The notes beneath the pieces are model-generated. The model did not search any database. It was not told the origin of the DNA and saw only the letters and a program-made list of their open reading frames with translations. Shown one piece after another: positions 1 to 64,000 of a stretch of 64,000 nt of DNA (its first letter is position 1; each line of letters opens with the position of its first letter). Source of the DNA: Pedobacter rhodius (GTDB lineage: Bacteria; Bacteroidota; Bacteroidia; Sphingobacteriales; Sphingobacteriaceae); assembly GCF_027213645.1 (NCBI RefSeq), contig NZ_JAPWGL010000003.1, positions 434,001-498,000 on the forward strand, written 5' to 3'. A program made the translations under genes and the position numbers.

Positions 1-1086
1 GATACCCTTTCCGCTTTACAGGATTTAGCCAGCCATCACCGTAAGCAATTAAATATTCCTGTAATCGGATTAACTGGAAGCAATGGTAAAACCACAAGTA
101 AAGAATTGGTTAATGCCGTTTTAGCGGAGCGTTATAAAACTTTTGCAACTTTCGGTAATCTGAATAATCACATTGGCGTACCACTTTCAATTTTATCAAT
201 TGGAAGTGACGTGGAAATTGCAGTTATTGAAATGGGTGCCAATCACCAAAAAGAAATTGAATTGCTATGTACAATTGCGCAGCCTACACATGGCATTATA
301 ACCAATGTGGGTATGGCACATTTAGACGGTTTTGGCGGATTTGAGGGGGTTAAAAAAGGTAAAGCTGAATTATATGCTTACCTGAAAGAAACTCAGGGTT
401 ATACCTTTATTAACCGGGATAATTCTCATTTAATGGAAATGAGCGCCGCAGCAGGATTATCAAAACTAATTTTTTATGGTACTGAAAACGGAAATACCAT
501 TAAAGGCGAATTGAAAAGCAGCGATCCGTTTATTGAAGTTGTTTGGACAAACCATGAAATTTTATCGACAGTAAAAACCAATTTAACCGGTAGTTATAAT
601 TTTGAGAATATTCTTGCTTCAATTTGTATCGGCGATTTCTTTGATATGAATCCTGAAGAAATTAATAATGGTTTAGCAAATTACCAGCCTCAAAACAATC
701 GTTCACAGTTAACAAAAACGGAAAGCAATACCGTAATCTGCGATTTTTACAATGCCAATCCAAGCAGTATGTCTGCAGCACTGGATAATATAGCCGTTTT
801 AACAGCTGATAAAAAAATAGCCATCTTAGGCGATATGTTTGAGCTTGGTGCGGAATCAGCAGGACAACATAAATTAATTGCAGAACAGGCTGTGAAAAGT
901 GGATTGGATAAAATCATTTTTATCGGAAAATATTTTTCTGTATTAAGCAATGATTATGCTGGTGTTTTCTTTGAAACACCAGCACAAGCTATTGAATACC
1001 TGGCTGAAAATAAAATAACAAATTCACTTGTACTCTTAAAAGGTTCAAGAGGAATGAAGCTGGAAAGTTTGTTAGCATATTTATAG
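1..1086 (+). CDS. murF: UDP-N-acetylmuramoyl-tripeptide--D-alanyl-D-alanine ligase, 5' end missing
   Basis: This cytoplasmic Mur ligase adds D-Ala-D-Ala to the UDP-MurNAc-tripeptide, the last soluble step of peptidoglycan precursor synthesis. The frame is open from base 1, so the start lies before the window. The ATP loop GLTGSNGKTTSKEL starts at base 67. It is followed by the central-domain signatures GNLNNHIGVPLS and EMGANHQKEI, and by the C-terminal DFYNANPSSM, which matches the DxYNANPxS pattern of MurF. The YNANP signature separates MurF from MurC, D and E. About 360 residues are visible, so roughly the first 80 to 90 are missing. A repeat-rich spacer follows and no clear terminator is seen. 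Confidence 0.95.
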   Translation, partial: DTLSALQDLASHHRKQLNIPVIGLTGSNGKTTSKELVNAVLAERYKTFATFGNLNNHIGVPLSILSIGSDVEIAVIEMGANHQKEIELLCTIAQPTHGIITNVGMAHLDGFGGFEGVKKGKAELYAYLKETQGYTFINRDNSHLMEMSAAAGLSKLIFYGTENGNTIKGELKSSDPFIEVVWTNHEILSTVKTNLTGSYNFENILASICIGDFFDMNPEEINNGLANYQPQNNRSQLTKTESNTVICDFYNANPSSMSAALDNIAVLTADKKIAILGDMFELGAESAGQHKLIAEQAVKSGLDKIIFIGKYFSVLSNDYAGVFFETPAQAIEYLAENKITNSLVLLKGSRGMKLESLLAYL

Positions 1087-1212
1087 ATTATGAATACGCT
1101 TATTTCATAAAATTATTCGTTAACACGAACTAATTATTGATACTAAAAAATCCGTGCCTTTCAATCTGGCCTTTATTATGCAACGAATGTACAAGGCTAA
1201 TTCAGAATTAGG

Positions 1213-1261
1213 TTGTCCGGGCAACGTCCGCATTTGTCTGGAATTGTCCGGATTTGTCCGG
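1213..1261. repeat. degenerate tandem TTGTCCGG repeats
   Basis: Words such as TTGTCCGG, CGTCCGCATTT, GTCTGGAATT and GTCCGGATTT follow each other with a period of about 10 to 11 bases, and TTGTTCGGG occurs further on. The array is imperfect and no function is evident. Confidence 0.5.
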
Positions 1262-1442
1262 TAAAAAGCTGGTTTGTTCGGGTGTTGTTCGAGGTTTGTT
1301 CTTATAACAGTGCTTTAAAGGCCATTTTCTCGAAGGAGACTCGAAGCATTGTAGAACAAAACATGAATATTATTAAAATAATTAGCGGGTTTTACCTGTA
1401 GATAATAAAATGATTTTCACGAAAAGGTTTTAAAAGTTTTAG

Positions 1443-1487
1443 ATCTGCGAAATCAGCGGAACATTAAAATAACATGCCACGGAAACA
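1443..1487 (+). repeat. 45-base dispersed repeat, copy 1
   Basis: It begins ATCTGCGAAATCAGCGG and ends ATGCCACGGAAACA. It is nearly identical to the copy at 1611-1656 in the same orientation, with a few substitutions and one extra base in the second copy. The first part can pair with the CGCTGAT word near 1574 between the copies. This looks like a non-coding intergenic repeat family. Confidence 0.75.
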
Positions 1488-1610
1488 CGGATTTCACAGA
1501 AAAGGACGCTAAGCTTATAAACTCTTTGAATTAACCTATTAAAACATCGTAGCAGAAAAATATCCCGCAAAAAACGCTGATATCTGCAGAAAAGCTTTTT
1601 AACCATCATC

Positions 1611-1656
1611 ATCTGCGAAATCAGCGGGAGCATTAAAATAATATGCCACGGAAACA
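1611..1656 (+). repeat. 45-base dispersed repeat, copy 2
   Basis: Second direct copy of the repeat at 1443-1487. The copies start 168 bases apart. No open frame is conserved between them. Confidence 0.75.
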
Positions 1657-1912
1657 ATTTTGTCTACTGCAGGCACGAGTTTTTCAAGGAAAGTTTTTTT
1701 TAGGAAGGGTCAATCCGCAACCATTGTTGTTACACGTGCATCATTTATATTGTAATCCCCCCTTAAAGATTGTTAAGTCGTTCCTCCTCATCTGCACGCG
1801 GTAGGCAATTACGAATATGGAATTCTTAGAAAGAAACAATCTATATATCTTATATGGTGGTTTTATATGATACAGATGAAGGCTTTTCGCTTAATGGGTT
1901 TATCGCATTAAG

Positions 1913-1935
1913 ATTCCCGCCTGCGCGAGAATGAC
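1913..1935. repeat. REP-like palindrome (ATTCCCGC/GCGAGAAT)
   Basis: ATTCCCGCCTGCGCGAGAAT folds into a short GC-rich hairpin and is followed by GAC. It resembles repetitive extragenic palindromes found across many bacteria. It sits just downstream of the gldH stop on the minus strand, where it could also protect the transcript end. Confidence 0.55.
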
Positions 1936-1957
1936 TACTGGAGGAGAAGGCCGGCTG

Positions 1958-2446
1958 TTAATTCGGCGCGATTAAAAGACCAACATCGCTAATTTCTAAA
2001 AGTGGATTATCCCGCATATTTTGTTCAATTTCGATTTCGAACTTACCATTATGCGAAAAATGATAGTTTGTTAGAAGGGGAAAAGTATAATTGAAGACAT
2101 TTCCTGAGCCACTGCCTAGCCACTCACCGTCGTTTTTAGCTAACTTGAACTGATAACGCCTGGTTACTTTATCCTTACCATCCTTAAAATGCGCTAAAAT
2201 AAAAATATTGGCATACTGATAATCGGCAGTATGCCTTAGCTTAAAATAAATATTATAGGCCTTAATGTTGTCCTTAATTTCAAAAGGAACTTTAAGGTGA
2301 TTGCGATAAGTCCATTTTCTGTCCGGAATTTCTTCATTACCATCCGTAATATTTGAACTGCATCCTGACAGGAATGCAGTAAAAAACACGACAACAAGCA
2401 AAAAAGCTTGCGTATTATTCAACAGCCGGTTTATTATCAGAACCAT
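1958..2446 (-). CDS. gldH: gliding motility lipoprotein GldH
   Basis: This is a predicted outer-membrane-associated lipoprotein of the GldH family, which in flavobacteria is needed for gliding and type IX secretion. The chosen ATG at 2446 gives a signal peptide that ends in the lipobox LSGCSS. A longer frame back to 2548 would put about 34 basic residues before the signal and is unlikely. The mature part is a small beta-rich domain of roughly 135 residues, containing W-x-x-G-S-G-S-G. The start lies 32 bases inside the 3' end of the upstream PSP1-type gene, so the two are probably translationally coupled in a holB-PSP1-gldH operon. No other gld genes are in the window. Confidence 0.8.
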   Translation of the reverse strand: MVLIINRLLNNTQAFLLVVVFFTAFLSGCSSNITDGNEEIPDRKWTYRNHLKVPFEIKDNIKAYNIYFKLRHTADYQYANIFILAHFKDGKDKVTRRYQFKLAKNDGEWLGSGSGNVFNYTFPLLTNYHFSHNGKFEIEIEQNMRDNPLLEISDVGLLIAPN

Positions 2447-3902
2447 TATTGTTATTTCTGCGGTTATTATTTTTTCTACGGTTATTCCTGTTCTTATTTC
2501 TGCTCTGCTCCGGTGTCTTTTCGCCTGTACTTGCCTGCGCGCCTTCAACTTTAACTATTGGTTTTGGCACCTGAACTTGTTGAGGCCGTGGCGTATTTTG
2601 TTGTCTTGGCCCTTGATTTTTAGGGTTTTGACCACCTTGTTGCTGGGGTTTTGGTCCGTTTTGCTGAGGCTTTTGCTGATTTGGATTTTGAGGTTTATTA
2701 CCTGCAGATTTATCGTTTGTCTGATCTCTATCTCTTCTGTTCTGATTGTTATTACGGTTGTTCTTCTGATTCCTGTTCTGGTTGTTATTTCTGTTTTTAG
2801 AACGTTCATCCAAACGGGTTAAACTATCCTGACCAACCACATTTTCATAATCGAAAGATTTTTCAATGATAACCGGCGTTGCAATTTGAACGGCTTCTTC
2901 CTTTAAATTAGGTGCTTTTTTGCCGGCTTTATTCATTGCCATGATTTCTTTAACACGAGCCGCAGCAACCGGAATCCAGTTTTCATCGCCCTGGTAACTA
3001 AACCACATTATTTTTTTGAAGATATCTGTTTTTTGATGGCGTGCATAACCCGCTTCGGTATCTAAATTCTCTATTCTATCCGGAATATCTTTTAACGCAT
3101 CCAGATAAGTATCTAATTCATAATTTAAACAGCATTTTAATTTACCGCATTGCCCGGCTAGTTTTAATGTGTTTAAAGAAAGGTTCTGATAACGGGCTGC
3201 AGCTGTAGAAACGGTTTTAAAATTAGTTAACCAGGTAGAACAGCACAATTCGCGGCCGCACGAGCCTATTCCGCCTAAGCGGCCAGCCTCCTGGCGCATA
3301 CCAATCTGCCGCATTTCTATACGGATACGGAAGCTTTCGGCCATTTTTTTAATCAGTTCGCGAAAATCCACACGACCATCGGCTGTATAAAAAAATGTTG
3401 CCTTGGTTTTATCTGCCTGGTAGTCGACGTCACTTATTTTCATGGATAAGCGTAAATCCAGTGCAAGCTTCCGGGCTTTGTGCATGGTTTCCCATTCCAT
3501 TTCCTTCGCAGCATTCCATTTTTCTACATCGGCCTCGGTCGCTTTACGATAAATCTTTTTAGTTACCTGATCCAAAGGCGTTTTACGCCTTTTCATTTGT
3601 ACCCTTACCAGTTCTCCTGTTAGTGAAACATGACCAACATCAAAACCACCTGTTGGTCCTTCTACGGCAACGAGTTCTCCGATTTCTAGATAAATGTTAT
3701 CGTTATTCAGAAAAAACTCTTTTCTGGAGCCTTTAAATTTTATTTCTGTAACCTGAAAAGGTTTATAGCTGGAGGGCATATCCAGGTTGGATAGCCAATC
3801 GTGTACTTCCATTGTCTGGCAACCACCGGTGCCGCATGAGCCATTACTTTTGCATCCATTAGGGGTGCAACCACCACCTGTTGAACAACTTCCACATCCC
3901 AT
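2415..3902 (-). CDS. PSP1 domain (RicT-like) cysteine-rich protein
   Basis: The PSP1 C-terminal domain family includes Bacillus RicT (YaaT), part of an Fe-S-containing complex affecting RNA processing. The N-terminus (residues 1-30) is a Gly/Cys stretch with six cysteines (C3, C6, C12, C17, C23, C28). The core carries two cysteine clusters, C215-GREL-C220-C221 and C252-GKLK-C257-C258, which are plausible Fe-S ligands. The last 120 or so residues are low complexity and rich in Asn, Gln, Arg, Lys and Pro, which could be a disordered RNA-binding tail. It begins two bases after the holB stop and overlaps gldH. No RicA or RicF gene is seen nearby. The family assignment is firm; the role in this phylum is not known to me. 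Confidence 0.85.
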   Translation of the reverse strand: MGCGSCSTGGGCTPNGCKSNGSCGTGGCQTMEVHDWLSNLDMPSSYKPFQVTEIKFKGSRKEFFLNNDNIYLEIGELVAVEGPTGGFDVGHVSLTGELVRVQMKRRKTPLDQVTKKIYRKATEADVEKWNAAKEMEWETMHKARKLALDLRLSMKISDVDYQADKTKATFFYTADGRVDFRELIKKMAESFRIRIEMRQIGMRQEAGRLGGIGSCGRELCCSTWLTNFKTVSTAAARYQNLSLNTLKLAGQCGKLKCCLNYELDTYLDALKDIPDRIENLDTEAGYARHQKTDIFKKIMWFSYQGDENWIPVAAARVKEIMAMNKAGKKAPNLKEEAVQIATPVIIEKSFDYENVVGQDSLTRLDERSKNRNNNQNRNQKNNRNNNQNRRDRDQTNDKSAGNKPQNPNQQKPQQNGPKPQQQGGQNPKNQGPRQQNTPRPQQVQVPKPIVKVEGAQASTGEKTPEQSRNKNRNNRRKNNNRRNNNNGSDNKPAVE

Positions 3903-3904
3903 AA

Positions 3905-5053
3905 TTAATTGTATATATATTGAGTCCCCTGAGGGAGCGTTTTAAACCTGATAATTTTTACCAACTGTAAAGATACATCTAAAAACAGAATTTTCGGGTT
4001 TGCATTCCTTTCAATATGGTAATGAGCCTTTTCCAGCTCTGTAATTATTGCTTCTGCCATGGGTAATGTAAGCACATGCTCACTTAATTTTTTTGCGGTT
4101 TCCATCGTCAGTGGCGGCAATTTAACCAATGCTTCGGCTCCGCTAATAATTAAGCAACATTCGCGTAAATAATTTATACCGTATTTTAAAAAGTTCTTTT
4201 GATTTTCCCGCCCCCATTTAGCAGCTTCATCGGTAAAGTCGATTAAATCGGGTACTTTGTTCCCAAATCCCATGCGCAGCCAACTGGTAAATACCCCTGA
4301 GCTATCACCCTGAATATCAGCCGCCAAAGCTTTCGCTTCTATTAAGTTTCCATCCGCCAGAAAAGAATAATCAATTGCCTGATTTTGGTTTACGCCTGTA
4401 TTTTCGAGCAGGTAATTAGTTATTTCTTCACCAGTTAATTTTGGAATTTTTACAATTTGTGTTCGTGATAAAATGGTCGTTAAAATCTGATCCTGACTTT
4501 GGGCCACCAGAATAAAAAGTGTATTTGCAGGCGGTTCTTCGATCAATTTAAGCAAAGCATTTCCAGATTTATCCAGGTATTCGGGCAACCACATTATCAG
4601 AACCTTAGTTTGGGCTTCAAAAGCTTTATAACTCAGTTTCTTAATAATATCATGACATTCGCCAATCGGGATGTTCGCCTGTTTATTTGCAGCCTCAAGT
4701 TTCGAACGCCAGATATCCATATCAAAATATAAATCCTGCAACAGCATATTACGCCAGTCATCCAAAACATCTACAGCCGTTTTTATACTAGACGAGGCAA
4801 AGAATGGGTAAGAAAAATGCAAATCGGGGTGAATTAACCTTTCATATTTTCTACAGCTGGAGCATACACCGCAACTATCGTTCTCTTTTCTATCCAGACA
4901 GTTTATGTATTGCGCATAAGCAACAGCCAGCGGTAAGGCCCCTGAACCAACCGGCGATAAAAAAAGCTGCGCATGGCTGATACGGTTTTCTTTTACCGTT
5001 TGCACCAATTGTTGCTTAACCTTTTCCTGCCCTATGATTTCTTTAAACTGCAT
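3905..5053 (-). CDS. holB: DNA polymerase III subunit delta'
   Basis: Clamp-loader delta' subunit, which helps load the sliding clamp at the replication fork. The N-terminus FKEIIGQEKVKQQL followed by RISHAQLF is typical of the gamma/delta' AAA+ family. A four-cysteine zinc motif lies at CLDRKENDSCGVCSSC. The P-loop position reads SPVGSGALPLA with no lysine, as expected for delta', which does not hydrolyse ATP. SRT-like and sensor regions (LIEEPPANTLFIL, TTILSRTQIV) are present. The ATG at 5053 begins at the conserved MQFKEIIGQ; an upstream ATG at 5092 would add 13 hydrophobic residues not expected here. It is the first gene of the holB-PSP1-gldH operon. Confidence 0.9.
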   Translation of the reverse strand: MQFKEIIGQEKVKQQLVQTVKENRISHAQLFLSPVGSGALPLAVAYAQYINCLDRKENDSCGVCSSCRKYERLIHPDLHFSYPFFASSSIKTAVDVLDDWRNMLLQDLYFDMDIWRSKLEAANKQANIPIGECHDIIKKLSYKAFEAQTKVLIMWLPEYLDKSGNALLKLIEEPPANTLFILVAQSQDQILTTILSRTQIVKIPKLTGEEITNYLLENTGVNQNQAIDYSFLADGNLIEAKALAADIQGDSSGVFTSWLRMGFGNKVPDLIDFTDEAAKWGRENQKNFLKYGINYLRECCLIISGAEALVKLPPLTMETAKKLSEHVLTLPMAEAIITELEKAHYHIERNANPKILFLDVSLQLVKIIRFKTLPQGTQYIYN

Positions 5054-5218
5054 TTGGTGCAAAATAAGAAATAGATATGAAATGTTGGCCATTAGCCCTA
5101 AGAATTTGACTTAACCGGGCCGGGGGTATCAATTTAGACTACATAAATGCCGGGTTGATTTACAAATATCAGGCCTTAAAAAATTAACTTCATATTAATA
5201 TATATACCTGATTTTCAT

Positions 5219-5226
5219 TATATTTG
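5219..5226 (+). promoter_or_regulatory. candidate -7 element TATATTTG
   Basis: This matches the Bacteroidota -7 consensus TAnnTTTG and lies 40 bases before the ATG at 5266. No clear -33 TTG was found at the expected spacing, so support is modest. It overlaps the TTG at 5224, which argues against that codon being the start. Confidence 0.35.
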
Positions 5227-5265
5227 AAACCCATTAAACACTCTAAACTAACTATCCTCATACGA

Positions 5266-7686
5266 ATGAACTTTTTTAAGTCTTTGTTATTGCTTTTTTT
5301 ATTGCTCTCTACAATAACAGGCTTTAGTCAAAAAAAAATTAAAGTAATCGTCTTAAACGAAAAGAACCTTCCCTTCGAAAGTGCAACCGTAGAACTTTTA
5401 TCGGCAAAAAACTTATCATTTGTAAAAGCCGGGAGAACTGATAAAAAAGGCATTGTTATATTTAATCAACCTGCTCCGGGCAATTATATTTTCAATGCAA
5501 AAGCAGTTGGCTACGAAGCGCATAAAACGACTGTAGTTAAATCTCCTTTTGTAATTTCTACTTTATATATTAAAATATTACCAGGCAGTCAGGTGCTGAA
5601 AGAAGTCGTTATTGGCGGAACTAAACCGCCAATACAACACATACAGGGGAAAGTGGTACTAAATATAGATGCTATAATCACCAATTCAGGAACAACTGTT
5701 TTGGAATTACTCGAAAAATCACCTGGTGTAATGATTGATAAGGAAGGTAGTATAAGCTTACAGGGTAAATCGAATGTTTTGATTATGATAGATGAAAAAC
5801 CAACATATTTATCAGGTAGCGATTTAACCAATCTTTTGTCGAGCATGAGTTCCTCACAGGTAAGCCAGATAGAACTGATGACCAATCCGTCTGCAAAATA
5901 CGATGCAAGCGGCAATGGGGGTATCATTAATATTAAAACAAAAAAAAATACCCAGGAAGGTTTCAATGGTTCTGTTAACATCATTGGCGGTTGGAGCAGG
6001 GATTATAAAAACAACAATAGTTTATTGTTAAACTACAAAAAAGGGAAAGTTAATGCTTATGCGACAACGAGCTACAATGCAAATAATAACTTCACGGACA
6101 TATATGCTGACCGCGATTATTTTAATCAGGATAATGCAACAACAGGTATTTTGGAACAAAAAACAGCAATATCTAATCTCACTAATTATTCCTTTTTAAA
6201 AACAGGAATAGATATATATGCTTCAAAAACAACAACAATAGGTTTTTCAATTAGTGGAATGGTGATTAAGAGAACTGGAAAAAGTGATGCCGTTGCCATG
6301 TGGAAAAAAGAAAGCGGTAGCATTGATTCTTCAATATCAACAATCAGCACCAGCCTGTTTAAATTTAACAACCGTGCAGCTAATCTGAATGTTAAGCAGA
6401 ATATAGGCGAAAAGCAAGAATTGTCCGTGGATTTAGACGCGTTAAAATATAGCATAAACAATAACCAGGAGTTTATCAATAAACTTCAGGCAACTAATGG
6501 CTATACGCTTGGAACTGATGTAGATATTCCGTCAACAATAAAGATTTTTTCTGTGAAGGCCGATCATACTTTACATTTAAACCCAGGCAGTCAACTTGAA
6601 TCTGGTTTCAAATCTTCAAGCATCAGTACGGATAACATAGCCGACTATGTGAATCTCAATGGATTATCACGTTCAGCTGATTTAAACAGAAGCAATCATT
6701 TCCAATATAGGGAAAATATAAGCGCACTTTATACAAGTTTTGAACACCAATCATCCAAAATAAACGCCCAAATAGGCCTCCGTTATGAACATACGAATTA
6801 TGATGCGCGCCAACTTGGAAACAGTATAAAACCCGATTCTTCTTTTTCGAGAACTTATGGCAACTTATTTCCATCAGGTTATTTGAGTTATCAGGCAGAT
6901 TCGCTCAATGCATTCACAATAACGGCAAGCAGGAGGATAGACCGTCCGGCGTATCAAAAGCTTAATCCTTTTATCTTTATTGTTAATAAATACACCTTAC
7001 AAAGAGGAAACCCATATATTATTCCTCAGTATAGCTGGAATTTGGAGTTTAGCCATCGTTACGATCAATTAATTACCACTACACTTTCCTACAGCGTTGT
7101 AAAAAATTATTTTTCTCAGTTATTTTTATCGGAAGGTACAAACATATTAATTTATACAGACGGCAATGTTGGCGAAATGAGCAACCTGGGTTTATCCGTT
7201 TCCCTGCAATTTCCTGTAACAAAATGGTGGTCGTTTAACGGACAGGGAAACTACAACTATAAAAAACTCGATGGTTACCAAAACATAAATTATCAATCGT
7301 CAATAAATCAGTTTCAGATTAGCGCAAGCAACCAGTTCAATATAGCGAAAACAGTAATGGCCGAACTTTCGGGCTTTTACATAACGAAGGCAAGAAATGA
7401 TTTACAGGAATTGTTATATCCAACGGGACAGGTCTCTGCCGGTGTATCAAAAACAATTTTAAAAGGAAAAGGCAGTCTTAAATTTAGTGCCAGAGACCTC
7501 TTTTTTACACAGGCAATGGAAGGCTTAACCGATTTCCCCCAGGCACAGGAATATTTCAAATTAACCCGCGATAGCAGGCTTTTTTTCCTCAGTTTCACAT
7601 ATAGATTTGGCAAACCGCTAAAAGCAATAAAAAGATCAAATGGCGGGGTAACAGATGAAATGAAAAGGGCTGGGTCTATAAACTAA
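5266..7686 (+). CDS. TonB-receptor-like outer membrane beta-barrel protein
   Basis: A predicted outer-membrane protein of about 806 residues. The order is a signal peptide (residues 1-21, ending GFSQ), a carboxypeptidase-regulatory-like beta-sandwich (about 22-100), a plug-like domain (about 115-230, including GVMIDKEGSISLQGK and YDASGNGGIINI) and a long C-terminal barrel with alternating aromatic strands. This matches the outer membrane beta-barrel family related to TonB receptors. The ATG at 5266 is preferred because the upstream TTG at 5224 adds residues before the signal and overlaps a candidate promoter. No SusD partner is adjacent, so it is not a classical SusC. Substrate unknown; it stands alone, divergent from holB. 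Confidence 0.85.
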   Translation: MNFFKSLLLLFLLLSTITGFSQKKIKVIVLNEKNLPFESATVELLSAKNLSFVKAGRTDKKGIVIFNQPAPGNYIFNAKAVGYEAHKTTVVKSPFVISTLYIKILPGSQVLKEVVIGGTKPPIQHIQGKVVLNIDAIITNSGTTVLELLEKSPGVMIDKEGSISLQGKSNVLIMIDEKPTYLSGSDLTNLLSSMSSSQVSQIELMTNPSAKYDASGNGGIINIKTKKNTQEGFNGSVNIIGGWSRDYKNNNSLLLNYKKGKVNAYATTSYNANNNFTDIYADRDYFNQDNATTGILEQKTAISNLTNYSFLKTGIDIYASKTTTIGFSISGMVIKRTGKSDAVAMWKKESGSIDSSISTISTSLFKFNNRAANLNVKQNIGEKQELSVDLDALKYSINNNQEFINKLQATNGYTLGTDVDIPSTIKIFSVKADHTLHLNPGSQLESGFKSSSISTDNIADYVNLNGLSRSADLNRSNHFQYRENISALYTSFEHQSSKINAQIGLRYEHTNYDARQLGNSIKPDSSFSRTYGNLFPSGYLSYQADSLNAFTITASRRIDRPAYQKLNPFIFIVNKYTLQRGNPYIIPQYSWNLEFSHRYDQLITTTLSYSVVKNYFSQLFLSEGTNILIYTDGNVGEMSNLGLSVSLQFPVTKWWSFNGQGNYNYKKLDGYQNINYQSSINQFQISASNQFNIAKTVMAELSGFYITKARNDLQELLYPTGQVSAGVSKTILKGKGSLKFSARDLFFTQAMEGLTDFPQAQEYFKLTRDSRLFFLSFTYRFGKPLKAIKRSNGGVTDEMKRAGSIN

Positions 7687-7722
7687 ATAGGTGTTAAACG
7701 GTAATTTAAAATCCATCAAATT

Positions 7723-7823
7723 TTACCATTAAGGCATCAAGAAGGTTAAGATTTAGATTGTTAAAGGTTAGTTACCCTGCCAGGTCGTGTAATTTCTTAA
7801 TTACCTTAACTTCTTAATGGTAA
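7723..7823. repeat. long imperfect inverted repeat
   Basis: The left arm begins TTACCATTAAGG (7723) and the right arm ends CTTCTTAATGGTAA (7823). The inner parts AAGGTTAAG and CCTTAACTT also pair imperfectly. It fills the spacer before ruvX and looks like a palindromic intergenic repeat rather than a terminator, since there is no T-run. Confidence 0.6.
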
Positions 7824-7890
7824 TTAAACTGCTGTGAATGAATTAAATCATCTCTTCTTAATTCAAAAAATCGGTCTCCTTAAAAAATCT

Positions 7891-7898
7891 TACCTTTG
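7891..7898 (+). promoter_or_regulatory. candidate -7 element TACCTTTG
   Basis: It fits TAnnTTTG and lies 17 bases before the ruvX ATG. No good -33 element was found, so this is tentative. Confidence 0.35.
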
Positions 7899-7915
7899 AG
7901 GCTTTTATAAATTAT

Positions 7916-8332
7916 ATGGCCCGAATTCTTGCCTTCGATTATGGCACTAAACGTATTGGCGTTGCCGTTACCGACCCGCTGCAGATTATCGCAACCGGAC
8001 TGGATACCGTACATCCAAAAGACGCGATAGAATTCTTAAAAACATATCTGTTAAAAGAGGAAGTTGAAGCATTCGTTATCGGCGACCCTAAACAAATGGA
8101 TGGTTCTGATTCTGACTCTAAACAACATGCAAAAGGTTTTTCCACCTTGTTAAAAAAAGCCTTTCCCGCCATTCCGCAGCATTGGGTTGACGAGCGTTTC
8201 ACATCAAAAATGGCACAGCAGGCCATTATGCAAAGTGGATTAAAAAAATCTGCCAGGCAAAATAAGGAAAGAGTAGACACCATTGCTGCTACCATCATTT
8301 TACAATATTTTATGGAAACCAATCGTTTATAA
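7916..8332 (+). CDS. ruvX: Holliday junction resolvase-like protein RuvX/YqgF
   Basis: A cytoplasmic RNase H-fold protein of 138 residues, the usual family length. The family is linked to Holliday junction resolution and to 16S rRNA 5' maturation. Visible signatures are the N-terminal AFDYGTKRIGVAVTD with the catalytic Asp, the central GDPKQMDGSDS (the G-x-P-x-x-x-D-G-S motif) and WVDERFTSKMA with the conserved Asp-Glu-Arg. It is followed nine bases after its stop by an O-methyltransferase gene, so the two are probably co-transcribed. Confidence 0.93.
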   Translation: MARILAFDYGTKRIGVAVTDPLQIIATGLDTVHPKDAIEFLKTYLLKEEVEAFVIGDPKQMDGSDSDSKQHAKGFSTLLKKAFPAIPQHWVDERFTSKMAQQAIMQSGLKKSARQNKERVDTIAATIILQYFMETNRL

Positions 8333-8341
8333 CCAAACAAA

Positions 8342-8977
8342 ATGAGCCTGATAAACGACGATTTACAGAAATTACTAATCAATTATTGCGAACCGGAAAG
8401 TGAGCTGCTTCAAAGTATCGATCGCGAAACCAACCTTAAAGTTTTAATGCCCCGAATGCTTTCCGGACATTATCAGGGCAGGGTTTTGAGTATGTTAAGT
8501 AAAATGATTTCGCCAAAAAGAATTCTAGAAATAGGCACATTTACAGGCTATGCTACAATCTGCCTCGCAGAAGGCTTAACTTCAGATGGGTTAATTTATA
8601 CTTTAGATATTAATGCAGAACTGGAAGATATGGTTCGTACGAACTTTAGCAAATCTGATTATAACGATAAAATACAATACATTTTAGGCGATGCAACTAA
8701 AACAATAGCCAACCTGAACGAAGTTTTCGATATTGTGTTTATTGATGCGGATAAGAAAAACAATGGCACTTATTATGATTTGATTTTCGATCGGGTTCGT
8801 CCGGGTGGGCTAATCATTGTCGACAATGTGCTCTGGAGTGGAAAAGTTCTTCAGGAAAAGCAAGATAAAGATACTAAAAACATAACAGGTTTTAATGATA
8901 AAATAGCTGTTGATGAGCGGGTTGAAAAATTAATTTTACCTGTTAGGGATGGTCTGTTTGTGATTAGAAAAAAATGA
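8342..8977 (+). CDS. class I SAM-dependent O-methyltransferase
   Basis: A 211-residue enzyme of the catechol/caffeoyl-CoA O-methyltransferase family (Methyltransf_3). The SAM-binding motif is EIGTFTGYATICLAEGL. The metal-binding region is FDIVFIDADKKN, and GGLIIVDNVLWSGKV is the late family motif. The acceptor substrate cannot be told from sequence. It follows ruvX closely and is followed by a short perfect palindrome, consistent with the end of a two-gene unit. Confidence 0.88.
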   Translation: MSLINDDLQKLLINYCEPESELLQSIDRETNLKVLMPRMLSGHYQGRVLSMLSKMISPKRILEIGTFTGYATICLAEGLTSDGLIYTLDINAELEDMVRTNFSKSDYNDKIQYILGDATKTIANLNEVFDIVFIDADKKNNGTYYDLIFDRVRPGGLIIVDNVLWSGKVLQEKQDKDTKNITGFNDKIAVDERVEKLILPVRDGLFVIRKK

Positions 8978-8985
8978 GTAATCTT

Positions 8986-9005
8986 CATCCGATAGTTATC
9001 GGATG
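8986..9005. terminator. perfect palindrome, possible terminator or operator
   Basis: CATCCGATA and TATCGGATG are separated by GT, a nine-base stem just after the methyltransferase stop and 17 bases before the next ATG. There is no T-run, so termination is uncertain. The same words recur in the terminator at 43776-43808. Confidence 0.4.
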
Positions 9006-9022
9006 ATGGCAACACTAAAACC

Positions 9023-9697
9023 ATGATAAAAATATTTACCTTATGCCTGCTGCTTTTATCGGTGGTTACCGCTAATGCTCAAAGTACCGAAGATTACATT
9101 ACCGAACATTCGGCATTTGCACAGGAATTGATGCGCGATTATAAAATTCCGGCAAGTTTAATTTTAGCTGTGGCTATCCATGAATCTGCGTCCGGAAACA
9201 GCAAAATTGCGCAACATATGAATAACCATTTTGGTGTAAAGGGGCCAAATAATAATGAAGCTATCCGTTCCTCCTACCGTGATTATTTAAATACTGATGA
9301 ATCTTACAGCCATTTTGTAGAACTAATGGAAACCCGTTCGCCTTTTAATAGTCTTTTCGCAAAATACGATCAATACGATTATAAAGGCTGGGCGAGAGGC
9401 ATTCAGCGTTCCGGTTATGCACACAGCAGGAGTTGGGCAAATCAGGTTATTGCATTAATAAAGAAATATCAGCTCTATCAATACGATGAAAGGCCCGAAG
9501 GCTATAAAGAACCGGTTTATACAACTACTATATATCATAAAAAAAGGGCGCGAAGAAGCACAAATAGTTATACAATTAAATCTGGCGATAATTTGAGTGT
9601 TATTGCTAAAAAGAAGGGCACAACGGTTAAAGCCATTATGCAGAAAAACGGGATGAAAAAAGCCAGTCTTAAGCCAGGTCAAAAAATCAAATTGTAA
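9023..9697 (+). CDS. glucosaminidase (FlgJ/GH73-like) with C-terminal LysM
   Basis: A secreted peptidoglycan hydrolase predicted to cleave N-acetylglucosaminyl bonds. A signal peptide occupies residues 1-20 (TANAQS). The mannosyl-glycoprotein endo-beta-N-acetylglucosaminidase domain spans about 28-155, with the candidate catalytic Glu54 in HESASGNS and the downstream NNHFGVKG and WARGIQRSGYA motifs. A LysM motif (about 178-224, starting YTIKSGDNLSVIA) would bind the wall. Its stop overlaps the start of a paralogue as TAATG at 9695-9699, suggesting an operon. Confidence 0.88.
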   Translation: MIKIFTLCLLLLSVVTANAQSTEDYITEHSAFAQELMRDYKIPASLILAVAIHESASGNSKIAQHMNNHFGVKGPNNNEAIRSSYRDYLNTDESYSHFVELMETRSPFNSLFAKYDQYDYKGWARGIQRSGYAHSRSWANQVIALIKKYQLYQYDERPEGYKEPVYTTTIYHKKRARRSTNSYTIKSGDNLSVIAKKKGTTVKAIMQKNGMKKASLKPGQKIKL

Positions 9698-9723
9698 TGC
9701 CGGTACCTCAAATAAAAACTAAA

Positions 9724-10560
9724 ATGAAAATAAATTACATCTATCTGGCGATAATCGTCGTGTTCTTAAGTTCTTGTTCTACACGTAAATATTCGAAAAA
9801 CAATAAAAAAATAGAGAAAGCGGCGAACAAGGCAAACAATAACACGTACAAGAGTTATAATACCTTGAGCTACATCGATGAATTTAAAACTGTAGCCGTT
9901 GAAGAAATGAATGCCTACGGAATTCCGGCAAGTATTACCTTAGCACAGGGTATTTTAGAATCGGGTAGCGGAAACAGCGATTTGGCAAAATATGCAAATA
10001 ATCATTTTGGTATAAAATGTACATCCGACTGGAAAGGGAAAAACTACTTCAGAGATGACGATCAAAAAAATGATTGTTTCAGGGTTTATAAAGATGCTAG
10101 AGAATCCTTCAAAGACCATTCAGAATTTTTAAAGCGTAAACGTTACAGTGCATTATTTCAACTGGATAAAAATGATTATAAAAGTTGGGCTCAGGGTTTA
10201 AAACAGGCCGGTTATGCAACCAATCCTAAATATCCGGACATGTTAATCAGCACAATTGAAAAATATCAGCTCTACCAATACGACCAGTCGGAGACGGAAA
10301 AACAAAAAATTGCTCGTGAAGACCGTGTGTTTACAGAAATTAACCAAAACATCCCACAAGAAAAAGCAAAATTTACACCTGTAGAAACGCCTCCGCCCGG
10401 GGCAAAACCAATTTTAGCAGATGGAACTTATACCGTTGTAAAAGGCGATACGCTTTATAATATTGCAAAGCGTTTCAACATCAGCATCGATGATTTAAAA
10501 ATATTAAACAATATGACAACTGATGGCATTAAACTTGGACAGGTATTGAAGGTTAAATAA
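9724..10560 (+). CDS. lipoprotein glucosaminidase with C-terminal LysM
   Basis: A paralogue of the preceding gene with the same two-domain plan. The start at 9724 gives a signal peptide ending in the lipobox LSSCST, so it is probably membrane-anchored, whereas its neighbour is soluble. An in-frame ATG at 9697 overlaps the upstream stop (TAATG) and could be the real start with nine extra residues. Counted from 9724, the candidate catalytic Glu79 is in LESGSGNSDL, followed by NNHFGIKCTSDW, WAQGLKQAGYA and a LysM starting YTVVKGDTLYNIA. A linker of about 60 residues is rich in Pro, Lys and Glu. Together the pair likely remodels peptidoglycan. Confidence 0.88.
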   Translation: MKINYIYLAIIVVFLSSCSTRKYSKNNKKIEKAANKANNNTYKSYNTLSYIDEFKTVAVEEMNAYGIPASITLAQGILESGSGNSDLAKYANNHFGIKCTSDWKGKNYFRDDDQKNDCFRVYKDARESFKDHSEFLKRKRYSALFQLDKNDYKSWAQGLKQAGYATNPKYPDMLISTIEKYQLYQYDQSETEKQKIAREDRVFTEINQNIPQEKAKFTPVETPPPGAKPILADGTYTVVKGDTLYNIAKRFNISIDDLKILNNMTTDGIKLGQVLKVK

Positions 10561-10593
10561 TGTTAATCAAAATTATCGCAGCCTGGTAAGTTG

Positions 10594-10601
10594 TAGCTTT
10601 G
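10594..10601 (+). promoter_or_regulatory. candidate -7 element TAGCTTTG with a very short leader
   Basis: It fits TAnnTTTG and ends only seven bases before the ATG at 10609. If used, the transcript would have a leader of a few bases at most. No clear -33 TTG was seen. Confidence 0.3.
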
Positions 10602-10608
10602 TTATCCA

Positions 10609-11361
10609 ATGAAATTTTTAATTGCTTTTATACTGTTCTTTAGCCTTTCGGCAATGCTATTTGCACAAACGAAACCTGTGCAGGGTGTTGTTATTGATAA
10701 AGAGACCAAGCAGCGGCTTGCAAAAGTTTATATTTATAATACCAGAAGCGGGGATGGGCTTTACAATACCACAAAAGGCGAATTCAGCACGTTTGCAATT
10801 CCGGGCGATACCTTAGTTGCGGCATTATCAGGTTATGGGGTAGACACTATCATTTTTAAAGGGCAGCCGGCAGCCTACTTTCAATTAAAATCTTTAGGTA
10901 TTCGATTAAGGGATGTATTGATTCAGCAGAAAAAGCTCTCGCCACAGGCACAATACGAGAAAACGATAAAGGAATACCGCTATGCAACGGAAAAGGGAAG
11001 CTCTAAAGATTTACTGAACCTGGGAAGCGGCGGCGTAGGTTTGGGAATCGATGCAATTTATAACCTGTTAAGCAGACAAGGCAAAAATGCCCGCCATTTG
11101 CAAAAAATTCTGGAAAAAGATTACCGGGAAGATATGATCGACTATCGTTTTACACCAAATTTGGTTCGGCAAATCCTTGGCATTAAAGACCCGGAACTTA
11201 CTGATTTTATGCAGCAATATCGTCCAACCTATCAGTTTGTGCTCGATGCAAATGATTATGCATTTAACCTTTTTATTAGAAATGCTTATAAAAGTTACCG
11301 GATAAATCCACAGGCCCTCCGATTGCCTGCGCTTCCCCAACTCAGCATAGAAAAATTTTGA
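10609..11361 (+). CDS. carboxypeptidase-regulatory-like domain protein
   Basis: A predicted exported protein of 250 residues. A signal peptide (residues 1-19, ending LFAQ) is followed by a carboxypeptidase-regulatory-like beta-sandwich (about 23-105, starting VQGVVIDKETKQRL), then a helical region of unknown function. The layout resembles the protein at 32295-32939, suggesting a family of periplasmic or surface proteins common in Bacteroidota. The stop TGA shares bases with the TTG start of the next gene (TTGA at 11358-11361), so the two are probably made together. No enzyme motif was found. Confidence 0.75.
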   Translation: MKFLIAFILFFSLSAMLFAQTKPVQGVVIDKETKQRLAKVYIYNTRSGDGLYNTTKGEFSTFAIPGDTLVAALSGYGVDTIIFKGQPAAYFQLKSLGIRLRDVLIQQKKLSPQAQYEKTIKEYRYATEKGSSKDLLNLGSGGVGLGIDAIYNLLSRQGKNARHLQKILEKDYREDMIDYRFTPNLVRQILGIKDPELTDFMQQYRPTYQFVLDANDYAFNLFIRNAYKSYRINPQALRLPALPQLSIEKF

Positions 11362-11681
11362 AAGCACCCATCCTGATTTTAAAAAAACTGCCGGCGGCCG
11401 GAATGGCGATTTTCCCTTTTATATTATTGAAAAAGGAAAGCTACAAAGCAGATAAGGAAATTATAAACCATGAAAAAATACACCTCAGGCAGCAACTTGA
11501 ACTTTTAATTTTACCATTTTATATCCTCTACCTGCTAAATTATTTATTTAACCTGGTAAAATATAAAAAACATGATCTGGCCTATCGGAAAATTATTTTT
11601 GAGCAGGAAGCCTATGATAACGAAAACAACTTAAACTACCTTGAAAAGCGCAATTGGTTTGCCTGGCTGAAAATAATTTAG
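11358..11681 (+). CDS. small membrane protein with HEKIH motif (minimal M56-like)
   Basis: A 107-residue protein not assigned to a named family. It has the zinc-protease signature H38-E-K-I-H42 and a second conserved-looking block, FEQEAYDNE (81-89). These are separated by a hydrophobic stretch of about 20 residues (49-67). The order HExxH, membrane helix, then a Glu/Asp-rich E-x-x-x-D-x-E block resembles the core of BlaR1/M56 membrane metallopeptidases, cut to a minimum. The TTG start at 11358 overlaps the upstream TGA; an ATG at 11403 would leave a shorter protein but keep the motif. Function is inferred only from these motifs. Confidence 0.6.
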   Translation: MKAPILILKKLPAAGMAIFPFILLKKESYKADKEIINHEKIHLRQQLELLILPFYILYLLNYLFNLVKYKKHDLAYRKIIFEQEAYDNENNLNYLEKRNWFAWLKII

Positions 11682-11784
11682 GTAATTAAGGCGTTTATCT
11701 ATCATTATGCAAATCGGTCATCTAAAGAAAAATCATTTTGCTAAACCTTTTTATCTCTGATTATTTTCTTTTTCTTTGTAAGCA

Positions 11785-12786
11785 ATGAAGAATTTTTTAG
11801 CCTCCTTAATCATCATTTTAAGCCTCAGTTCAGCGAAATTATATGCTCAGGAGATTGACACGATTCCTATCAACACAAAAGACCTGAACATAAAACTTAA
11901 GCGCAACCCACTACCAAGCAGAACATTGCCTTTATTATTCGAGCCGGTTAAAATCCGTCCGGCAATTGTAAATGCCAAGGTAAATTACTGGAAAACAAAA
12001 ACGGCTATTGGTATAAATATTAATCAGGCACAATTCAGTGATAACTGGAAAGGCGGTGGTGTAAACTCTATTGCGGTAGGCGGTTTATTAAACTGGAAGG
12101 CAGAATACAGCAAAAACAGTTATAGTTACGTAAGTGAGGTTATTCTTCAATACGGGAAAATCAAAAATAAAGACCAGTTACAAAAGAAAACCAACGACCG
12201 TATTTTCTGGGATAATAAAGCATCATTTCAATTATCAAAAAACTGGTATTTTTTTGGTTCCATAAACTTCGAATCCCAATTTGATAACGGTTATTCTTAT
12301 TCAACTGTTAATGGTACCGAAACCGCTACATTAATTTCAAAATTTATGGGCCCGGGCTATTTAACCGAGTCCATTGGTTTTGAGTATAAACCAAATAAAT
12401 ATTTTTCTACCCGGATTGGTACCGGAACCGCAAGGCAGACTTTTGTTTTAGACACCACTTTGTACAGAACAAATGCTAAAAACTATGGCGTATCGCCAGG
12501 TAAACAATTTAGAAATGAATTAGCTTTTCAGATTGTATCGGCTTTTGATAAAGATATTTTTACAAATACAAATTTAAAAGCCCGCTATGCAATGTTTATT
12601 CCTTATGAAGATATTGCCCTTAAACGTGTAGACCATAGATTAGACGTTGCCTTAACTGCTAAAATAAACAGGTTTATGAATACCAGTTTAACAGGTGTTT
12701 TACTTTATGATACCGATACCGGTACCAATAAGGTTCAGGCAAGCCAGACACTGGCATTAGGATTTGCATTTGTTTTCCCGAGGTAG
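11785..12786 (+). CDS. DUF3078 domain-containing outer membrane protein
   Basis: A 333-residue protein with a signal peptide (residues 1-21, ending LYAQ). The rest is rich in alternating aromatic and polar residues, as in beta-barrels. The block TAIGININQAQFSDNWKGGG followed by LNWKAEYSK is typical of DUF3078 proteins of Bacteroidota, which are thought to sit in the outer membrane. Function unknown. It is a single-gene unit, convergent with the DUF5916 gene. Confidence 0.8.
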   Translation: MKNFLASLIIILSLSSAKLYAQEIDTIPINTKDLNIKLKRNPLPSRTLPLLFEPVKIRPAIVNAKVNYWKTKTAIGININQAQFSDNWKGGGVNSIAVGGLLNWKAEYSKNSYSYVSEVILQYGKIKNKDQLQKKTNDRIFWDNKASFQLSKNWYFFGSINFESQFDNGYSYSTVNGTETATLISKFMGPGYLTESIGFEYKPNKYFSTRIGTGTARQTFVLDTTLYRTNAKNYGVSPGKQFRNELAFQIVSAFDKDIFTNTNLKARYAMFIPYEDIALKRVDHRLDVALTAKINRFMNTSLTGVLLYDTDTGTNKVQASQTLALGFAFVFPR

Positions 12787-12838
12787 TTAAATATATCATC
12801 CCGTTTGCAATCAGGATACAAGGTAAAAACGATTTTAT

Positions 12839-12873
12839 CGGTTGTAAACACATTAAAAATGTGCTGTCAACCG
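12839..12873. terminator. hairpin between convergent genes
   Basis: CGGTTG pairs with CAACCG and CACAT with ATGTG around an AT-rich loop, with a four-base internal mismatch. It lies between the stops of the DUF3078 and DUF5916 genes. There is no strong T-run, so termination is only likely from position. Confidence 0.4.
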
Positions 12874-12902
12874 TCATCGTTATAAAAGAACAAAACAGCT
12901 TA

Positions 12903-15329
12903 TTACGCTTTCTTTTTATGCTTTTTCTTTAAATCGAGGTAATCTACGTAATAAAGAACTTTAACAGAAAGGCTGTTATTCTGTGGGGATGCTAAAATCC
13001 CACTCAGGTTTCTGTTATATCTTTGCGTATAAAAAGTATCATAGGTTTCGGCGGCATCTTTGTAAGATAAAGAGAGTGTACTGCCTGGTGCAAACTGCCA
13101 GGTATAAATTAAATCGATATTGAAAACATTGTAGTTTCTATCTGTTCCGGTTAATGCCGGCCCCTGATAATCGGTTAAATTGCCATCCTGCTTAAGTAAA
13201 TAAAAATCCTTGTTTCGTCTGTCGCTCCAATAATGGCGTAACACAACCGTTAAACCCATTAAATTTGTAAAAGTATATTTTGCATCGAATGAGTTTTCAA
13301 CTGTTCTTCTGTCATATTTAGAAAAAATGGCCTGATTGCCCTGTGCGGTAACCCAATTTACATAATTATAATTCGGATTGAAGTTTAAGTCTAAACCGAA
13401 AGCAATTTTATCATTCAGCCTGAAGTTCTGAAAAAAGTAAAAGTTATAAGATTTCCCCTTAAAAAGTTGTTGTTCCCGATAACGAATGTTCCCGCCAAAA
13501 TTATAGGCTTTCGCACGATTAGGATTGATGTAAAGACCAATTGTATAGTTTTCCGGCGCCTTGTACATCTGACCATTTCTGGCTTCATAAAAGTCGTTGG
13601 CTTTAGCATCATAATTTACATCCAGTTCAGCAGACCATAAGTTTTTGAACCGGACATAAGAACCTCCCTCAATTCCAAAACTTTGATAATCGCCAGGCAT
13701 AGCCCTTCGCGAATAAGATGTGTTAAACCAGCTTTGCCATTCGTTATACCACTTGCTTGGTTTAAAAATATTGTATCCAAAACCTATACGCTGGTCTAAA
13801 AAGTTATTGTTGGTAAAAAAGCCCATATCTGATGGATCGAATTTATCATCAGCATATACCTGGTTATAACTCCAGGTGAAATTGCCGCTTTGCTTTCCAA
13901 AACGCAAGGTATAACTGTAACCGGTGCTTGTTTCTTCGCCACGCAAGTAACTCATTTTACCGCCGCCATTTACAAAGTATTTGTTCCCTTTATTATTTAA
14001 ATTGAATAATAATGCACTAACATTGGCATCGTAAGCGCTGCCTTGCCTCAAAACGTTCGTATTTATAAATGTTGCCGAACTGTTGTTTTTCAGTGACTGA
14101 TCGAAAACTAGAATATTGTAATTGGTAAGCGGCTGGGTTTCTACATTCCGAAGGTTGCCGTTTGCATCTTCCACTTCGGTTTGCATGCTGTTGGTTATCG
14201 CATTAAAAATCCCGATACCCAAACCTTTGGCTGTTCGCCCTGAAATTTTGGTGGCATTTAAAACTTTAGCTTCTTTTTGATCTTTAATTATTTTATCGCT
14301 GCTATTTATACCGCTGTAATTATAATAGGATGGGATAGAACCAATACGTTTAGAATAAAACAAATCTCCTTTATTAAAAAGCTCAGTTCCTTCAGTAAAG
14401 AACTGCCTGTTTTCGTTAAATTTGACTTCAAAAGGCGTCAGGTTTAAAATCCGGTTATCCGATTGTACCTGTCCAAAATCGGGTACCAGTGTCATGTCTA
14501 AAGTAAAACTATTATTTATCCCATACTTTACGTCCATACCGCCATTAAAACGCGATGTTGTATTTTTTACACCAGGAAGATTAACGGGATAATGATTTAC
14601 ATAAGCAGAAAGATATGGTGAAAAGGAAAGGCGAAGCGGCGGTTTAATATCTTTTAGACCTGTAAAAAGACCCTCCTGATTGATGAAACCGTTTACAGTT
14701 GGATTAACATAATTCCAGAAAGTTTGCACATTGGTCCGCTGTATTCTTCTGCTGAAATTTAAGCCCCAGTTTTGAATGTCTTTACTGGAAAAGCGCAACG
14801 CTGAATACGGAATTTTCATTTCGCAAGTCCAGCCTTGCTCATCAATTTTTACGGCGCTTTCCCAAACGGCATTCCAGTTCGGGTCTTCATCGCCCACCTG
14901 CGAATACTTGGCATCGAATTGTACTCCGGCAGCGGTTACAAAAAAACCATTACCATTCATTTTATCGTAAAACGGATCAACAATTATCGAGATGAAATCA
15001 GCATTACCAATATTATCACGAGATACCAGTTCGTGCGAAACGCTGTCTTTATCATCGTACATACGGGCATAAACGTAAATGGCCACATCATCGTAAAGCA
15101 CTTTCATTTCCGTTCTTCTATCCTGTTTTTCTACTCTTCCCGGCACCGGCCTGATTTCGAAAAAATCGGTCGCCACCGGAACTTTTACCCAACAGGCATC
15201 GTCCAAAACCCCGTCAATTTTTGGTGTTTCAATAGTTCTTAAAGCAGGTAATTGTTTCTGTTTTGAAGGATCCTGTGCATAAGAGATCGAATAGGCGAAC
15301 AATAAAAACAGGAGTAGGAAAATTCTCAT
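12903..15329 (-). CDS. DUF5916 protein with CBM9-like N-terminal domain
   Basis: An 808-residue exported protein. The signal peptide is residues 1-19 (SISYAQ). Residues of about 30-225 form a family 9 carbohydrate-binding-like domain (TPKIDGVLDDACW near the start, WTCEMKIPYSALRF later). The rest is a DUF5916 region that looks like an outer-membrane beta-barrel with repeated aromatic strands. Proteins of this type are widespread in Bacteroidota and no biochemical role is established to my knowledge. It is transcribed alone and divergently from ffh, with a palindrome in the shared upstream region. Confidence 0.85.
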   Translation of the reverse strand: MRIFLLLFLLFAYSISYAQDPSKQKQLPALRTIETPKIDGVLDDACWVKVPVATDFFEIRPVPGRVEKQDRRTEMKVLYDDVAIYVYARMYDDKDSVSHELVSRDNIGNADFISIIVDPFYDKMNGNGFFVTAAGVQFDAKYSQVGDEDPNWNAVWESAVKIDEQGWTCEMKIPYSALRFSSKDIQNWGLNFSRRIQRTNVQTFWNYVNPTVNGFINQEGLFTGLKDIKPPLRLSFSPYLSAYVNHYPVNLPGVKNTTSRFNGGMDVKYGINNSFTLDMTLVPDFGQVQSDNRILNLTPFEVKFNENRQFFTEGTELFNKGDLFYSKRIGSIPSYYNYSGINSSDKIIKDQKEAKVLNATKISGRTAKGLGIGIFNAITNSMQTEVEDANGNLRNVETQPLTNYNILVFDQSLKNNSSATFINTNVLRQGSAYDANVSALLFNLNNKGNKYFVNGGGKMSYLRGEETSTGYSYTLRFGKQSGNFTWSYNQVYADDKFDPSDMGFFTNNNFLDQRIGFGYNIFKPSKWYNEWQSWFNTSYSRRAMPGDYQSFGIEGGSYVRFKNLWSAELDVNYDAKANDFYEARNGQMYKAPENYTIGLYINPNRAKAYNFGGNIRYREQQLFKGKSYNFYFFQNFRLNDKIAFGLDLNFNPNYNYVNWVTAQGNQAIFSKYDRRTVENSFDAKYTFTNLMGLTVVLRHYWSDRRNKDFYLLKQDGNLTDYQGPALTGTDRNYNVFNIDLIYTWQFAPGSTLSLSYKDAAETYDTFYTQRYNRNLSGILASPQNNSLSVKVLYYVDYLDLKKKHKKKA

Positions 15330-15402
15330 AGGTTTGGTTTAGTCTACATAAGACTATTACATTGTAGAAATGTTGCATCTAAAACAAAAAATATCAACAA
15401 TT

Positions 15403-15435
15403 AAACCTATAAGGTTTTGAAAACCTTATAGGTTT
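15403..15435. repeat. perfect hairpin AAACCTATAAGGTTT / AAACCTTATAGGTTT
   Basis: Two 15-base arms pair perfectly around a TGA loop. It lies between the divergent DUF5916 and ffh genes, so it cannot be a normal terminator for either. A close relative lies at 61045-61076. Confidence 0.75.
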
Positions 15436-15516
15436 GAACTAAATTTGATACATTTGCCTTTTATTAAAAAACATTGGCTTTTCGCCTGCAGCGATTAGCT
15501 TTTTAGCGTAAAAAAC

Positions 15517-16854
15517 ATGTTTGACAATTTACAGGACAAGCTAGACAGGGCATTTAAAGTATTAAAAGGGCAGGGCAGCATTACGGAAATCAACGTGGCG
15601 GAAACCATGAAAGAGATTCGTAAAGCATTGTTAGATGCCGATGTTAACTATAAAACGGCCAAAGCATTTACTGATGATGTAAGGCAAAAAGCATTAGGAC
15701 AAAACGTATTGACAGCGGTTTCTCCCGGCCAGTTGCTTACCAAAATCATGAACGATGAACTTGCTGCCTTAATGGGCGGTGAAGTTACCGAACTTGAAAC
15801 CAAAGCAAATCCAACCATCATATTAATTGCAGGCTTAAACGGAGCAGGTAAAACAACTTTTGCCGGAAAACTGGCCTTGCATTTAAAAGGTAAAGGCAAA
15901 AAACCTTTACTGGTTGCCGGTGATATGTATCGCCCGGCTGCAGTAGATCAATTGGAGGTTTTAGGAACCTCAGTTGGGGTTTCAGTTTATGCAAACCGCG
16001 AATCTAAAGACCCGGTTGCAATCGCGCTGGAAGGTATTGCACATGGTAAACAAAATGGGAATAACGTCATTATCATTGATACTGCCGGTCGTTTAGCGAT
16101 TGATGAATCGTTAATGAACGAAATTTCCGAGGTTAAAGCCAAAACGCAACCACACGAAATTTTATTCGTTGTCGATTCGATGACCGGTCAGGATGCGGTT
16201 AATACAGCCAAAGTATTTAACGACAGACTTGATTTTACAGGTGTTGTTTTAACAAAATTAGATGGTGATACCCGTGGTGGCGCAGCACTCTCGATTAAAT
16301 CGGTTGTAAATAAGCCAATCAAATTCATCGGTACGGGTGAAAAAATGGAAGCACTGGACGTTTTCTATCCGGATCGTATGGCTTCTCGTATTTTGGGTAT
16401 GGGTGATGTGGTTTCCCTGGTAGAACGTGCTCAAATGCAGTTCGACGAGAAAGAAGCCGCAGAGTTGCAGAAGAAAATTCGCAAAAACAAATTCGATTTC
16501 AATGATTTCTATAACCAGATTCAACAAATCAAGAAAATGGGTAATATGAAAGATTTAATGGGTATGATTCCTGGTGTTGGCAAAATGATGAAAAATGTAG
16601 ATATCGAGGATGATGCATTTAAATCTATCGAAGCCATTATCCAATCAATGACGCCTTTCGAAAAAGAAAACCCCGACAGCATTCAGCAAAGCCGCCGCCT
16701 GCGCATTGCAAAAGGTTCTGGCCGCAAACTTGAAGAAGTTACCAAGCTGATAAAACAGTTTGAAGATATGCGTAAAATGATGAAGCAATTCTCAAATCCC
16801 GCAGCCGCAGCAGCAATGATGAAGGGTATGCCGAAAATGCCTTTTGGAAGGTAG
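15517..16854 (+). CDS. ffh: signal recognition particle protein Ffh
   Basis: The SRP54-type GTPase binds 4.5S RNA and signal sequences on ribosomes and delivers them to FtsY at the membrane. The N domain comprises residues 1-85. The G domain has GLNGAGKTTFAGKLA (G1), DTAGRL (G3) and TKLDGDTRGGAALS (G4 and beyond). The methionine-rich M domain begins near residue 325 and holds SRRLRIAKGSGRKLEEV, the RNA-binding helix-loop-helix, and ends in several Met residues. At 445 residues it is of usual length. A strong terminator follows. The 4.5S RNA gene was not found in the window. Confidence 0.97.
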   Translation: MFDNLQDKLDRAFKVLKGQGSITEINVAETMKEIRKALLDADVNYKTAKAFTDDVRQKALGQNVLTAVSPGQLLTKIMNDELAALMGGEVTELETKANPTIILIAGLNGAGKTTFAGKLALHLKGKGKKPLLVAGDMYRPAAVDQLEVLGTSVGVSVYANRESKDPVAIALEGIAHGKQNGNNVIIIDTAGRLAIDESLMNEISEVKAKTQPHEILFVVDSMTGQDAVNTAKVFNDRLDFTGVVLTKLDGDTRGGAALSIKSVVNKPIKFIGTGEKMEALDVFYPDRMASRILGMGDVVSLVERAQMQFDEKEAAELQKKIRKNKFDFNDFYNQIQQIKKMGNMKDLMGMIPGVGKMMKNVDIEDDAFKSIEAIIQSMTPFEKENPDSIQQSRRLRIAKGSGRKLEEVTKLIKQFEDMRKMMKQFSNPAAAAAMMKGMPKMPFGR

Positions 16855-16901
16855 CTCTGCGCTTAACGCAGAAACACTAAAAGCGAAAATATTATAAAGG
16901 C

Positions 16902-16935
16902 AAATCCCAATCAGAAATGGTTGGGATTTTTTTGT
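16902..16935 (+). terminator. Rho-independent terminator after ffh
   Basis: AAATCCCAA pairs with TTGGGATTT around a 10-base loop and runs into a stretch of seven T. Position and form are typical. Confidence 0.85.
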
Positions 16936-17027
16936 TAAATTATCATTTTAGCAAAAATTAGCCGCTACGCTGATAATCATTTCAATTGAAAAAAATAGAT
17001 GTTAAATTGCCGCATCAAATCGTAATA

Positions 17028-18107
17028 ATGAAATTAGGGTACAAAAAAATAGTTGTTAAGGTAGGGTCGAATGTAATTACGCGGACTAACGGGTTGCCGG
17101 ATGAATCTCGAATTCAGCATTTGGTCAATCAACTGGCAGAGATTAAAAAACACGGTATCGAAGTGATTTTGGTTTCTTCTGGTGCGGTCGCGTCGGGCAG
17201 AAGTTTAATTAAAGTTTCTGACAAGCAAGATGCGGTTACCACACGACAATTATTGGCTGCCATTGGCCAGGTAAAATTAATTAATACCTATGCTAATTTC
17301 TTCGAACCGCATAAAATAAAATGTGCTCAGGTCTTGGTAACAAAAGAAGATTTTCGAGATAGGGCGCATTACCTGAACATGAAAAACTGTTTGCAGATTT
17401 TGTTGCAAAATGAGGTTATTCCAGTGGTTAATGAAAATGATGTCGTTTCCGTAACCGAATTAATGTTCACCGATAACGACGAACTGGCCGGATTAATCGC
17501 CTCTATGTTAAATGCTGATGCCTTAATTATTCTCTCTAACGTAAACGGAATTTATAATGGCGACCCGAAACTGGCTGCTTCGGAAGTGATAGAAGAAATC
17601 TCGGGTTCGGTTTCAAACCTGGCCTCATTTATTCAAACAGGTAAGTCGCAGTTTGGTCGTGGCGGAATGGTTACCAAATCGACCATGGCGCGGAAAGTAG
17701 CCAAACTTGGGATCAGCGTTCATATTGCAAATGGAACTATAGATAATGTGTTAACTTCATTGTTGAATAACGAAATCGTACACACTCATTTTATTCCGGA
17801 AAAGATTAAATCAGGTAAAAAGAAATGGATTGCCCATTCAGAAACCTCAGCAACGGGAATTGTTAAATTAAACGATGGTGCAAAAGGCGTTTTAACATCG
17901 GGCAAAGCAACAAGCTTACTACCTGTTGGAATTATCGAAATACTAGCTGATTTTTTAAAGGGTGATATCATTAAAATTATCGATGAAAATAACCAACTTA
18001 TCGGCTTAGGTATCGCAGAATATGGTTCGGATAAAGCAAAGGAAAGAATCGGTCAGAAAAAACAAAAAGCGCTGGTACATTACGATTATTTTTACTCAGC
18101 GATTTAA
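17028..18107 (+). CDS. proB: glutamate 5-kinase
   Basis: This enzyme phosphorylates glutamate at the gamma carboxyl, the first step of proline synthesis. The amino-acid-kinase domain starts KIVVKVGSNVIT and includes VSSGAVASGR, PVVNENDVVS and GRGGMVTKSTMARKVA. A C-terminal PUA domain spans about residues 265-355. The ATG at 17028 puts the conserved YKKIVVKVGSN near the N-terminus; an in-frame TTG at 16986 would add 14 residues. It is followed by proA after a palindromic repeat. ProC is not in the window. Feedback inhibition by proline is usual for the family. Confidence 0.95.
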   Translation: MKLGYKKIVVKVGSNVITRTNGLPDESRIQHLVNQLAEIKKHGIEVILVSSGAVASGRSLIKVSDKQDAVTTRQLLAAIGQVKLINTYANFFEPHKIKCAQVLVTKEDFRDRAHYLNMKNCLQILLQNEVIPVVNENDVVSVTELMFTDNDELAGLIASMLNADALIILSNVNGIYNGDPKLAASEVIEEISGSVSNLASFIQTGKSQFGRGGMVTKSTMARKVAKLGISVHIANGTIDNVLTSLLNNEIVHTHFIPEKIKSGKKKWIAHSETSATGIVKLNDGAKGVLTSGKATSLLPVGIIEILADFLKGDIIKIIDENNQLIGLGIAEYGSDKAKERIGQKKQKALVHYDYFYSAI

Positions 18108-18114
18108 ATATTTT

Positions 18115-18219
18115 ACCGCAAAGAACACAAAGGGTAGGCGCAAAGAAACGCAAAGCCAATAGTTTTATAAAGCGTTTAACTTTGCGTTTCTCTGCGAAAA
18201 ACTTGGCGCACTTTGCGGT
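18115..18219. repeat. long inverted repeat ACCGCAAAG...CTTTGCGGT
   Basis: The left arm (18115-18155) and right arm (18180-18219) pair imperfectly over about 40 bases, with perfect ends ACCGCAAAG/CTTTGCGGT and perfect inner ends GAAACGCAAAG/CTTTGCGTTTC. It fills the proB-proA spacer and may affect how much proA is made from a proB transcript. Confidence 0.75.
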
Positions 18220-18232
18220 TAATTAAAACAAA

Positions 18233-19480
18233 ATGAATTATAAACAACACTTCGAAAAGGCAAAACAGGCTACCCGCACCATGATTAGCTTAAGCAAAGA
18301 AAAAACCAATAAAGTTTTAGCAGATTTAGCTGAGGCCTTGGTTTTACATGCGCCAGAAATTTTAGCTGAAAACAAAAAAGATTTAGCCAAAATGCCCATC
18401 GATGACCCAAAATATGACAGGCTTAAATTAAGCGAACAACGTATTACTGACATTGCCAATGATGTTAAAAACGTCGTGAATTTAGCAAGTCCTTTAGGTG
18501 AAATTCTTTCTGATAAAATTTTAGAAAACAAACTTCAGATTCAGAAAGTTCGTGTTCCGCTTGGTGTTGTTGGTGTAATTTACGAGGCCCGGCCGAATGT
18601 TACGGCCGATGTATTTTCGCTCTGTTTTAAAACCGGAAACGTTGCTGTTTTAAAAGGCGGAAGTGATGCCGAATTTTCGAATTTAGCAATTGCAAAAGTA
18701 ATCCGGGGTGTGCTTGCAAGGCACGAGATTAGCCCCGATATTTTGACTTTATTGCCAGCCGAAAGGACTGCAACGGAAGCTTTACTAAACGCCAGAGGTT
18801 TTGTTGATGTGCTAATTCCTCGCGGAAGTCAATCACTCATTAACCACGTTCGCGAAAACAGCAAAATCCCTGTAATTGAAACCGGAGCAGGAATTGTGCA
18901 TACCTATTTTGATGAATCGGGTGATTTGGAAAAAGGAAAAGCCATAATTTTTAATGCAAAAACCAGAAGAGTAAGTGTTTGTAATTCCCTCGACTGTGTG
19001 TTAATTAATCAGAACAGATTAGCCGATTTGCCAGAACTTCTATCGCCATTGGCCGATGGAAAAGTTGAGCTTTTTGCCGATGAAAAAAGTTACAGAATTT
19101 TAAAATCTTCTTACCCTGTCGAGCTATTAAACCATGCAACTGAAGTGCATTTCGGAACGGAATTTTTATCATTAAAACTGGCAGTTAAAATTGTTGATGA
19201 TTTTAATGCAGCTTTAAATCATATCTCAGACTACAGTTCCAAACACAGTGAAGCCATTATTTCAGAGGACGCTGAAAACATCAACAGATTTTTAAATGAA
19301 GTAGATGCTGCTGCGGTTTATGCAAATGCTTCAACTGGATTTACAGATGGTGCACAGTTTGGTCTGGGTGCGGAAATTGGCATCAGCACTCAAAAACTTC
19401 ACGCCCGTGGGCCAATGGGACTGGAAGAATTAACGAGTTATAAATGGGTAGTACGGGGTGAGGGGCAGGTGAGAAGGTAA
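18233..19480 (+). CDS. proA: glutamate-5-semialdehyde dehydrogenase (gamma-glutamyl phosphate reductase)
   Basis: Reduces gamma-glutamyl phosphate, the ProB product, to glutamate semialdehyde with NADPH, the second step of proline synthesis. At 415 residues it has the usual length. Visible signatures are VPLGVVGVIYEARPNVT, LKGGSDAEFSN and LIPRGSQSLI. The catalytic-cysteine region is RRVSVCNSLDC, and the C-terminus has the typical GAEIGISTQKLHARGPMGLEELTSYKW. It acts with ProB just upstream. Confidence 0.96.
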   Translation: MNYKQHFEKAKQATRTMISLSKEKTNKVLADLAEALVLHAPEILAENKKDLAKMPIDDPKYDRLKLSEQRITDIANDVKNVVNLASPLGEILSDKILENKLQIQKVRVPLGVVGVIYEARPNVTADVFSLCFKTGNVAVLKGGSDAEFSNLAIAKVIRGVLARHEISPDILTLLPAERTATEALLNARGFVDVLIPRGSQSLINHVRENSKIPVIETGAGIVHTYFDESGDLEKGKAIIFNAKTRRVSVCNSLDCVLINQNRLADLPELLSPLADGKVELFADEKSYRILKSSYPVELLNHATEVHFGTEFLSLKLAVKIVDDFNAALNHISDYSSKHSEAIISEDAENINRFLNEVDAAAVYANASTGFTDGAQFGLGAEIGISTQKLHARGPMGLEELTSYKWVVRGEGQVRR

Positions 19481-19583
19481 AAGCTCCACTCAACCCTCCG
19501 CGAGGGGATTGTCTAACAAAAATGCTTTATACGGTTGCTTATATAACGTTAAAAGCATAAATTAGACTACAGCTTAACTTTTT

Positions 19584-20393
19584 ATGCAATTACCTTCGGC
19601 AAGTTTTCTAGGTTATAATGGGTTTTCGAAACAAATAAACGGTTGTTCCATATTGCTCACAAGCTATGAAGCAATTTCAGAATTTGAAGAATGGCACTCC
19701 CATCAGAACAGCAGTATAAGCTTATTGTTAAGTGGCGCGTACAATGAGGAATTTGGAGGCAAAGTGAAATATCGTATTCCGGGAGACATCAAATTTATTC
19801 CGGAGGGCCAGATACATCGATGCACCAATTATGCAACAGGGACACTTACTATCAACCTCGACCTTGGACCTTTTTTTGCTGGTCAGACTGCATCTACATC
19901 GGAATGTATAGAAAAAATGATTGCCCAACAAGAACCTCAAAGTAAGTTTATACTACTTAAGCTTTTTAAGGAAATCCAAGATAAAGACAGTTATGTAGAA
20001 GCATCAGCACAGTTGCTATTATATGAACTCTTATGTCCGCCAGACAATAGAAAAGCACCGCCCTCTGATAAGAAAAAAAAACCAAAATGGGTAGCTGCGA
20101 TAAGGGAACAACTGAATGATGGGTGGGATGACAAACCTGATCTTGGACAATTAACCCGTATAGCTGGCATCCATCCGGTAAGCCTATCAAGGTACTTTCC
20201 GCAATATTTTGGCATGACGTTAAGTGCATATATGAGGCAACTCAAAGTAGACCGGTCTCTTACATTAATCAGGTCATCACAACTATCACTTACAGGCATT
20301 GCTTATAAGTGTGGATTTGCCGATCAGGCTCATTTTACCCGAGTTTTCAAACAAACAACCGGTTTTCTACCTAAAGATTTCAAAAAAATATAG
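19584..20393 (+). CDS. AraC family transcriptional regulator
   Basis: A 269-residue DNA-binding regulator. The N-terminal half is a cupin-like sensor region with a His-rich entry (EEWHSHQNSSISLLLSG) and a PGDIKFIPEGQIHRC motif. The C-terminal half (about 165-269) has two helix-turn-helix motifs, one around LTRIAGIHPVSLSRYFPQYF and one around IAYKCGFADQAHFTRVFKQ. The signal it senses is unknown. It lies 55 bases before a secreted M3 peptidase gene in the same direction, so it may control or be co-transcribed with it. The pair sits between housekeeping genes with an AraC relic on the far side. Confidence 0.88.
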   Translation: MQLPSASFLGYNGFSKQINGCSILLTSYEAISEFEEWHSHQNSSISLLLSGAYNEEFGGKVKYRIPGDIKFIPEGQIHRCTNYATGTLTINLDLGPFFAGQTASTSECIEKMIAQQEPQSKFILLKLFKEIQDKDSYVEASAQLLLYELLCPPDNRKAPPSDKKKKPKWVAAIREQLNDGWDDKPDLGQLTRIAGIHPVSLSRYFPQYFGMTLSAYMRQLKVDRSLTLIRSSQLSLTGIAYKCGFADQAHFTRVFKQTTGFLPKDFKKI

Positions 20394-20448
20394 TTAATGG
20401 TTAATTACATTCAATTTTTGATGAGACAATCAAAGGTATCTTTACTTT

Positions 20449-22338
20449 ATGCAAATTATCCGAAATTTAATATTGTCGAACACTGTTGTATTATTGACCT
20501 CTTTTTTTATCTCGATACGAGCCCAGTCCTTTGATCCGTTCAGTGGCCAATCTACAAAATTCCATGTCAATCTTTCACGCTATTTTAAAAGTGAAAATAT
20601 TGAGGCCAATAAGCGTAATATTCTTTTCAGTGAAGTGGACCGTTTTATTAATGATAGCTTATGGACTACCTCGAATCTGTATAAAAAACTTAAAGATTAC
20701 GATCGCTTGTTGATAAGCCTTAAAAAGCATTATGAGTATTACAGGCTTTTAAATTATCGAGACAACCGAGACACCATCTCCAGATATATTCGGAATCAGG
20801 TTGAAGAGAAGCTTGACAAGTTAGACGGATACTTGACGCAAAGTCTTAGTAAAGATGAAATCAAGACAATATTTACAGCATCCTATCAGCCCAAATCTCT
20901 AGCAACCTACAAATATTTTGTAGATCAACGTAACAAATCTACAGACTTTCAACTTTCCCTACCCGAACAGATACGGCTCCAAAAAATAGGAAAGCGGGCT
21001 GTAGAGAGCCTCACTGAAAAATACGATAGACTAATGGACGAAATTGATGCTCCAGATATTATCTTAGCAGACGGTGTAAAACTTAATCCTATCCGAAATC
21101 GTAATGTGTTGCTTCAAAGCAAAGATCACGAAGTACGGAAAGCAACTTCACTCGCTTACCATTCGGCATACAATGTCCATGGGGAAATGATGGCTACAAC
21201 ATTAATCGATATTGCCAAGCAGAATGACTTATTATCTAAGCTTCAAGGCTTTAAAAATGCTCCACAACGCAATTACAAGATACATCTCCAGCTACCTGAA
21301 GATAGTGTTAGATCATTGCTACTGGAAATGCCCTTACATGCTGATGTATTTAAAGCTTATCAAAAACTATTGGCAGAATATAACCAAAGAGGCACAGACC
21401 TGGAAAAGGTAAACAGCTACGACCTATTAATTGCCGATAAATACGCTTACAAACCCCTACCTTTTACAGAAGTCAAAAAACTAATTCTGGACGCCATGTC
21501 TCCCCTGGGCAGTACTTATATCAAGAAATTTTCATGGCTTCTAACCCCTGAAAACGGTGCAATGGAAATTGCCGGGGGCACTGGAAGCCGTGTAAATGAA
21601 TATACTTCCATCGGCTATGCAGGAGTACCTGTTAGCCTTTATATGAGAACCTATAATGGCACTTTAAGTAGCTTGTTAACGCTTTCACACGAAGGTGGAC
21701 ACGCCGTGCATCAGCTACTGATGAATCAACAGCTTAGAATACCATCATATGCATCTGGGCCAAGTTTTCTTTTCGAAGCGTTTGCAATGCTCAACGAATT
21801 GCTAGTGCTGGACAAATTGGAGGAACATGTTAAAGATATTAAAGGTAAAGCCTACTATACTAAACAATTCTTGAACTTGCTTTCACTTGAAGTATTTAGT
21901 TCTGCTGAAGAAGGGTTGTTTGAGCAAAAGCTATATGACCATCTGGCTAATGGACGAAGTCTAACCCGGGAAAATATAGATAGTCTATATGCAAATGTTA
22001 TGGGGCATTACGATCTATTTTTCCCAAAAGAGCCAGAACGCAGAAGCGAATGGATTAATAAAAGGCTTTTTTTTGACGATTCCCTTTATTCTGTTAACTA
22101 TCTATATGCGGTTTTAGTAGCCGGCAAACTTTATGACCATTTGCATGAGCACCCTAAAAAGTTTGAAGCCCGATATTTAGCACTTCTGAAAAATGGTTTT
22201 AATGCCCCGGCAACAGAATTATTTGAAAGGTTCATGGGCTTCAAATTAGATACTAAAATTTTGCTTAAAAGCACTTTAAAGCTGATTCGGAATAAAACAG
22301 AAACACTTCGCGAACTCTATAAACAGAATGAACCCTAA
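20449..22338 (+). CDS. secreted M3 family oligoendopeptidase
   Basis: A predicted zinc peptidase of 629 residues with an N-terminal signal peptide (about residues 1-25, ending IRAQS), so it acts outside the cytoplasm, unlike typical oligoendopeptidase F. The metal site H414-E-G-G-H418 is followed 25 residues later by Glu443 in FEAFAMLNE, the spacing expected in M3 peptidases. The N-terminal half is all helical, as in the family. It probably degrades short peptides. It follows an AraC gene at 55 bases. Codons such as CTA and ATA seem commoner here than in the flanking genes, which would fit acquisition. Confidence 0.85.
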   Translation: MQIIRNLILSNTVVLLTSFFISIRAQSFDPFSGQSTKFHVNLSRYFKSENIEANKRNILFSEVDRFINDSLWTTSNLYKKLKDYDRLLISLKKHYEYYRLLNYRDNRDTISRYIRNQVEEKLDKLDGYLTQSLSKDEIKTIFTASYQPKSLATYKYFVDQRNKSTDFQLSLPEQIRLQKIGKRAVESLTEKYDRLMDEIDAPDIILADGVKLNPIRNRNVLLQSKDHEVRKATSLAYHSAYNVHGEMMATTLIDIAKQNDLLSKLQGFKNAPQRNYKIHLQLPEDSVRSLLLEMPLHADVFKAYQKLLAEYNQRGTDLEKVNSYDLLIADKYAYKPLPFTEVKKLILDAMSPLGSTYIKKFSWLLTPENGAMEIAGGTGSRVNEYTSIGYAGVPVSLYMRTYNGTLSSLLTLSHEGGHAVHQLLMNQQLRIPSYASGPSFLFEAFAMLNELLVLDKLEEHVKDIKGKAYYTKQFLNLLSLEVFSSAEEGLFEQKLYDHLANGRSLTRENIDSLYANVMGHYDLFFPKEPERRSEWINKRLFFDDSLYSVNYLYAVLVAGKLYDHLHEHPKKFEARYLALLKNGFNAPATELFERFMGFKLDTKILLKSTLKLIRNKTETLRELYKQNEP

Positions 22339-22390
22339 TCATCTCTATAAAAATGCTTAGAATAAACGCTATTAGAAAGTATGCTCCCCT

Positions 22391-22624
22391 TCATGTTATT
22401 ATCAAATAACCTCTGTATTCGGTAGATGTAGCACTGGTCTGGCTTTTAAAATATCTGGAAAAATGGGGTATATCAAGAAATCCAAAATTAATGATGATTT
22501 CTTTAACTGAGATGCAGGTGGTCAATAGTAATTTGGCTTCTCGTAGCGAAATTGTTTTTCTTCGAGTGTATGTTGTACAAAACCTATAGAATGTGTTATA
22601 TTCTGCTACCTTTTTCAGGAGCAA
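22391..22624 (-). pseudogene. relic of an AraC-type regulator (C-terminal fragment)
   Basis: The 77-residue frame has LREAKLLLTTCISVKEIIINFGFLDIPHFSRYF in two pieces that match the last helix-turn-helix of AraC proteins, and its last residues TSATSTEYRGY resemble the family end. The N-terminal sensor and first helix-turn-helix are absent and the upstream residues do not fit the family well. It is most likely a decayed gene fragment left between the M3 peptidase and the next operon. Confidence 0.6.
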
Positions 22625-22653
22625 AACTGAAAATAGGGATGCTTATGAGGATT

Positions 22654-24036
22654 TTAAATTTCAAAAACTTCTCCTCTTTCCGGAGCTACAACATTAAAAC
22701 CCTCTTCCTGCAAAGCCGCAGTTAAACTCCGTAAACTTTTATCTTCTCCATGAACCAGGAAAACCTGTTTTGGTTGTCCGGCTTGTTTTACCGTTCGCAT
22801 TAAATCATCGTGGTCGCCATGGCCACTGAGTAAATCGGTTTGGCGAATGGTTGCATAAACCATCATTTCGCGGTCTTTAATTCTAACGATTGGCGCACCG
22901 CTGAGAAGTTTGTACCCGAGCGTTCCTTTAGCACAATAGCCAATAAAAAGAATGGTGCAATAATAGTTTTGGATGTTGTAATAAAGATGGTCCTGAATAC
23001 GTCCGCCCTCTAACATCCCGGCAGAAGAAATAATAATGCAAGGGTCGAAATAATTGGAAACATCTTTACTTTCTTTCATGGTTTGAACATAAGCCAGATG
23101 CTCAAATTCAAATTCATCCCCCATGGTTTTGTAAAAATCTTTTGCTTCCTGATTAACCAGATTATGGTGTTTTCGATAAACATCAGTTGCTTGAATCGCC
23201 ATCGGGCTGTCGACAAAAATCTGAACCGGCGGTAATAATTTTTTAGTGAAGATTTGATTCAGCGCAAAAACCAGCGACTGTGTTCTGCCAATACTGAATG
23301 CAGGAATAATTAATCGCCCGGGTGTTTTAATGCAAGCCTCTTCGATTTCCTTTACCAGTCTTTCCTCCAAAGTTTGGTCTTTGGTATGGTAACGACCGCC
23401 ATAGGTAGATTCGCAAACAAAATAATCAACTTCAGGAATGGGCTCGGGTTTTACCAGAACAGGATAATTTTCACGGCCAATATCGCCTGAAAAAGCAATT
23501 TTCTTTTCTTCGCCATTATCGTTGATGGTTAAAACAGCCGCAGCAGCGCCTAATAAATGCCCAACCGGAATAAAAACTAAACTGATATCGCCGTTAATTT
23601 TGAAGGGCTTATTAAAACCTATGGTTACAAACCGATCAATGGTATCCATTACGTGTTTGTGCAGGTATAAAGGTTTCGGCCCGTTGAAGTTGCCACGTTT
23701 TGTACGAGGTTTCCGGCTTTGTTTTCTTAAAAAAAGTTCAACTGAATCAAATAGTAAAATAGAAGTTAAATCAGCTGTTGGCGGTGTACAAAGCACTTGC
23801 CCGTCAAAACCGAGGCGTACCAATGTGGGTAAATTACCCGAATGGTCGATATGTGCATGGGTTAAAATTACCAGGTTAATGTCGGCAGGGTCGAATGGAA
23901 ATTGTTGGTTTTCCTCTTGGTAGGTCTCTTTTTCATAATCTAAGCCGCAATCTATCAGTATTTTATAATATCCCACTTCGAGCAGGTGCATACTTCCAGT
24001 CACTTGTTGCGCAGCGCCCCAAAACGTTAACTTCAT
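22654..24036 (-). CDS. MBL-fold RNA-processing enzyme with beta-CASP and RMMBL domains
   Basis: A cytoplasmic metallo-beta-lactamase-fold protein of about 460 residues, likely an RNase of the Ysh1/CPSF73-like bacterial group. The order is a lactamase domain with LTHAHIDHSGNLP and AFSGDIG, a beta-CASP domain (including FVCESTYGGR, IPAFSIGRTQSLVFALN and SSAGMLEGGRIQDHL) and a C-terminal RNA-metabolising part with HGDHDDL and VFLVHGEDKSLRSL. The ATG at 24036 starts at the conserved MKLTFWGAAQQVTGS; the frame extends upstream to 24099 without conserved sequence. Substrate RNA unknown. Confidence 0.88.
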   Translation of the reverse strand: MKLTFWGAAQQVTGSMHLLEVGYYKILIDCGLDYEKETYQEENQQFPFDPADINLVILTHAHIDHSGNLPTLVRLGFDGQVLCTPPTADLTSILLFDSVELFLRKQSRKPRTKRGNFNGPKPLYLHKHVMDTIDRFVTIGFNKPFKINGDISLVFIPVGHLLGAAAAVLTINDNGEEKKIAFSGDIGRENYPVLVKPEPIPEVDYFVCESTYGGRYHTKDQTLEERLVKEIEEACIKTPGRLIIPAFSIGRTQSLVFALNQIFTKKLLPPVQIFVDSPMAIQATDVYRKHHNLVNQEAKDFYKTMGDEFEFEHLAYVQTMKESKDVSNYFDPCIIISSAGMLEGGRIQDHLYYNIQNYYCTILFIGYCAKGTLGYKLLSGAPIVRIKDREMMVYATIRQTDLLSGHGDHDDLMRTVKQAGQPKQVFLVHGEDKSLRSLTAALQEEGFNVVAPERGEVFEI

Positions 24037-24117
24037 CTTTCTATCTGTAGGGTAAATTGTTCGGTGTAAAGTAGTACAATTGACGGAATTTTTAAACAAC
24101 AGCAGGTAATTTTTTGG

Positions 24118-24465
24118 TTAACGGGACTTTGTATTCCTTTCAACGGCGAGCAATAATTCGGCTTTTCGCTCTTCAGAGAAATCTTTCAAATCCTCGGCAG
24201 TTATAACTTTATCTATAAGTAAAGCCACAATAGTGCCATAGAACCAGGAATTTTTAAGTCCATCGTAACGGTGAGCTATATGTTTGTCAAAGTCCTTTAC
24301 AGCAGTAAAAATTGAATAATAACTTTCTCTGTTATCCTCAGGTTTTTCCGATTTCCATTTATCTATAATTGCAGCAAACTCATTCATCCCTTTTTTAAAT
24401 TCGCGTTGCAAGCCGATTTCAAAAATTGCCCTACATATTTTGTTTTCAGCTTTTGTAAAATCCAT
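24118..24465 (-). CDS. hypothetical protein
   Basis: A 115-residue acidic/basic mixed protein I do not recognise. It is mostly helical in composition, has no signal peptide and has one weak hydrophobic stretch (GTIVALLID). The ATG at 24465 is preceded by a long AT-rich spacer shared with a divergent small gene. It could share a transcript with the downstream MBL-fold gene, 81 bases away. No function is proposed. Confidence 0.6.
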   Translation of the reverse strand: MDFTKAENKICRAIFEIGLQREFKKGMNEFAAIIDKWKSEKPEDNRESYYSIFTAVKDFDKHIAHRYDGLKNSWFYGTIVALLIDKVITAEDLKDFSEERKAELLLAVERNTKSR

Positions 24466-24544
24466 AGTTAAAATATAAAGTTTTTTTAAAGTATTAGCAA
24501 CTAATAAGTTTTAAAAATACGCAAGTATTAATTTTTTAAACCAC

Positions 24545-24552
24545 TATCTTTG
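24545..24552 (+). promoter_or_regulatory. candidate -7 element TATCTTTG
   Basis: An exact TAnnTTTG match 16 bases before the ATG at 24569. No -33 TTG at the expected distance was found. Confidence 0.4.
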
Positions 24553-24568
24553 AATAAAAACGTTAATA

Positions 24569-24817
24569 ATGCAAGAGCCATTTGATATAGAAATAGGACC
24601 GGTAAATTACTCCGTTTTTCCTGAGGGAAATGATTCATACACCATTTTCAAAGATGGCAAAGAGTACATCCAGATTCAGAAAGATACCTCTTCAATTTGG
24701 TTAAAAATGGATTATAAAACTGAATTACCAATTTTCGAGGAAGATGAAGAAGTGAACGCGATTGGACAGGCAATTGAAAAATATGTGCCTGAAGAAGAGG
24801 ATGAAGAAGAACTGTAA
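24569..24817 (+). CDS. small acidic hypothetical protein
   Basis: An 82-residue protein with an acidic end (PEEEDEEEL) and no signal or membrane segment. The first 50 residues read like a small beta domain (alternating I/V/Y with K/D). A promoter-like TATCTTTG precedes it and a strong terminator follows immediately, so it looks like a real single-gene unit. Family not recognised. Confidence 0.65.
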   Translation: MQEPFDIEIGPVNYSVFPEGNDSYTIFKDGKEYIQIQKDTSSIWLKMDYKTELPIFEEDEEVNAIGQAIEKYVPEEEDEEEL

Positions 24818-24818
24818 T

Positions 24819-24848
24819 AAAAAGTCCCGATTGAAATCGGGACTTTTT
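24819..24848. terminator. bidirectional terminator
   Basis: AAAAAGTCCCGAT and ATCGGGACTTTTT pair perfectly around a four-base loop, with T-runs on both strands. It serves the small acidic gene (plus) and the lipoprotein gene (minus). Its stem is identical to that at 59118-59146. Confidence 0.9.
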
Positions 24849-24858
24849 ATTTAATAAT

Positions 24859-25230
24859 TTATCTGGTACAATTTGCTGTCCAGGTGCCATTCGAATTCGA
24901 AACACCAATTTTTAATGTACTTGCATCAATCGTAATACCGATAACGCCTGTACCAACACTTATATAGGTATTTCCGCTTTCCTGGAATTTAACCCCTGTA
25001 ATATCAGGAATGTTGTTTCCAAAAAAGAAGCTATAAGTGTCGCTAACTTTAGTTACGGTTACTTTACCATCGGTACTGTTAATTTGCGTACCATCTTTGC
25101 TGTAAGAAACCGTTCCACGGTAAGTACCAACGAAAAAATCTCTGTCTGCCGGGTCGGTATCCTTTTTACACGAGGCCATCACTGTTAATGCTATTAAAAG
25201 CATGCTGAAAATTTGAACTGTTTTTTTCAT
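24859..25230 (-). CDS. small lipoprotein of unknown function
   Basis: A 123-residue protein with a clear lipoprotein signal (residues 1-20, lipobox VMASC followed by KKDTD). The mature part is beta-rich and starts FFVGTYRGTVSYSKDG, a lipocalin-like or calycin-like opening seen in many small Bacteroidota lipoproteins, but no family is certain. It is a single gene ending at a bidirectional terminator. Confidence 0.7.
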   Translation of the reverse strand: MKKTVQIFSMLLIALTVMASCKKDTDPADRDFFVGTYRGTVSYSKDGTQINSTDGKVTVTKVSDTYSFFFGNNIPDITGVKFQESGNTYISVGTGVIGITIDASTLKIGVSNSNGTWTANCTR

Positions 25231-25510
25231 GTTTTGTTTTTCAAAGGTTATAAATCCATTGGGTAGACAATAGATTCTGTTAATTAATGTAACAGCCTGA
25301 ATACAATGACTGTGCCAACGAAATTTTATTCTTAGGAAAAACAGATAATTTTAAGATTTCGAGCAATTTATTTTAGGCTAAACATCTGTTTTACAAGGCT
25401 TTTTATTTTTGGCAAATTAAATATTAAACAATCTGTAATTCTGATATCAAACTCCTGATATTGGTAGTTAAAACTATTCAGTTAGGCCGGCTTTAGCATA
25501 AGCAGCTATG

Positions 25511-26134
25511 CTATCCGGCAACCATTTGTTTTTTAAAAACCAGTTTTTTACCATTCCAGTCAAATACCCAAATTGATAAATATTCGCTGCAAACTTCAGC
25601 CTCGTCCGAATGCTTTTTAAAGTATTCATCATTTGTATTGGTTCCGTAACTAATTGTAACTTCTGTATTTTTAACATCAATATGATAGGTATAATAGCAG
25701 CCTTCATTTTTAGGTTTATGTTCATAGGAAAGGCTATTTCTTGTAGTTATTTCATTTATTTTTAAATACCTGAAAAGATTAGAAAACTCGTCGAAATCCA
25801 GGTAACTATATAAACTGTTAAAGTTATCGATAAACATTTTTTTAGTGATGGCATTTCCATTTTCAACTTTTTGCTTATCGAATTCATCGCCCATATCATA
25901 AACTGTTAGGGCGCTATCGGCCACAGGAAAAATAAAAAAACCAGTTATTTCATTTTTATCTTTAGTTTGAACCGCCAGTTTAAATCTATTTAATTCTGCT
26001 ATTAATTTTTCCTTATCTGTTAAACCTTCAGTAGATTGCTCTTTAGCTACTTTCGTGGTATCTTGTGGTTTTTTCGGATTGCTGCAAGCCATAAAAATTG
26101 CAGCGATTACCATTACTGTAATTAGTTTCTTCAT
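25511..26134 (-). CDS. hypothetical lipoprotein
   Basis: A 207-residue protein with a lipoprotein signal (residues 1-17, IFMACSNPKK). The rest is acidic and mixed helix/strand, with no catalytic motif seen. It begins 84 bases downstream of the comM-like gene and may be co-transcribed with it. Upstream of the next leftward gene lies a plain AT-rich spacer (25231-25510) in which I see nothing else. Confidence 0.65.
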   Translation of the reverse strand: MKKLITVMVIAAIFMACSNPKKPQDTTKVAKEQSTEGLTDKEKLIAELNRFKLAVQTKDKNEITGFFIFPVADSALTVYDMGDEFDKQKVENGNAITKKMFIDNFNSLYSYLDFDEFSNLFRYLKINEITTRNSLSYEHKPKNEGCYYTYHIDVKNTEVTISYGTNTNDEYFKKHSDEAEVCSEYLSIWVFDWNGKKLVFKKQMVAG

Positions 26135-26218
26135 TTTATTTTTGCTTTCAAATCAGCTTCTTAATGCCCTCAAGGCTAACAAAATTGAAACCATATTCTT
26201 TAAAAATAGTTTTATTGT

Positions 26219-27757
26219 TTATCCGGCCCAGCCATCTCTGTCTAAACTTCGGTAATTGATAGATTCTGCCAGATGTTCTAATTCTATATGTTTACTTCCA
26301 TCTAAATCTGCAATGGTTCTGGCCACTTTCAAAATTCTGTCATAGGCACGTGCCGATAAACCTAAGCGCTCCATTGCCGATTTTAAAAGAGCTGTTCCGG
26401 CTTCGCTAATCTGACAAACTTTGCGGACCATTTTAGGGTTCATTTGTGCATTATAATGTAAATCTTCTTTATCCATAAAACGATGATCCTGAATTTCCCT
26501 TGCCTTAATTACACGAGTCCGGATACATTCGCTTTTTTCCGCTTCTTGGGATGAGGCAAGTTCCGAAAAATTGACAGGCGTAACTTCGACATGCAAATCA
26601 ATTCTATCTAAAAGTGGTCCCGAAATTTTACTGAGGTATTTTTGCACCACACCGGGTGCACAAACACATTCTTTCTCCGGATGATTGTAAAAGCCACAGG
26701 GACAAGGATTCATCGATGCAACGAGCATAAAGCTCGCAGGATATTCAACTGAAAAACGAGCCCGTGAAATGGCAACTTTCCTGTCTTCCAATGGTTGTCG
26801 CATAACTTCTAAAACAGTTCTTTTAAATTCCGGTAATTCGTCCAGAAATAAAACACCATTGTGCGCCAGGGAAATTTCTCCTGGTGCAGGATTCATCCCT
26901 CCACCCACCAAAGCAACGTCGGAAATGGTATGATGCGGCGAACGGTACGGACGAATAGTCATCAACGCATCTGCTGCTGAAAGCTTTCCTGCAACCGAAT
27001 GTATTTTAGTGGTTTCTAAAGCTTCATATAAATTCAGCGGTGGTAAGATGGTTGGCAAACGTTTTGCCAACATCGTTTTTCCCGCGCCCGGCGGACCAAT
27101 TAAAATCACATTATGTCCACCGGCTGCAGCAATTTCCAAAGCACGTTTAATGTTCTCCTGCCCTTTAACATCTGCGAAATCGTAGTCGTAATTACCGATG
27201 TTTTTCAGAAATTCCTCTTTGGTATTGATTTTAAGTTGTTCCAGCGGCTCACTTTTGTTGAAGAAAGCTATCACCTGAGCCAATGTTTCTACGCCATAGG
27301 CGATTAACCCGTCTACAATGGCTGCTTCCCGGACATTTTGTTTTGGCAAAATGAAGCCCTTAAAACCATCCTGCTGAGCCTGAATTGCGATTGGCAGCGC
27401 GCCTTTAACAGGCTGAATAGCACCGTTTAGCGATAATTCGCCCATAATAAAATAGTTTTCTAACGATTCAGAGGGAATTTGACCCGACGCGGCTAGTATC
27501 CCGATAGCGATTGGTAAGTCGTAGGCTGAACCTTCTTTTCTGATATCTGCCGGGGCAAGATTAACTACAATTTTTTGTCTTGGCATCCTGAAACCGGAAA
27601 CATGAATGGCACTTTCTACCCTTTGCAGACTTTCTTTTACCGCGTTATCCGGCAGGCCAACCATAAAATATTTATTACCGCCGCTAATACTTACCTCAAT
27701 GGCTATAGTGCGTGCATTTACACCATACACAGCGCTCCCGTATGTTTTTACAAGCAT
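26219..27757 (-). CDS. YifB/ComM family Mg-chelatase-like AAA+ ATPase
   Basis: A 512-residue member of the family that includes ComM, a helicase aiding integration of DNA taken up in transformation. The N-terminal Lon-protease-like fold starts VKTYGSAVYGVNA and includes RKEGSAYDLPIAIGIL. The AAA+ core has GPPGAGKTMLAKRLP (Walker A) and GVLFLDELPEF (Walker B), with the family motif RPYRSPHHTISDVALVGG in two parts. A cysteine-rich loop (NPCPCGFYNH, ECVCAPG) and the C-terminal sensor region follow. The role in natural transformation is by family; no com genes are nearby. Confidence 0.92.
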   Translation of the reverse strand: MLVKTYGSAVYGVNARTIAIEVSISGGNKYFMVGLPDNAVKESLQRVESAIHVSGFRMPRQKIVVNLAPADIRKEGSAYDLPIAIGILAASGQIPSESLENYFIMGELSLNGAIQPVKGALPIAIQAQQDGFKGFILPKQNVREAAIVDGLIAYGVETLAQVIAFFNKSEPLEQLKINTKEEFLKNIGNYDYDFADVKGQENIKRALEIAAAGGHNVILIGPPGAGKTMLAKRLPTILPPLNLYEALETTKIHSVAGKLSAADALMTIRPYRSPHHTISDVALVGGGMNPAPGEISLAHNGVLFLDELPEFKRTVLEVMRQPLEDRKVAISRARFSVEYPASFMLVASMNPCPCGFYNHPEKECVCAPGVVQKYLSKISGPLLDRIDLHVEVTPVNFSELASSQEAEKSECIRTRVIKAREIQDHRFMDKEDLHYNAQMNPKMVRKVCQISEAGTALLKSAMERLGLSARAYDRILKVARTIADLDGSKHIELEHLAESINYRSLDRDGWAG

Positions 27758-27920
27758 TAAATTCTAATAAGAAACGGGATGTTATGTTATTCGGGGATGA
27801 ATAATTGTTTTCTAATATAGAAAGAAATTTGGAGATGTAAAATGAAAAACCGAACCATTTATTTACAAATTAAAATCTAAAAGAAATTCATTAAATTGCA
27901 TCAACCTCAACCAAACCATT

Positions 27921-30074
27921 ATGATGAAACGTATCTTACCCTCCCTGATTTTGCTGAGTGCAATAACGGCTTGCAACAACCCAAAAAAACAAGAAATGAA
28001 ACCAATAAAATGGCCTGATGCTAAACCTCCGATAGCCGATATTAAGCCGCACAAAAGAATTATTCATGGCGATACCGTAGTAGATAATTACTACTGGATG
28101 ATTGATTATTTCAAAAAAGGACCCGACAGTACCAAGGTTGTAGATTACCTGAAAGCTGAAAATAAATACCTCGACACAATGATGAAAGGGACGGAAACGT
28201 TCCAGGCGAATTTGTTTAAGGAAATGAAAGGTCGCATTAAAGAAAAAGATGAATCAGTACCGGTTTTCAGGAATGGTTATTTTTATTACACCCGCACTGA
28301 AGATGGCCAGCAATACTACAAATATTGTCGTAAAAAAGGAGGTTTAACTGCCGCCGAAGAAGTTTTGTTGGATGTTGATGCCTTAGCAAAAGGGCATTCT
28401 TATTACAGCGCTACAGGTTTTAGTGTAAGCCCAGATAATAAATTGCTGGCTTTTGGTGTCGATAAAGTTTCCCGCAGACAATACACCATTCAGGTAAAAA
28501 ACCTGGAAACCGGTGAAATTTATAAAGATGCGATTACCAATACCGAAGGTGCAGTAGCCTGGGCAAACGATAATAAAACTTTGTTTTATACCTCAAAAAA
28601 CCCGGTTACTTTATTGAGCGAAAAGATTAAAAAACATGTATTGGGAACCGATGCCAAAACCGATGTTGTTGTTTATGAGGAAAAAGACAACTCGAACTAT
28701 ATCGGCGTAACGAAATCAAAAAACGGCAGGTATATTTTCATCGGCTCGCAGGGTACTTTAACTTCCGAATACAGAATGATTGATGCTGACCATCCCGAAG
28801 CCCCGTTCAAAGTTTTCACTCCGAGGTTTAAAGATGTTTTGTACGATGTATTGCCTGTTGATGATAAATTTTACATCGTGACCAACTGGAATGCCAAAAA
28901 TTTCCGTTTGATGGAGTGCCCTTTGGATAAAACCACGAAAGAAAACTGGAAAGAAGTAATTCCGAACCGTAAAGATGTTTTGCTGGAATACGGCGATGAG
29001 TTTAAGGATTACCTGGTCTTATCTGAACGTAAAAACGGCTTAACAGAATTACGTGTGTTAAAAAAAGATGGCAGCGATTATTACATCAAATTTGATGAAC
29101 CTGTGTACTCGGCTGGCATTGGTTCTAATCCGGAGTATAACAGCAAAATGCTGCGTTATTCTTACACTTCTCTAACCACGCCAAACTCTATTTACGATTA
29201 TGATTTAGAGAAAAAAGATAAAAAATTAATGAAGCAACAAGAAATTGTTGGCGGTTATAACCCTGATGAGTATGTTACCGAACGTGTTTTTGCCACGGCG
29301 AAAGACGGAACCAAAATTCCGGTGGCTTTGGTTTACAAAAAAGGGGTTGAAAAAAATGGAAAAGCACCGCTTTTACTTTATGCTTATGGATCATATGGCG
29401 CGAGTACCGATGCTACATTTTCTTCGCCGAGGCTGAGTTTGCTTAACCGTGGTTTCGTTTTCGCAATTGCGAATATTCGTGGCGGACAAGAAATGGGCCG
29501 CCAATGGTATGAGGACGGCAAGCTGATGAAAAAGAAAAACACGTTTACCGATTTTATTGCTGCGGGCGAATACCTGGTTGAACAGAAATATACTTCGAAA
29601 GGTCATTTGTATGCGCATGGCGGCAGTGCCGGTGGTTTGCTAATGGGTGCTGTGGTGAATTTAGCCCCTGATTTATGGAATGGTGTAATTGCTGATGTTC
29701 CCTTTGTTGACGTGGTAAATACCATGCTCGATGAGGGTATTCCGCTCACCACAAACGAGTTTGATGAGTGGGGAAATCCGAAGAAAAAGGATGCTTATGA
29801 GTATATGAAAAGTTATTCTCCATATGAAAATGTAGAGAAGAAAGCTTATCCGAATATGCTGGTCACAACAGGATTACACGATAGTCAGGTACAGTATTTC
29901 GAGCCTGCTAAATGGGTAGCTAAGCTTCGTGCAATGAAAACAGATAAAAACGTTTTGCTCCTTAAAACAAATATGGAATTCGGTCACGGCGGTGCGTCAG
30001 GTCGTTTCGATTATTTGAAAGATGTATCACTAAGGTGGGCATTTTTGTTTGCACTGGAAGGGATTGAGAAGTAA
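27921..30074 (+). CDS. prolyl oligopeptidase family serine peptidase (S9A), lipoprotein
   Basis: A 717-residue peptidase with an N-terminal beta-propeller (about residues 60-420) and a C-terminal alpha/beta-hydrolase domain. The catalytic triad is Ser569 in GGSAGG, Asp654 in TGLHDSQVQ and His689 in EFGHGG. A signal with lipobox ITACNN places it in the periplasm or outer membrane. It resembles prolyl oligopeptidase and oligopeptidase B; exact specificity is not clear. Tandem Met-Met at the start leaves two possible ATGs. A palindromic repeat follows. Confidence 0.92.
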   Translation: MMKRILPSLILLSAITACNNPKKQEMKPIKWPDAKPPIADIKPHKRIIHGDTVVDNYYWMIDYFKKGPDSTKVVDYLKAENKYLDTMMKGTETFQANLFKEMKGRIKEKDESVPVFRNGYFYYTRTEDGQQYYKYCRKKGGLTAAEEVLLDVDALAKGHSYYSATGFSVSPDNKLLAFGVDKVSRRQYTIQVKNLETGEIYKDAITNTEGAVAWANDNKTLFYTSKNPVTLLSEKIKKHVLGTDAKTDVVVYEEKDNSNYIGVTKSKNGRYIFIGSQGTLTSEYRMIDADHPEAPFKVFTPRFKDVLYDVLPVDDKFYIVTNWNAKNFRLMECPLDKTTKENWKEVIPNRKDVLLEYGDEFKDYLVLSERKNGLTELRVLKKDGSDYYIKFDEPVYSAGIGSNPEYNSKMLRYSYTSLTTPNSIYDYDLEKKDKKLMKQQEIVGGYNPDEYVTERVFATAKDGTKIPVALVYKKGVEKNGKAPLLLYAYGSYGASTDATFSSPRLSLLNRGFVFAIANIRGGQEMGRQWYEDGKLMKKKNTFTDFIAAGEYLVEQKYTSKGHLYAHGGSAGGLLMGAVVNLAPDLWNGVIADVPFVDVVNTMLDEGIPLTTNEFDEWGNPKKKDAYEYMKSYSPYENVEKKAYPNMLVTTGLHDSQVQYFEPAKWVAKLRAMKTDKNVLLLKTNMEFGHGGASGRFDYLKDVSLRWAFLFALEGIEK

Positions 30075-30083
30075 TATACGCCT

Positions 30084-30137
30084 GTCATTCTGAGCTTGTC
30101 GAAGAACAATTAAGTGTTTCGACAGGCTCAACATGAC
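30084..30137. repeat. REP-like inverted repeat (GAGCTTGTCGAAG family)
   Basis: GTCATTCTGAGCTTGTCGAA pairs imperfectly with TTTCGACAGGCTCAACATGAC. It is a two-armed palindrome in the spacer after the S9A gene. A related element is at 42894-42996. Confidence 0.75.
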
Positions 30138-30313
30138 ACCCTTTTCAAGTTCAAATCATTTGTCTTGTGCACCGGTGTACGCCTTTTCGCATTAATGATG
30201 CTGTTCCTCAATACAGAAATGTTGTTTTTTGAAAAAGGCCCAAGGAAAGATAAATTGATTTCTGCTTTACAATTGCGATACCCCGATACAGAGGCTTTAT
30301 AAGCAAATAGCCT

Positions 30314-30321
30314 TATCTTTG
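30314..30321 (+). promoter_or_regulatory. candidate -7 element TATCTTTG with a very short leader
   Basis: Exact TAnnTTTG match ending seven bases before the ATG at 30329, as at 10594-10601. No -33 TTG found. Confidence 0.35.
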
Positions 30322-30328
30322 TCCCTTA

Positions 30329-31561
30329 ATGGAATACAATGTTCATACTTTAACGAATGGCATCCGCTTGCTGCACGTGCCTTCGGCCTCTGCAATATCT
30401 CATGCCTGCATCATCATCAATACGGGTTCTCGCGATGAACCTGAACAAAAAGCGGGTTTGGCACATTTTATCGAACACCTCATTTTTAAACGCACAGAAA
30501 AACGCAGCACCAACCAGATTTTAAACCGTCTGGAAAGTGTTGGCGCCGATTTGAATGCCTATACTACTAAAGAATATACCTGTGTTCACGCGTCGTTTTT
30601 GAACCCTTATCTGGAGAGAACTTTAGATCTTTTTAATGATATCATTTTCCATTCTACTTTTCCTGAAGAGGAGATGGATAAGGAGAAAAGTGTTATTCTG
30701 GATGAGATTGCCTCCTATTTAGACCAGCCCGAAGAAGCCATTAATGATGACTTCGAGGATATGCTTTTTGCCGGAAATGCTTTAGGAAATAACATTCTTG
30801 GCACCACAGAAAGTGTGAGCAATTTTACCCGGGAAGATGTCATCAATTTCCGTAAGGCAAATTATCGTACCAATGAAATCGTAATCGCTGTTTTAGGGAA
30901 CTATAATTTCAACAGCTTTGTAAAAAAAGGCACAAAATATTTCGCTGATGTTGAAGAAAATTCGCCACCATTAAACCGGGTAAAACCTATCGTTTTAAAT
31001 CCGACAATAACCAATATTTACAAGCCGATTATGCAGTCGCATTGTATATTGGGCACACAAACTTATGCCACCCATCATAAAAATAAAGCTGGCTTAATGT
31101 TGCTGAATAATTATTTTGGCGGAAATGGAATGAGTTCGGTTTTAAATCTTCAAATCAGAGAAAAATACGGAATTGCCTATACCATAGAATCTAATTTTTC
31201 ACCACTAAGCGATACCGGAATATTTTCAATTTATTTTGGAACAGATAAGGAAAAGCATCAAAAAGCATTGTCTTTAATCTTTAAAGAGATGAAAAAGCTG
31301 AAAGATAATCCCCTGAATGAATTACAGTTGCAAAAAGCTAAAAACAAATTCATCGGACAAATTGCTTTAAGTGAGGAAAACAGAATCGGCTTAATTATTT
31401 CGATGGCTAAAACGCTTATCGACCATAATAAAATTGATTCCCTTGAACAGGTTTTTGAGAAAATTAATAGGGTTACCACCACACAAATTGCGCAGATAGC
31501 GGATGAAGTTTTAGCACCGGAACAACTGAATATTTTTACTTTCAGTCCAATACTGGAATAA
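30329..31561 (+). CDS. M16 family (pitrilysin-type) metallopeptidase
   Basis: A 410-residue zinc peptidase with the inverted motif H46-F-I-E49-H50 and a third ligand Glu126 in LDEIASYL, 76 residues later as in M16. The C-terminal half is the usual second, inactive domain. There is no signal peptide, so it is probably cytoplasmic, like many processing-peptidase-like bacterial proteins. A small hairpin and a REP-like element separate it from peptide deformylase, which may share its transcript. Confidence 0.9.
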   Translation: MEYNVHTLTNGIRLLHVPSASAISHACIIINTGSRDEPEQKAGLAHFIEHLIFKRTEKRSTNQILNRLESVGADLNAYTTKEYTCVHASFLNPYLERTLDLFNDIIFHSTFPEEEMDKEKSVILDEIASYLDQPEEAINDDFEDMLFAGNALGNNILGTTESVSNFTREDVINFRKANYRTNEIVIAVLGNYNFNSFVKKGTKYFADVEENSPPLNRVKPIVLNPTITNIYKPIMQSHCILGTQTYATHHKNKAGLMLLNNYFGGNGMSSVLNLQIREKYGIAYTIESNFSPLSDTGIFSIYFGTDKEKHQKALSLIFKEMKKLKDNPLNELQLQKAKNKFIGQIALSEENRIGLIISMAKTLIDHNKIDSLEQVFEKINRVTTTQIAQIADEVLAPEQLNIFTFSPILE

Positions 31562-31583
31562 TTGCTATTTTTGTAGCAATTCC

Positions 31584-31663
31584 CGTCATTGCGAAGCACA
31601 AAGCAATCTTAATGCGCTAGGTTTTAGCGATAGCAATAGATTGGTTCGTGCATTGCGATAACG
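31584..31663. repeat. REP-like inverted repeat (CGTCATTGCGAAG family)
   Basis: The left arm (31584-31609, from CGTCATTGCGAAGCAC to AGCAATCT) pairs imperfectly with the right arm (31638-31663, AGATTGG to GATAACG). A shorter relative lies at 41436-41478. Confidence 0.75.
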
Positions 31664-31686
31664 GCCGATTAAAAACACTTTACACA

Positions 31687-32247
31687 ATGAAATTACCAAT
31701 AGTAGCATACGGAGACCCTGTTTTAAAGAAAGTAGGAATTGATATTGATAAAGATTATCCGGAATTAAAAGAACTGATTGCCAACATGTTCGATACCATG
31801 TATTATGCAAATGGCGTTGGTTTGGCGGCACCACAAATCGGCTTGCCAATCCGCTTATTTATTGTTGATACCGGTGAAGACGAAGATGGAACGCTTGGCT
31901 ACAAAAAAGTGTTTATTAATGCTCAGATAATTGAAGAAACCGGCGAACCCTGGAATTTTAATGAGGGTTGTTTAAGTATTCCCGATATCCGCGAAAACAT
32001 CCTTCGTAAACCAAACATTAAAATCAAATATTTTGATGAAAACTGGGTTGAACATACCGATGATGTTGACGGAATGCCTGCTCGCGTAATTCAACATGAG
32101 TACGATCACATAGAGGGAAAATTGTTTACAGATAAAGTAAGCATCCTTCGCAAAACGATGCTTAAAAGTAAACTGGATGCGATCTCAAAAGGAAACATTA
32201 AAACCGACTACAAAATGAAGTTTCCTAATAAGAGCAAGAAAAGATAA
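31687..32247 (+). CDS. def: peptide deformylase
   Basis: Removes the formyl group from the N-terminal Met of new proteins. The three family motifs are present: GVGLAAPQIG (from residue 43), EGCLSIP (93-99, Cys95 a metal ligand) and HEYDH (H137, E138, H141). The ATG at 31687 begins MKLPIVAYGDPVL; the frame extends to an ATG at 31648 inside the REP-like element, which is unlikely. At 187 residues it is of usual length. No formyltransferase gene is adjacent. Confidence 0.96.
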   Translation: MKLPIVAYGDPVLKKVGIDIDKDYPELKELIANMFDTMYYANGVGLAAPQIGLPIRLFIVDTGEDEDGTLGYKKVFINAQIIEETGEPWNFNEGCLSIPDIRENILRKPNIKIKYFDENWVEHTDDVDGMPARVIQHEYDHIEGKLFTDKVSILRKTMLKSKLDAISKGNIKTDYKMKFPNKSKKR

Positions 32248-32294
32248 AGTTTGATGGAAAATGTAAGAGGGGAAATGAAAACGTTTTCCTTTTT

Positions 32295-32939
32295 TTATTC
32301 GTCGTTATCACTCCGCTTTTTATCCCCGTCGAAGATTTGTTGCATCAGCTTACCCCAGGCAAAAGGATTTAATAACGGATTTGTCTGAACCATATTTTTG
32401 TTAATCATCCTGTCGAAATTATACCGGTAATTCTGGCTGCTGATTTCCCCGCCGTCGCGTGGCAAAGTCTGAATCAGGCCATTAATAGATGATCTGGAAA
32501 GGTTCTTCTTCGCAATTGCAAGATCATCGTCGGCAAGTTTCATAGATAAAAATTCACGGGTAAATTCTTCTGTGGTAGCCCAGGGGAAAATACGAACCGT
32601 TGGCAAATTAATTACCTCCGCTTTCAATTTAACCATAATCGTGTATTTACTATCCGGTGTACTTTCAGGGATTATGGTGGAGAACTTTTTGTAACCAATT
32701 GCAGTAAATAAAATGGTATCGCCCGGATTTACGATAAAGGTAAAATAACCTCTGTAATCTGCCGCAACACGCTTGCTTTTCTGAGAAAGGTTGGTTATCG
32801 TAACGTACGGAATAACATTAGTGCTATCGATATCTGTAATGATTCCCGAAAATTGAATAAGCTTATCTTGAGCCGGCTTCTGTTGTGCAAATGCGGTTAT
32901 AGAAAAAAACAGGCAAATAAGGGCAACACAATATCTCAT
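32295..32939 (-). CDS. carboxypeptidase-regulatory-like domain protein
   Basis: A 214-residue exported protein with a signal peptide (residues 1-18, ITAFAQ) and an N-terminal beta-sandwich of the carboxypeptidase-regulatory-like type (about 30-110, with DYRGYFTFIVNPGDTILF). The C-terminal half is helical and of unknown role. The plan resembles the protein at 10609-11361. It is convergent with def and may be co-transcribed with the nifU-like and mrp genes behind it, 46 bases away. Confidence 0.72.
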   Translation of the reverse strand: MRYCVALICLFFSITAFAQQKPAQDKLIQFSGIITDIDSTNVIPYVTITNLSQKSKRVAADYRGYFTFIVNPGDTILFTAIGYKKFSTIIPESTPDSKYTIMVKLKAEVINLPTVRIFPWATTEEFTREFLSMKLADDDLAIAKKNLSRSSINGLIQTLPRDGGEISSQNYRYNFDRMINKNMVQTNPLLNPFAWGKLMQQIFDGDKKRSDNDE

Positions 32940-32985
32940 TAAGACAAAAGTAATTCTAATACTTAAAACCGCTTGTTAAATAGTG

Positions 32986-33231
32986 TTAATCTTGTTCTGC
33001 CATGTTTACGGCTACGACTGATGTAATTTCAGGAACGGCTTTCATAATGGCTTGTTCAATACCAGATTTCATGGTCATAAAACTCATCGGGCAAGAACCG
33101 CAGTTACCTAAAAGCTTCAGCTTCACAATACCCTCTGATGTAATTTCTTCAACAGAAACATCACCCCCGTCGGCCATTAAATATGGTCTGATGGTTTCTA
33201 ATGCCTGTTCTACTTGTTCTGTTAAATTCAT
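32986..33231 (-). CDS. NifU-like Fe-S scaffold protein
   Basis: An 81-residue NifU C-terminal-type domain with the cluster-binding CGSCPMS motif (CxxC) preceded by KLKLLGN. Such proteins hold or deliver Fe-S clusters in the cytoplasm. It lies 34 bases after the Mrp ATPase gene, on the same strand, so the pair is probably an Fe-S assembly unit. No nifS/iscS gene is in the window. Confidence 0.9.
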   Translation of the reverse strand: MNLTEQVEQALETIRPYLMADGGDVSVEEITSEGIVKLKLLGNCGSCPMSFMTMKSGIEQAIMKAVPEITSVVAVNMAEQD

Positions 33232-33265
33232 TATTTGATTATTAAAATATAAAAATAGTAATTTT

Positions 33266-34345
33266 TTAGCAATTGGCCGTCTGTGCGTTACTAATGGATA
33301 TTTGTTGGGCTATTTTACCTGCAATATTTCCAAATATACCATCCAGAAGCGGATTTTGATTTAATGCAACAGGTTTTCCATTATCTCCGGCTTCGGAAAT
33401 ATGCTGTATAATTGGAATTTCACCTAGAAACGGAACATCAAACCGCTCAGCCAGTTTTCTGCCACCACCCTTACCAAAAATATAATATTTGTTTTCCGGC
33501 AATTCGGCTGGTGTAAAATACGACATATTTTCTATCACGCCTAACACCGGAATATTAATGCCCGGCATACGGAACATCGCCAGGCCTTTATGGGTATCGG
33601 CCAAAGCCACCTGCTGAGGCGTTGTAACCACAACCGCTCCTGCTATCGGAAAACTTTGCGTAATGGTGATGTGAATATCACCTGTACCCGGAGGCAGGTC
33701 TACAATTAAATAATCTAACTCACCCCAGTTCGTATCATTAAATAATTGCTTTACCGCATTCGAAGCCATCGGTCCGCGCCAGGGTACCGGCTGACCCGGA
33801 TCAGCAAAAAAGCCTAACGACAATAATTTTATACCATATTTTTCAATCGGAATAATTTTTGTCTTGCCATCTGCTGTTTCTTCTGCACCTGGCTTTGCAT
33901 CAACCAAATCAAACATCGTAGGCACTGATGGTCCATAAATATCCGCGTCGATTAAACCGACCTTTGCACCGTCTTTGGCCAGGGTAACTGCCAGATTACT
34001 TGCAACCGTAGACTTTCCAACACCGCCTTTTCCTGACGAAACCAAAATGATGTTTTTAATGTTATCCAACGATGATGAATTAACAGGTTGTGTTACCCTG
34101 GATGTTACATTTATATTTATGTCCGCCTCTGCGAATACAAAATGTTTTATTGCATTTGTACAGGCATTTTTCAGCATTTCCTTCATCGGGCATGCAGGTG
34201 TGGTAAGTTCAAGTGTAAAATTTATTCGGGTATCAACTATCTGTAAATCTTTTATCATGTTTAAGGTTACCAGGTCTTTTTTGAGATCCGGATCTTCTAC
34301 ATTTTTTAAAGCATCTAAAACTTGTTGCGGGCTAATCTGCATCAT
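33266..34345 (-). CDS. Mrp/NBP35-type P-loop ATPase for Fe-S cluster transfer
   Basis: A 359-residue protein: an N-terminal MIP18/DUF59-like domain (about 1-80, with TTPACPMKEM) followed by a ParA-like ATPase with the deviant Walker A SSGKGGVGKSTVASNLA and the family blocks IDADIYGPSVP and DYLIVDLPPGTGDIH. The family carries Fe-S clusters to target proteins. At M274-SYFTPAELPENK the usual CxxC bridging the dimer cluster in ApbC/NBP35 is absent. It is the first gene before the NifU-like gene. No closer functional link is visible. Confidence 0.9.
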   Translation of the reverse strand: MMQISPQQVLDALKNVEDPDLKKDLVTLNMIKDLQIVDTRINFTLELTTPACPMKEMLKNACTNAIKHFVFAEADININVTSRVTQPVNSSSLDNIKNIILVSSGKGGVGKSTVASNLAVTLAKDGAKVGLIDADIYGPSVPTMFDLVDAKPGAEETADGKTKIIPIEKYGIKLLSLGFFADPGQPVPWRGPMASNAVKQLFNDTNWGELDYLIVDLPPGTGDIHITITQSFPIAGAVVVTTPQQVALADTHKGLAMFRMPGINIPVLGVIENMSYFTPAELPENKYYIFGKGGGRKLAERFDVPFLGEIPIIQHISEAGDNGKPVALNQNPLLDGIFGNIAGKIAQQISISNAQTANC

Positions 34346-34624
34346 ATTAATTTAAATTCAAAATTAACAAAACATAGCCATAAATACTTTTATTTAGGGT
34401 TTTAAACTGTAATTTTAACACCAAATAAACATTTGATTGTTACGTTTAATCAATTTGGACAATTAACAAGTTTTTAGCCTCCAGTTTGAAGTGGCAAATG
34501 CAGCAATTTAACAACAGCATTTTAAATTTAAGTTTTAAAATTCGCAGTTTGCAGCGGCAAAATACAGTAGAAGAAATACCATAAAAGCAATTTAACAGAT
34601 TTCACCAGTTATATTTTTACCTAT

Positions 34625-36781
34625 ATGCGCATACCTAAAATTAACATCCCTAAAAAATATTTAAAAATCGGAGCCTGGGTTTTAGGTGTTTTTTTGATTG
34701 TTTGCATGGCTTTAGGCGCGGTTGCCTATAGCAAAAGAGAGGCGCTGCTAAAAAAAATGGTTGCTAAAGCCATCGCAAAAGCCAATAAAGATTATGGTTT
34801 GGATGTTAAAATCGGATCGGCAGGATTTACTGGTTTAAGTACCGTGAAAATGACCGCGATTTCTGTTGTTCCAAAAGAAAGGGATACCCTTTCCAATATT
34901 GCTGAACTTAGTGTAGGCGTTAAACTTTGGCCGCTTATTTTTGGCAATGTAAAGTTAGCCGAACTTAAATTAAACAATGGTTTTGTAAGTGTTGTCTTTA
35001 AAGACTCCACATCAAACATCGATTTTATCCTTAAAAGAAAGAAAAAAGATAGCACAACAACAAAAAGCAAAGTAAACCTGGCCGACATCGCAAGCAACAT
35101 CCTCAATGAGGTTTTATATAAAATACCTGATGATATGGACGTTAAAAACATGGTTTTTAAACTTAATGATAATGATACGGCTAAATTAAATTTCGCGACT
35201 GCTGCTACTATAGATGGAGGCGATTTAAAATCGACAATAAATGTAAACAACGGCGAATCTGTCTGGCATTTTGACGGGGAAGTAAATCCGGGAAGCAAAG
35301 AATTAAATATAATGGCCTATGCAGACGGGAAAAAGTTGGAATTACCATACCTGAATAACAAGCTCCATGCAAAACTAAGCTTCGATACCCTGCAAACAGA
35401 ACTAAAAAATGCAAAGTATAGTGGTGATGATTACAAAATTTCCGGTTCATGGTCGGTTAAAAATATGTTGATTAACCAACCTCGGATTGCCAGCAACGAC
35501 ATTATTGTTCAAAGCGCCAAATTGGATGCAGATGTTTTGGTAGGCCCTAATTATATTGCATTAGACAGCAGTTCTACAGCCTATTTAAAAAACGCATCCA
35601 TTCATCCTTATGTTAAATACACTTTAGGCAAAAATAAGATTTACGAATTAAAATTAAATGCCGAAGAACAAGACGCACAAGCTATCTTTCAGGCTTTTCC
35701 ACAGGGATTGTTCGAATCGCTCGACGGCTTGAAAGTTCAGGGAAAAATAAAATACAATTTAAATTTCTACCTTGATACGGCAATTCCGGATAGCGTTAAA
35801 TTCAGTTCTACGTTAACGCCTGTTGATTTTAAGATCGTACAGTGGGGCAAAACCAACCTGCAAAAAATTAACAGTCCTTTTGTTTATACCCCATACGAAT
35901 ATGGCAAGCCCATGCGCGACATTACAATTGGTCCTTCAAACCCAAATTTTACGCCTTTAAATGCCATATCTAAAAACTTTATTAATGCCGTTTTAACTGC
36001 AGAAGACCCTTCTTTTTTTACCCACAATGGCTTTGTTGAAGAATCCATCCGTAAGTCGATTGCCGTAAACTTTAAGGAGAAAAAATTTAAACGTGGCGGA
36101 AGTACAATCAGTATGCAGCTCGTAAAAAATGTTTATTTAAGTCGGCAGAAAACCCTTGCCCGTAAAGCGGAGGAAATTTTAATTGTTTGGTTAATTGAGC
36201 ATAATCATTTGATTAGCAAACAAAGAATGCTCGAGGTTTACTTCAATATTATGGAACTTGGTCAGAATATTTACGGCATTGGTGAAGCATCGAGGTATTA
36301 TTTTGGAAAACAACCTGCTGATTTAACCATTGGTGACGGACTTTTTCTGGCCAGCATTGTACCAAAGCCAAAAGCATCTATGTATAAATTTATGGCCGAC
36401 GGGAGCTTGAAACCTTATATGTTTAACTATTTCAGGTTTATGGGAAATATCATGGCAAGGCGGGGTTTAACATCTGCTGATACCTCAGGTTATGGTTTCT
36501 ATAATGTAAGGTTAAGGGAAGGCTTACGTAAATATCTTGCCCCTGACACTGCTGTGGTTGATACCTCTGCATTTGACGATGATGATAATATGAATGATGT
36601 ACCTGTTGTGATGCAGGATAAAAGCAAAAATCTTTTTGACAGGATTTTCGGTGGGGGTAAGAAGGATACTTCAAGCCGACCAGGCACTAAGCCAACCGAT
36701 ACCGTAAAAACTAAAAAGCAATTAAGACAGGAACGAAGGGAACAGCGGCGGAGAGAAAAAGAACTGGAGAATGGGGGGTAA
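34625..36781 (+). CDS. AsmA-like/GT51 peptidoglycan glycosyltransferase fusion
   Basis: A 718-residue protein. An N-terminal membrane helix (about residues 12-34) is followed by a region of some 400 residues that looks AsmA/TamB-like (VKIGSAGFTGLSTVKMTAI, LWPLIFGNVKLAELKLNNG). The GT51 domain then carries E460-DPSFFTHNG, R490-GGSTISMQL, R513-KAEE and FNIMELG-x-x-IYGI (from 540), the catalytic and lipid II-binding motifs of class A PBPs and MtgA. No transpeptidase domain follows; the C-terminus is a basic, low-complexity tail (QERREQRRREKELE). It is predicted to polymerise glycan strands in the periplasm. The N-terminal assignment is my inference. Confidence 0.8.
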   Translation: MRIPKINIPKKYLKIGAWVLGVFLIVCMALGAVAYSKREALLKKMVAKAIAKANKDYGLDVKIGSAGFTGLSTVKMTAISVVPKERDTLSNIAELSVGVKLWPLIFGNVKLAELKLNNGFVSVVFKDSTSNIDFILKRKKKDSTTTKSKVNLADIASNILNEVLYKIPDDMDVKNMVFKLNDNDTAKLNFATAATIDGGDLKSTINVNNGESVWHFDGEVNPGSKELNIMAYADGKKLELPYLNNKLHAKLSFDTLQTELKNAKYSGDDYKISGSWSVKNMLINQPRIASNDIIVQSAKLDADVLVGPNYIALDSSSTAYLKNASIHPYVKYTLGKNKIYELKLNAEEQDAQAIFQAFPQGLFESLDGLKVQGKIKYNLNFYLDTAIPDSVKFSSTLTPVDFKIVQWGKTNLQKINSPFVYTPYEYGKPMRDITIGPSNPNFTPLNAISKNFINAVLTAEDPSFFTHNGFVEESIRKSIAVNFKEKKFKRGGSTISMQLVKNVYLSRQKTLARKAEEILIVWLIEHNHLISKQRMLEVYFNIMELGQNIYGIGEASRYYFGKQPADLTIGDGLFLASIVPKPKASMYKFMADGSLKPYMFNYFRFMGNIMARRGLTSADTSGYGFYNVRLREGLRKYLAPDTAVVDTSAFDDDDNMNDVPVVMQDKSKNLFDRIFGGGKKDTSSRPGTKPTDTVKTKKQLRQERREQRRREKELENGG

Positions 36782-36913
36782 ATTATGTATGATGGATAAT
36801 GGTTGATGGCTCATGGTTAATAGCGAAGTTTTTTAGAGATAAATTGATTACGCCACATACACGAGGCTTATATTTACAAAACGCTAACGATTAACAATTT
36901 AACAATCCGGCAC

Positions 36914-37456
36914 ATGCACAAAATAAAAGTAGAAGACAAAGAGTTTGAAATCTTCCTGGAAAATGATACAATAAGCAAAAGAATTCGACTGATGGGCATA
37001 CAGATAAATGTCGATTATGAAGGAAGGTGTCCATTATTTATTGGCATTCTTAATGGAAGTTTTTTATTTATGGCCGATTTGATTAAAGAAATAAATGTGC
37101 CATGTGAAATTGCTTTCACGCGTGTTGCATCTTATGAAGGAACGTCGAGCTCTGGGAAGGTAAAAGAACTGATTGGTTTATCTGAAGATATTGAAGGCAG
37201 GGATGTAATTATAGTTGAAGATATTGTGGATACGGGTTTAACCCTAACACACATCATCAAAACCATAAAAGAAAAAAAACCCGCTTCCTTGAAAGTAAGT
37301 TCGCTGCTGCTTAAACCAACTGCATTAAAATACGAAATAGAAGAACTGGATTACATTGGCTTTGAAATCCCTAACGAATTCGTGGTTGGCTACGGACTGG
37401 ATTATAATGGTCTCGGCAGAAACTTAACCGACATTTACAGGGCAACTGAATCATAA
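36914..37456 (+). CDS. hpt: hypoxanthine phosphoribosyltransferase
   Basis: Salvages hypoxanthine and guanine to IMP and GMP with PRPP in the cytoplasm. The PRPP-binding motif is VIIVEDIVDTGLTL. The flexible-loop region SYEGTSSSGKV and the N-terminal start at ATG 36914 fit the family. At 180 residues it has the usual length. It is followed 53 bases later by psd in the same direction. Confidence 0.94.
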   Translation: MHKIKVEDKEFEIFLENDTISKRIRLMGIQINVDYEGRCPLFIGILNGSFLFMADLIKEINVPCEIAFTRVASYEGTSSSGKVKELIGLSEDIEGRDVIIVEDIVDTGLTLTHIIKTIKEKKPASLKVSSLLLKPTALKYEIEELDYIGFEIPNEFVVGYGLDYNGLGRNLTDIYRATES

Positions 37457-37462
37457 TTTTAG

Positions 37463-37490
37463 TTTGTATTATTTATTTTTCGCACCTTTG
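37463..37490 (+). promoter_or_regulatory. candidate promoter before psd
   Basis: TTTG at 37463-37466 and CACCTTTG at 37483-37490, spaced 16 bases, partly fit the Bacteroidota -33/-7 pattern. The -7 deviates at its first base. The ATG follows 19 bases later. Confidence 0.35.
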
Positions 37491-37509
37491 CCCTATAATT
37501 TCTAACACA

Positions 37510-38169
37510 ATGACCATACATAAAGAAGGCTACACCACAATAGCTTTAAGCATATTATTTATTTTTATCATTAACGCATTTATAGATTATAAGTACTATG
37601 ATTTAACCTGGTTACGCTGGTTTGTTTATATTTTTTCTGCAGCACTGTTTATTATTGTTCTGCAATTTTTCCGCAACCCGAGCCGTAGCTTTTCATCAGG
37701 CGATAATTTAGTAATCTGCCCGGCAGATGGCAAAGTTGTTGTTATTGAAGAAACTGAAGAAGGGGAATATTTTAAAGATAAAAGATTACAGGTTTCGATT
37801 TTTATGTCGCCGGTAAATGTTCATATTAACCGTAATCCGATTTCCGGCGTTGTAAAATTCTTTAAATACCACCCGGGTAAATATCTTGCTGCATGGAACC
37901 CGAAGTCATCTACAGAAAACGAACGCACAACAACTGTTGTAGAACATAAAAATGGTACCCCGGTATTGTTTCGCCAGATTGCAGGTGCATTGGCCCGCAG
38001 AATTGTTTGGTATGTAAAAGAAGGCGATCAGGTTGTTCAGGCAGAACAGTTTGGTTTTATTAAATTTGGCTCCAGGGTAGATGTTTTCCTTCCCGTTGGA
38101 ACAAAAGTTAACGTAGCACTTAACGAAGTTGTTAAAGGCGGTATTACGACGTTAGCAACATTAAGTTAA
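37510..38169 (+). CDS. psd: phosphatidylserine decarboxylase (archaetidylserine-type, short form)
   Basis: Makes phosphatidylethanolamine from phosphatidylserine at the inner membrane. It has two N-terminal membrane helices (about residues 11-28 and 37-55) and the short 219-residue layout of the PSD-A subgroup. The self-cleavage site is KFGSRVDVFLP, with Ser188 expected to become the pyruvoyl group. VFMSPVNVHINRNP-like sequence (SIFMSPVNVHINRNP) is the conserved His-containing motif. No cdsA or pssA is adjacent. Three degenerate repeats follow. Confidence 0.92.
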   Translation: MTIHKEGYTTIALSILFIFIINAFIDYKYYDLTWLRWFVYIFSAALFIIVLQFFRNPSRSFSSGDNLVICPADGKVVVIEETEEGEYFKDKRLQVSIFMSPVNVHINRNPISGVVKFFKYHPGKYLAAWNPKSSTENERTTTVVEHKNGTPVLFRQIAGALARRIVWYVKEGDQVVQAEQFGFIKFGSRVDVFLPVGTKVNVALNEVVKGGITTLATLS

Positions 38170-38172
38170 TTC

Positions 38173-38437
38173 TTTAACCACCTTAGTACATTTAAGCTAG
38201 ATTCTACCCGGATTTAGAAATCATCCTGTTAATCCCATAATCCTGCATTATTTTTTAACCACCTAAGACACTTCAGTACACTTAAGCTTGGTTCTAACCG
38301 GGTTTTGATATAATCCTGGCAATCCTATAATCCATCAATCCTGCGTTATTTTTTAACCACCTAAGATACCTCAGTAAACTTGAGCTTGGTTCTAACCGGA
38401 TTTACATATTATACTGGTAATCCATTAATCCTGGTCT
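38173..38437. repeat. three degenerate tandem repeats of about 80-98 bases
   Basis: Each unit starts TTTAACCACCT and continues with a TTAAGCT-like or TGAGCTTGGTTCTA word, CCGGATTT or CCGGGTTT, then AATCC-rich sequence. Units start at 38173, 38254 and 38352, so their lengths are 81 and 98, the last one ending near 38437. The second unit has extra AATCC words. It fills the whole spacer between psd and the convergent MscS gene. No coding potential is seen. Confidence 0.8.
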
Positions 38438-39626
38438 AGTCGGTAGCATCATTGCCAACTTCTTTTTCTTTTGATGAAGTGCCTGAAGTTTTATCGCTGA
38501 TTAACCTTTGCGTTGGATAAGCAAAATCAGATTTATTTCGCATAACAATTTCCATAATTTTGAAATTGATTTCCTGTTTTATCGCTAAATAATCATTATA
38601 AGCCGTAATAGAAACGAAATATATGACCTCTATATTTAACGATGAATCGCCAAAACCTTCGAAATAGGCATTACCATCATCGCTTGTATCTGCATGTGCG
38701 TGAATGTAATCTCTGATTTCATCAACTATATTTTTGATGGTTTCGGCATTGGTTTCATATGTAATGCCAAAAGAAAATTTCACTCTTCTGAAGTTCCTTA
38801 AACTCATGTTTTCCAAAACGCCATCAATCATTCCTTTATTAGGAATAGTTGCCATTGTTTTTTCCGAGGTACGAATTAAGGTGCTTCTGAAACCTACTTT
38901 TTCAACCGTTCCTTCTACGCCATCTACTTTTACCAAATCGCCTACCGTAAAGGGTTTATCCAGGAAAATAGTAAATGAACCGAGTAGGTTTTCCAGGCTC
39001 TCTTTCGCAGCTAAAGCAATTGCGATACCGCCAATGCCCAAGCCGGTTATCAGTGTTAAAACATTTACTTCGAACACAAAGCCAAGTAACGTAAAGAAGC
39101 CTATAAATACGATAACTGTTTTAAAAAGTTCCTTTAAAAATGGCACCAATTGATCATCAGCTTTACTTTCGGTTAGCGATGCCCTATACATTAAAACATG
39201 CGAAATGAAATCGATTATCCGAAGGAATATCCAAAAAACAGAAAGGATTATCAGGAATAGAAATATTCTGTCGACACAATCACCAATAGTAACCGGAATA
39301 GGTTCCTTAACTTTTCCAACCAATCGGTTAAAATGAAAAACCGTAACCTCTAAAGGATGTTTAAGTTGATTAATGGATAGATAAAGTGTCGAGAAAAGGA
39401 TAAAGACTTCAATCGGCTTAAGCAATAAGGCGACGAAAGTATCATCATGGGCTTGCTGAGAAAATCTTTGGAAAAGTTTAAACAATAACTTACTTAACAA
39501 CCTGGAAACAATTGTTCTGAAAATGAGGCCGGTTAACAGAATACCGCCAAACAAACAGTAAGCCCTCACTGTATTACCCCAAAAAGCTTGCTCAAAAAAA
39601 GCAGAATCTAACATATCGCCTTGCAA
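38436..39626 (-). CDS. MscS family mechanosensitive ion channel
   Basis: An inner-membrane channel protein of 396 residues. About four or five hydrophobic segments precede the pore region, in which GIGGIAIALAAKESLENLLGS is the TM3 signature, given here in one 20-residue stretch plus the last residue. The beta-domain follows (FLDKPFTVGDLVKVDGVEG, ending in NKGMID). It opens under membrane tension and releases solutes under osmotic shock. The C-terminal 20 residues are polar and of no family. ATGs at 39626 and 39614 are both possible starts. It is convergent with psd. Confidence 0.9.
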   Translation of the reverse strand: MQGDMLDSAFFEQAFWGNTVRAYCLFGGILLTGLIFRTIVSRLLSKLLFKLFQRFSQQAHDDTFVALLLKPIEVFILFSTLYLSINQLKHPLEVTVFHFNRLVGKVKEPIPVTIGDCVDRIFLFLIILSVFWIFLRIIDFISHVLMYRASLTESKADDQLVPFLKELFKTVIVFIGFFTLLGFVFEVNVLTLITGLGIGGIAIALAAKESLENLLGSFTIFLDKPFTVGDLVKVDGVEGTVEKVGFRSTLIRTSEKTMATIPNKGMIDGVLENMSLRNFRRVKFSFGITYETNAETIKNIVDEIRDYIHAHADTSDDGNAYFEGFGDSSLNIEVIYFVSITAYNDYLAIKQEINFKIMEIVMRNKSDFAYPTQRLISDKTSGTSSKEKEVGNDATD

Positions 39627-39655
39627 TGATTGGATAAATATACTATAACAAAAAA

Positions 39656-39682
39656 ACCTCCACGATTTTGAATCGTGAAGGT
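39656..39682 (-). terminator. terminator after rplS
   Basis: ACCTCCACGATT pairs with AATCGTGAAGGT around TTG, with one mismatch. On the minus strand it runs into a T-stretch (plus-strand A-run at 39650-39656). It closes the rpsP operon. Confidence 0.85.
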
Positions 39683-39704
39683 CTATATCTTACAATAAAG
39701 AATA

Positions 39705-40052
39705 TTATTTTCTTAAAGATTTAATACGGGCAGCTTTACCGGTTAAAGCACGTAAATAGAACAATTTCGCTCTACGAACTTTACCATAGCTATTTACTTC
39801 CACTTTCTCAATGTTTGGAGAACTTATAGGGAAGATACGCTCTACACCAACACCATTGCTCATTTTACGAACAGTGAAAGTTTCGTTTGCACCAGCACTA
39901 TTACGTTGTATAACAACACCTTGGTAAATTTGAACACGTTCTTTATTACCTTCGCGAATTTTATAGTGTACGCTCACTGTATCGCCAGACTTGAACGCAG
40001 GAAAATCTTTTTTCGCGATGGCCTGCTCTTCAACAAATTTTACTAAATCCAT
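39705..40052 (-). CDS. rplS: 50S ribosomal protein L19
   Basis: Large-subunit protein at the subunit interface, 115 residues, the usual size. The N-terminal [16 protein letters not shown] and the conserved [19 protein letters not shown]-like block (the IYQGVVIQR part before it) fit L19. It is the last gene of the rpsP-rimM-trmD-rplS operon, 137 bases after trmD. Confidence 0.97.
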
Positions 40053-40189
40053 GATTTTAAGCTATTAAACCAAATTCTTTGTGTTAAATTTGGGATTGCA
40101 ATATTAGAGAATTTTTTTGATAAAAAAAAGTCTAATTTTATTTTTTCCACAATCTTTTAGAATTCCACATTCGATTAGGCTAAACGCTT

Positions 40190-40864
40190 CTATTCCAAAA
40201 GGTCAGGACGACGTTTTTGAGTACGCTCTAAAGCCTGTTCATGACGCCATTCATTTACTTTTGCTTCGTGTCCGCTTAATAAAACATCGGGCACTTTATG
40301 TCCGCGCCAATCTGCCGGACGGGTATAAACGGGTGCATCTAAAAGTTCGCCTTGGAAACTGTCTGACAGGGCAGATGTCTCATCATTTAAAACTCCGGGG
40401 ATTAAACGAACCACAGCATCAACCACAATTGCAGCGGGCAGTTCTCCGCCGCTTAAAACATAGTCGCCAACAGAAATTTCCCTGGTTACAAAAATGTCTC
40501 TGATGCGCTGATCTATGCCTTTATAATGTCCACATAAAATGATGATGTTTTTTTTAATGGAAAGCTCATTCGCGGTACTTTGATTTAAAGTTACCCCATC
40601 CGGACTCATAAAAATTATTTCATCATATTCACGCTCCGACTGAAGTTTTTCTATACAAGACGCAAAAGGCTCAATACTCATTACCATTCCGCTGCCGCCG
40701 CCATATTGGTAATCATCAACGCTTTTTTGTTTGTTTGTAGCATAATCCCTCAGGTTATGAACCACAATTTCGGCAATACCTTTTTTCTGTGCACGTTGCA
40801 AGATAGAGTGTGCAAAGGGGCTTTCAAGTAAAGCTGGTAAAACGGTTATGATATCGAAACGCAT
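40190..40864 (-). CDS. trmD: tRNA (guanine(37)-N1)-methyltransferase
   Basis: Methylates G37 next to the anticodon, preventing frameshifts. At 224 residues it has the usual length. Visible are the N-terminal [24 protein letters not shown], the SAM-binding trefoil-knot parts [12 protein letters not shown] and [14 protein letters not shown], and the C-terminal [13 protein letters not shown] and [13 protein letters not shown]. It is 17 bases downstream of rimM in the rpsP operon. Confidence 0.97.
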
Positions 40865-40880
40865 GGGGCAAAGTTAGGTT

Positions 40881-41408
40881 TTAATTTTCAAGATAAACAT
40901 CCAGTAAACCCTCCGGCAAATCAAGGGTTAAAACTTTCTCTTCATCATCAATTTCGATGATAAAATCTTCATTCAAAGGGAATAGGATCTCTGTTTCCTT
41001 GTACAAAACAGTGGCTACGAATTGTTGCGGGTATTCATTAACCTCTAAAATTTCACCGAGTTCGCCAAGGGTTTCATCTACTGCCATAAAGCCTTTAAGA
41101 TCGGTATAGAAAAACTCGTCTTCATCACGTTCAGGCTTTTGGTCAATAGGCAAATAGAGTTTCTTTTTCAACAACGGTTGTGTCTTATCGATATGATCAA
41201 CATCATCAAAATTAAAGTAGCCGGTTTTATTGGCTTGCAATTTTGCTGACGCCACAAAATAAGGAACCAGCTTACCGTTCATATCTGCAAAAACGACATC
41301 AAAGGTCAGTTGTTCATATTCATCAAATTCGAAAAACACCTGGACTTCGCCTTTTAAGCCCCTGCTTTTTGTAACGTAACCGATGTAAAATGCCTCTTCG
41401 TGTTTCAT
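40881..41408 (-). CDS. rimM: 16S rRNA processing protein RimM
   Basis: Helps 30S maturation, binding S19 near the 16S 3' domain. At about 175 residues it has the RimM layout: an N-terminal barrel (FYIGYVTKSRGLKGEVQVFF) and a C-terminal PRC-barrel (FFYTDLKGFMAVDE onward). The ATG at 41408 (MKHEEAFYIG) is preferred; another lies two codons earlier at 41414. It is the second gene of the rpsP operon, after a terminator-like hairpin and a REP-like element that separate it from rpsP. Confidence 0.93.
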   Translation of the reverse strand: MKHEEAFYIGYVTKSRGLKGEVQVFFEFDEYEQLTFDVVFADMNGKLVPYFVASAKLQANKTGYFNFDDVDHIDKTQPLLKKKLYLPIDQKPERDEDEFFYTDLKGFMAVDETLGELGEILEVNEYPQQFVATVLYKETEILFPLNEDFIIEIDDEEKVLTLDLPEGLLDVYLEN

Positions 41409-41435
41409 AACCAAAAACCCTACTCATTATATTGT

Positions 41436-41478
41436 CGTCATTGCTTTACGAATAAATTGCTTCGTGACTCGCAATAAC
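41436..41478. repeat. short REP-like element (CGTCATTGC/GCAATAACG)
   Basis: Ends CGTCATTGC and GCAATAACG pair, with GCTTTACGA and TTGCTTCGTG between. It is a shorter form of the element at 31584-31663. It lies between rpsP and rimM, inside the operon. Confidence 0.65.
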
Positions 41479-41511
41479 GGCGTTTTAATAAAAAAATTTC
41501 CTTTTATATAA

Positions 41512-41542
41512 AAATAGCGTTCCGAAATTCGGAACGCTATTT
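41512..41542. terminator. strong hairpin after rpsP, inside the operon
   Basis: AAATAGCGTTCCGAA pairs with TTCGGAACGCTATTT almost to the tip. On the minus strand it is followed by a T-rich tract, so it may end part of the transcription after rpsP and lower rimM-trmD-rplS expression. Confidence 0.75.
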
Positions 41543-41563
41543 CTTAAAACAAAATAATTAAAA

Positions 41564-42133
41564 TTATTCTGCTCCTTCTTCTTTCGTTTCTGCTGCAGGA
41601 GCTTCTGTAGCCGCTTCAGCTTCAACAGCTGGTGCTTCTTCAGTAGCTTCTTCTTCAACAACTTCTTCTGCAACTGGTGCATTTTTAGCTGCGATAGCTG
41701 CTGCTCTGTCTTCTTTTTTCTTAGCTTCTGCCGCTAAAGCTGCTTTACGGGCATCTGCTTTAGAAGTCGCTAAACCTTCTGTTTTACCAGAAATTTTGCC
41801 TGCTTTAGCATCTAACCAAGCGGTGAATTTCTCATCAGCCTGCTCTTGAGTTAAAGCACCTTTTTTAACACCACCTTCTAAGTGTTTTTTGTATAAAACA
41901 CCTTTGTAAGATAGAATAGCACGAGCTGTATCCGTAGGCTCAGCACCTTTGTTAACCCAAGCTAAAGTTTTTTCGAAGTTAATTTCGATAGTCGCAGGAT
42001 TGGTGTTTGGGTTGTAAGAACCTAAACGCTCAATGAATTTACCATCACGTGGAGCACGTGAATCTGCTACTACTACATGGAAAAAAGGTTTTCCTTTTTT
42101 ACCGAATCTTTGCAATCTGATTTTAGTTGCCAT
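41564..42133 (-). CDS. rpsP: 30S ribosomal protein S16 with long acidic C-terminal extension
   Basis: The first 80 or so residues are a standard S16 ([39 protein letters not shown]). The protein is 189 residues, about twice the bacterial norm. The last 100 residues are rich in Ala, Glu and Lys and end in a strongly acidic tail ([17 protein letters not shown] and so on). Similar tails occur in S16 of other Bacteroidota, by my knowledge of the family. It is the first gene of the rpsP-rimM-trmD-rplS operon. Confidence 0.95.
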
Positions 42134-42273
42134 TTCTTTTTGTTTATGTATTCAACATATTTCCCGGAACTTCGTGTTGCGGGCTGCAAAGATAAAAAAA
42201 TTCTGCAAATTAAAAACATAGTTTAATTAGTTTATTTTCAGGAGATTTGGCTCAAAATATTTGCAGATACAAT

Positions 42274-42795
42274 ATGAAAAGAATAGCCATTGATATGGAT
42301 GAGGTTATTGCCGATGTAATACCGAAATTTATTAAGCTTTATAACCGTGATTTTGGTACGCCACTCGATTTAAAAATTGAAGCCGGAAATGAAATTTTTA
42401 TGCAAATCCCCCAGGATGTTGATCGAAAATGGTTAGAATATATAAATGAAGTTGGCTTTTTTCGCGACCTGGAAGTAATCCCTGACAGTCAGCGGGTAAT
42501 AAAAGCCCTGCAGGAAAAATATGATGTTTACATCGTTTCCGCCGCAATGGAATTTCGAAATTCATTAGTTGATAAATACGATTGGTTGGCCGAACATTTC
42601 CCGTTTATCGATTGGCAACACATTATGTTCTGCGGCAATAAAATTGTAGAAGCGGATGTTTTAATCGACGATAGAATTAAAAATTTCGTGAATTTTAAGG
42701 GCAGGCCGCTTTTATATACATCTCCTCATAATTTATTGATTACCGAATACGAACGCGTAAACACCTGGGAAGAAGTTGCAAATTTATTGCTTTAA
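42274..42795 (+). CDS. 5'(3')-deoxyribonucleotidase-like HAD phosphatase (NT5C family)
   Basis: A cytoplasmic HAD-fold enzyme of 174 residues predicted to remove phosphate from nucleoside monophosphates. The N-terminal IDMDEVIADV carries the nucleophile (first Asp) and general acid (second Asp), followed by an insert and VSAAMEF, and the late motif VLIDDRIKNF. The ATG at 42274 puts the DxD motif at residues 6-8; a longer frame to 42247 is less likely. It is alone between the rpsP operon and a repeat-rich spacer. Confidence 0.85.
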   Translation: MKRIAIDMDEVIADVIPKFIKLYNRDFGTPLDLKIEAGNEIFMQIPQDVDRKWLEYINEVGFFRDLEVIPDSQRVIKALQEKYDVYIVSAAMEFRNSLVDKYDWLAEHFPFIDWQHIMFCGNKIVEADVLIDDRIKNFVNFKGRPLLYTSPHNLLITEYERVNTWEEVANLLL

Positions 42796-42812
42796 TATTT
42801 TAAGGCCTGATT

Positions 42813-42840
42813 GTTTCTATAGCCAGGTTTCTATAGCCAG
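42813..42840 (+). repeat. 14-base perfect tandem duplication
   Basis: GTTTCTATAGCCAG occurs twice in direct succession. It is probably a recent slippage product and may vary between strains. Confidence 0.9.
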
Positions 42841-42893
42841 ACTTTCCGCTAAATTCCCGACGAAATCTCTTTTAAAATATACTGTTTGTATCA

Positions 42894-42996
42894 AGTCGTC
42901 ATTGATAGCTAGCTTGCGCTGAGCGAAGTCGAAGTGAAGGACAAATATTTTTTGTTATCGATTATAAAAAGGTCTTCGACAGGCTCAGACTGACAG
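42894..42996. repeat. REP-like element (CTGAGCGAAGTCGAAG / CTTCGACAGGCTCAG)
   Basis: CTGAGCGAAGTCGAAG on the left and CTTCGACAGGCTCAGACTGAC on the right form imperfect arms around an AT-rich middle. The right arm is of the same family as 30084-30137. Confidence 0.7.
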
Positions 42997-43440
42997 CATT
43001 TGTTCTTAACTTAATGACATTGTGCCTGCGGTAGACAGGGAGCTATCTTTTCATTTAGTAAATTTCAAAGATTTCTCCGCTACGGTCGAAACGACGATAT
43101 TTCTTAGAAATTAAACGCTCCAACCAGATTTCCATCTTTATTTCCCGCAGCTAAAGGCAGCACAATACGGTTCGTCACATTTAAACACAGGAATATTAAT
43201 AGCTGGTTGCTTCCGAACACATAAATTTATTTTTTGCGCCGCTAAGAATGAAGCGAAAATAGCAGCAAAAACCTGCGTAAAATAAACCTGATAGCAGTGT
43301 AAAGCAAAGCAATTTTCTATTGCGAAGCTTGAAACGGGTAGCAGGAGCAGCGAAACCGATGAAATACAGAACCTTGCTTTTCAAAATAAAGTGTAACATT
43401 TGATTAAAAAACCGTTCTAATTACAAAAAAATCTGAAACT

Positions 43441-43767
43441 ATGTTAGTAACCACAACGCCTTCGGTTGAGGGCACAAAAATTGTAAAATACATTGGTCTT
43501 GTTACCGGAGAAACCATAATTGGTGCAAATATTTTTAAGGATTTATTTGCGGGAATAAGAGATATTGTTGGCGGCCGATCGAGCGCTTACGAGCAGGTTC
43601 TAAGGGAAGCTAAAGATACTGCTGTAAACGAAATGCAACAATATGCCGCAGCGTTGGGCGCCAATGCGATTGTGGGGGTTGATTTAGATTACGAAACTGT
43701 TGGTACCGGGGGCAGCATGCTTATGGTAACCGCCAGCGGAACGGCTGTAATTCTTGAAAATTTATAG
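43441..43767 (+). CDS. YbjQ family (UPF0145, heavy-metal-binding-like) protein
   Basis: A 108-residue cytoplasmic protein. The block [15 protein letters not shown] and the N-terminal [22 protein letters not shown] in two parts are typical of the YbjQ/UPF0145 family, which forms small oligomers. The function is not established. It is a single gene with its own terminator, convergent with pfkA. Confidence 0.85.
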
Positions 43768-43775
43768 GGCTTTTA

Positions 43776-43808
43776 TATCGGATGAGCAATTTAGCTGCTC
43801 ATCCGATA
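43776..43808. terminator. bidirectional terminator
   Basis: TATCGGATGAGCA pairs perfectly with TGCTCATCCGATA around a seven-base loop, followed by T-rich sequence on the plus strand and A-rich on the other side. It serves the YbjQ gene and pfkA. It shares its TATCGGATG word with 8986-9005. Confidence 0.85.
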
Positions 43809-43812
43809 TTTT

Positions 43813-44796
43813 TTAGAAAGAAAGTATATCAATCAGCTTTAACCACCTCGAACTTACTTTTTCTGCATCGATATGTTTAATTGCGTGGTCAAATGGAGTA
43901 AAAACCATTTCCCGGTTAACCTGACCGGCCATCACATTGCGTTCTCCGTTAATCAAACCCTCTACAGCAGAAACGCCTAATCTACTTGCCAAAACCCTAT
44001 CCATACAGGTCGGTTTGCCGCCCCTTTGTATATGCCCTAAAACGGACACTTTAGTATCGTAATGCGGATATTTGGATTGAAGAATCTCGCCAACTTTAAA
44101 TGCCCCGCCGGCATCATCGCCCTCGGCCACAATAATTATTTTAGATGATTTATCCTTACGGCTATGTTCCAGTTTATGAAGAACATCTTCAACACCCATA
44201 TTTGCCTCCGGAATGAGAATGGCCTCTGCACCAACACCTATACCACTTCTTAAGGCTATTAAACCGGAATCGCGACCCATAACTTCCACAATGAAAAGCC
44301 TGTCGTGAGATTCTGCAGTATCTCTAATCCTATCTACTGCATCAATTACCGTATTAATTGCCGAATCGTAACCAATCGTGAAATCGGTACCGGCCAGATC
44401 ATTATCAATGGTTCCCGGTAAACCAATAATTGGAAAATCAAACTCGCTTGCAAATACATTTGCTCCGGTAAATGTGCCGTCTCCACCGATAACAATTAAA
44501 GCATCTATATTTCTGCTTTTTAAGTTTTCATGGGCAGTTTTTCTGCCTTCAACAGTTCTGAAAGCCTCACTTCTTGCCGTTTTTAAAATCGTGCCGCCGC
44601 GCTGAATAATGTTTGCCACTGATTTGCGATCCATCGGAATACAATCATCATGGATAAGCCCTTCATATCCACGCAGGAAACCAGTTACTTCAATATCATA
44701 ATAAATAGAAGCCCTGACAACAGCTCTTATTGCGGCGTTCATGCCCGGGGAATCCCCCCCGGAGGTTAAAACACCAATGTTCTTTATCTTATTCAT
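43813..44796 (-). CDS. pfkA: 6-phosphofructokinase
   Basis: Commits fructose-6-phosphate to glycolysis with ATP. At 327 residues it has the usual length. Signatures are GGDSPGMNAAIRAVVR, IGGDGTFTGA, GLPGTIDNDLAGTDFTIG and VLGHIQRGG. The GGDGT motif indicates ATP as phosphate donor. Its start lies eight bases inside the end of the dsbD-like gene, so it may be translated with it from one transcript. It ends at a bidirectional terminator. Confidence 0.96.
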   Translation of the reverse strand: MNKIKNIGVLTSGGDSPGMNAAIRAVVRASIYYDIEVTGFLRGYEGLIHDDCIPMDRKSVANIIQRGGTILKTARSEAFRTVEGRKTAHENLKSRNIDALIVIGGDGTFTGANVFASEFDFPIIGLPGTIDNDLAGTDFTIGYDSAINTVIDAVDRIRDTAESHDRLFIVEVMGRDSGLIALRSGIGVGAEAILIPEANMGVEDVLHKLEHSRKDKSSKIIIVAEGDDAGGAFKVGEILQSKYPHYDTKVSVLGHIQRGGKPTCMDRVLASRLGVSAVEGLINGERNVMAGQVNREMVFTPFDHAIKHIDAEKVSSRWLKLIDILSF

Positions 44797-46480
44797 TTGT
44801 TTGTTTTTTAAAGGCAGCTTTTCCGCTATCTAAAAATTTAATATAGTTCGCTGGCTCATAGTCGGCACCTTGAGGGGGTACTAAAACATTTCCATCACTA
44901 TCTACAATTACATATTGTGGTTGAGAATTGCTATTAAAAGTTGCGGCCTGAAAATCACTCCATTTTTTACCAATGGTATTTATTTTTTTCTTACTAAAGG
45001 CAGAAACATAATGCTCATCTACAGGTAATTCTGTTTTATCATCAACAACAAGTTCTGCCATTACAAAATCGTTCTTTAACCTTTTTGCAACTTCTGGATT
45101 AGACCATACATTGTTCTCCATTTTTCGGCAATTTACACAATTCCACCCCGTAAAGTCAATTAATACAGGTTTCCCTAATTCTTTTGATGCTTGTTTAGCT
45201 TGCTCAAAATCATAATAAGGATCAAAACCTTTAGGTGTTAAACGATGAAATAACTCTGCATACTTTTTTTCTGTAATTACTGATTTATCTACCGAAGTAG
45301 TTGAAGTGTTCAGGTTATTTAAATCGAAGTCTTGAGTAGCTGTTGGAGGTAAAAAAGCACTTATTGATTTTAACGGGGCGCCCCACATCCCCGGAATCAA
45401 ATAAATTACCCATGCAAACACTAAAATTGCTAAAAAAATTCGTGGTACAGATAAATAAGGTAAGTCACTATCATGCGAAAATTTAATTTTCCCTAATAAA
45501 TAAATTCCCATTAATGCAAATATTGCAATCCAAATAGCCAAAAAGATTTCTCTGTCTAATAAGTTCCAATGGTATGCTAAGTCTACATTGGATAAAAATT
45601 TAAAAGCAAAGGCAAGTTCTATGAAGCCTAAAACAACCTTTACACTATTTAACCAACCACCAGATTTTGGAAGAGATTTTAAAAGGGATGGGAATAACGC
45701 AAATAAAGCGAAAGGTATAGCCAATGCAAATGAAAAGCCGAACATCCCAACCGCCGGACCTAATCTATCGCCTTTTGATGCGGCATCGACTAATAAAGTT
45801 CCGATAAGGGGTCCTGTACAAGAAAAAGAAACTAGTGCTAAGCTAAAGGCCATGAAAAATATTCCCATCAAGCCACCCTTGTCTGATTTCGCGTCAATTT
45901 TATTCACAAATGCACTTGGCAATGTAATTTCGAAAGCGCCCAAAAATGATGCGCCGAAGACTACTAACATTAAAAAGAAAAATGCATTAAAAATGCCATT
46001 AGTTGAAAGTGCATTTAAAGCATCAGAACCAAATGCTATGGTTACAAGCATTCCTAAGGCAACATAAATGATTATAATTGATAATCCGTAAATTATTGCT
46101 TGCCCAACAGCTTTACTTTTACTACCAGCTTTTTTAGTGAAGAAACTAACTGTTAAAGGCAACATTGGAAATATACATGGCATTAAAATAGCTGCAAACC
46201 CAAATAACAATCCTTTTATAAAAGTTTGCCAAAGTGTTAATTTTTCGGCATTAGCTGTTTTTAATGATTTAGTTTCTACAACTTTCTTAACCGTATCTTC
46301 CGATACCGAATCCTTAACAATTCCGTTCGCTGCGCTATCTTGTGCAGAGCCTACCTCTGTAAATTGGATATCATCAGGTACTGATGCCGTTGTATCCTGC
46401 GTAATGCCGGCAAAGCTTTTTGAAGCCGGTAATGCAATGAACATTGCGGCAAGCGTGAGCAATAATAAAACCTTTTTCAT
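44789..46480 (-). CDS. DsbD-type thiol:disulfide reductase (CcdA plus thioredoxin domains)
   Basis: A 563-residue inner-membrane protein that would carry electrons from cytoplasmic thioredoxin to the periplasm. After a signal-like helix (residues 1-24) comes a short linker, a DsbD-beta/CcdA core of eight helices with Cys residues in ILMPCIFPMLPLTV and VSFSCTGPLIG, and a C-terminal thioredoxin domain with C448-VN-C451. The N-terminal alpha domain of E. coli DsbD is not here; a stand-alone copy lies upstream at 46605-47054. An upstream frame to 46510 exists; the ATG at 46480 begins a good signal. It overlaps pfkA by eight bases. Confidence 0.9.
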   Translation of the reverse strand: MKKVLLLLTLAAMFIALPASKSFAGITQDTTASVPDDIQFTEVGSAQDSAANGIVKDSVSEDTVKKVVETKSLKTANAEKLTLWQTFIKGLLFGFAAILMPCIFPMLPLTVSFFTKKAGSKSKAVGQAIIYGLSIIIIYVALGMLVTIAFGSDALNALSTNGIFNAFFFLMLVVFGASFLGAFEITLPSAFVNKIDAKSDKGGLMGIFFMAFSLALVSFSCTGPLIGTLLVDAASKGDRLGPAVGMFGFSFALAIPFALFALFPSLLKSLPKSGGWLNSVKVVLGFIELAFAFKFLSNVDLAYHWNLLDREIFLAIWIAIFALMGIYLLGKIKFSHDSDLPYLSVPRIFLAILVFAWVIYLIPGMWGAPLKSISAFLPPTATQDFDLNNLNTSTTSVDKSVITEKKYAELFHRLTPKGFDPYYDFEQAKQASKELGKPVLIDFTGWNCVNCRKMENNVWSNPEVAKRLKNDFVMAELVVDDKTELPVDEHYVSAFSKKKINTIGKKWSDFQAATFNSNSQPQYVIVDSDGNVLVPPQGADYEPANYIKFLDSGKAAFKKQTNE

Positions 46481-46556
46481 GTTTGTGTGTTTGAGCAGGC
46501 GAAAATACATAAAACCGTTAATCTTAACGCAAGCTCAATACAGATTTTACTTTAAA

Positions 46557-46590
46557 CAGAAAGAGTTCCGAAAATTCGGAACTCTTTCTG
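46557..46590. terminator. perfect hairpin after the DsbD-alpha-like gene
   Basis: CAGAAAGAGTTCCGA pairs perfectly with TCGGAACTCTTTCTG around AAAT. It closes the birA/DsbD-alpha unit on the minus strand. The GTTCCGAA/TTCGGAAC core is shared with 41512-41542. Confidence 0.8.
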
Positions 46591-46604
46591 TTTGCTGTTA
46601 TATT

Positions 46605-47054
46605 TTATTTTACCGGGATACTGAATTCAACTTCCTCCGGCGGAAGGCATTGTTTATCGTTACAAACCATAAATTCTACTTTGCCTTTTACAGTGGTTAC
46701 GCCTTTATTCAGCTTAATTTTCTGCTGAAAAACGACCTGATTTTCAAAATAACTTACGTTCATTTTAAATGTATCTTCATATTTAACGATCGCTTTAGGT
46801 TCCATCGTCTTGCCAATTAAACTAAAATCTTTGGATGGAGAAAAAGTAAAAGTTGTTTTTACAGGTCCGCCGCTTTTTACATTTTGAGAATAAATGTGCC
46901 ATCTGTCATCGATAGAAGCTTTAATATATAAAGTTGCTTCTGTTTTACTGGTTTTTTTAGCTACATAAGCCCATGTTACCGGTTTTTCAATTTGAGCAAA
47001 TGCGCCCGCAATGGTAAAAAATACCAATGATAATAATAATGTGACTTTTTTCAT
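46605..47054 (-). CDS. stand-alone DsbD alpha domain (periplasmic)
   Basis: A 149-residue protein with a signal peptide (residues 1-20, GAFAQ). The body matches the DsbD N-terminal (DsbC-like) domain, with the redox pair in MVCNDKQCLPPEEVEF. In E. coli this domain is part of DsbD; here it is separate and would receive electrons from the thioredoxin domain of the reductase just downstream. It starts with a TAATG overlap on the birA stop, so it is translationally coupled to birA. Confidence 0.85.
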   Translation of the reverse strand: MKKVTLLLSLVFFTIAGAFAQIEKPVTWAYVAKKTSKTEATLYIKASIDDRWHIYSQNVKSGGPVKTTFTFSPSKDFSLIGKTMEPKAIVKYEDTFKMNVSYFENQVVFQQKIKLNKGVTTVKGKVEFMVCNDKQCLPPEEVEFSIPVK

Positions 47055-47836
47055 TATGTGTTTAATTTGTGTGTGTATTCTATTTCTTTAAAATTGAAAA
47101 CTTTTGTTTTCCCGTCAATTTCCATGATAAGCGGCCCATCATCTTCCACGCCTTTTATGCAACCTTCAAAAACATGACCGTTTTGACTGTAATTTGCTTT
47201 AACATTAAAATTTAAGAGGTTTTCCAGATATTCTTTTTGCAGAAAACCATAGTCGCCCGATTTCAAATTTAGATAGTATTTTTCCATATAAACGAATATT
47301 TTTTCTATAATCCGTTCCAGAACTGTTTCTTTTTGTAAAATTTGAAATACAGAAGTTGCTTTCTGGCTCAAATCAGCGCTAAAATTCGCCTGATTGATAT
47401 TTATACCAATACCGACAACTGCTGATTTTATAATCACACCTGTCAGTGTGTTTTCTATAAGTATGCCACCAAGTTTCCTTTTATTGTAATAAATATCATT
47501 CGGCCATTTAACTTTAACCGCATCCGGAAGAAAAGCAGACAACGCCTTCGCGATGGCTAAACTAACAGCGATATTCAGGTAAAATTGCTTTTTTAACGGT
47601 AAAAAAGATGGTTTTAAAAAAATACTTGCACTGATATTCTTTCCTGCTTCTGTTTGCCAAACCCTGTCCTGCTGCCCTCTGCCCGCAAATTGATTATCTG
47701 CCATAATTACAGTTCCCTCAGGTAGTGGATCGGAATTTGACACCATTTTTTTTAAATAATTATTTGTAGAATCAACTTCTTTTAGTTTGATTAGATTTTG
47801 ACCAATAAATAGTGTCGAAAAAGTGTTATTTTGCAA
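47054..47836 (-). CDS. birA: biotin--[acetyl-CoA-carboxylase] ligase
   Basis: Attaches biotin to the carrier domain of biotin-dependent carboxylases. At 260 residues it lacks an N-terminal DNA-binding domain, so it is the monofunctional form and not a repressor. Motifs are KEVDSTNNYLK, the biotin loop GRGQQDRVWQT, KWPNDIYYNKRKLGGILIE and GIGININ. It is divergent from rsfS by 46 bases, and its stop overlaps the start of the DsbD-alpha-like gene. Confidence 0.94.
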   Translation of the reverse strand: MQNNTFSTLFIGQNLIKLKEVDSTNNYLKKMVSNSDPLPEGTVIMADNQFAGRGQQDRVWQTEAGKNISASIFLKPSFLPLKKQFYLNIAVSLAIAKALSAFLPDAVKVKWPNDIYYNKRKLGGILIENTLTGVIIKSAVVGIGININQANFSADLSQKATSVFQILQKETVLERIIEKIFVYMEKYYLNLKSGDYGFLQKEYLENLLNFNVKANYSQNGHVFEGCIKGVEDDGPLIMEIDGKTKVFNFKEIEYTHKLNT

Positions 47837-47882
47837 GTGTTAAATTTATATTTAATTATAATTCCAAAATTAAAGCATTTTA

Positions 47883-48257
47883 ATGGTAAAAAAGAAAATA
47901 GTAGCCCTTTCTACATACCTTTCTGAATTGGCCGTACACGGCATACAAGAGAAAAAAGGAGAAGATATTGTGCGGTTGGACCTCAAAAATATTCATACTT
48001 CAGTAGCAGATTATTTTATTATTGCGAGTGCAAATTCTGCTACGCAGGTAAAAGCTATTGCTGATAGTGTAGAGAAAGAAATATATAAAGCCACCCAAAC
48101 AGATCCAAGACATAAAGAAGGTTTTGAATCTGCCGACTGGGTTATTTTAGACTATTTCGATGTGGTTGTGCACATTTTTAAAACTGAAAAGCGCCATTTT
48201 TATGGCATAGAAGAATTATGGGGTGATGCTGAAAGCACAAATTACCAAAGCGCATAG
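47883..48257 (+). CDS. rsfS: ribosome silencing factor RsfS
   Basis: Binds L14 and blocks subunit joining under starvation. At 124 residues it is of usual length. The conserved block starts VRLDLKNIHTSVADYFIIAS, continues with VEKEI and reaches WVILDYFDVVVHIF, and has the terminal YYGIEELWGDA-like end (FYGIEELWGDAE). It is followed 28 bases later by ftsH in the same direction, and divergent from birA. Confidence 0.95.
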   Translation: MVKKKIVALSTYLSELAVHGIQEKKGEDIVRLDLKNIHTSVADYFIIASANSATQVKAIADSVEKEIYKATQTDPRHKEGFESADWVILDYFDVVVHIFKTEKRHFYGIEELWGDAESTNYQSA

Positions 48258-48285
48258 CCATAACCACACCTTTTGAAAAAAACAA

Positions 48286-50313
48286 ATGAACAATAATCAA
48301 AATACAAACGAAAACAATAAACCAGGGAAAAAATTACCCAATATTCCTAAAAAACCTCAAAAAGGCGGTTCTAAGTTCAATATTTTTTGGGTTTATGCAG
48401 CGATTATAATCGCTATAATTGCAGCCCAGTTTTTATTTACTACTGAAGGGGGCAAGGAAGTATCTTACAGAACTTTCGAAACCCAGATGCTGCTTAAAGG
48501 TGATGTAGATAAAATCATTTCCTACAAATCTGACGACATTGTTAAAGCAGAAGTTTATATTAAAAAAGACAGTTTAAACAAGCCTCAATATAAATCATAC
48601 AAAAGCACAAGCAGCTTCAATAACAATACCGGTCCAACAGTTTATTTTATCGCAGGCTCTCCTGATGCTTTAGATAAATTGCTTGCCGATTCACAAAAAG
48701 ACATTCCGAGCAGCCAGCGAATTTTAGCACAGCCAACAACTAAAAATAATCCATTGGCAAGCTGGTTTCTTACGATTATCGTACCGGTATTACTTTTAAT
48801 TGCTTTCTGGATATTTATGATGCGCCGTATGGGTGGAGGAGCTGGTGGTGGTGGCCAGATTTTTAACATCGGCAAATCGAAAGCGACCTTATTTGATGAG
48901 AAAAATGATGTTAAAACCACTTTTAAAGATGTTGCTGGTTTAGAAGGTGCTAAAGAAGAAATACAGGAAATTGTTGAGTTCCTAAAAAATCCTCAAAAAT
49001 ATACCGTACTCGGCGGTAAAATTCCGAAGGGTGCTTTATTGGTTGGCTCACCAGGTACCGGTAAAACTTTATTGGCTAAGGCCGTTGCCGGCGAGGCCCA
49101 GGTTCCTTTCTTCTCTTTGTCGGGTTCTGACTTTGTGGAGATGTTTGTAGGTGTAGGGGCTTCCCGTGTTCGTGATTTGTTTAAACAGGCAAAAGATAAA
49201 TCACCTTGTATCATTTTTATCGATGAGATAGATGCCATTGGTCGTGCCCGTGGTAAAAACGGTGTGATGGGCGGAAACGACGAGCGTGAAAACACATTAA
49301 ACCAGTTATTGGTCGAAATGGATGGCTTTGGAACAAATACGCATGTAATCATTTTAGCTGCTACAAACAGGGCGGATGTTTTAGATAAAGCTTTATTAAG
49401 AGCCGGCCGTTTCGACAGACAAATTTATGTTGATTTACCGGATGTTCGGGAGCGTAAAGAAATTTTTGAAGTTCACTTAAAGCCAATTAAAATGGCCGAA
49501 GGTTTAGATACTGAATTTTTAGCAAAACAAACGCCAGGATTTTCGGGTGCCGATATCGCCAATGTGTGTAATGAAGCCGCATTAATTGCAGCCAGAAAAA
49601 ATAAAACAGCCGTTGATAAACAGGATTTCCTGGATGCTGTTGACAGAATTGTTGGTGGTTTAGAAAAGAAAAATAAAATTGTTACCCCTTCAGAAAAAAG
49701 AGCAATTGCAATTCACGAGGCCGGCCATGCAACGGTTAGCTGGATGCTTGAACATGCGGCTCCTTTAATCAAGGTAACTATTGTTCCCCGCGGACAAAGT
49801 CTAGGTGCTGCCTGGTATTTGCCGGAAGAACGTTTAATTGTTCGCCCTCACCAAATGCTTGATGAAATGTGCGCAACAATGGGCGGGCGTGCTGCTGAAA
49901 AAGTTATTTTTGATACGATTTCAACAGGTGCCTTAAGTGATCTTGAAAAAGTTAATAAACAAGCCAGGGCGATGATTACCATTTACGGCTTGAATGAAAA
50001 ATTAGGTAACATCACTTATTATGATTCTTCAGGTCAGAATGAATACAATTTTAACAAGCCTTACTCTGAAGAAACCGCTTTAATTATTGATAAAGAAATA
50101 TCGGCTTTAATAGAAAGTCAATATCAAAGGGCTATAAATTTACTTCAGGATAATAAAGATAAGTTAATTCAGCTTGCTGATATTTTAATTGAGAAAGAAG
50201 TGCTGTTTAAAGATGATTTAGAAAACATCTTTGGAAAACGTCCTTTCGGAACTGAAATAACCGAAGAATTGGCAAAAGGCGGAACAAATAATGTTCCTCC
50301 TGTAGAAGCCTAA
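48286..50313 (+). CDS. ftsH: ATP-dependent zinc metalloprotease FtsH
   Basis: Membrane-bound AAA+ protease that degrades membrane and regulatory proteins. At 675 residues it has two membrane helices (about 26-47 and 160-182) around a periplasmic loop. The AAA module has Walker A from G254 ([11 protein letters not shown]), Walker [12 protein letters not shown] and [11 protein letters not shown]. The zinc site is H477-E-A-G-H481. The C-terminal 25 residues are a flexible tail. It follows rsfS and has a terminator behind it. Confidence 0.97.
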
Positions 50314-50362
50314 TTAAAGCAATAAAAAGGCTTTTAAAACAAAACATTTATGCATAAGTTTG

Positions 50363-50399
50363 AAACCTCGGATGTAAAAATCCGGGGTTTTAGTTTTTT
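50363..50399 (+). terminator. terminator after ftsH
   Basis: AAACCTCGGA pairs with TCCGGGGTTT (one G-T pair) around an eight-base loop, then TAGTTTTTTA. It separates ftsH from the LUD gene. Confidence 0.8.
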
Positions 50400-50404
50400 A
50401 TACA

Positions 50405-51049
50405 ATGAGGGATAATACGACTGCAAAAGAACAGATGCTAAAGAAGATAAGAAAAGCGCTTTTAGAAAAGCGTGAAAATCCTTATCCTAACTTAGAAGAA
50501 ACACCCTTGTATAAAAAAAATGTCGATGAACTTGAAGTATTATTTGCTGAACAGTTAATGGCTGTATCAGGTAATTTTATCTTTTGTGAAGATGGCATTG
50601 ATTTTATTGAGAATATGCTGCAGCTTGCTGATAAATTTAAATGGCGGAAAATTTATTGCTGGGAGCCGGAATTACAGGATTTTTTAGCTAAATACGAATT
50701 CCCCTTTTACCAAACGGATAAAGATTTTGAACAAGCTGAAGTAGGCGTTACCATGTGCGAAGCTTTAATTGCCAGAAACGGAAGTGTTATGGTTACAAAT
50801 GAAAGCGCAGCAGGCAGAAGATTAAGTATTTTTCCTCATCATCATATTGTTATTGCGCGCCCAAGCCAATTGGTTTTAGATTTAAAAGACGCTTTCCAAC
50901 TGCTCAAGAATAAGTATGGAAATCAGATTCCATCCATGATTAGTAACATAACCGGCCCAAGCCGTACTGCCGATATTGAAAAAACATTGGTACTTGGTGC
51001 ACATGGCCCTAAAGAACTTTTTGTATTTCTTGTTGATGATTTCAACTAG
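50405..51049 (+). CDS. LUD (LutC/YkgG-like) domain protein
   Basis: A 214-residue cytoplasmic protein. The LUD domain occupies residues of about 60-210, with MCEALIARNGSVMVTNESA and GPSRTADIEKTLVLGAHGP. In Bacillus, LutC works with LutA and LutB in lactate oxidation; neither is nearby, so this stand-alone copy may have another role. It starts 91 bases after ftsH, behind a terminator-like hairpin, and is convergent with the SusD-like gene. Confidence 0.85.
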   Translation: MRDNTTAKEQMLKKIRKALLEKRENPYPNLEETPLYKKNVDELEVLFAEQLMAVSGNFIFCEDGIDFIENMLQLADKFKWRKIYCWEPELQDFLAKYEFPFYQTDKDFEQAEVGVTMCEALIARNGSVMVTNESAAGRRLSIFPHHHIVIARPSQLVLDLKDAFQLLKNKYGNQIPSMISNITGPSRTADIEKTLVLGAHGPKELFVFLVDDFN

Positions 51050-51098
51050 CAGGCTGAAGCCATTTTATGAATTTCAACCTGTTGTTAACGGTTTCAAT

Positions 51099-51130
51099 AA
51101 AAATGGCCACCCCGAAAGGCAGCCATTTAA
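51099..51130. terminator. hairpin between LUD and SusD-like genes
   Basis: AAATGGC pairs with GCCATTT, with further partial pairing inside. It sits between two convergent genes and has A- and T-rich flanks, so it probably ends both transcripts. Confidence 0.65.
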
Positions 51131-51150
51131 TTGATTCATAATATAAAACT

Positions 51151-52728
51151 TTAAAAATTACTTGCTGTAGTAGTATCCCACCATAAGCGAGATGCAATAT
51201 CATCTTTACCTGAACTTAAAAAAGTTGAAGCTTCAGTAACAGCCGCAGCATTTCCGGTTCTTTCTGCAGGTACAAATACCAATCTTTTTATCCATTGGTC
51301 TGCAGCTATAACACCCCAGTCAGGACTGCTGTCGTTTTTAGCTACATGTGGAATTTTTGGATAACCTGTTCTTCTAAAATCGACCCATGCTTCCAGCGTG
51401 TTTGTAAAACTGGATAAATATTTCTGTGTAATAATTTTTTCCAGTTTCAATTCATTTGAATCGCCCGCATTCCAGGCTACTGTAATAGCAGAAAGTGCTG
51501 TAAAATTATTTCTGCTCTCTTTGGGGTCAATATAGTTAATGGGTTTGCTTGTTGCATCAGCCAGGTAGGCATCAACGCCTCCTGCGCCCCAATCGGCAAA
51601 TGAAAGGCGTACGCCATTCTCATAATTTGTCTTAGCGTCACCTGCGTTAGCCCAGCCCCTTAATGCCGCTTCGGCTTTAAGAAAGGCTATTTCTGCTGCA
51701 GTAAATCCTCTTCTGCTTTGTACGGAATTGAAATCTGTGCTTACAGTTGAATACGGAACCCTGTCGTCTTTGGCGTTCAGATATGCACCATTTCGAATGC
51801 CTTTGTATTTATATGCCGGATGATCGGTAACCAGGGAAGCATCACTTACCTCAGAAAAATATTTGCTTATCCGCCCGTCTTTTAAACCTACCATAAAAGA
51901 TTCCATTGCTGCGCCCATACGGGTATCGTTCCAACTGAAAGAAATCATTGCTACAGGCATTACCTCTCCATTTAAAGAAATAAGAAAATTGTCTGCATTA
52001 GTCGTAATTAATCCAACCGGATCAGCCAAGGCTTTTTCGCCTTGTGTTTTAGCTAAGGCGGGATTAATTTTAACCAAACGCATAGCCAGGCGTAAACGTA
52101 ACGAGTTGATTAATTTTAACCATGCAGCCATGTTACCTTTATAACTCGGATCGAACTTAGTAAAGCCTGTATAAGTTGGGTTAGCTTTAAAATTTGTTTC
52201 TATCTGATCTAACTGAGTAAAAAAGCTATTATATAAATCTGATTCCTTATCATATTTAATAGAACCTAAGCCTGCTGTACCATAATTCGAATAAATTACA
52301 GGGCCATATATTGCCGTTAATTTAGATATCGCTAAAATTCTAACCAGCTTTGCCCAATCGCCAAATAATGGTAGATTTTTTTCCTGGGCAAGTTGTATGA
52401 TTTGTTTTGATGGAGACATTACACTGCCGTATATACGATTCCAGTATGCATCGATCCACCTGAGGTAATATGTTGTATTATTTACACTTGAAACAAAGGG
52501 CGTTGGTGTACCCATGTAGCCCATCCAGTTATCATAACACAAATCTTCTTCAATTTGATGGCCCATAAGGTTAAATAACATACCAGAGAAAGAAGATCCG
52601 ACCAAATTAAAATCCTGCTCTAACATTTTATCTGTTATCTGATTAGGATTTGTATTTATCCCCTCAAAATTCTTGGTGCAAGAGTTGAGTACAATCAAAG
52701 CAAGCACCATTAAACATAATTTTTTCAT
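51151..52728 (-). CDS. SusD/RagB-like nutrient-binding outer membrane lipoprotein
   Basis: A 525-residue lipoprotein (lipobox VLNSCTKN after an 16-residue signal) of the SusD-like_2 type. The N-terminus FEGINTNPNQITDKM and the middle SLRLRLAMRLVKINP are typical. SusD caps the SusC transporter on the cell surface and binds the incoming substrate. It starts 12 bases after the susC-like gene, on the same strand. No glycan hydrolases or regulators are adjacent, so the substrate is unknown. Confidence 0.92.
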   Translation of the reverse strand: MKKLCLMVLALIVLNSCTKNFEGINTNPNQITDKMLEQDFNLVGSSFSGMLFNLMGHQIEEDLCYDNWMGYMGTPTPFVSSVNNTTYYLRWIDAYWNRIYGSVMSPSKQIIQLAQEKNLPLFGDWAKLVRILAISKLTAIYGPVIYSNYGTAGLGSIKYDKESDLYNSFFTQLDQIETNFKANPTYTGFTKFDPSYKGNMAAWLKLINSLRLRLAMRLVKINPALAKTQGEKALADPVGLITTNADNFLISLNGEVMPVAMISFSWNDTRMGAAMESFMVGLKDGRISKYFSEVSDASLVTDHPAYKYKGIRNGAYLNAKDDRVPYSTVSTDFNSVQSRRGFTAAEIAFLKAEAALRGWANAGDAKTNYENGVRLSFADWGAGGVDAYLADATSKPINYIDPKESRNNFTALSAITVAWNAGDSNELKLEKIITQKYLSSFTNTLEAWVDFRRTGYPKIPHVAKNDSSPDWGVIAADQWIKRLVFVPAERTGNAAAVTEASTFLSSGKDDIASRLWWDTTTASNF

Positions 52729-52740
52729 TATTTTAAGATA

Positions 52741-55700
52741 TTAAAAGTTTAACTTAAGACTAAGCCCGTAAGAACGGGTACCAGGTACAGCAAAAACATC
52801 ATTTGCCTGCATACTATTGCTGGTACTCATCGCCTGCTCCGGATCGAAAGGTGATTTTTTATAGAAGAAAAATAAGTTACGGCCAATTAAAGAAACAGAC
52901 GCTGATTTAATTGCCGAACCTTTAACAGGTATATTGTAGGCTAAGGATACCTGCGCCAAACGAACATTGGTTCTGGAGAAAACATAAGGTTCCATGATTC
53001 CATTTCTGTCGCCAATAACTGAATAGTAGAGCGCCGGGTCAATGGATGTTACAGGCATATTACCCTGAATGGCATTAATCGGAATGGTTCCGGCATCACG
53101 TGCTTCACCGCTTCTTTTGCTTACCCCATACGAATCTAAGAAAGCCTCGGTTTTAGAGAAAGCAACACCACCAAACTTAGCCGTTACTAAGGCACTTAAA
53201 CTTAAATCGCCGTAAGTAAATGTATTGTTCCAGCCAGCTATAAAATTTGGATTTAAATTACCGACATATTCTTGTGTTGCAGCCTTAGTTGGTTTTCCTG
53301 ATGCATCTAAAATAATCTGACCGGCAGCATTGCGTGCGAATTTAAAAATGTATAAATCGTTAAAAGAACCGCCGGCTTTAATTATCGAATTAAAGCCTTC
53401 GCTGTCACTCCCCACCTGATAACCAGGATTATCGGCAATTAATTCTACAATTTTATTTATGTTTCGTGATAAGTTTATGGTGGTATTCCACTTAAATTTA
53501 TCATTTTTTATCGGGTCTCCGCCTAATGTTAACTCGAAACCCTGGTTGGTCACTTTACCTGCGTTGATGTAATAAAATGTGTAACCCGATCCCGAAGGAG
53601 CCGGCAGGGATAAAAATTGATTCGTACTTGAGTTTTTATAATAAGTAAAATCAAAATTTAACCTGTCGCCTAACAAACGGCTTTCTAAACCAACCTCGTT
53701 ACTGATTATTTTTTCAGGTACTAATGTTGCAAAAGGTGTTTGGGTATTTCTGTTAATACCGCCTATGCCGTTCGGTCCACCGGCACCACCTATGGTATTA
53801 CCTGGATTTACGATGTTATACGGCACTTCATTACCAACCTGCGATGTTGATGCCCTTAATTTTAAGAAATTAATTTCTGTGGGCAGGGTTAACATTTGGC
53901 TTATTATGGTAGATAAACCAGCTGAATAATAAAAATAAGAATCGTTTCCGGTTGTTGCCAATGTAGAAGCCCAATCGTTACGACCTGACAAATCCAGGTA
54001 AATCAAATCTTTATACCCTAAAGAGGCATTGGCAAATAAGCCTTGTTTCTGAACCCTGCTATATGTTTGATTAACTATTACATTATAGGGCAGATTTGCA
54101 AAACTGAAAAAATTCGGGTACTGAAGTGGTATCGTACCGTTATTAAAAGTCAATCCATCATTAAAAGTGTAATCCTGAATGCTAGCGCCCAATACACTAT
54201 TTAAACTAAATTTACCAAAGCTATTATCATAACTCAAAATGGCATCACCATATAAAGCTTTATCATTATATTTTGTATAATTCCAGGTACCATTAGAACT
54301 AACACTTACCGAATTACCGCCCGCAGCATAACGATAATCTAATAACCGGTCATTATAATCAATATTTCCACGCACATCAAATTTAAAATGCGGTAAAAAC
54401 GAATAGGATGCCTTTGCCGTTGCAATTACCCTGCTGCTGGTAGACAGCTTTGGGTCGCTATTTAATTCCCAGTAGGGATTGTTTTGCTTTTCTTCAGTAG
54501 AATACCAGTTTTGTTTGTACAAATTTCGGGTCGCATCAAAAATCTGGTAATTCGTTTTATATTCATCAAAATTTCTTTCCCGTGCAAATAAATATAAGCC
54601 TGTTAACGGGTTATTATAATAACCTGCACCCGGCCGATTCTTTGATTTTTCGTAAGAGAACCTTACATTTCCGCTTAGTGTAAGCTTATCATCAAATAAT
54701 TTTGTTTCCTGACTTAAGGTTACATTATGCTTATTGTAAGTGCTGGTAGGCACAATACCTGATGCATTATTATTTCCATAAGAAAAATAAGTAGTTGTTC
54801 TTTCATTTCCGCCAGATACAGACAGTGTATTAATGGTATTTACGCCTGTTTGAAAAAAATCATCAATGTAATTGCTTTGGTAATTTCCTTTAGTTTTAGA
54901 CCAACTGTAATCGCTGCCAGCTATTGCTCCATAATTAAATTGAAACTCAGGTAATGTTGCCGCAGTACTGAAATTTATGGTAGAATTTAAAGCAATAGCA
55001 ATTTTACCCGCCTGGCCTTTTTTAGTGTTGATTAAAATTACACCGTTAGCGCCCTGGCTACCGTATAAAATTGAACCATTGGCACCTCTTAAAATAGTAA
55101 CCGATTCAAAATCGTCCTGGTTTAGTGCAGAAAGACCATCGCCCCCATCTGTTCCACCATAAGATCCTGGTTGTCCGCCTTTATTATTTACAACCGGAAC
55201 GCCATCGATTACAAAAAGTGCTTCGCTATTTCCCGCAATTGATTTGGATCCCCTTAACACTGTTTTTGTCGAGCCACCCACACCGGAATTACTAATTCCA
55301 ACATCAACACCGGCAGCCTTACCGCTCAAGGCTTCCATAAAATTGGGCGCGCCAGCCTTTGTAAGTTCTGTGCCATTAAGTTGCTGCGCGGCAAAGGTTA
55401 ATGCCTTTTTTTCTCGTTTTACACCTAAAGCGGTTACAACAACCTCTGATAGGTTTGCATTGCCAGACGATTTTAACTTTATAGTTACACTGCTGAGGTT
55501 GCTGATATCTACTTCCTGAGATTCCATGCCTATAAATGACACCACCAATATTGTGGCATTATCAGGAACGTTTAACGTAAATTTACCGTCGCTTCCGGTA
55601 ACTGTTTTAGCGTTTGTACCTTTAGCAACGACAGTTGCACCGGGAAGCGGGTTGCCGGTTTCGTCTGTTACCAACCCACTTACCGGCTTAAATAACGCTT

Positions 55701-55905
55701 TTTTTATGCCGCCTAAACTATTTTCAATAGCCGATACATTTAAAATAAAGCTTTTATTAACTTCATTACCGGCTGCCTTTGCCGTAGTAGTTTGTAAATT
55801 AAGCGCAACAACACCCAGGAGTGCTAATTTTAGGGCGCTTTTTGTTTTACTCGAAAAGGTTATTTTTCCAGCATTTTTTGTTGTGTAAATTTTACTCATG
55901 GTCAT
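52741..55905 (-). CDS. SusC/RagA family TonB-linked outer membrane transporter
   Basis: A 1054-residue outer-membrane transporter. A long N-terminal stretch with a signal peptide (about residues 28-46, LLGVVALNLQ to TAKA) precedes a carboxypeptidase-regulatory-like domain (about 77-160, SGLVTDETGNPLPGATV). The plug follows (VDVGISNSGVGGSTKTVLRG, VIDGVPVVN, GSQGANGVILINTKKG). The rest is a large barrel ending in LSLKLNF, with the C-terminal Phe typical of barrel insertion. It imports a substrate bound by the SusD partner, using TonB. Upstream lies a long AT-rich region with an inverted repeat. Confidence 0.94.
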   Translation of the reverse strand: MTMSKIYTTKNAGKITFSSKTKSALKLALLGVVALNLQTTTAKAAGNEVNKSFILNVSAIENSLGGIKKALFKPVSGLVTDETGNPLPGATVVAKGTNAKTVTGSDGKFTLNVPDNATILVVSFIGMESQEVDISNLSSVTIKLKSSGNANLSEVVVTALGVKREKKALTFAAQQLNGTELTKAGAPNFMEALSGKAAGVDVGISNSGVGGSTKTVLRGSKSIAGNSEALFVIDGVPVVNNKGGQPGSYGGTDGGDGLSALNQDDFESVTILRGANGSILYGSQGANGVILINTKKGQAGKIAIALNSTINFSTAATLPEFQFNYGAIAGSDYSWSKTKGNYQSNYIDDFFQTGVNTINTLSVSGGNERTTTYFSYGNNNASGIVPTSTYNKHNVTLSQETKLFDDKLTLSGNVRFSYEKSKNRPGAGYYNNPLTGLYLFARERNFDEYKTNYQIFDATRNLYKQNWYSTEEKQNNPYWELNSDPKLSTSSRVIATAKASYSFLPHFKFDVRGNIDYNDRLLDYRYAAGGNSVSVSSNGTWNYTKYNDKALYGDAILSYDNSFGKFSLNSVLGASIQDYTFNDGLTFNNGTIPLQYPNFFSFANLPYNVIVNQTYSRVQKQGLFANASLGYKDLIYLDLSGRNDWASTLATTGNDSYFYYSAGLSTIISQMLTLPTEINFLKLRASTSQVGNEVPYNIVNPGNTIGGAGGPNGIGGINRNTQTPFATLVPEKIISNEVGLESRLLGDRLNFDFTYYKNSSTNQFLSLPAPSGSGYTFYYINAGKVTNQGFELTLGGDPIKNDKFKWNTTINLSRNINKIVELIADNPGYQVGSDSEGFNSIIKAGGSFNDLYIFKFARNAAGQIILDASGKPTKAATQEYVGNLNPNFIAGWNNTFTYGDLSLSALVTAKFGGVAFSKTEAFLDSYGVSKRSGEARDAGTIPINAIQGNMPVTSIDPALYYSVIGDRNGIMEPYVFSRTNVRLAQVSLAYNIPVKGSAIKSASVSLIGRNLFFFYKKSPFDPEQAMSTSNSMQANDVFAVPGTRSYGLSLKLNF

Positions 55906-56447
55906 ACATTTTTTTGTTGTTTTAATGGTTTAGTTTATGGTATTTATTGCTTAACTAGAATTCATTTTACGATTGATCATACATCACATTAAAAGACTTT
56001 TAAAAGAAAGCAGTATTGTTGTTTGTGTTAATAAAACGTTTTAGTTTCAACGCAGATTTTATAGTATTTAACTTTTATTCTTTAATTTGATAGTCAGATT
56101 AACAAATAATCAGGCATAAAGACCATCATTTGTTTTTTATAAGATTGTTTAACCAATATTTAATTTGGTTAAACTAAATTAGTAAAAATATTGATACATA
56201 AGAACAAATAAAATGTTAATTTTTTTAAGAAAAATTATATCGTATTGCTGCATTCTTCGAGACATATGCTTTATATTTAATGTTTAAATACAACTTGATA
56301 AAGTGATATTAAAATTTTGATTTTAAGCTTCTCATTGTTTCTTTTGTAGAAAAAAAACCGGACTTAAAAAACATTTAAATTTCCTTTTCTAATTTATTAA
56401 CCATATTTTTATACTACATACCGTTTTAGTATGCGGTATTATAATTT
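55906..56447. other. long AT-rich divergent regulatory region
   Basis: This 542-base region separates the divergent susC-like and fabH-like genes. It holds no convincing gene. A perfect 10-base inverted repeat (56147-56174) is the clearest feature and is listed separately. Clear TAnnTTTG promoters were not found on either strand. Confidence 0.6.
56147..56174. promoter_or_regulatory. candidate operator, perfect inverted repeat
   Basis: GTTTAACCAA (56147-56156) and TTGGTTAAAC (56165-56174) are perfect reverse complements with an eight-base spacer. The form is that of a binding site for a dimeric regulator, in the region between susC-like and fabH-like genes. No regulator is encoded beside it. 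Confidence 0.5.
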
Positions 56448-57524
56448 ATGAGCGCAACAATAAATACGGTAATTATCGGAACCGGAAGCTATATACCTGA
56501 AAATATTATTTCCGGCAATGAATTCTTGAATTCAACTTTTTTTGAAAATGGAAGTCGTTTGGAGAAAGAAAATTCTGAAATCATCCACAAATTTTCTGAA
56601 ATTACTGAGATTGTTGAACGTCGCTACGTTTGTCCTGATCAGCTAAGTAACCAAATTGGTGCTAAAGCAGCCGAAAAAGCGATTCAAAATGCAGGTATTG
56701 ATAAAGAAACTTTAGATTATATTATCTTTTGCCACAACTTTGGCGACATTCCTTTAAACAGTAACCGTATTGATGTTTTACCCTCTTTAGCTTCCAAAGT
56801 GAAGCAGCAATTGGGTATTTCAAATACAGATTGTGTTGCCTACGATATAATATTCGGCTGTCCGGGTTGGGTGCAGGGCAGTATTCAGGCCGATTATTAC
56901 ATTAAAAGCGGCGATGCAAAAAGAGTTTTGGTTATTGGCGCAGAAACTTTATCCAGAATTATAGATCCGCACGACAGAGACAGTATGATATTCTCTGACG
57001 GTGCCGGCGCTGTGATTTATGAAGGCGTAAATCAGACAGAGAAAAAAGGCATTCTGGCCCACAAAACAGAAACACATGCCCTGCATCACGGAGGTTTGTT
57101 AACCATGGGAAAAGGTTCAAATCCGGAAGAAACGGGTGGGAACGCTTACCTGAAAATGAATGGTCGTAAACTTTACGAATTTGCAGTTATTCAGGTTCCT
57201 CAGGTGATTAAAAAAGCGATAGATAAAGCAGGTTTAACTATTGAAGATGTAAATATTGTATTTGTGCATCAGGCCAATGGAAAAATGGATACCGCCATAA
57301 TGAAGCGCTTGTTTAAACTTTATAATTTAGATACAGTACCCGAAAATCTTGTACCAATGACGATCAGCTGGCTCGGAAATAGTTCTGTTGCCACAGTTCC
57401 CACCTTATTAGATTTAGTTTTAAAAGGACAGGTTAAAGGCTACAACGTTAAGGAAGGTGATGTTGCTGTTTTTGCGTCTGTAGGTGCAGGTATGCACATC
57501 AATGCTTTCGTATACAGGTTTTAA
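56448..57524 (+). CDS. 3-oxoacyl-ACP synthase III (FabH-like) family protein
   Basis: A ketosynthase of 358 residues with the KAS III triad: Cys138 in FGCPGW, His274 in FVHQANGK and Asn311 in WLGNSSVATVP. Family members start fatty acid chains or build other acyl products. The active-site Cys is in FGCPGW, as in many FabH-like paralogues, while canonical FabH usually has A-A-C-A/S-G in its place, so a secondary role is likely. It is divergent from the SusC-like gene. Its stop overlaps the stop of the convergent TPR gene in a TTAA. Confidence 0.85.
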   Translation: MSATINTVIIGTGSYIPENIISGNEFLNSTFFENGSRLEKENSEIIHKFSEITEIVERRYVCPDQLSNQIGAKAAEKAIQNAGIDKETLDYIIFCHNFGDIPLNSNRIDVLPSLASKVKQQLGISNTDCVAYDIIFGCPGWVQGSIQADYYIKSGDAKRVLVIGAETLSRIIDPHDRDSMIFSDGAGAVIYEGVNQTEKKGILAHKTETHALHHGGLLTMGKGSNPEETGGNAYLKMNGRKLYEFAVIQVPQVIKKAIDKAGLTIEDVNIVFVHQANGKMDTAIMKRLFKLYNLDTVPENLVPMTISWLGNSSVATVPTLLDLVLKGQVKGYNVKEGDVAVFASVGAGMHINAFVYRF

Positions 57525-59014
57525 AGCCCTAATCTTTTAATCCCGGCTTTTGCCTGGCTTTCAATACTATTTTCATACTCATGATTTTTCATGGAGATTG
57601 CCGTATTGAAAGCCTCCCTTGCCTTTGCTTTATTTCCTTTCTTCTCATAAACCTTACCCATTTGTAGCGCCGCATTAGAAGCAAAATAATATTTCAAGTT
57701 TCTACCCTGATTAATTGCTGCCTGATAATAAGTTAAAGCCTGGTCATCTTTTCCCAAATCATCGTATATCCTTCCCATGCGATAATTAAAATCTGTTTTA
57801 TCTTTATCGCTGTTATAATCAGCGGCATTCCTGTTATCCAGCAGTTGAGCTGCTTTTGCCAGATAGCCGCCATCAAATAAGAGTCTTGCTTTTAACAAAT
57901 CAACTGCCGGCGCCGGCGCCGATGCTTCATTTTGTGCCTGCTTATCTTTTTCATTGTAGGAATATCCCGAATTTATTGTCTTCGATACAGAAGCAGAATA
58001 CCCGGCTTTATCGCCTTTAAGCAATGAAATCCAGCCAAGGTGAAGATGAGCATCTTTGATGTAATTTACGCCTTTATTATTTTGTAAAAACCTGTTAAAA
58101 TAGTTAGAGGCAGAGAGTTCTAATTTATTTAAATGTGCCACGCCTTCCAGATAATCCAGATATGGAAAAGGCTGATAAACGCCCCCTTCAGGCTTCTTAT
58201 TCAAAATGTTAATGGCCTCGTCGTTATGTGCTGTTTTTATACAAACGTAACTTTGCAGATAAGATTTTAAAAGACTTGTATCTGCAATTCTTTCGGTATA
58301 TTTCATTGTTTTTGAATAAGCCGTCGGGCTATGTACAACATCAGCAAGAACATAGGCATAATAAAAAACAACTTCTTCGTAAAACGGTTCGTAGGTTGAT
58401 TTAGCTAATCCATTGGCAAGTTTATCGAGCATAGCCAAGCCACTTTGCGTGTTTCCTCGTATTCCAAAAGTGGATAATGCGCTTTTCAAGGCGCCATCCG
58501 GTAAATTTCCAAGAACAGTATTAATTAATCCCAATCCTTTATTATTCAGGAGAAAATCAGGATATTTTTTCGCATTATCCTGTAGCATAGAATTTGCTTT
58601 CCGGATTTCCATCGCCGCATTAAAGTATTCGCCAAAACGGCTTCTGATTAATGCCCACTGCAAATTTATTTCAGCCTGTGCGTATAGGTAATAAGGCGAA
58701 TTTTTTTCGTCGTCACTTATTTTGTCTAATCTTATCGATTTGTTGCCTTTAAGTTTATCAAAATCCGCCTTGCTGCCGGATGTAATTAATGTAAAATAAT
58801 CGACGTAATTTTCCAGCAAATAAATTATAGAGTTATCGGGATGTTGCTTTTTTTCTGTTGAGATATAAGCTCTGGCATTCCCCAATTTAAGTTCAAAAAT
58901 GCTTCTGTAAGCATTTAAGCAGTTTGCGTTAAAATCAAAATTAGCGAAAGAAGAAAGGGGTATTGTTAAAGTCAGGAATAAAAAAGTAGCGACAAATCGT
59001 ATGCTTTTAGCCAT
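57521..59014 (-). CDS. tetratricopeptide repeat protein, exported
   Basis: A 497-residue protein with a signal peptide (residues 1-23, LSSFAN). The C-terminal part (about 365-495) contains clear TPR-like helical pairs (FNYRMGRIYDDLGKDDQALTYYQAAI, given as two overlapping parts: YRMGRIYDDLGKDDQAL and YYQAAINQG; and KVYEKKGNKAKAREAFNTA). The N-terminal part is also helical. TPRs mediate protein binding; partners are unknown. The gene is convergent with the FabH-like gene, sharing bases of the stop codons. Confidence 0.8.
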   Translation of the reverse strand: MAKSIRFVATFLFLTLTIPLSSFANFDFNANCLNAYRSIFELKLGNARAYISTEKKQHPDNSIIYLLENYVDYFTLITSGSKADFDKLKGNKSIRLDKISDDEKNSPYYLYAQAEINLQWALIRSRFGEYFNAAMEIRKANSMLQDNAKKYPDFLLNNKGLGLINTVLGNLPDGALKSALSTFGIRGNTQSGLAMLDKLANGLAKSTYEPFYEEVVFYYAYVLADVVHSPTAYSKTMKYTERIADTSLLKSYLQSYVCIKTAHNDEAINILNKKPEGGVYQPFPYLDYLEGVAHLNKLELSASNYFNRFLQNNKGVNYIKDAHLHLGWISLLKGDKAGYSASVSKTINSGYSYNEKDKQAQNEASAPAPAVDLLKARLLFDGGYLAKAAQLLDNRNAADYNSDKDKTDFNYRMGRIYDDLGKDDQALTYYQAAINQGRNLKYYFASNAALQMGKVYEKKGNKAKAREAFNTAISMKNHEYENSIESQAKAGIKRLGL

Positions 59015-59115
59015 TGTTATAATCGAATTCGGATATTAAAAATAACATACAAATACTATACCTCAAATTAATGGAATAATTAATTATAAAAGTATCCAGG
59101 TATTTTGCTTCAAAC

Positions 59116-59147
59116 AAAAAAAGTCCCGATCTAATCGGGACTTTTTA
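59116..59147 (-). terminator. terminator after the zinc-ribbon gene
   Basis: AAAAAGTCCCGAT and ATCGGGACTTTTT pair perfectly around CTA; the minus-strand transcript runs into a T-stretch (plus-strand A-run from 59116). The stem words are the same as at 24819-24848. Confidence 0.88.
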
Positions 59148-59165
59148 AATTAGTTTTTATAATAA

Positions 59166-59909
59166 CTAAGCTTCTGCTACTTCATGCGTTAAAGCCTCAT
59201 CAACCAAAATACGTCCGCAATGCTCGCACACAATAATTTTTTTACGCTGGCGAATATCTAACTGGCGCTGAGGAGGAATCTGGTTGAAACAGCCTGAGCA
59301 AGAATCGCGATCGATGGTTACTACAGCTAAACCATTAACTGCATTTTTTCGTAAACGTTTATAAGCAACTAACAGGCGCTCATCAATCATTGGTTCTGCA
59401 CTATCAGCTTTCTTTTGCAAATCCTGCTCTTCTTTCTCCGTTTCTGAAGTGATTATGTCAAGTTCACTTTTCTTAACTTCTAAATCTTTTTTTCTGCCTT
59501 CTAATTCCGCTTTTGCAGCTTCATAAATTTCAGTTTTTGAAGCGATTTCAAAACCGTGTTCTTTAATTTTCTTTTCAGAAACCTGAATATCTAAGCCCTG
59601 AATCTCAATTTCTTTAGTTAAAGCATCGTATTCACGATTATTTTTAACCTCTTTTAATTGCGTTTCGTATCTTTTAATAGCTGCCTGCGCATCTTTAATT
59701 GTGTTTTTACGGGTTACGATAGAATCTTCAAGATCGTCAAGGTCTGCCTTAATTTTCTGAATTCTCGTTTCTAATCCTAACACATCATCCTCAAGATCGG
59801 CAACTTCCATTGGTAATTCGCCTCTTACCTGACGGATTTTATCGATTTTTGTATGAATATTTTGTAATTCGTATAAAGCCTTTAGCTTTTGTTCTACGGT
59901 TTGTTCCAT
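59166..59909 (-). CDS. coiled-coil protein with C4 zinc ribbon (CT398-like)
   Basis: A 247-residue protein. Residues of about 20-190 form a long coiled coil rich in Lys, Glu and Asp. The C-terminus has a zinc ribbon with C204-x-x-C207 and C228-x-x-C231 (CSGCFNQIP, CEHCGRILV). This plan matches the DUF164/CT398 family found across many bacteria, whose exact role is unclear; it has been linked to RNA and nucleotide biology. Its ATG overlaps the stop of the Nif3-like gene (TAATG), a linkage common in bacteria. Confidence 0.85.
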   Translation of the reverse strand: MEQTVEQKLKALYELQNIHTKIDKIRQVRGELPMEVADLEDDVLGLETRIQKIKADLDDLEDSIVTRKNTIKDAQAAIKRYETQLKEVKNNREYDALTKEIEIQGLDIQVSEKKIKEHGFEIASKTEIYEAAKAELEGRKKDLEVKKSELDIITSETEKEEQDLQKKADSAEPMIDERLLVAYKRLRKNAVNGLAVVTIDRDSCSGCFNQIPPQRQLDIRQRKKIIVCEHCGRILVDEALTHEVAEA

Positions 59910-61006
59910 TAAAACAAGTAATTTATGGGGTTTGTATTTTGCTCCGTTAAACGGATTGCAAAGTTAGTAAATTTTTTCTGAATAATTTCAACCAATAAAT
60001 TGGATGTAAATTGTTCAGTTTCAAAGTGTCCGATGTCGGCAATGATTAATTTTTCTTCTGCATCAAAAAACTCATGGTATTTAAAATCCGCCGTAATAAA
60101 AGCATCTGCTCCGGCAGCAATTGCCTCTTTTAAAAGAAAGCTCCCGGAACCGCCACAAACCGCAACTTTTTTTATCCTTTTAGGCAAAACGGATGTATAG
60201 CGAACAACTTTTGCCTGCATTTTATCTTTAACCATGTGCAGGAAATCATAAGCTTCCATATCGTATTCCAGCCAGCCAACCATTCCTGAGCCTACTTGCT
60301 GATGTTTATTTTCGAGATGATACAAATCATAAGCCACTTCTTCATAGGGATGATTTTCGAAAAGCGCAACCAATAGCTTTCTCTCCGATTGAACCGGATA
60401 AATGACTTCAATTCTAACTTCTGATTCGTGATGGCGCACACCTTTTTCACCAACAAACGGATCGGCATTTTCATTTGCTTTGAAAGTTCCGAAACCATCT
60501 GTATTAAAACTTGCCTCGCTGTAATTCCCGATATTTCCAGCCCCTGCGTAAAAAAGTGCTGAACGCAGCTGCTCGGCCTGTGCCTGCGGGCAAAACGTAA
60601 CCAGTTTTTTTAATAAGCCTGATTTTGGCGAAAGTACTTTAATACCGCTCAGACCTAGCTTTTCGCAAATTCTGGCATTTACACCTGTATGTACGGCATC
60701 TAAGTTTGTGTGGATGGCATACAATGCAACGTTATTTTTAATGGCTTTTAAAACAACCCGTTCTACATAGTTCTTACCGTTAAGCTTTTTTAACCCTTTA
60801 AAAACGATGGGATGATGAGTTATGATCAGATTACATCCTGTAGAAATCGCTTCATCAACTATTTTTTCAACGCAATCAAGCGCCACAAGTGCCGCCCGAA
60901 CGTCCATATTTGGGTCGCCAACAATTAAACCCGAATTATCGTAATCTTCCTGGTAGTTTAATGGCGCAATGCTTTCCAGATAATTTGTTATTTCTGATAA
61001 CCTCAT
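59909..61006 (-). CDS. Nif3-like dinuclear metal-centre protein (GTP cyclohydrolase I type 2 homologue)
   Basis: A 365-residue long form of the family, with a PII/CutA-like insert (about residues 130-235). Metal-binding motifs are ITHHPIVFKGLKKL near the N-terminus and ADIGHFETEQF near the C-terminus. Family members form toroidal hexamers with two metal ions; the substrate is uncertain and annotation as GTP cyclohydrolase is by homology only. It is coupled to the zinc-ribbon gene. A palindromic hairpin and a small membrane gene lie upstream. Confidence 0.9.
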   Translation of the reverse strand: MRLSEITNYLESIAPLNYQEDYDNSGLIVGDPNMDVRAALVALDCVEKIVDEAISTGCNLIITHHPIVFKGLKKLNGKNYVERVVLKAIKNNVALYAIHTNLDAVHTGVNARICEKLGLSGIKVLSPKSGLLKKLVTFCPQAQAEQLRSALFYAGAGNIGNYSEASFNTDGFGTFKANENADPFVGEKGVRHHESEVRIEVIYPVQSERKLLVALFENHPYEEVAYDLYHLENKHQQVGSGMVGWLEYDMEAYDFLHMVKDKMQAKVVRYTSVLPKRIKKVAVCGGSGSFLLKEAIAAGADAFITADFKYHEFFDAEEKLIIADIGHFETEQFTSNLLVEIIQKKFTNFAIRLTEQNTNPINYLF

Positions 61007-61044
61007 GGTATAAAGATAGAAATTTGGGCTTTTTATTTTCTTAA

Positions 61045-61076
61045 AAACCTCATAGGTTTTAAAATCTATGAGGTTT
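61045..61076. repeat. hairpin AAACCTCATAGGTTTT / AAAATCTATGAGGTTT
   Basis: Two 16-base arms pair with one mismatch and no loop. It is of the same family as the element at 15403-15435. It lies between the TM2 gene and the nif3 start on the minus strand. Confidence 0.72.
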
Positions 61077-61108
61077 ATACAGGAATTATATTCTGAAAAT
61101 TTGAGTTT

Positions 61109-61477
61109 TTACTGAAACCCACCCATTCTTACCATTTGTAAGCTTTCGAAAACCATTTTTTGGTTATGTTCAAAAGCAAGGGTTTTGTGGTTTATAATAT
61201 CTACGATTGAGCCAATAAAACATAAACCGATTGTTAACAGGTACAAAATACCCATTCCGATTTGACCAATAATAAACCTTTGCAAGCCCGGTACAACAAA
61301 CAAACCGATTAAACAGAATATTAACATATCTGACGGGTTTTTCCTTTTGCTGCTGTAAACCATTAAGAAATTACGCAATTGTTGCTCGGTTAAACCTGTG
61401 GTTGCTTGTTGTAAGTATGAGTATTCCTCTGGTGTTATACCTGGTAACGACATTAGAGGTGATTGATATATGTCCAT
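61109..61477 (-). CDS. TM2 domain-containing membrane protein
   Basis: A 122-residue inner-membrane protein. The C-terminal half holds two membrane helices with the TM2-type layout: polar turn RFIIGQIGMGILYLLTIGLC (residues about 68-87) and a following segment with GSIVDIINHKTL. A preceding hydrophobic stretch (MLIFCLIGLFVVPG) completes the pattern. The N-terminal 45 residues are soluble. The family role is unknown. It starts five bases after the DUF2752 gene, on the same strand. Confidence 0.78.
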   Translation of the reverse strand: MDIYQSPLMSLPGITPEEYSYLQQATTGLTEQQLRNFLMVYSSKRKNPSDMLIFCLIGLFVVPGLQRFIIGQIGMGILYLLTIGLCFIGSIVDIINHKTLAFEHNQKMVFESLQMVRMGGFQ

Positions 61478-61482
61478 GATTT

Positions 61483-61785
61483 CTATGTGTTTGTTATTAT
61501 ATGTTTTTTATTCGTTTTGTATTTTATCAATGTTACTATTCTGTGCACTATAATTAATAAAGCCGGAAAACCTAACCAGTGCTCGGAAAAACTTTCGGCA
61601 AATTCGCCATGTAAAATATGGCTTATCGACCTTCCTAATCCGCATCCCGGGCACCAATCGGCAAAACCCAAATTTGCCAGCGGACAAAGTGTAAAGTGGT
61701 GCGCGTGCGTATTTGTGTTTGCCAATAACACTAAAGCAGTTACCCAGAAAAATAGTTCTAAAGGAAAGCTTTTTAAGTGTTGCAT
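61483..61785 (-). CDS. DUF2752 membrane protein
   Basis: A 100-residue inner-membrane protein with two helices and the family signature CPLANLGFADWCPGCGLGRS between them (three Cys: CP...WCPGCG). DUF2752 proteins have no known biochemical role. Its neighbour five bases downstream is a TM2 protein, and the two families often occur together in Bacteroidota by my recollection. The conserved Cys residues suggest metal or redox binding. Confidence 0.8.
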   Translation of the reverse strand: MQHLKSFPLELFFWVTALVLLANTNTHAHHFTLCPLANLGFADWCPGCGLGRSISHILHGEFAESFSEHWLGFPALLIIVHRIVTLIKYKTNKKHIITNT

Positions 61786-61979
61786 GTTTCGCTTTTTATA
61801 TAATTTAGATTAAAGGAAAAAATTTTGTTACAGAAATAAGCATTAATTCGACCAACCCTAAAATTTAAACGACCAAGTGCTTTTTCGGTTCGAAGAAATA
61901 TTTTGAATTGTACCAAAACAGGAAGCAAACTTAAAAAAACCTTTACACAAGTTTTGCGGTTAAATATAAAAGATAAGCT

Positions 61980-61987
61980 TATTTTTG
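61980..61987 (+). promoter_or_regulatory. candidate -7 element TATTTTTG immediately before mfd
   Basis: It fits TAnnTTTG and ends only four bases before the TTG start codon of mfd. If used, the transcript would begin at or near the start codon. An upstream promoter remains possible. Confidence 0.3.
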
Positions 61988-61991
61988 TGCC

Positions 61992-64000
61992 TTGAATATT
62001 CGCGATTTAATAAACAGATACAAAACCGACGATAGGGTAACGCAATTTACCAAATCGTTGAATACTTCTAAAAACCCGAAAATACAATTAAAGGGATTGG
62101 TAGGTTCTGCCGATGCCATTGTTGCACTTTCATCGTACTTTTTGCTACATAAGCCATTGCTTTTTATTCTTCCGGATAGGGAAGAGGCCGCTTATTTTCA
62201 GTCGGATTTAGAAAGCGTTTTAGATAAACAGGTTTTACTTTTTCCATCGTCTTACCGAAAATCTTTCGATTTTACGCAGGTTGATACCGCAAATGTTTTG
62301 GCTCGTGCGGAGGTTTTGAATGAGCTGAATCATGATTCGGAATACGGAAAGATCGTGGTTTCGTACCCCGAAGCCATTGCAGAAAAGGTAATTGACCGGT
62401 CTGCTTTAGAGAAAAACACGCTTGAAATTAGTCTGGGCGCAAAACTCGGCATCGATTTTATTAATGAATTTTTAATTGATTATGATTTCGACCGAAGGGA
62501 TTTTGTTTACGAACCAGGTCAATTTTCTATTCGTGGCGGCATTGTAGATATTTTTTCTTTTTCATCTGATTTACCTTACCGCATTGAGTTTTTTGGCGAT
62601 GAGGTAGAAAGCATAAGAAGTTTTGAAATTGAAAGTCAGCTTTCGGTGGCTGATGTTAAATCGCTAACCATTGTTCCAAATGTGCAGGCAAAGTTTTTAA
62701 CGGAAAGCAATATCAGCATTCTGGATTACATTGATGGTGATACGCAGCTTTGGTTTAAAGATGTTGAATTTACACTCGATATTGTTAAGGCGGGCTTTAA
62801 AAAGGCTGTCGAACTTTGGAAAGCGTTATCTCAAGCGGATAAAGCTCAAAACCCCGAATGGATTGACCCTAAGTTTGCCTTTACCGATGAGAAATTACTT
62901 GGCGACCACCTTCAGGATTTCCCGATAATCGAGTTTGGCAAACAGTTTTTTTATCAAACAGAAAATCGTTTTGAGTTCGAAACCAGGCCGCAGCCATCCT
63001 TTAATAAAGATTTTAACCTGCTCATTCACAATTTAAAAGAAAATGAAAAAGCAGGAATCGTAAACTTCATTTTTACCGATTCACCAAAGCAAATTGAGCG
63101 TTTATATGCCATTTTGGAGGATATTGATAAAACCGCGAAGTTTACACCTATAAACAGTATGTTGCGCGAAGGTTTTGTCGATGCGCAAATTCAAACCGCT
63201 TTTTATACCGATCACCAGATTTTCGATCGCTATTATAAATACAAGCTTAAAAAAGGCTATCAGAAAAGTCAGGCCATTACGCTAAAAGATCTTCGTGAGT
63301 TAAAATCAGGCGATTATGTTACCCACATCGACCATGGTATTGGAAAATATGCCGGTCTGGAAAAAGTGGAGGTTAACGGCAAAACCCAGGAAATGATCCG
63401 TTTGATTTATGCCGATAATGATTTACTTTACGTAAACATTAACTCGTTAAATCGCATTGCGAAATACAGCGGCAAGGAAAGCGGTGTACCTAAAATGAAT
63501 AAGCTGGGTACTGATGCCTGGGACAAGCTGAAAAAAACCACAAAAAAAAAAGTTAAAGACATTGCCCGCGATTTAATTAAGCTTTATGCTTTACGTAAAA
63601 CGCAGGCCGGGACCGCTTTTTCTCCCGATGGTTATCTGCAAACTGAACTCGAAGCTTCCTTTATTTATGAAGATACGCCCGATCAGCTAAAAGCAACACA
63701 GGATGTAAAAAAGGATATGGAATCGCCGCATCCGATGGATAGGTTGGTTTGCGGCGATGTTGGTTTCGGCAAAACTGAAATCGCCGTTCGTGCGGCGTTT
63801 AAAGCCGTTGCCGAAGGTAAACAGGCTGCCATCCTGGTACCCACAACGATTTTGGCCCTTCAGCACTTTAAAACTTTTTCTTCAAGATTAAAAGATTTCC
63901 CGGTTACGGTAGATTACATCAATCGCTTTAAAACCAATAAACAGATTAAAGATACTTTAGCCGAAGCCGCAGCCGGAAAAGTTGATATTTTAATCGGCAC
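61992..64000 (+). CDS. mfd: transcription-repair coupling factor Mfd, 3' end missing
   Basis: Mfd removes stalled RNA polymerase from DNA lesions and recruits UvrA. The frame runs open from a TTG at 61992-61994 to the window end; an in-frame stop at 61974-61976 and no in-frame ATG or GTG nearby make TTG the likely start (NIRDLINRYKTDDRV). About 669 residues are visible. The UvrB-like N-terminal half includes EPGQFSIRGGIVDIF; the RNAP-interacting domain contains LKSGDYVTHIDHGIGKY and the linker region; the helicase begins at RLVCGDVGFGKTEIAVRAAF (Walker A). The last motifs lie beyond the window. Confidence 0.95.
   Translation, partial: MNIRDLINRYKTDDRVTQFTKSLNTSKNPKIQLKGLVGSADAIVALSSYFLLHKPLLFILPDREEAAYFQSDLESVLDKQVLLFPSSYRKSFDFTQVDTANVLARAEVLNELNHDSEYGKIVVSYPEAIAEKVIDRSALEKNTLEISLGAKLGIDFINEFLIDYDFDRRDFVYEPGQFSIRGGIVDIFSFSSDLPYRIEFFGDEVESIRSFEIESQLSVADVKSLTIVPNVQAKFLTESNISILDYIDGDTQLWFKDVEFTLDIVKAGFKKAVELWKALSQADKAQNPEWIDPKFAFTDEKLLGDHLQDFPIIEFGKQFFYQTENRFEFETRPQPSFNKDFNLLIHNLKENEKAGIVNFIFTDSPKQIERLYAILEDIDKTAKFTPINSMLREGFVDAQIQTAFYTDHQIFDRYYKYKLKKGYQKSQAITLKDLRELKSGDYVTHIDHGIGKYAGLEKVEVNGKTQEMIRLIYADNDLLYVNINSLNRIAKYSGKESGVPKMNKLGTDAWDKLKKTTKKKVKDIARDLIKLYALRKTQAGTAFSPDGYLQTELEASFIYEDTPDQLKATQDVKKDMESPHPMDRLVCGDVGFGKTEIAVRAAFKAVAEGKQAAILVPTTILALQHFKTFSSRLKDFPVTVDYINRFKTNKQIKDTLAEAAAGKVDILIG

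Follow-up and report, generated by a model that had tools for sequence, protein, structure and literature searches.

Does a gene in Pedobacter rhodius that seems to join an AsmA-like envelope domain to a peptidoglycan glycosyltransferase encode a true fusion of the two, and if so what might such a protein do at the cell envelope? The window analysed here is a 64,000-nucleotide stretch of the P. rhodius genome (assembly of 4.68 Mb in 11 contigs), in which a sequence-only reading had pointed to glycosyltransferase family 51 (GT51) motifs lying behind about 400 residues that resemble AsmA/TamB-like proteins. We combined profile searches, structure prediction, phylogeny and genome comparison to define the parts of this gene, its distribution among the Bacteroidota and the readings of its function that the data favour.

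Organization of the fusion gene

The gene is an intact open reading frame with an ATG start, and its parts are listed in Table 1. The full-length model had a mean pLDDT of 83.8 and a pTM of 0.72. Within the predicted beta-groove domain a helix (residues 38-57) is followed by long strands that continue to residue 406, and the linker behind it contains three residues, G408, N416 and F419, that were invariant in alignments of 44 rows; the block covering residues 411-440 was modelled with pLDDT values of 87-94. Values fell to 30-42 in the blocks covering residues 641-690, beyond which a helix was modelled at residues 697-716. The single N-terminal membrane helix suggests an N-in/C-out topology.

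Table 1 Parts of the fusion gene and their nucleotide positions in the window
Feature	Position	Strand	Length and basis
Whole gene, AsmA-like/GT51 fusion	34625..36781	+	718 aa; ORF list, full-length relatives
Predicted N-terminal inner-membrane helix, residues 10-36	34652..34732	+	Both models; hydrophobic run in the sequence
Predicted AsmA/chorein-type beta-groove domain, residues 38-406	34736..35842	+	Models, AsmA and DUF748 matches of relatives, Foldseek, profile matches in the same genome
Conserved ordered linker, residues 408-436	35846..35932	+	Alignments of 44 rows; model
GT51 peptidoglycan glycosyltransferase domain, residues 437-640	35933..36544	+	PF00912 at 437-585; fold match to 3nb7; catalytic E460, E517
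Low-confidence linker and basic helical tail, residues 641-718	36545..36778	+	Models; tail missing in L012-L018

The sequence-only reading had also proposed that the basic C-terminal tail could bind lipids or nucleic acid. The positively charged tail and its helix are real features of the window protein, yet the tail is missing in a set of aligned relatives (L012-L018). Nucleic-acid binding is unlikely because the predicted topology would place the tail in the periplasm; it is moreover lineage-specific and the fastest-changing part of the protein.

A GT51 domain with conserved catalytic residues

The Pfam model PF00912 (Transgly) matched residues 437-585 with an E value of 1.2e-42 and 145.7 bits against a cut-off of 27, and no other Pfam model exceeded its own cut-off in the window protein. 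The GT51 motifs were located where they had been placed from the letters alone, within residues 460-546: ED at 460-461, RGGSTISMQL at 490-499, RKAEE at 513-517 and the last motif from N541 to G546. The accompanying claim that transpeptidase motifs are lacking agrees with our scan, which returned no match of the transpeptidase model PF00905 in the window protein at E ≤ 10, although the HMMER filters discard most matches above about 0.1.

Residues E460, D461 and E517 were identical in all 77 aligned rows, made up of the window protein and 76 of 80 loci. The motif filter had removed the other four loci, three of which were recovered and likewise carry these residues, and the same positions were invariant across 22 rows of a second, overlapping set from other sources. 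The two catalytic glutamates of GT51 enzymes lie in motifs 1 and 3, and E460 and E517 align with the enzyme of Aquifex aeolicus. The GT51 part of the model (range 431-627) matched the glycosyltransferase domain of Aquifex aeolicus (3nb7) over 175 residues with a Z score of 14.6 and an rmsd of 2.6, the best among the GT51 structure matches, and the predicted fold spans the whole domain. dN was lower in the GT51 domain than in the N-terminal domain in eight of eight comparisons, being lowest in GT51 and highest in the tail. Synonymous sites were saturated in nearly all comparisons, so we used only the ranking of dN and not dN/dS.

All 12 other GT51 rows, eight of which are near relatives of one another, have R or K at the motif 5 position. 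Among the 96 fusion rows, 90 have Y, H, N, Q or T there, preceded by a short insertion; the window protein has Y. The altered position is presumably the motif 5 arginine, which is not known to be catalytic. As the change extends across the clade, GT51 activity is not to be taken for granted. The PF00912 match of the window protein stops at profile position 157 of 178, compared with position 177 in the other four GT51 proteins of the genome, because the end of its domain differs from that of other GT51 enzymes; in a remote fusion protein, L022, the match extends to position 174.

Two departures from the family pattern were seen in single rows. In a Mucilaginibacter copy (L073) the GGSTI of motif 2 reads GGSGI, which is either a real change or a sequencing error, and the row of one f9 genome (L021) carries a ten-residue insertion directly after its NIIEWGP motif (columns 640-649) that the other row from the same genus, L020, does not have. 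Hydrophobicity of the jaw, the segment between motifs 1 and 2, was tried as an indicator of membrane docking and discarded because fusion rows (-0.80 to 0.00) overlap with MtgA-type rows (-0.76 to -0.46).

Sequence relationships of the N-terminal domain

Taken alone, the window protein had no Pfam match above cut-off in its N-terminal domain, where PH_9 appeared below threshold only, and the GspN model TIGR04411 aligned with residues 19-132 below its cut-off (E 1.3e-4). When the Pfam AsmA model was searched against the P. rhodius genome it found one other gene and not the fusion gene. Relatives proved more informative. Among 44 N-terminal domains, picked below 75 % identity and searched at E ≤ 1, the AsmA model PF05170 matched 24 (best 6e-9) and the DUF748 model PF05359 matched 17 (best 2.5e-12), with the next Pfam families matching two at most; GspN (TIGR04411) and LIC_11026 (NF047499) matched 30 each. 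Models of YhdP and TamB also match N-terminal domains across the family. One of ten full-length relatives scanned at E ≤ 0.001 exceeded the AsmA cut-off (33.8 vs 29.8 bits), five had AsmA or DUF748 matches below threshold and four had no such match. Of two remote fusion proteins scanned at E ≤ 0.1, L025 matched DUF748 below cut-off and L022 had no AsmA-type match. The four remaining GT51 proteins of P. rhodius and a short GT51 protein from a different family, scanned as a control, gave no AsmA match at E ≤ 0.1.

A profile built from the N-terminal domain found three other genes in the P. rhodius genome, with E values of 1.0e-8 (frame of 1671 aa), 1.5e-7 (809 aa) and 7.9e-7 (1503 aa). In the parts available of these three proteins, Pfam assigns the 1671-aa frame to DUF748 and the 809-aa frame to AsmA, each above cut-off, and the 1503-aa frame to DUF748 below cut-off. 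Profile evidence of this kind suggests membership of the AsmA superfamily for the family, through its relatives, and not for the window protein alone.

Predicted fold of the N-terminal domain

An AlphaFold2 model of the N-terminal domain, built with 44 sequences, was beta-rich with a mean pLDDT of 85.9 and a pTM of 0.73, and ran from a membrane-length helix (residues 10-36) through a second helix (38-57) into long strands. A beta-groove predicted behind an N-terminal membrane helix is a feature of the AsmA superfamily. Comparison of a predicted structure with AsmA and TamB had been suggested as a check, and Foldseek against the PDB at E ≤ 0.001 returned two matches only, the LPD-3 complex (2.2e-5) and TamAB (6.9e-4). 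Both had an rmsd of 20, with query TM-scores of 0.25 and 0.12, which is what a bending groove might give, yet such values also call for caution. LPD-3 is a bridge-like lipid-transfer protein.

The strands were amphipathic as a set, the mean being 2.20 compared with 1.36 after shuffling, and the observed mean was reached in 2 of 2000 shuffles. This is as a lipid groove would show. Single strands fell below 0.05 in 4 of 16 cases, the most amphipathic being 200-207, 226-233 and 370-384, and other beta folds show amphipathic strands too. If the roughly 16 long strands are continuous, at 4.8 angstrom each the groove would measure about 75 angstrom.

Structural alignment with VIA-align was rejected as proof of the fold. 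The N-termini of Vps13 (Z 8.2, rmsd 4.9, 159 residues aligned) and Atg2 (Z 7.7) were matched, and several beta-barrels tie with them; the top row was apolipoprotein B with a Z score of 9.6.

The proposed AsmA/TamB likeness of the stretch of about 400 residues thus finds agreement in the profiles of relatives, in the AsmA-type proteins of the same genome and in the predicted fold, with the window protein itself passing no AsmA threshold.

Distribution and phylogeny

The sequence-only reading had called for a search for proteins with the same domain order, and this identified a widespread and conserved family. Within the Sphingobacteriaceae, 100 of 101 sampled genomes have a match, one copy each, including all 91 genomes of good quality (completeness of 90 % or more, contamination of 5 % or less); the sole genome without a match is 60 % complete. 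At the level of the class, matches occur in 62 of 247 genomes and 43 of 141 genera, with open frames of at least 588 aa in 61 of the 62 (the frame in G501 is 375 aa) and an internal stop in two. In both counts fusion status was read from frame length, together with a GT51 match directly behind the N-terminal match in 15 of 15 family genomes examined. Across a phylum sample, full-length relatives were present in at least 22 of 198 genomes, that of P. rhodius included, and the N-terminal profile alone found 18 of the 198 at 1e-15. Among the matches listed, those closest among named organisms come from Pedobacter species, of which ten show 85-90 % identity, and the genera include Pedobacter, Mucilaginibacter, Sphingobacterium, Spirosoma, Larkinella, Pontibacter and Flavobacterium. 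The fusion is therefore no oddity of a single genome; many Bacteroidota have it, as do almost all members sampled from the Pedobacter family.

The 22 fusion rows grouped together with support of 98/99 in a maximum-likelihood tree of 34 GT51 domains, a single clade that is consistent with one origin. The tree has long branches and gives no firm order for the fusion clade, MtgA and short GT51 proteins. Short GT51 proteins of f16, another family of the phylum (L028-L035, 294-313 aa), rank directly behind the fusion proteins among the matches of the window protein, sharing 45-47 % identity with its GT51 part; in the tree they make up a separate clade, and the one scanned had no AsmA match.

P. rhodius itself has four other GT51 genes. 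The sequence-only reading had stated that MtgA-type enzymes are short and that class A penicillin-binding proteins (PBPs) carry a transpeptidase behind GT51, and both statements apply in this genome, where one MtgA-type protein of 242 aa compares with 718 aa for the fusion and each of three class A PBPs matches PF00905. All 15 family genomes examined, six of which are of 1.7-2.0 Mb and in which PBPs were assigned to their class by length, contain the fusion gene, an MtgA-length GT51 gene (225-276 aa) and at least one of PBP length (at least 730 aa). Single-copy retention in the family alongside both other types suggests that the fusion does a job that neither of them does.

Genomic neighbourhood

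Gene names in this section are presumptive. In Pedobacter loci a divergent gene for an Mrp-type ATPase precedes the fusion gene, and genes for hypoxanthine phosphoribosyltransferase (Hpt) and phosphatidylserine decarboxylase (Psd) lie downstream. Mucilaginibacter loci have the Hpt relative upstream, where it was found, and no Psd relative in the flank, and Flavobacterium flanks, where the neighbours differ, contained no relative of Mrp, Hpt or Psd at E ≤ 1e-6. A radA-like gene lies directly upstream, or one gene beyond, in six of the eight flavobacterial loci compared, and trmD-, rimM- and rpsP-like genes lie near the fusion gene in Spirosoma and Larkinella, as they do in the window. A functional operon with conserved gene partners was rejected. 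The fusion appears to be a chromosomal gene that is inherited stably and has no evident operon partner. The suggested link between wall growth and outer-membrane transport gained no support here, the flanks compared containing neither an outer-membrane partner nor a conserved operon.

Elsewhere in the window we noted a SusD-like lipoprotein and TonB-dependent receptor pair (51151-55905, minus strand), ordinary for nutrient uptake in Bacteroidota, and a DUF5916 protein with a CBM9-like domain at its N-terminus (12903-15329, minus strand).

Proposed function and alternative explanations

We propose, with confidence that is about evenly balanced, that the gene encodes an inner-membrane-anchored, transpeptidase-free GT51 glycan polymerase whose catalytic domain would be carried behind an AsmA/chorein-type beta-groove. 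The computed basis for this is the domain order, two predicted folds, intact catalytic glutamates, the grouping of the GT51 parts in one clade and the retention of one copy in almost every family genome. The groove would bind lipid tails, whether of lipid II, spent undecaprenyl carrier or phospholipid, and would fix the position of the GT51 domain with respect to inner membrane and wall. From lipid II that domain would make uncrosslinked glycan, to be crosslinked afterwards by separate transpeptidases. The groove may deliver lipid II, return spent carrier, bind another lipid or only fix the height of the enzyme.

These roles are not equally probable. That the groove is a conduit, lifting lipid II from the inner membrane to the GT51 site or returning undecaprenyl pyrophosphate, we consider unlikely; the site would then lie some tens of angstroms into the periplasm, and polymerisation of glycan would occur at the wall instead of the membrane surface. 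Since a groove of about 75 angstrom could set the enzyme away from the membrane, this reading is worth testing. It is possible, if doubtful, that the domain is no more than a rigid post, holding no lipid and serving to set distance or to bind partner proteins, with the GT51 domain bending back to lipid II in the membrane. GT51 enzymes act on lipid II within the membrane, which agrees with such a post, as does the shortness of the domain beside the frames of 1503 and 1671 aa recovered with its profile from the P. rhodius genome. Against it stand the amphipathicity of the strand set and the identity of the domain's relatives in sequence and fold, which are lipid-bridge proteins. That the likeness to AsmA is due to chance, the domain being an unrelated beta-rich linker, is largely refuted and extremely improbable: the missing Pfam AsmA match of the window protein and the low TM-scores and high rmsd from Foldseek would fit such a linker, but AsmA, DUF748, YhdP, TamB and GspN models match across the family, the profile recovers AsmA-type proteins of the same genome, and the two fold matches are to LPD-3 and TamAB.

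Other explanations concern the enzyme. The changed motif 5, together with the GGSGI of L073, could indicate a pseudo-enzyme that binds lipid II without polymerising it, a very improbable reading given that E460, D461 and E517 are invariant in 77 of 77 rows and that dN is lower in GT51 than in the N-terminal domain in every comparison. The motif 5 change would also suit a protein in which lipid transfer comes first, the AsmA part moving lipid toward the outer membrane and GT51 serving mainly as a regulator that binds lipid II or peptidoglycan. Two reports implicate YhdP, TamB and YdbH of E. coli in carrying phospholipid to the outer membrane (PMC8593681, PMC12045153), which lends the idea some weight. 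We nonetheless judge it distinctly unlikely, as the catalytic glutamates are kept in all 77 rows, the genome has three other AsmA-type frames (809, 1503 and 1671 aa) and the groove, at about 16 long strands, looks too short to cross the whole periplasm.

A groove-borne glycan polymerase would bring together two fields, the study of phospholipid transport by AsmA-type bridges and that of wall synthesis by GT51 enzymes. The fusion offers a concrete case for examining whether a bridge-like lipid-transfer domain can act on polyprenyl-linked precursors of the wall, and whether Bacteroidota couple wall synthesis physically to lipid traffic. Were the conduit reading true, a wall precursor would be the dedicated cargo of a bridge-like lipid-transfer domain.

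Comparison with known systems

Both domains are known already, and their combination appeared to be undescribed in the literature searched, a body that leaves out most subscription journals and in which we found no description of an AsmA-type domain paired with GT51. Seven AsmA-like proteins have been counted in F. johnsoniae in a paper whose main text contains neither 'transglyc' nor 'glycosyltransferase' (PMC12045153); a term search of PMC6791001 and the accessible part of PMC12419801 gave nothing on an AsmA/GT51 fusion.

The monofunctional MtgA-type enzymes (TIGR02070) share with the fusion the GT51 domain, its catalytic glutamates and the absence of a transpeptidase, and TIGR02070 is its best NCBIfam match (E 2e-41). 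However, the fusion scores 142 bits, under the equivalog cut-off of 182.65, its GT51 clade leaves MtgA out and its motif 5 differs. Class A PBPs (PBP1A, PBP1B and PBP1C) likewise have a membrane-anchored GT51 domain, and the closest solved GT51 structure is that of A. aeolicus PBP1A, whereas the fusion has a predicted beta-groove of about 400 residues before GT51 and no transpeptidase after it. GspN (TIGR04411) and LIC_11026 (NF047499) resemble the fusion through their matches to the N-terminal domains of its relatives, although these are models without GT51. With the chorein-type superfamily of AsmA, DUF748, YhdP and TamB the fusion shares an N-terminal membrane helix followed by a predicted beta-groove, but its groove is shorter and a GT51 enzyme domain follows it.
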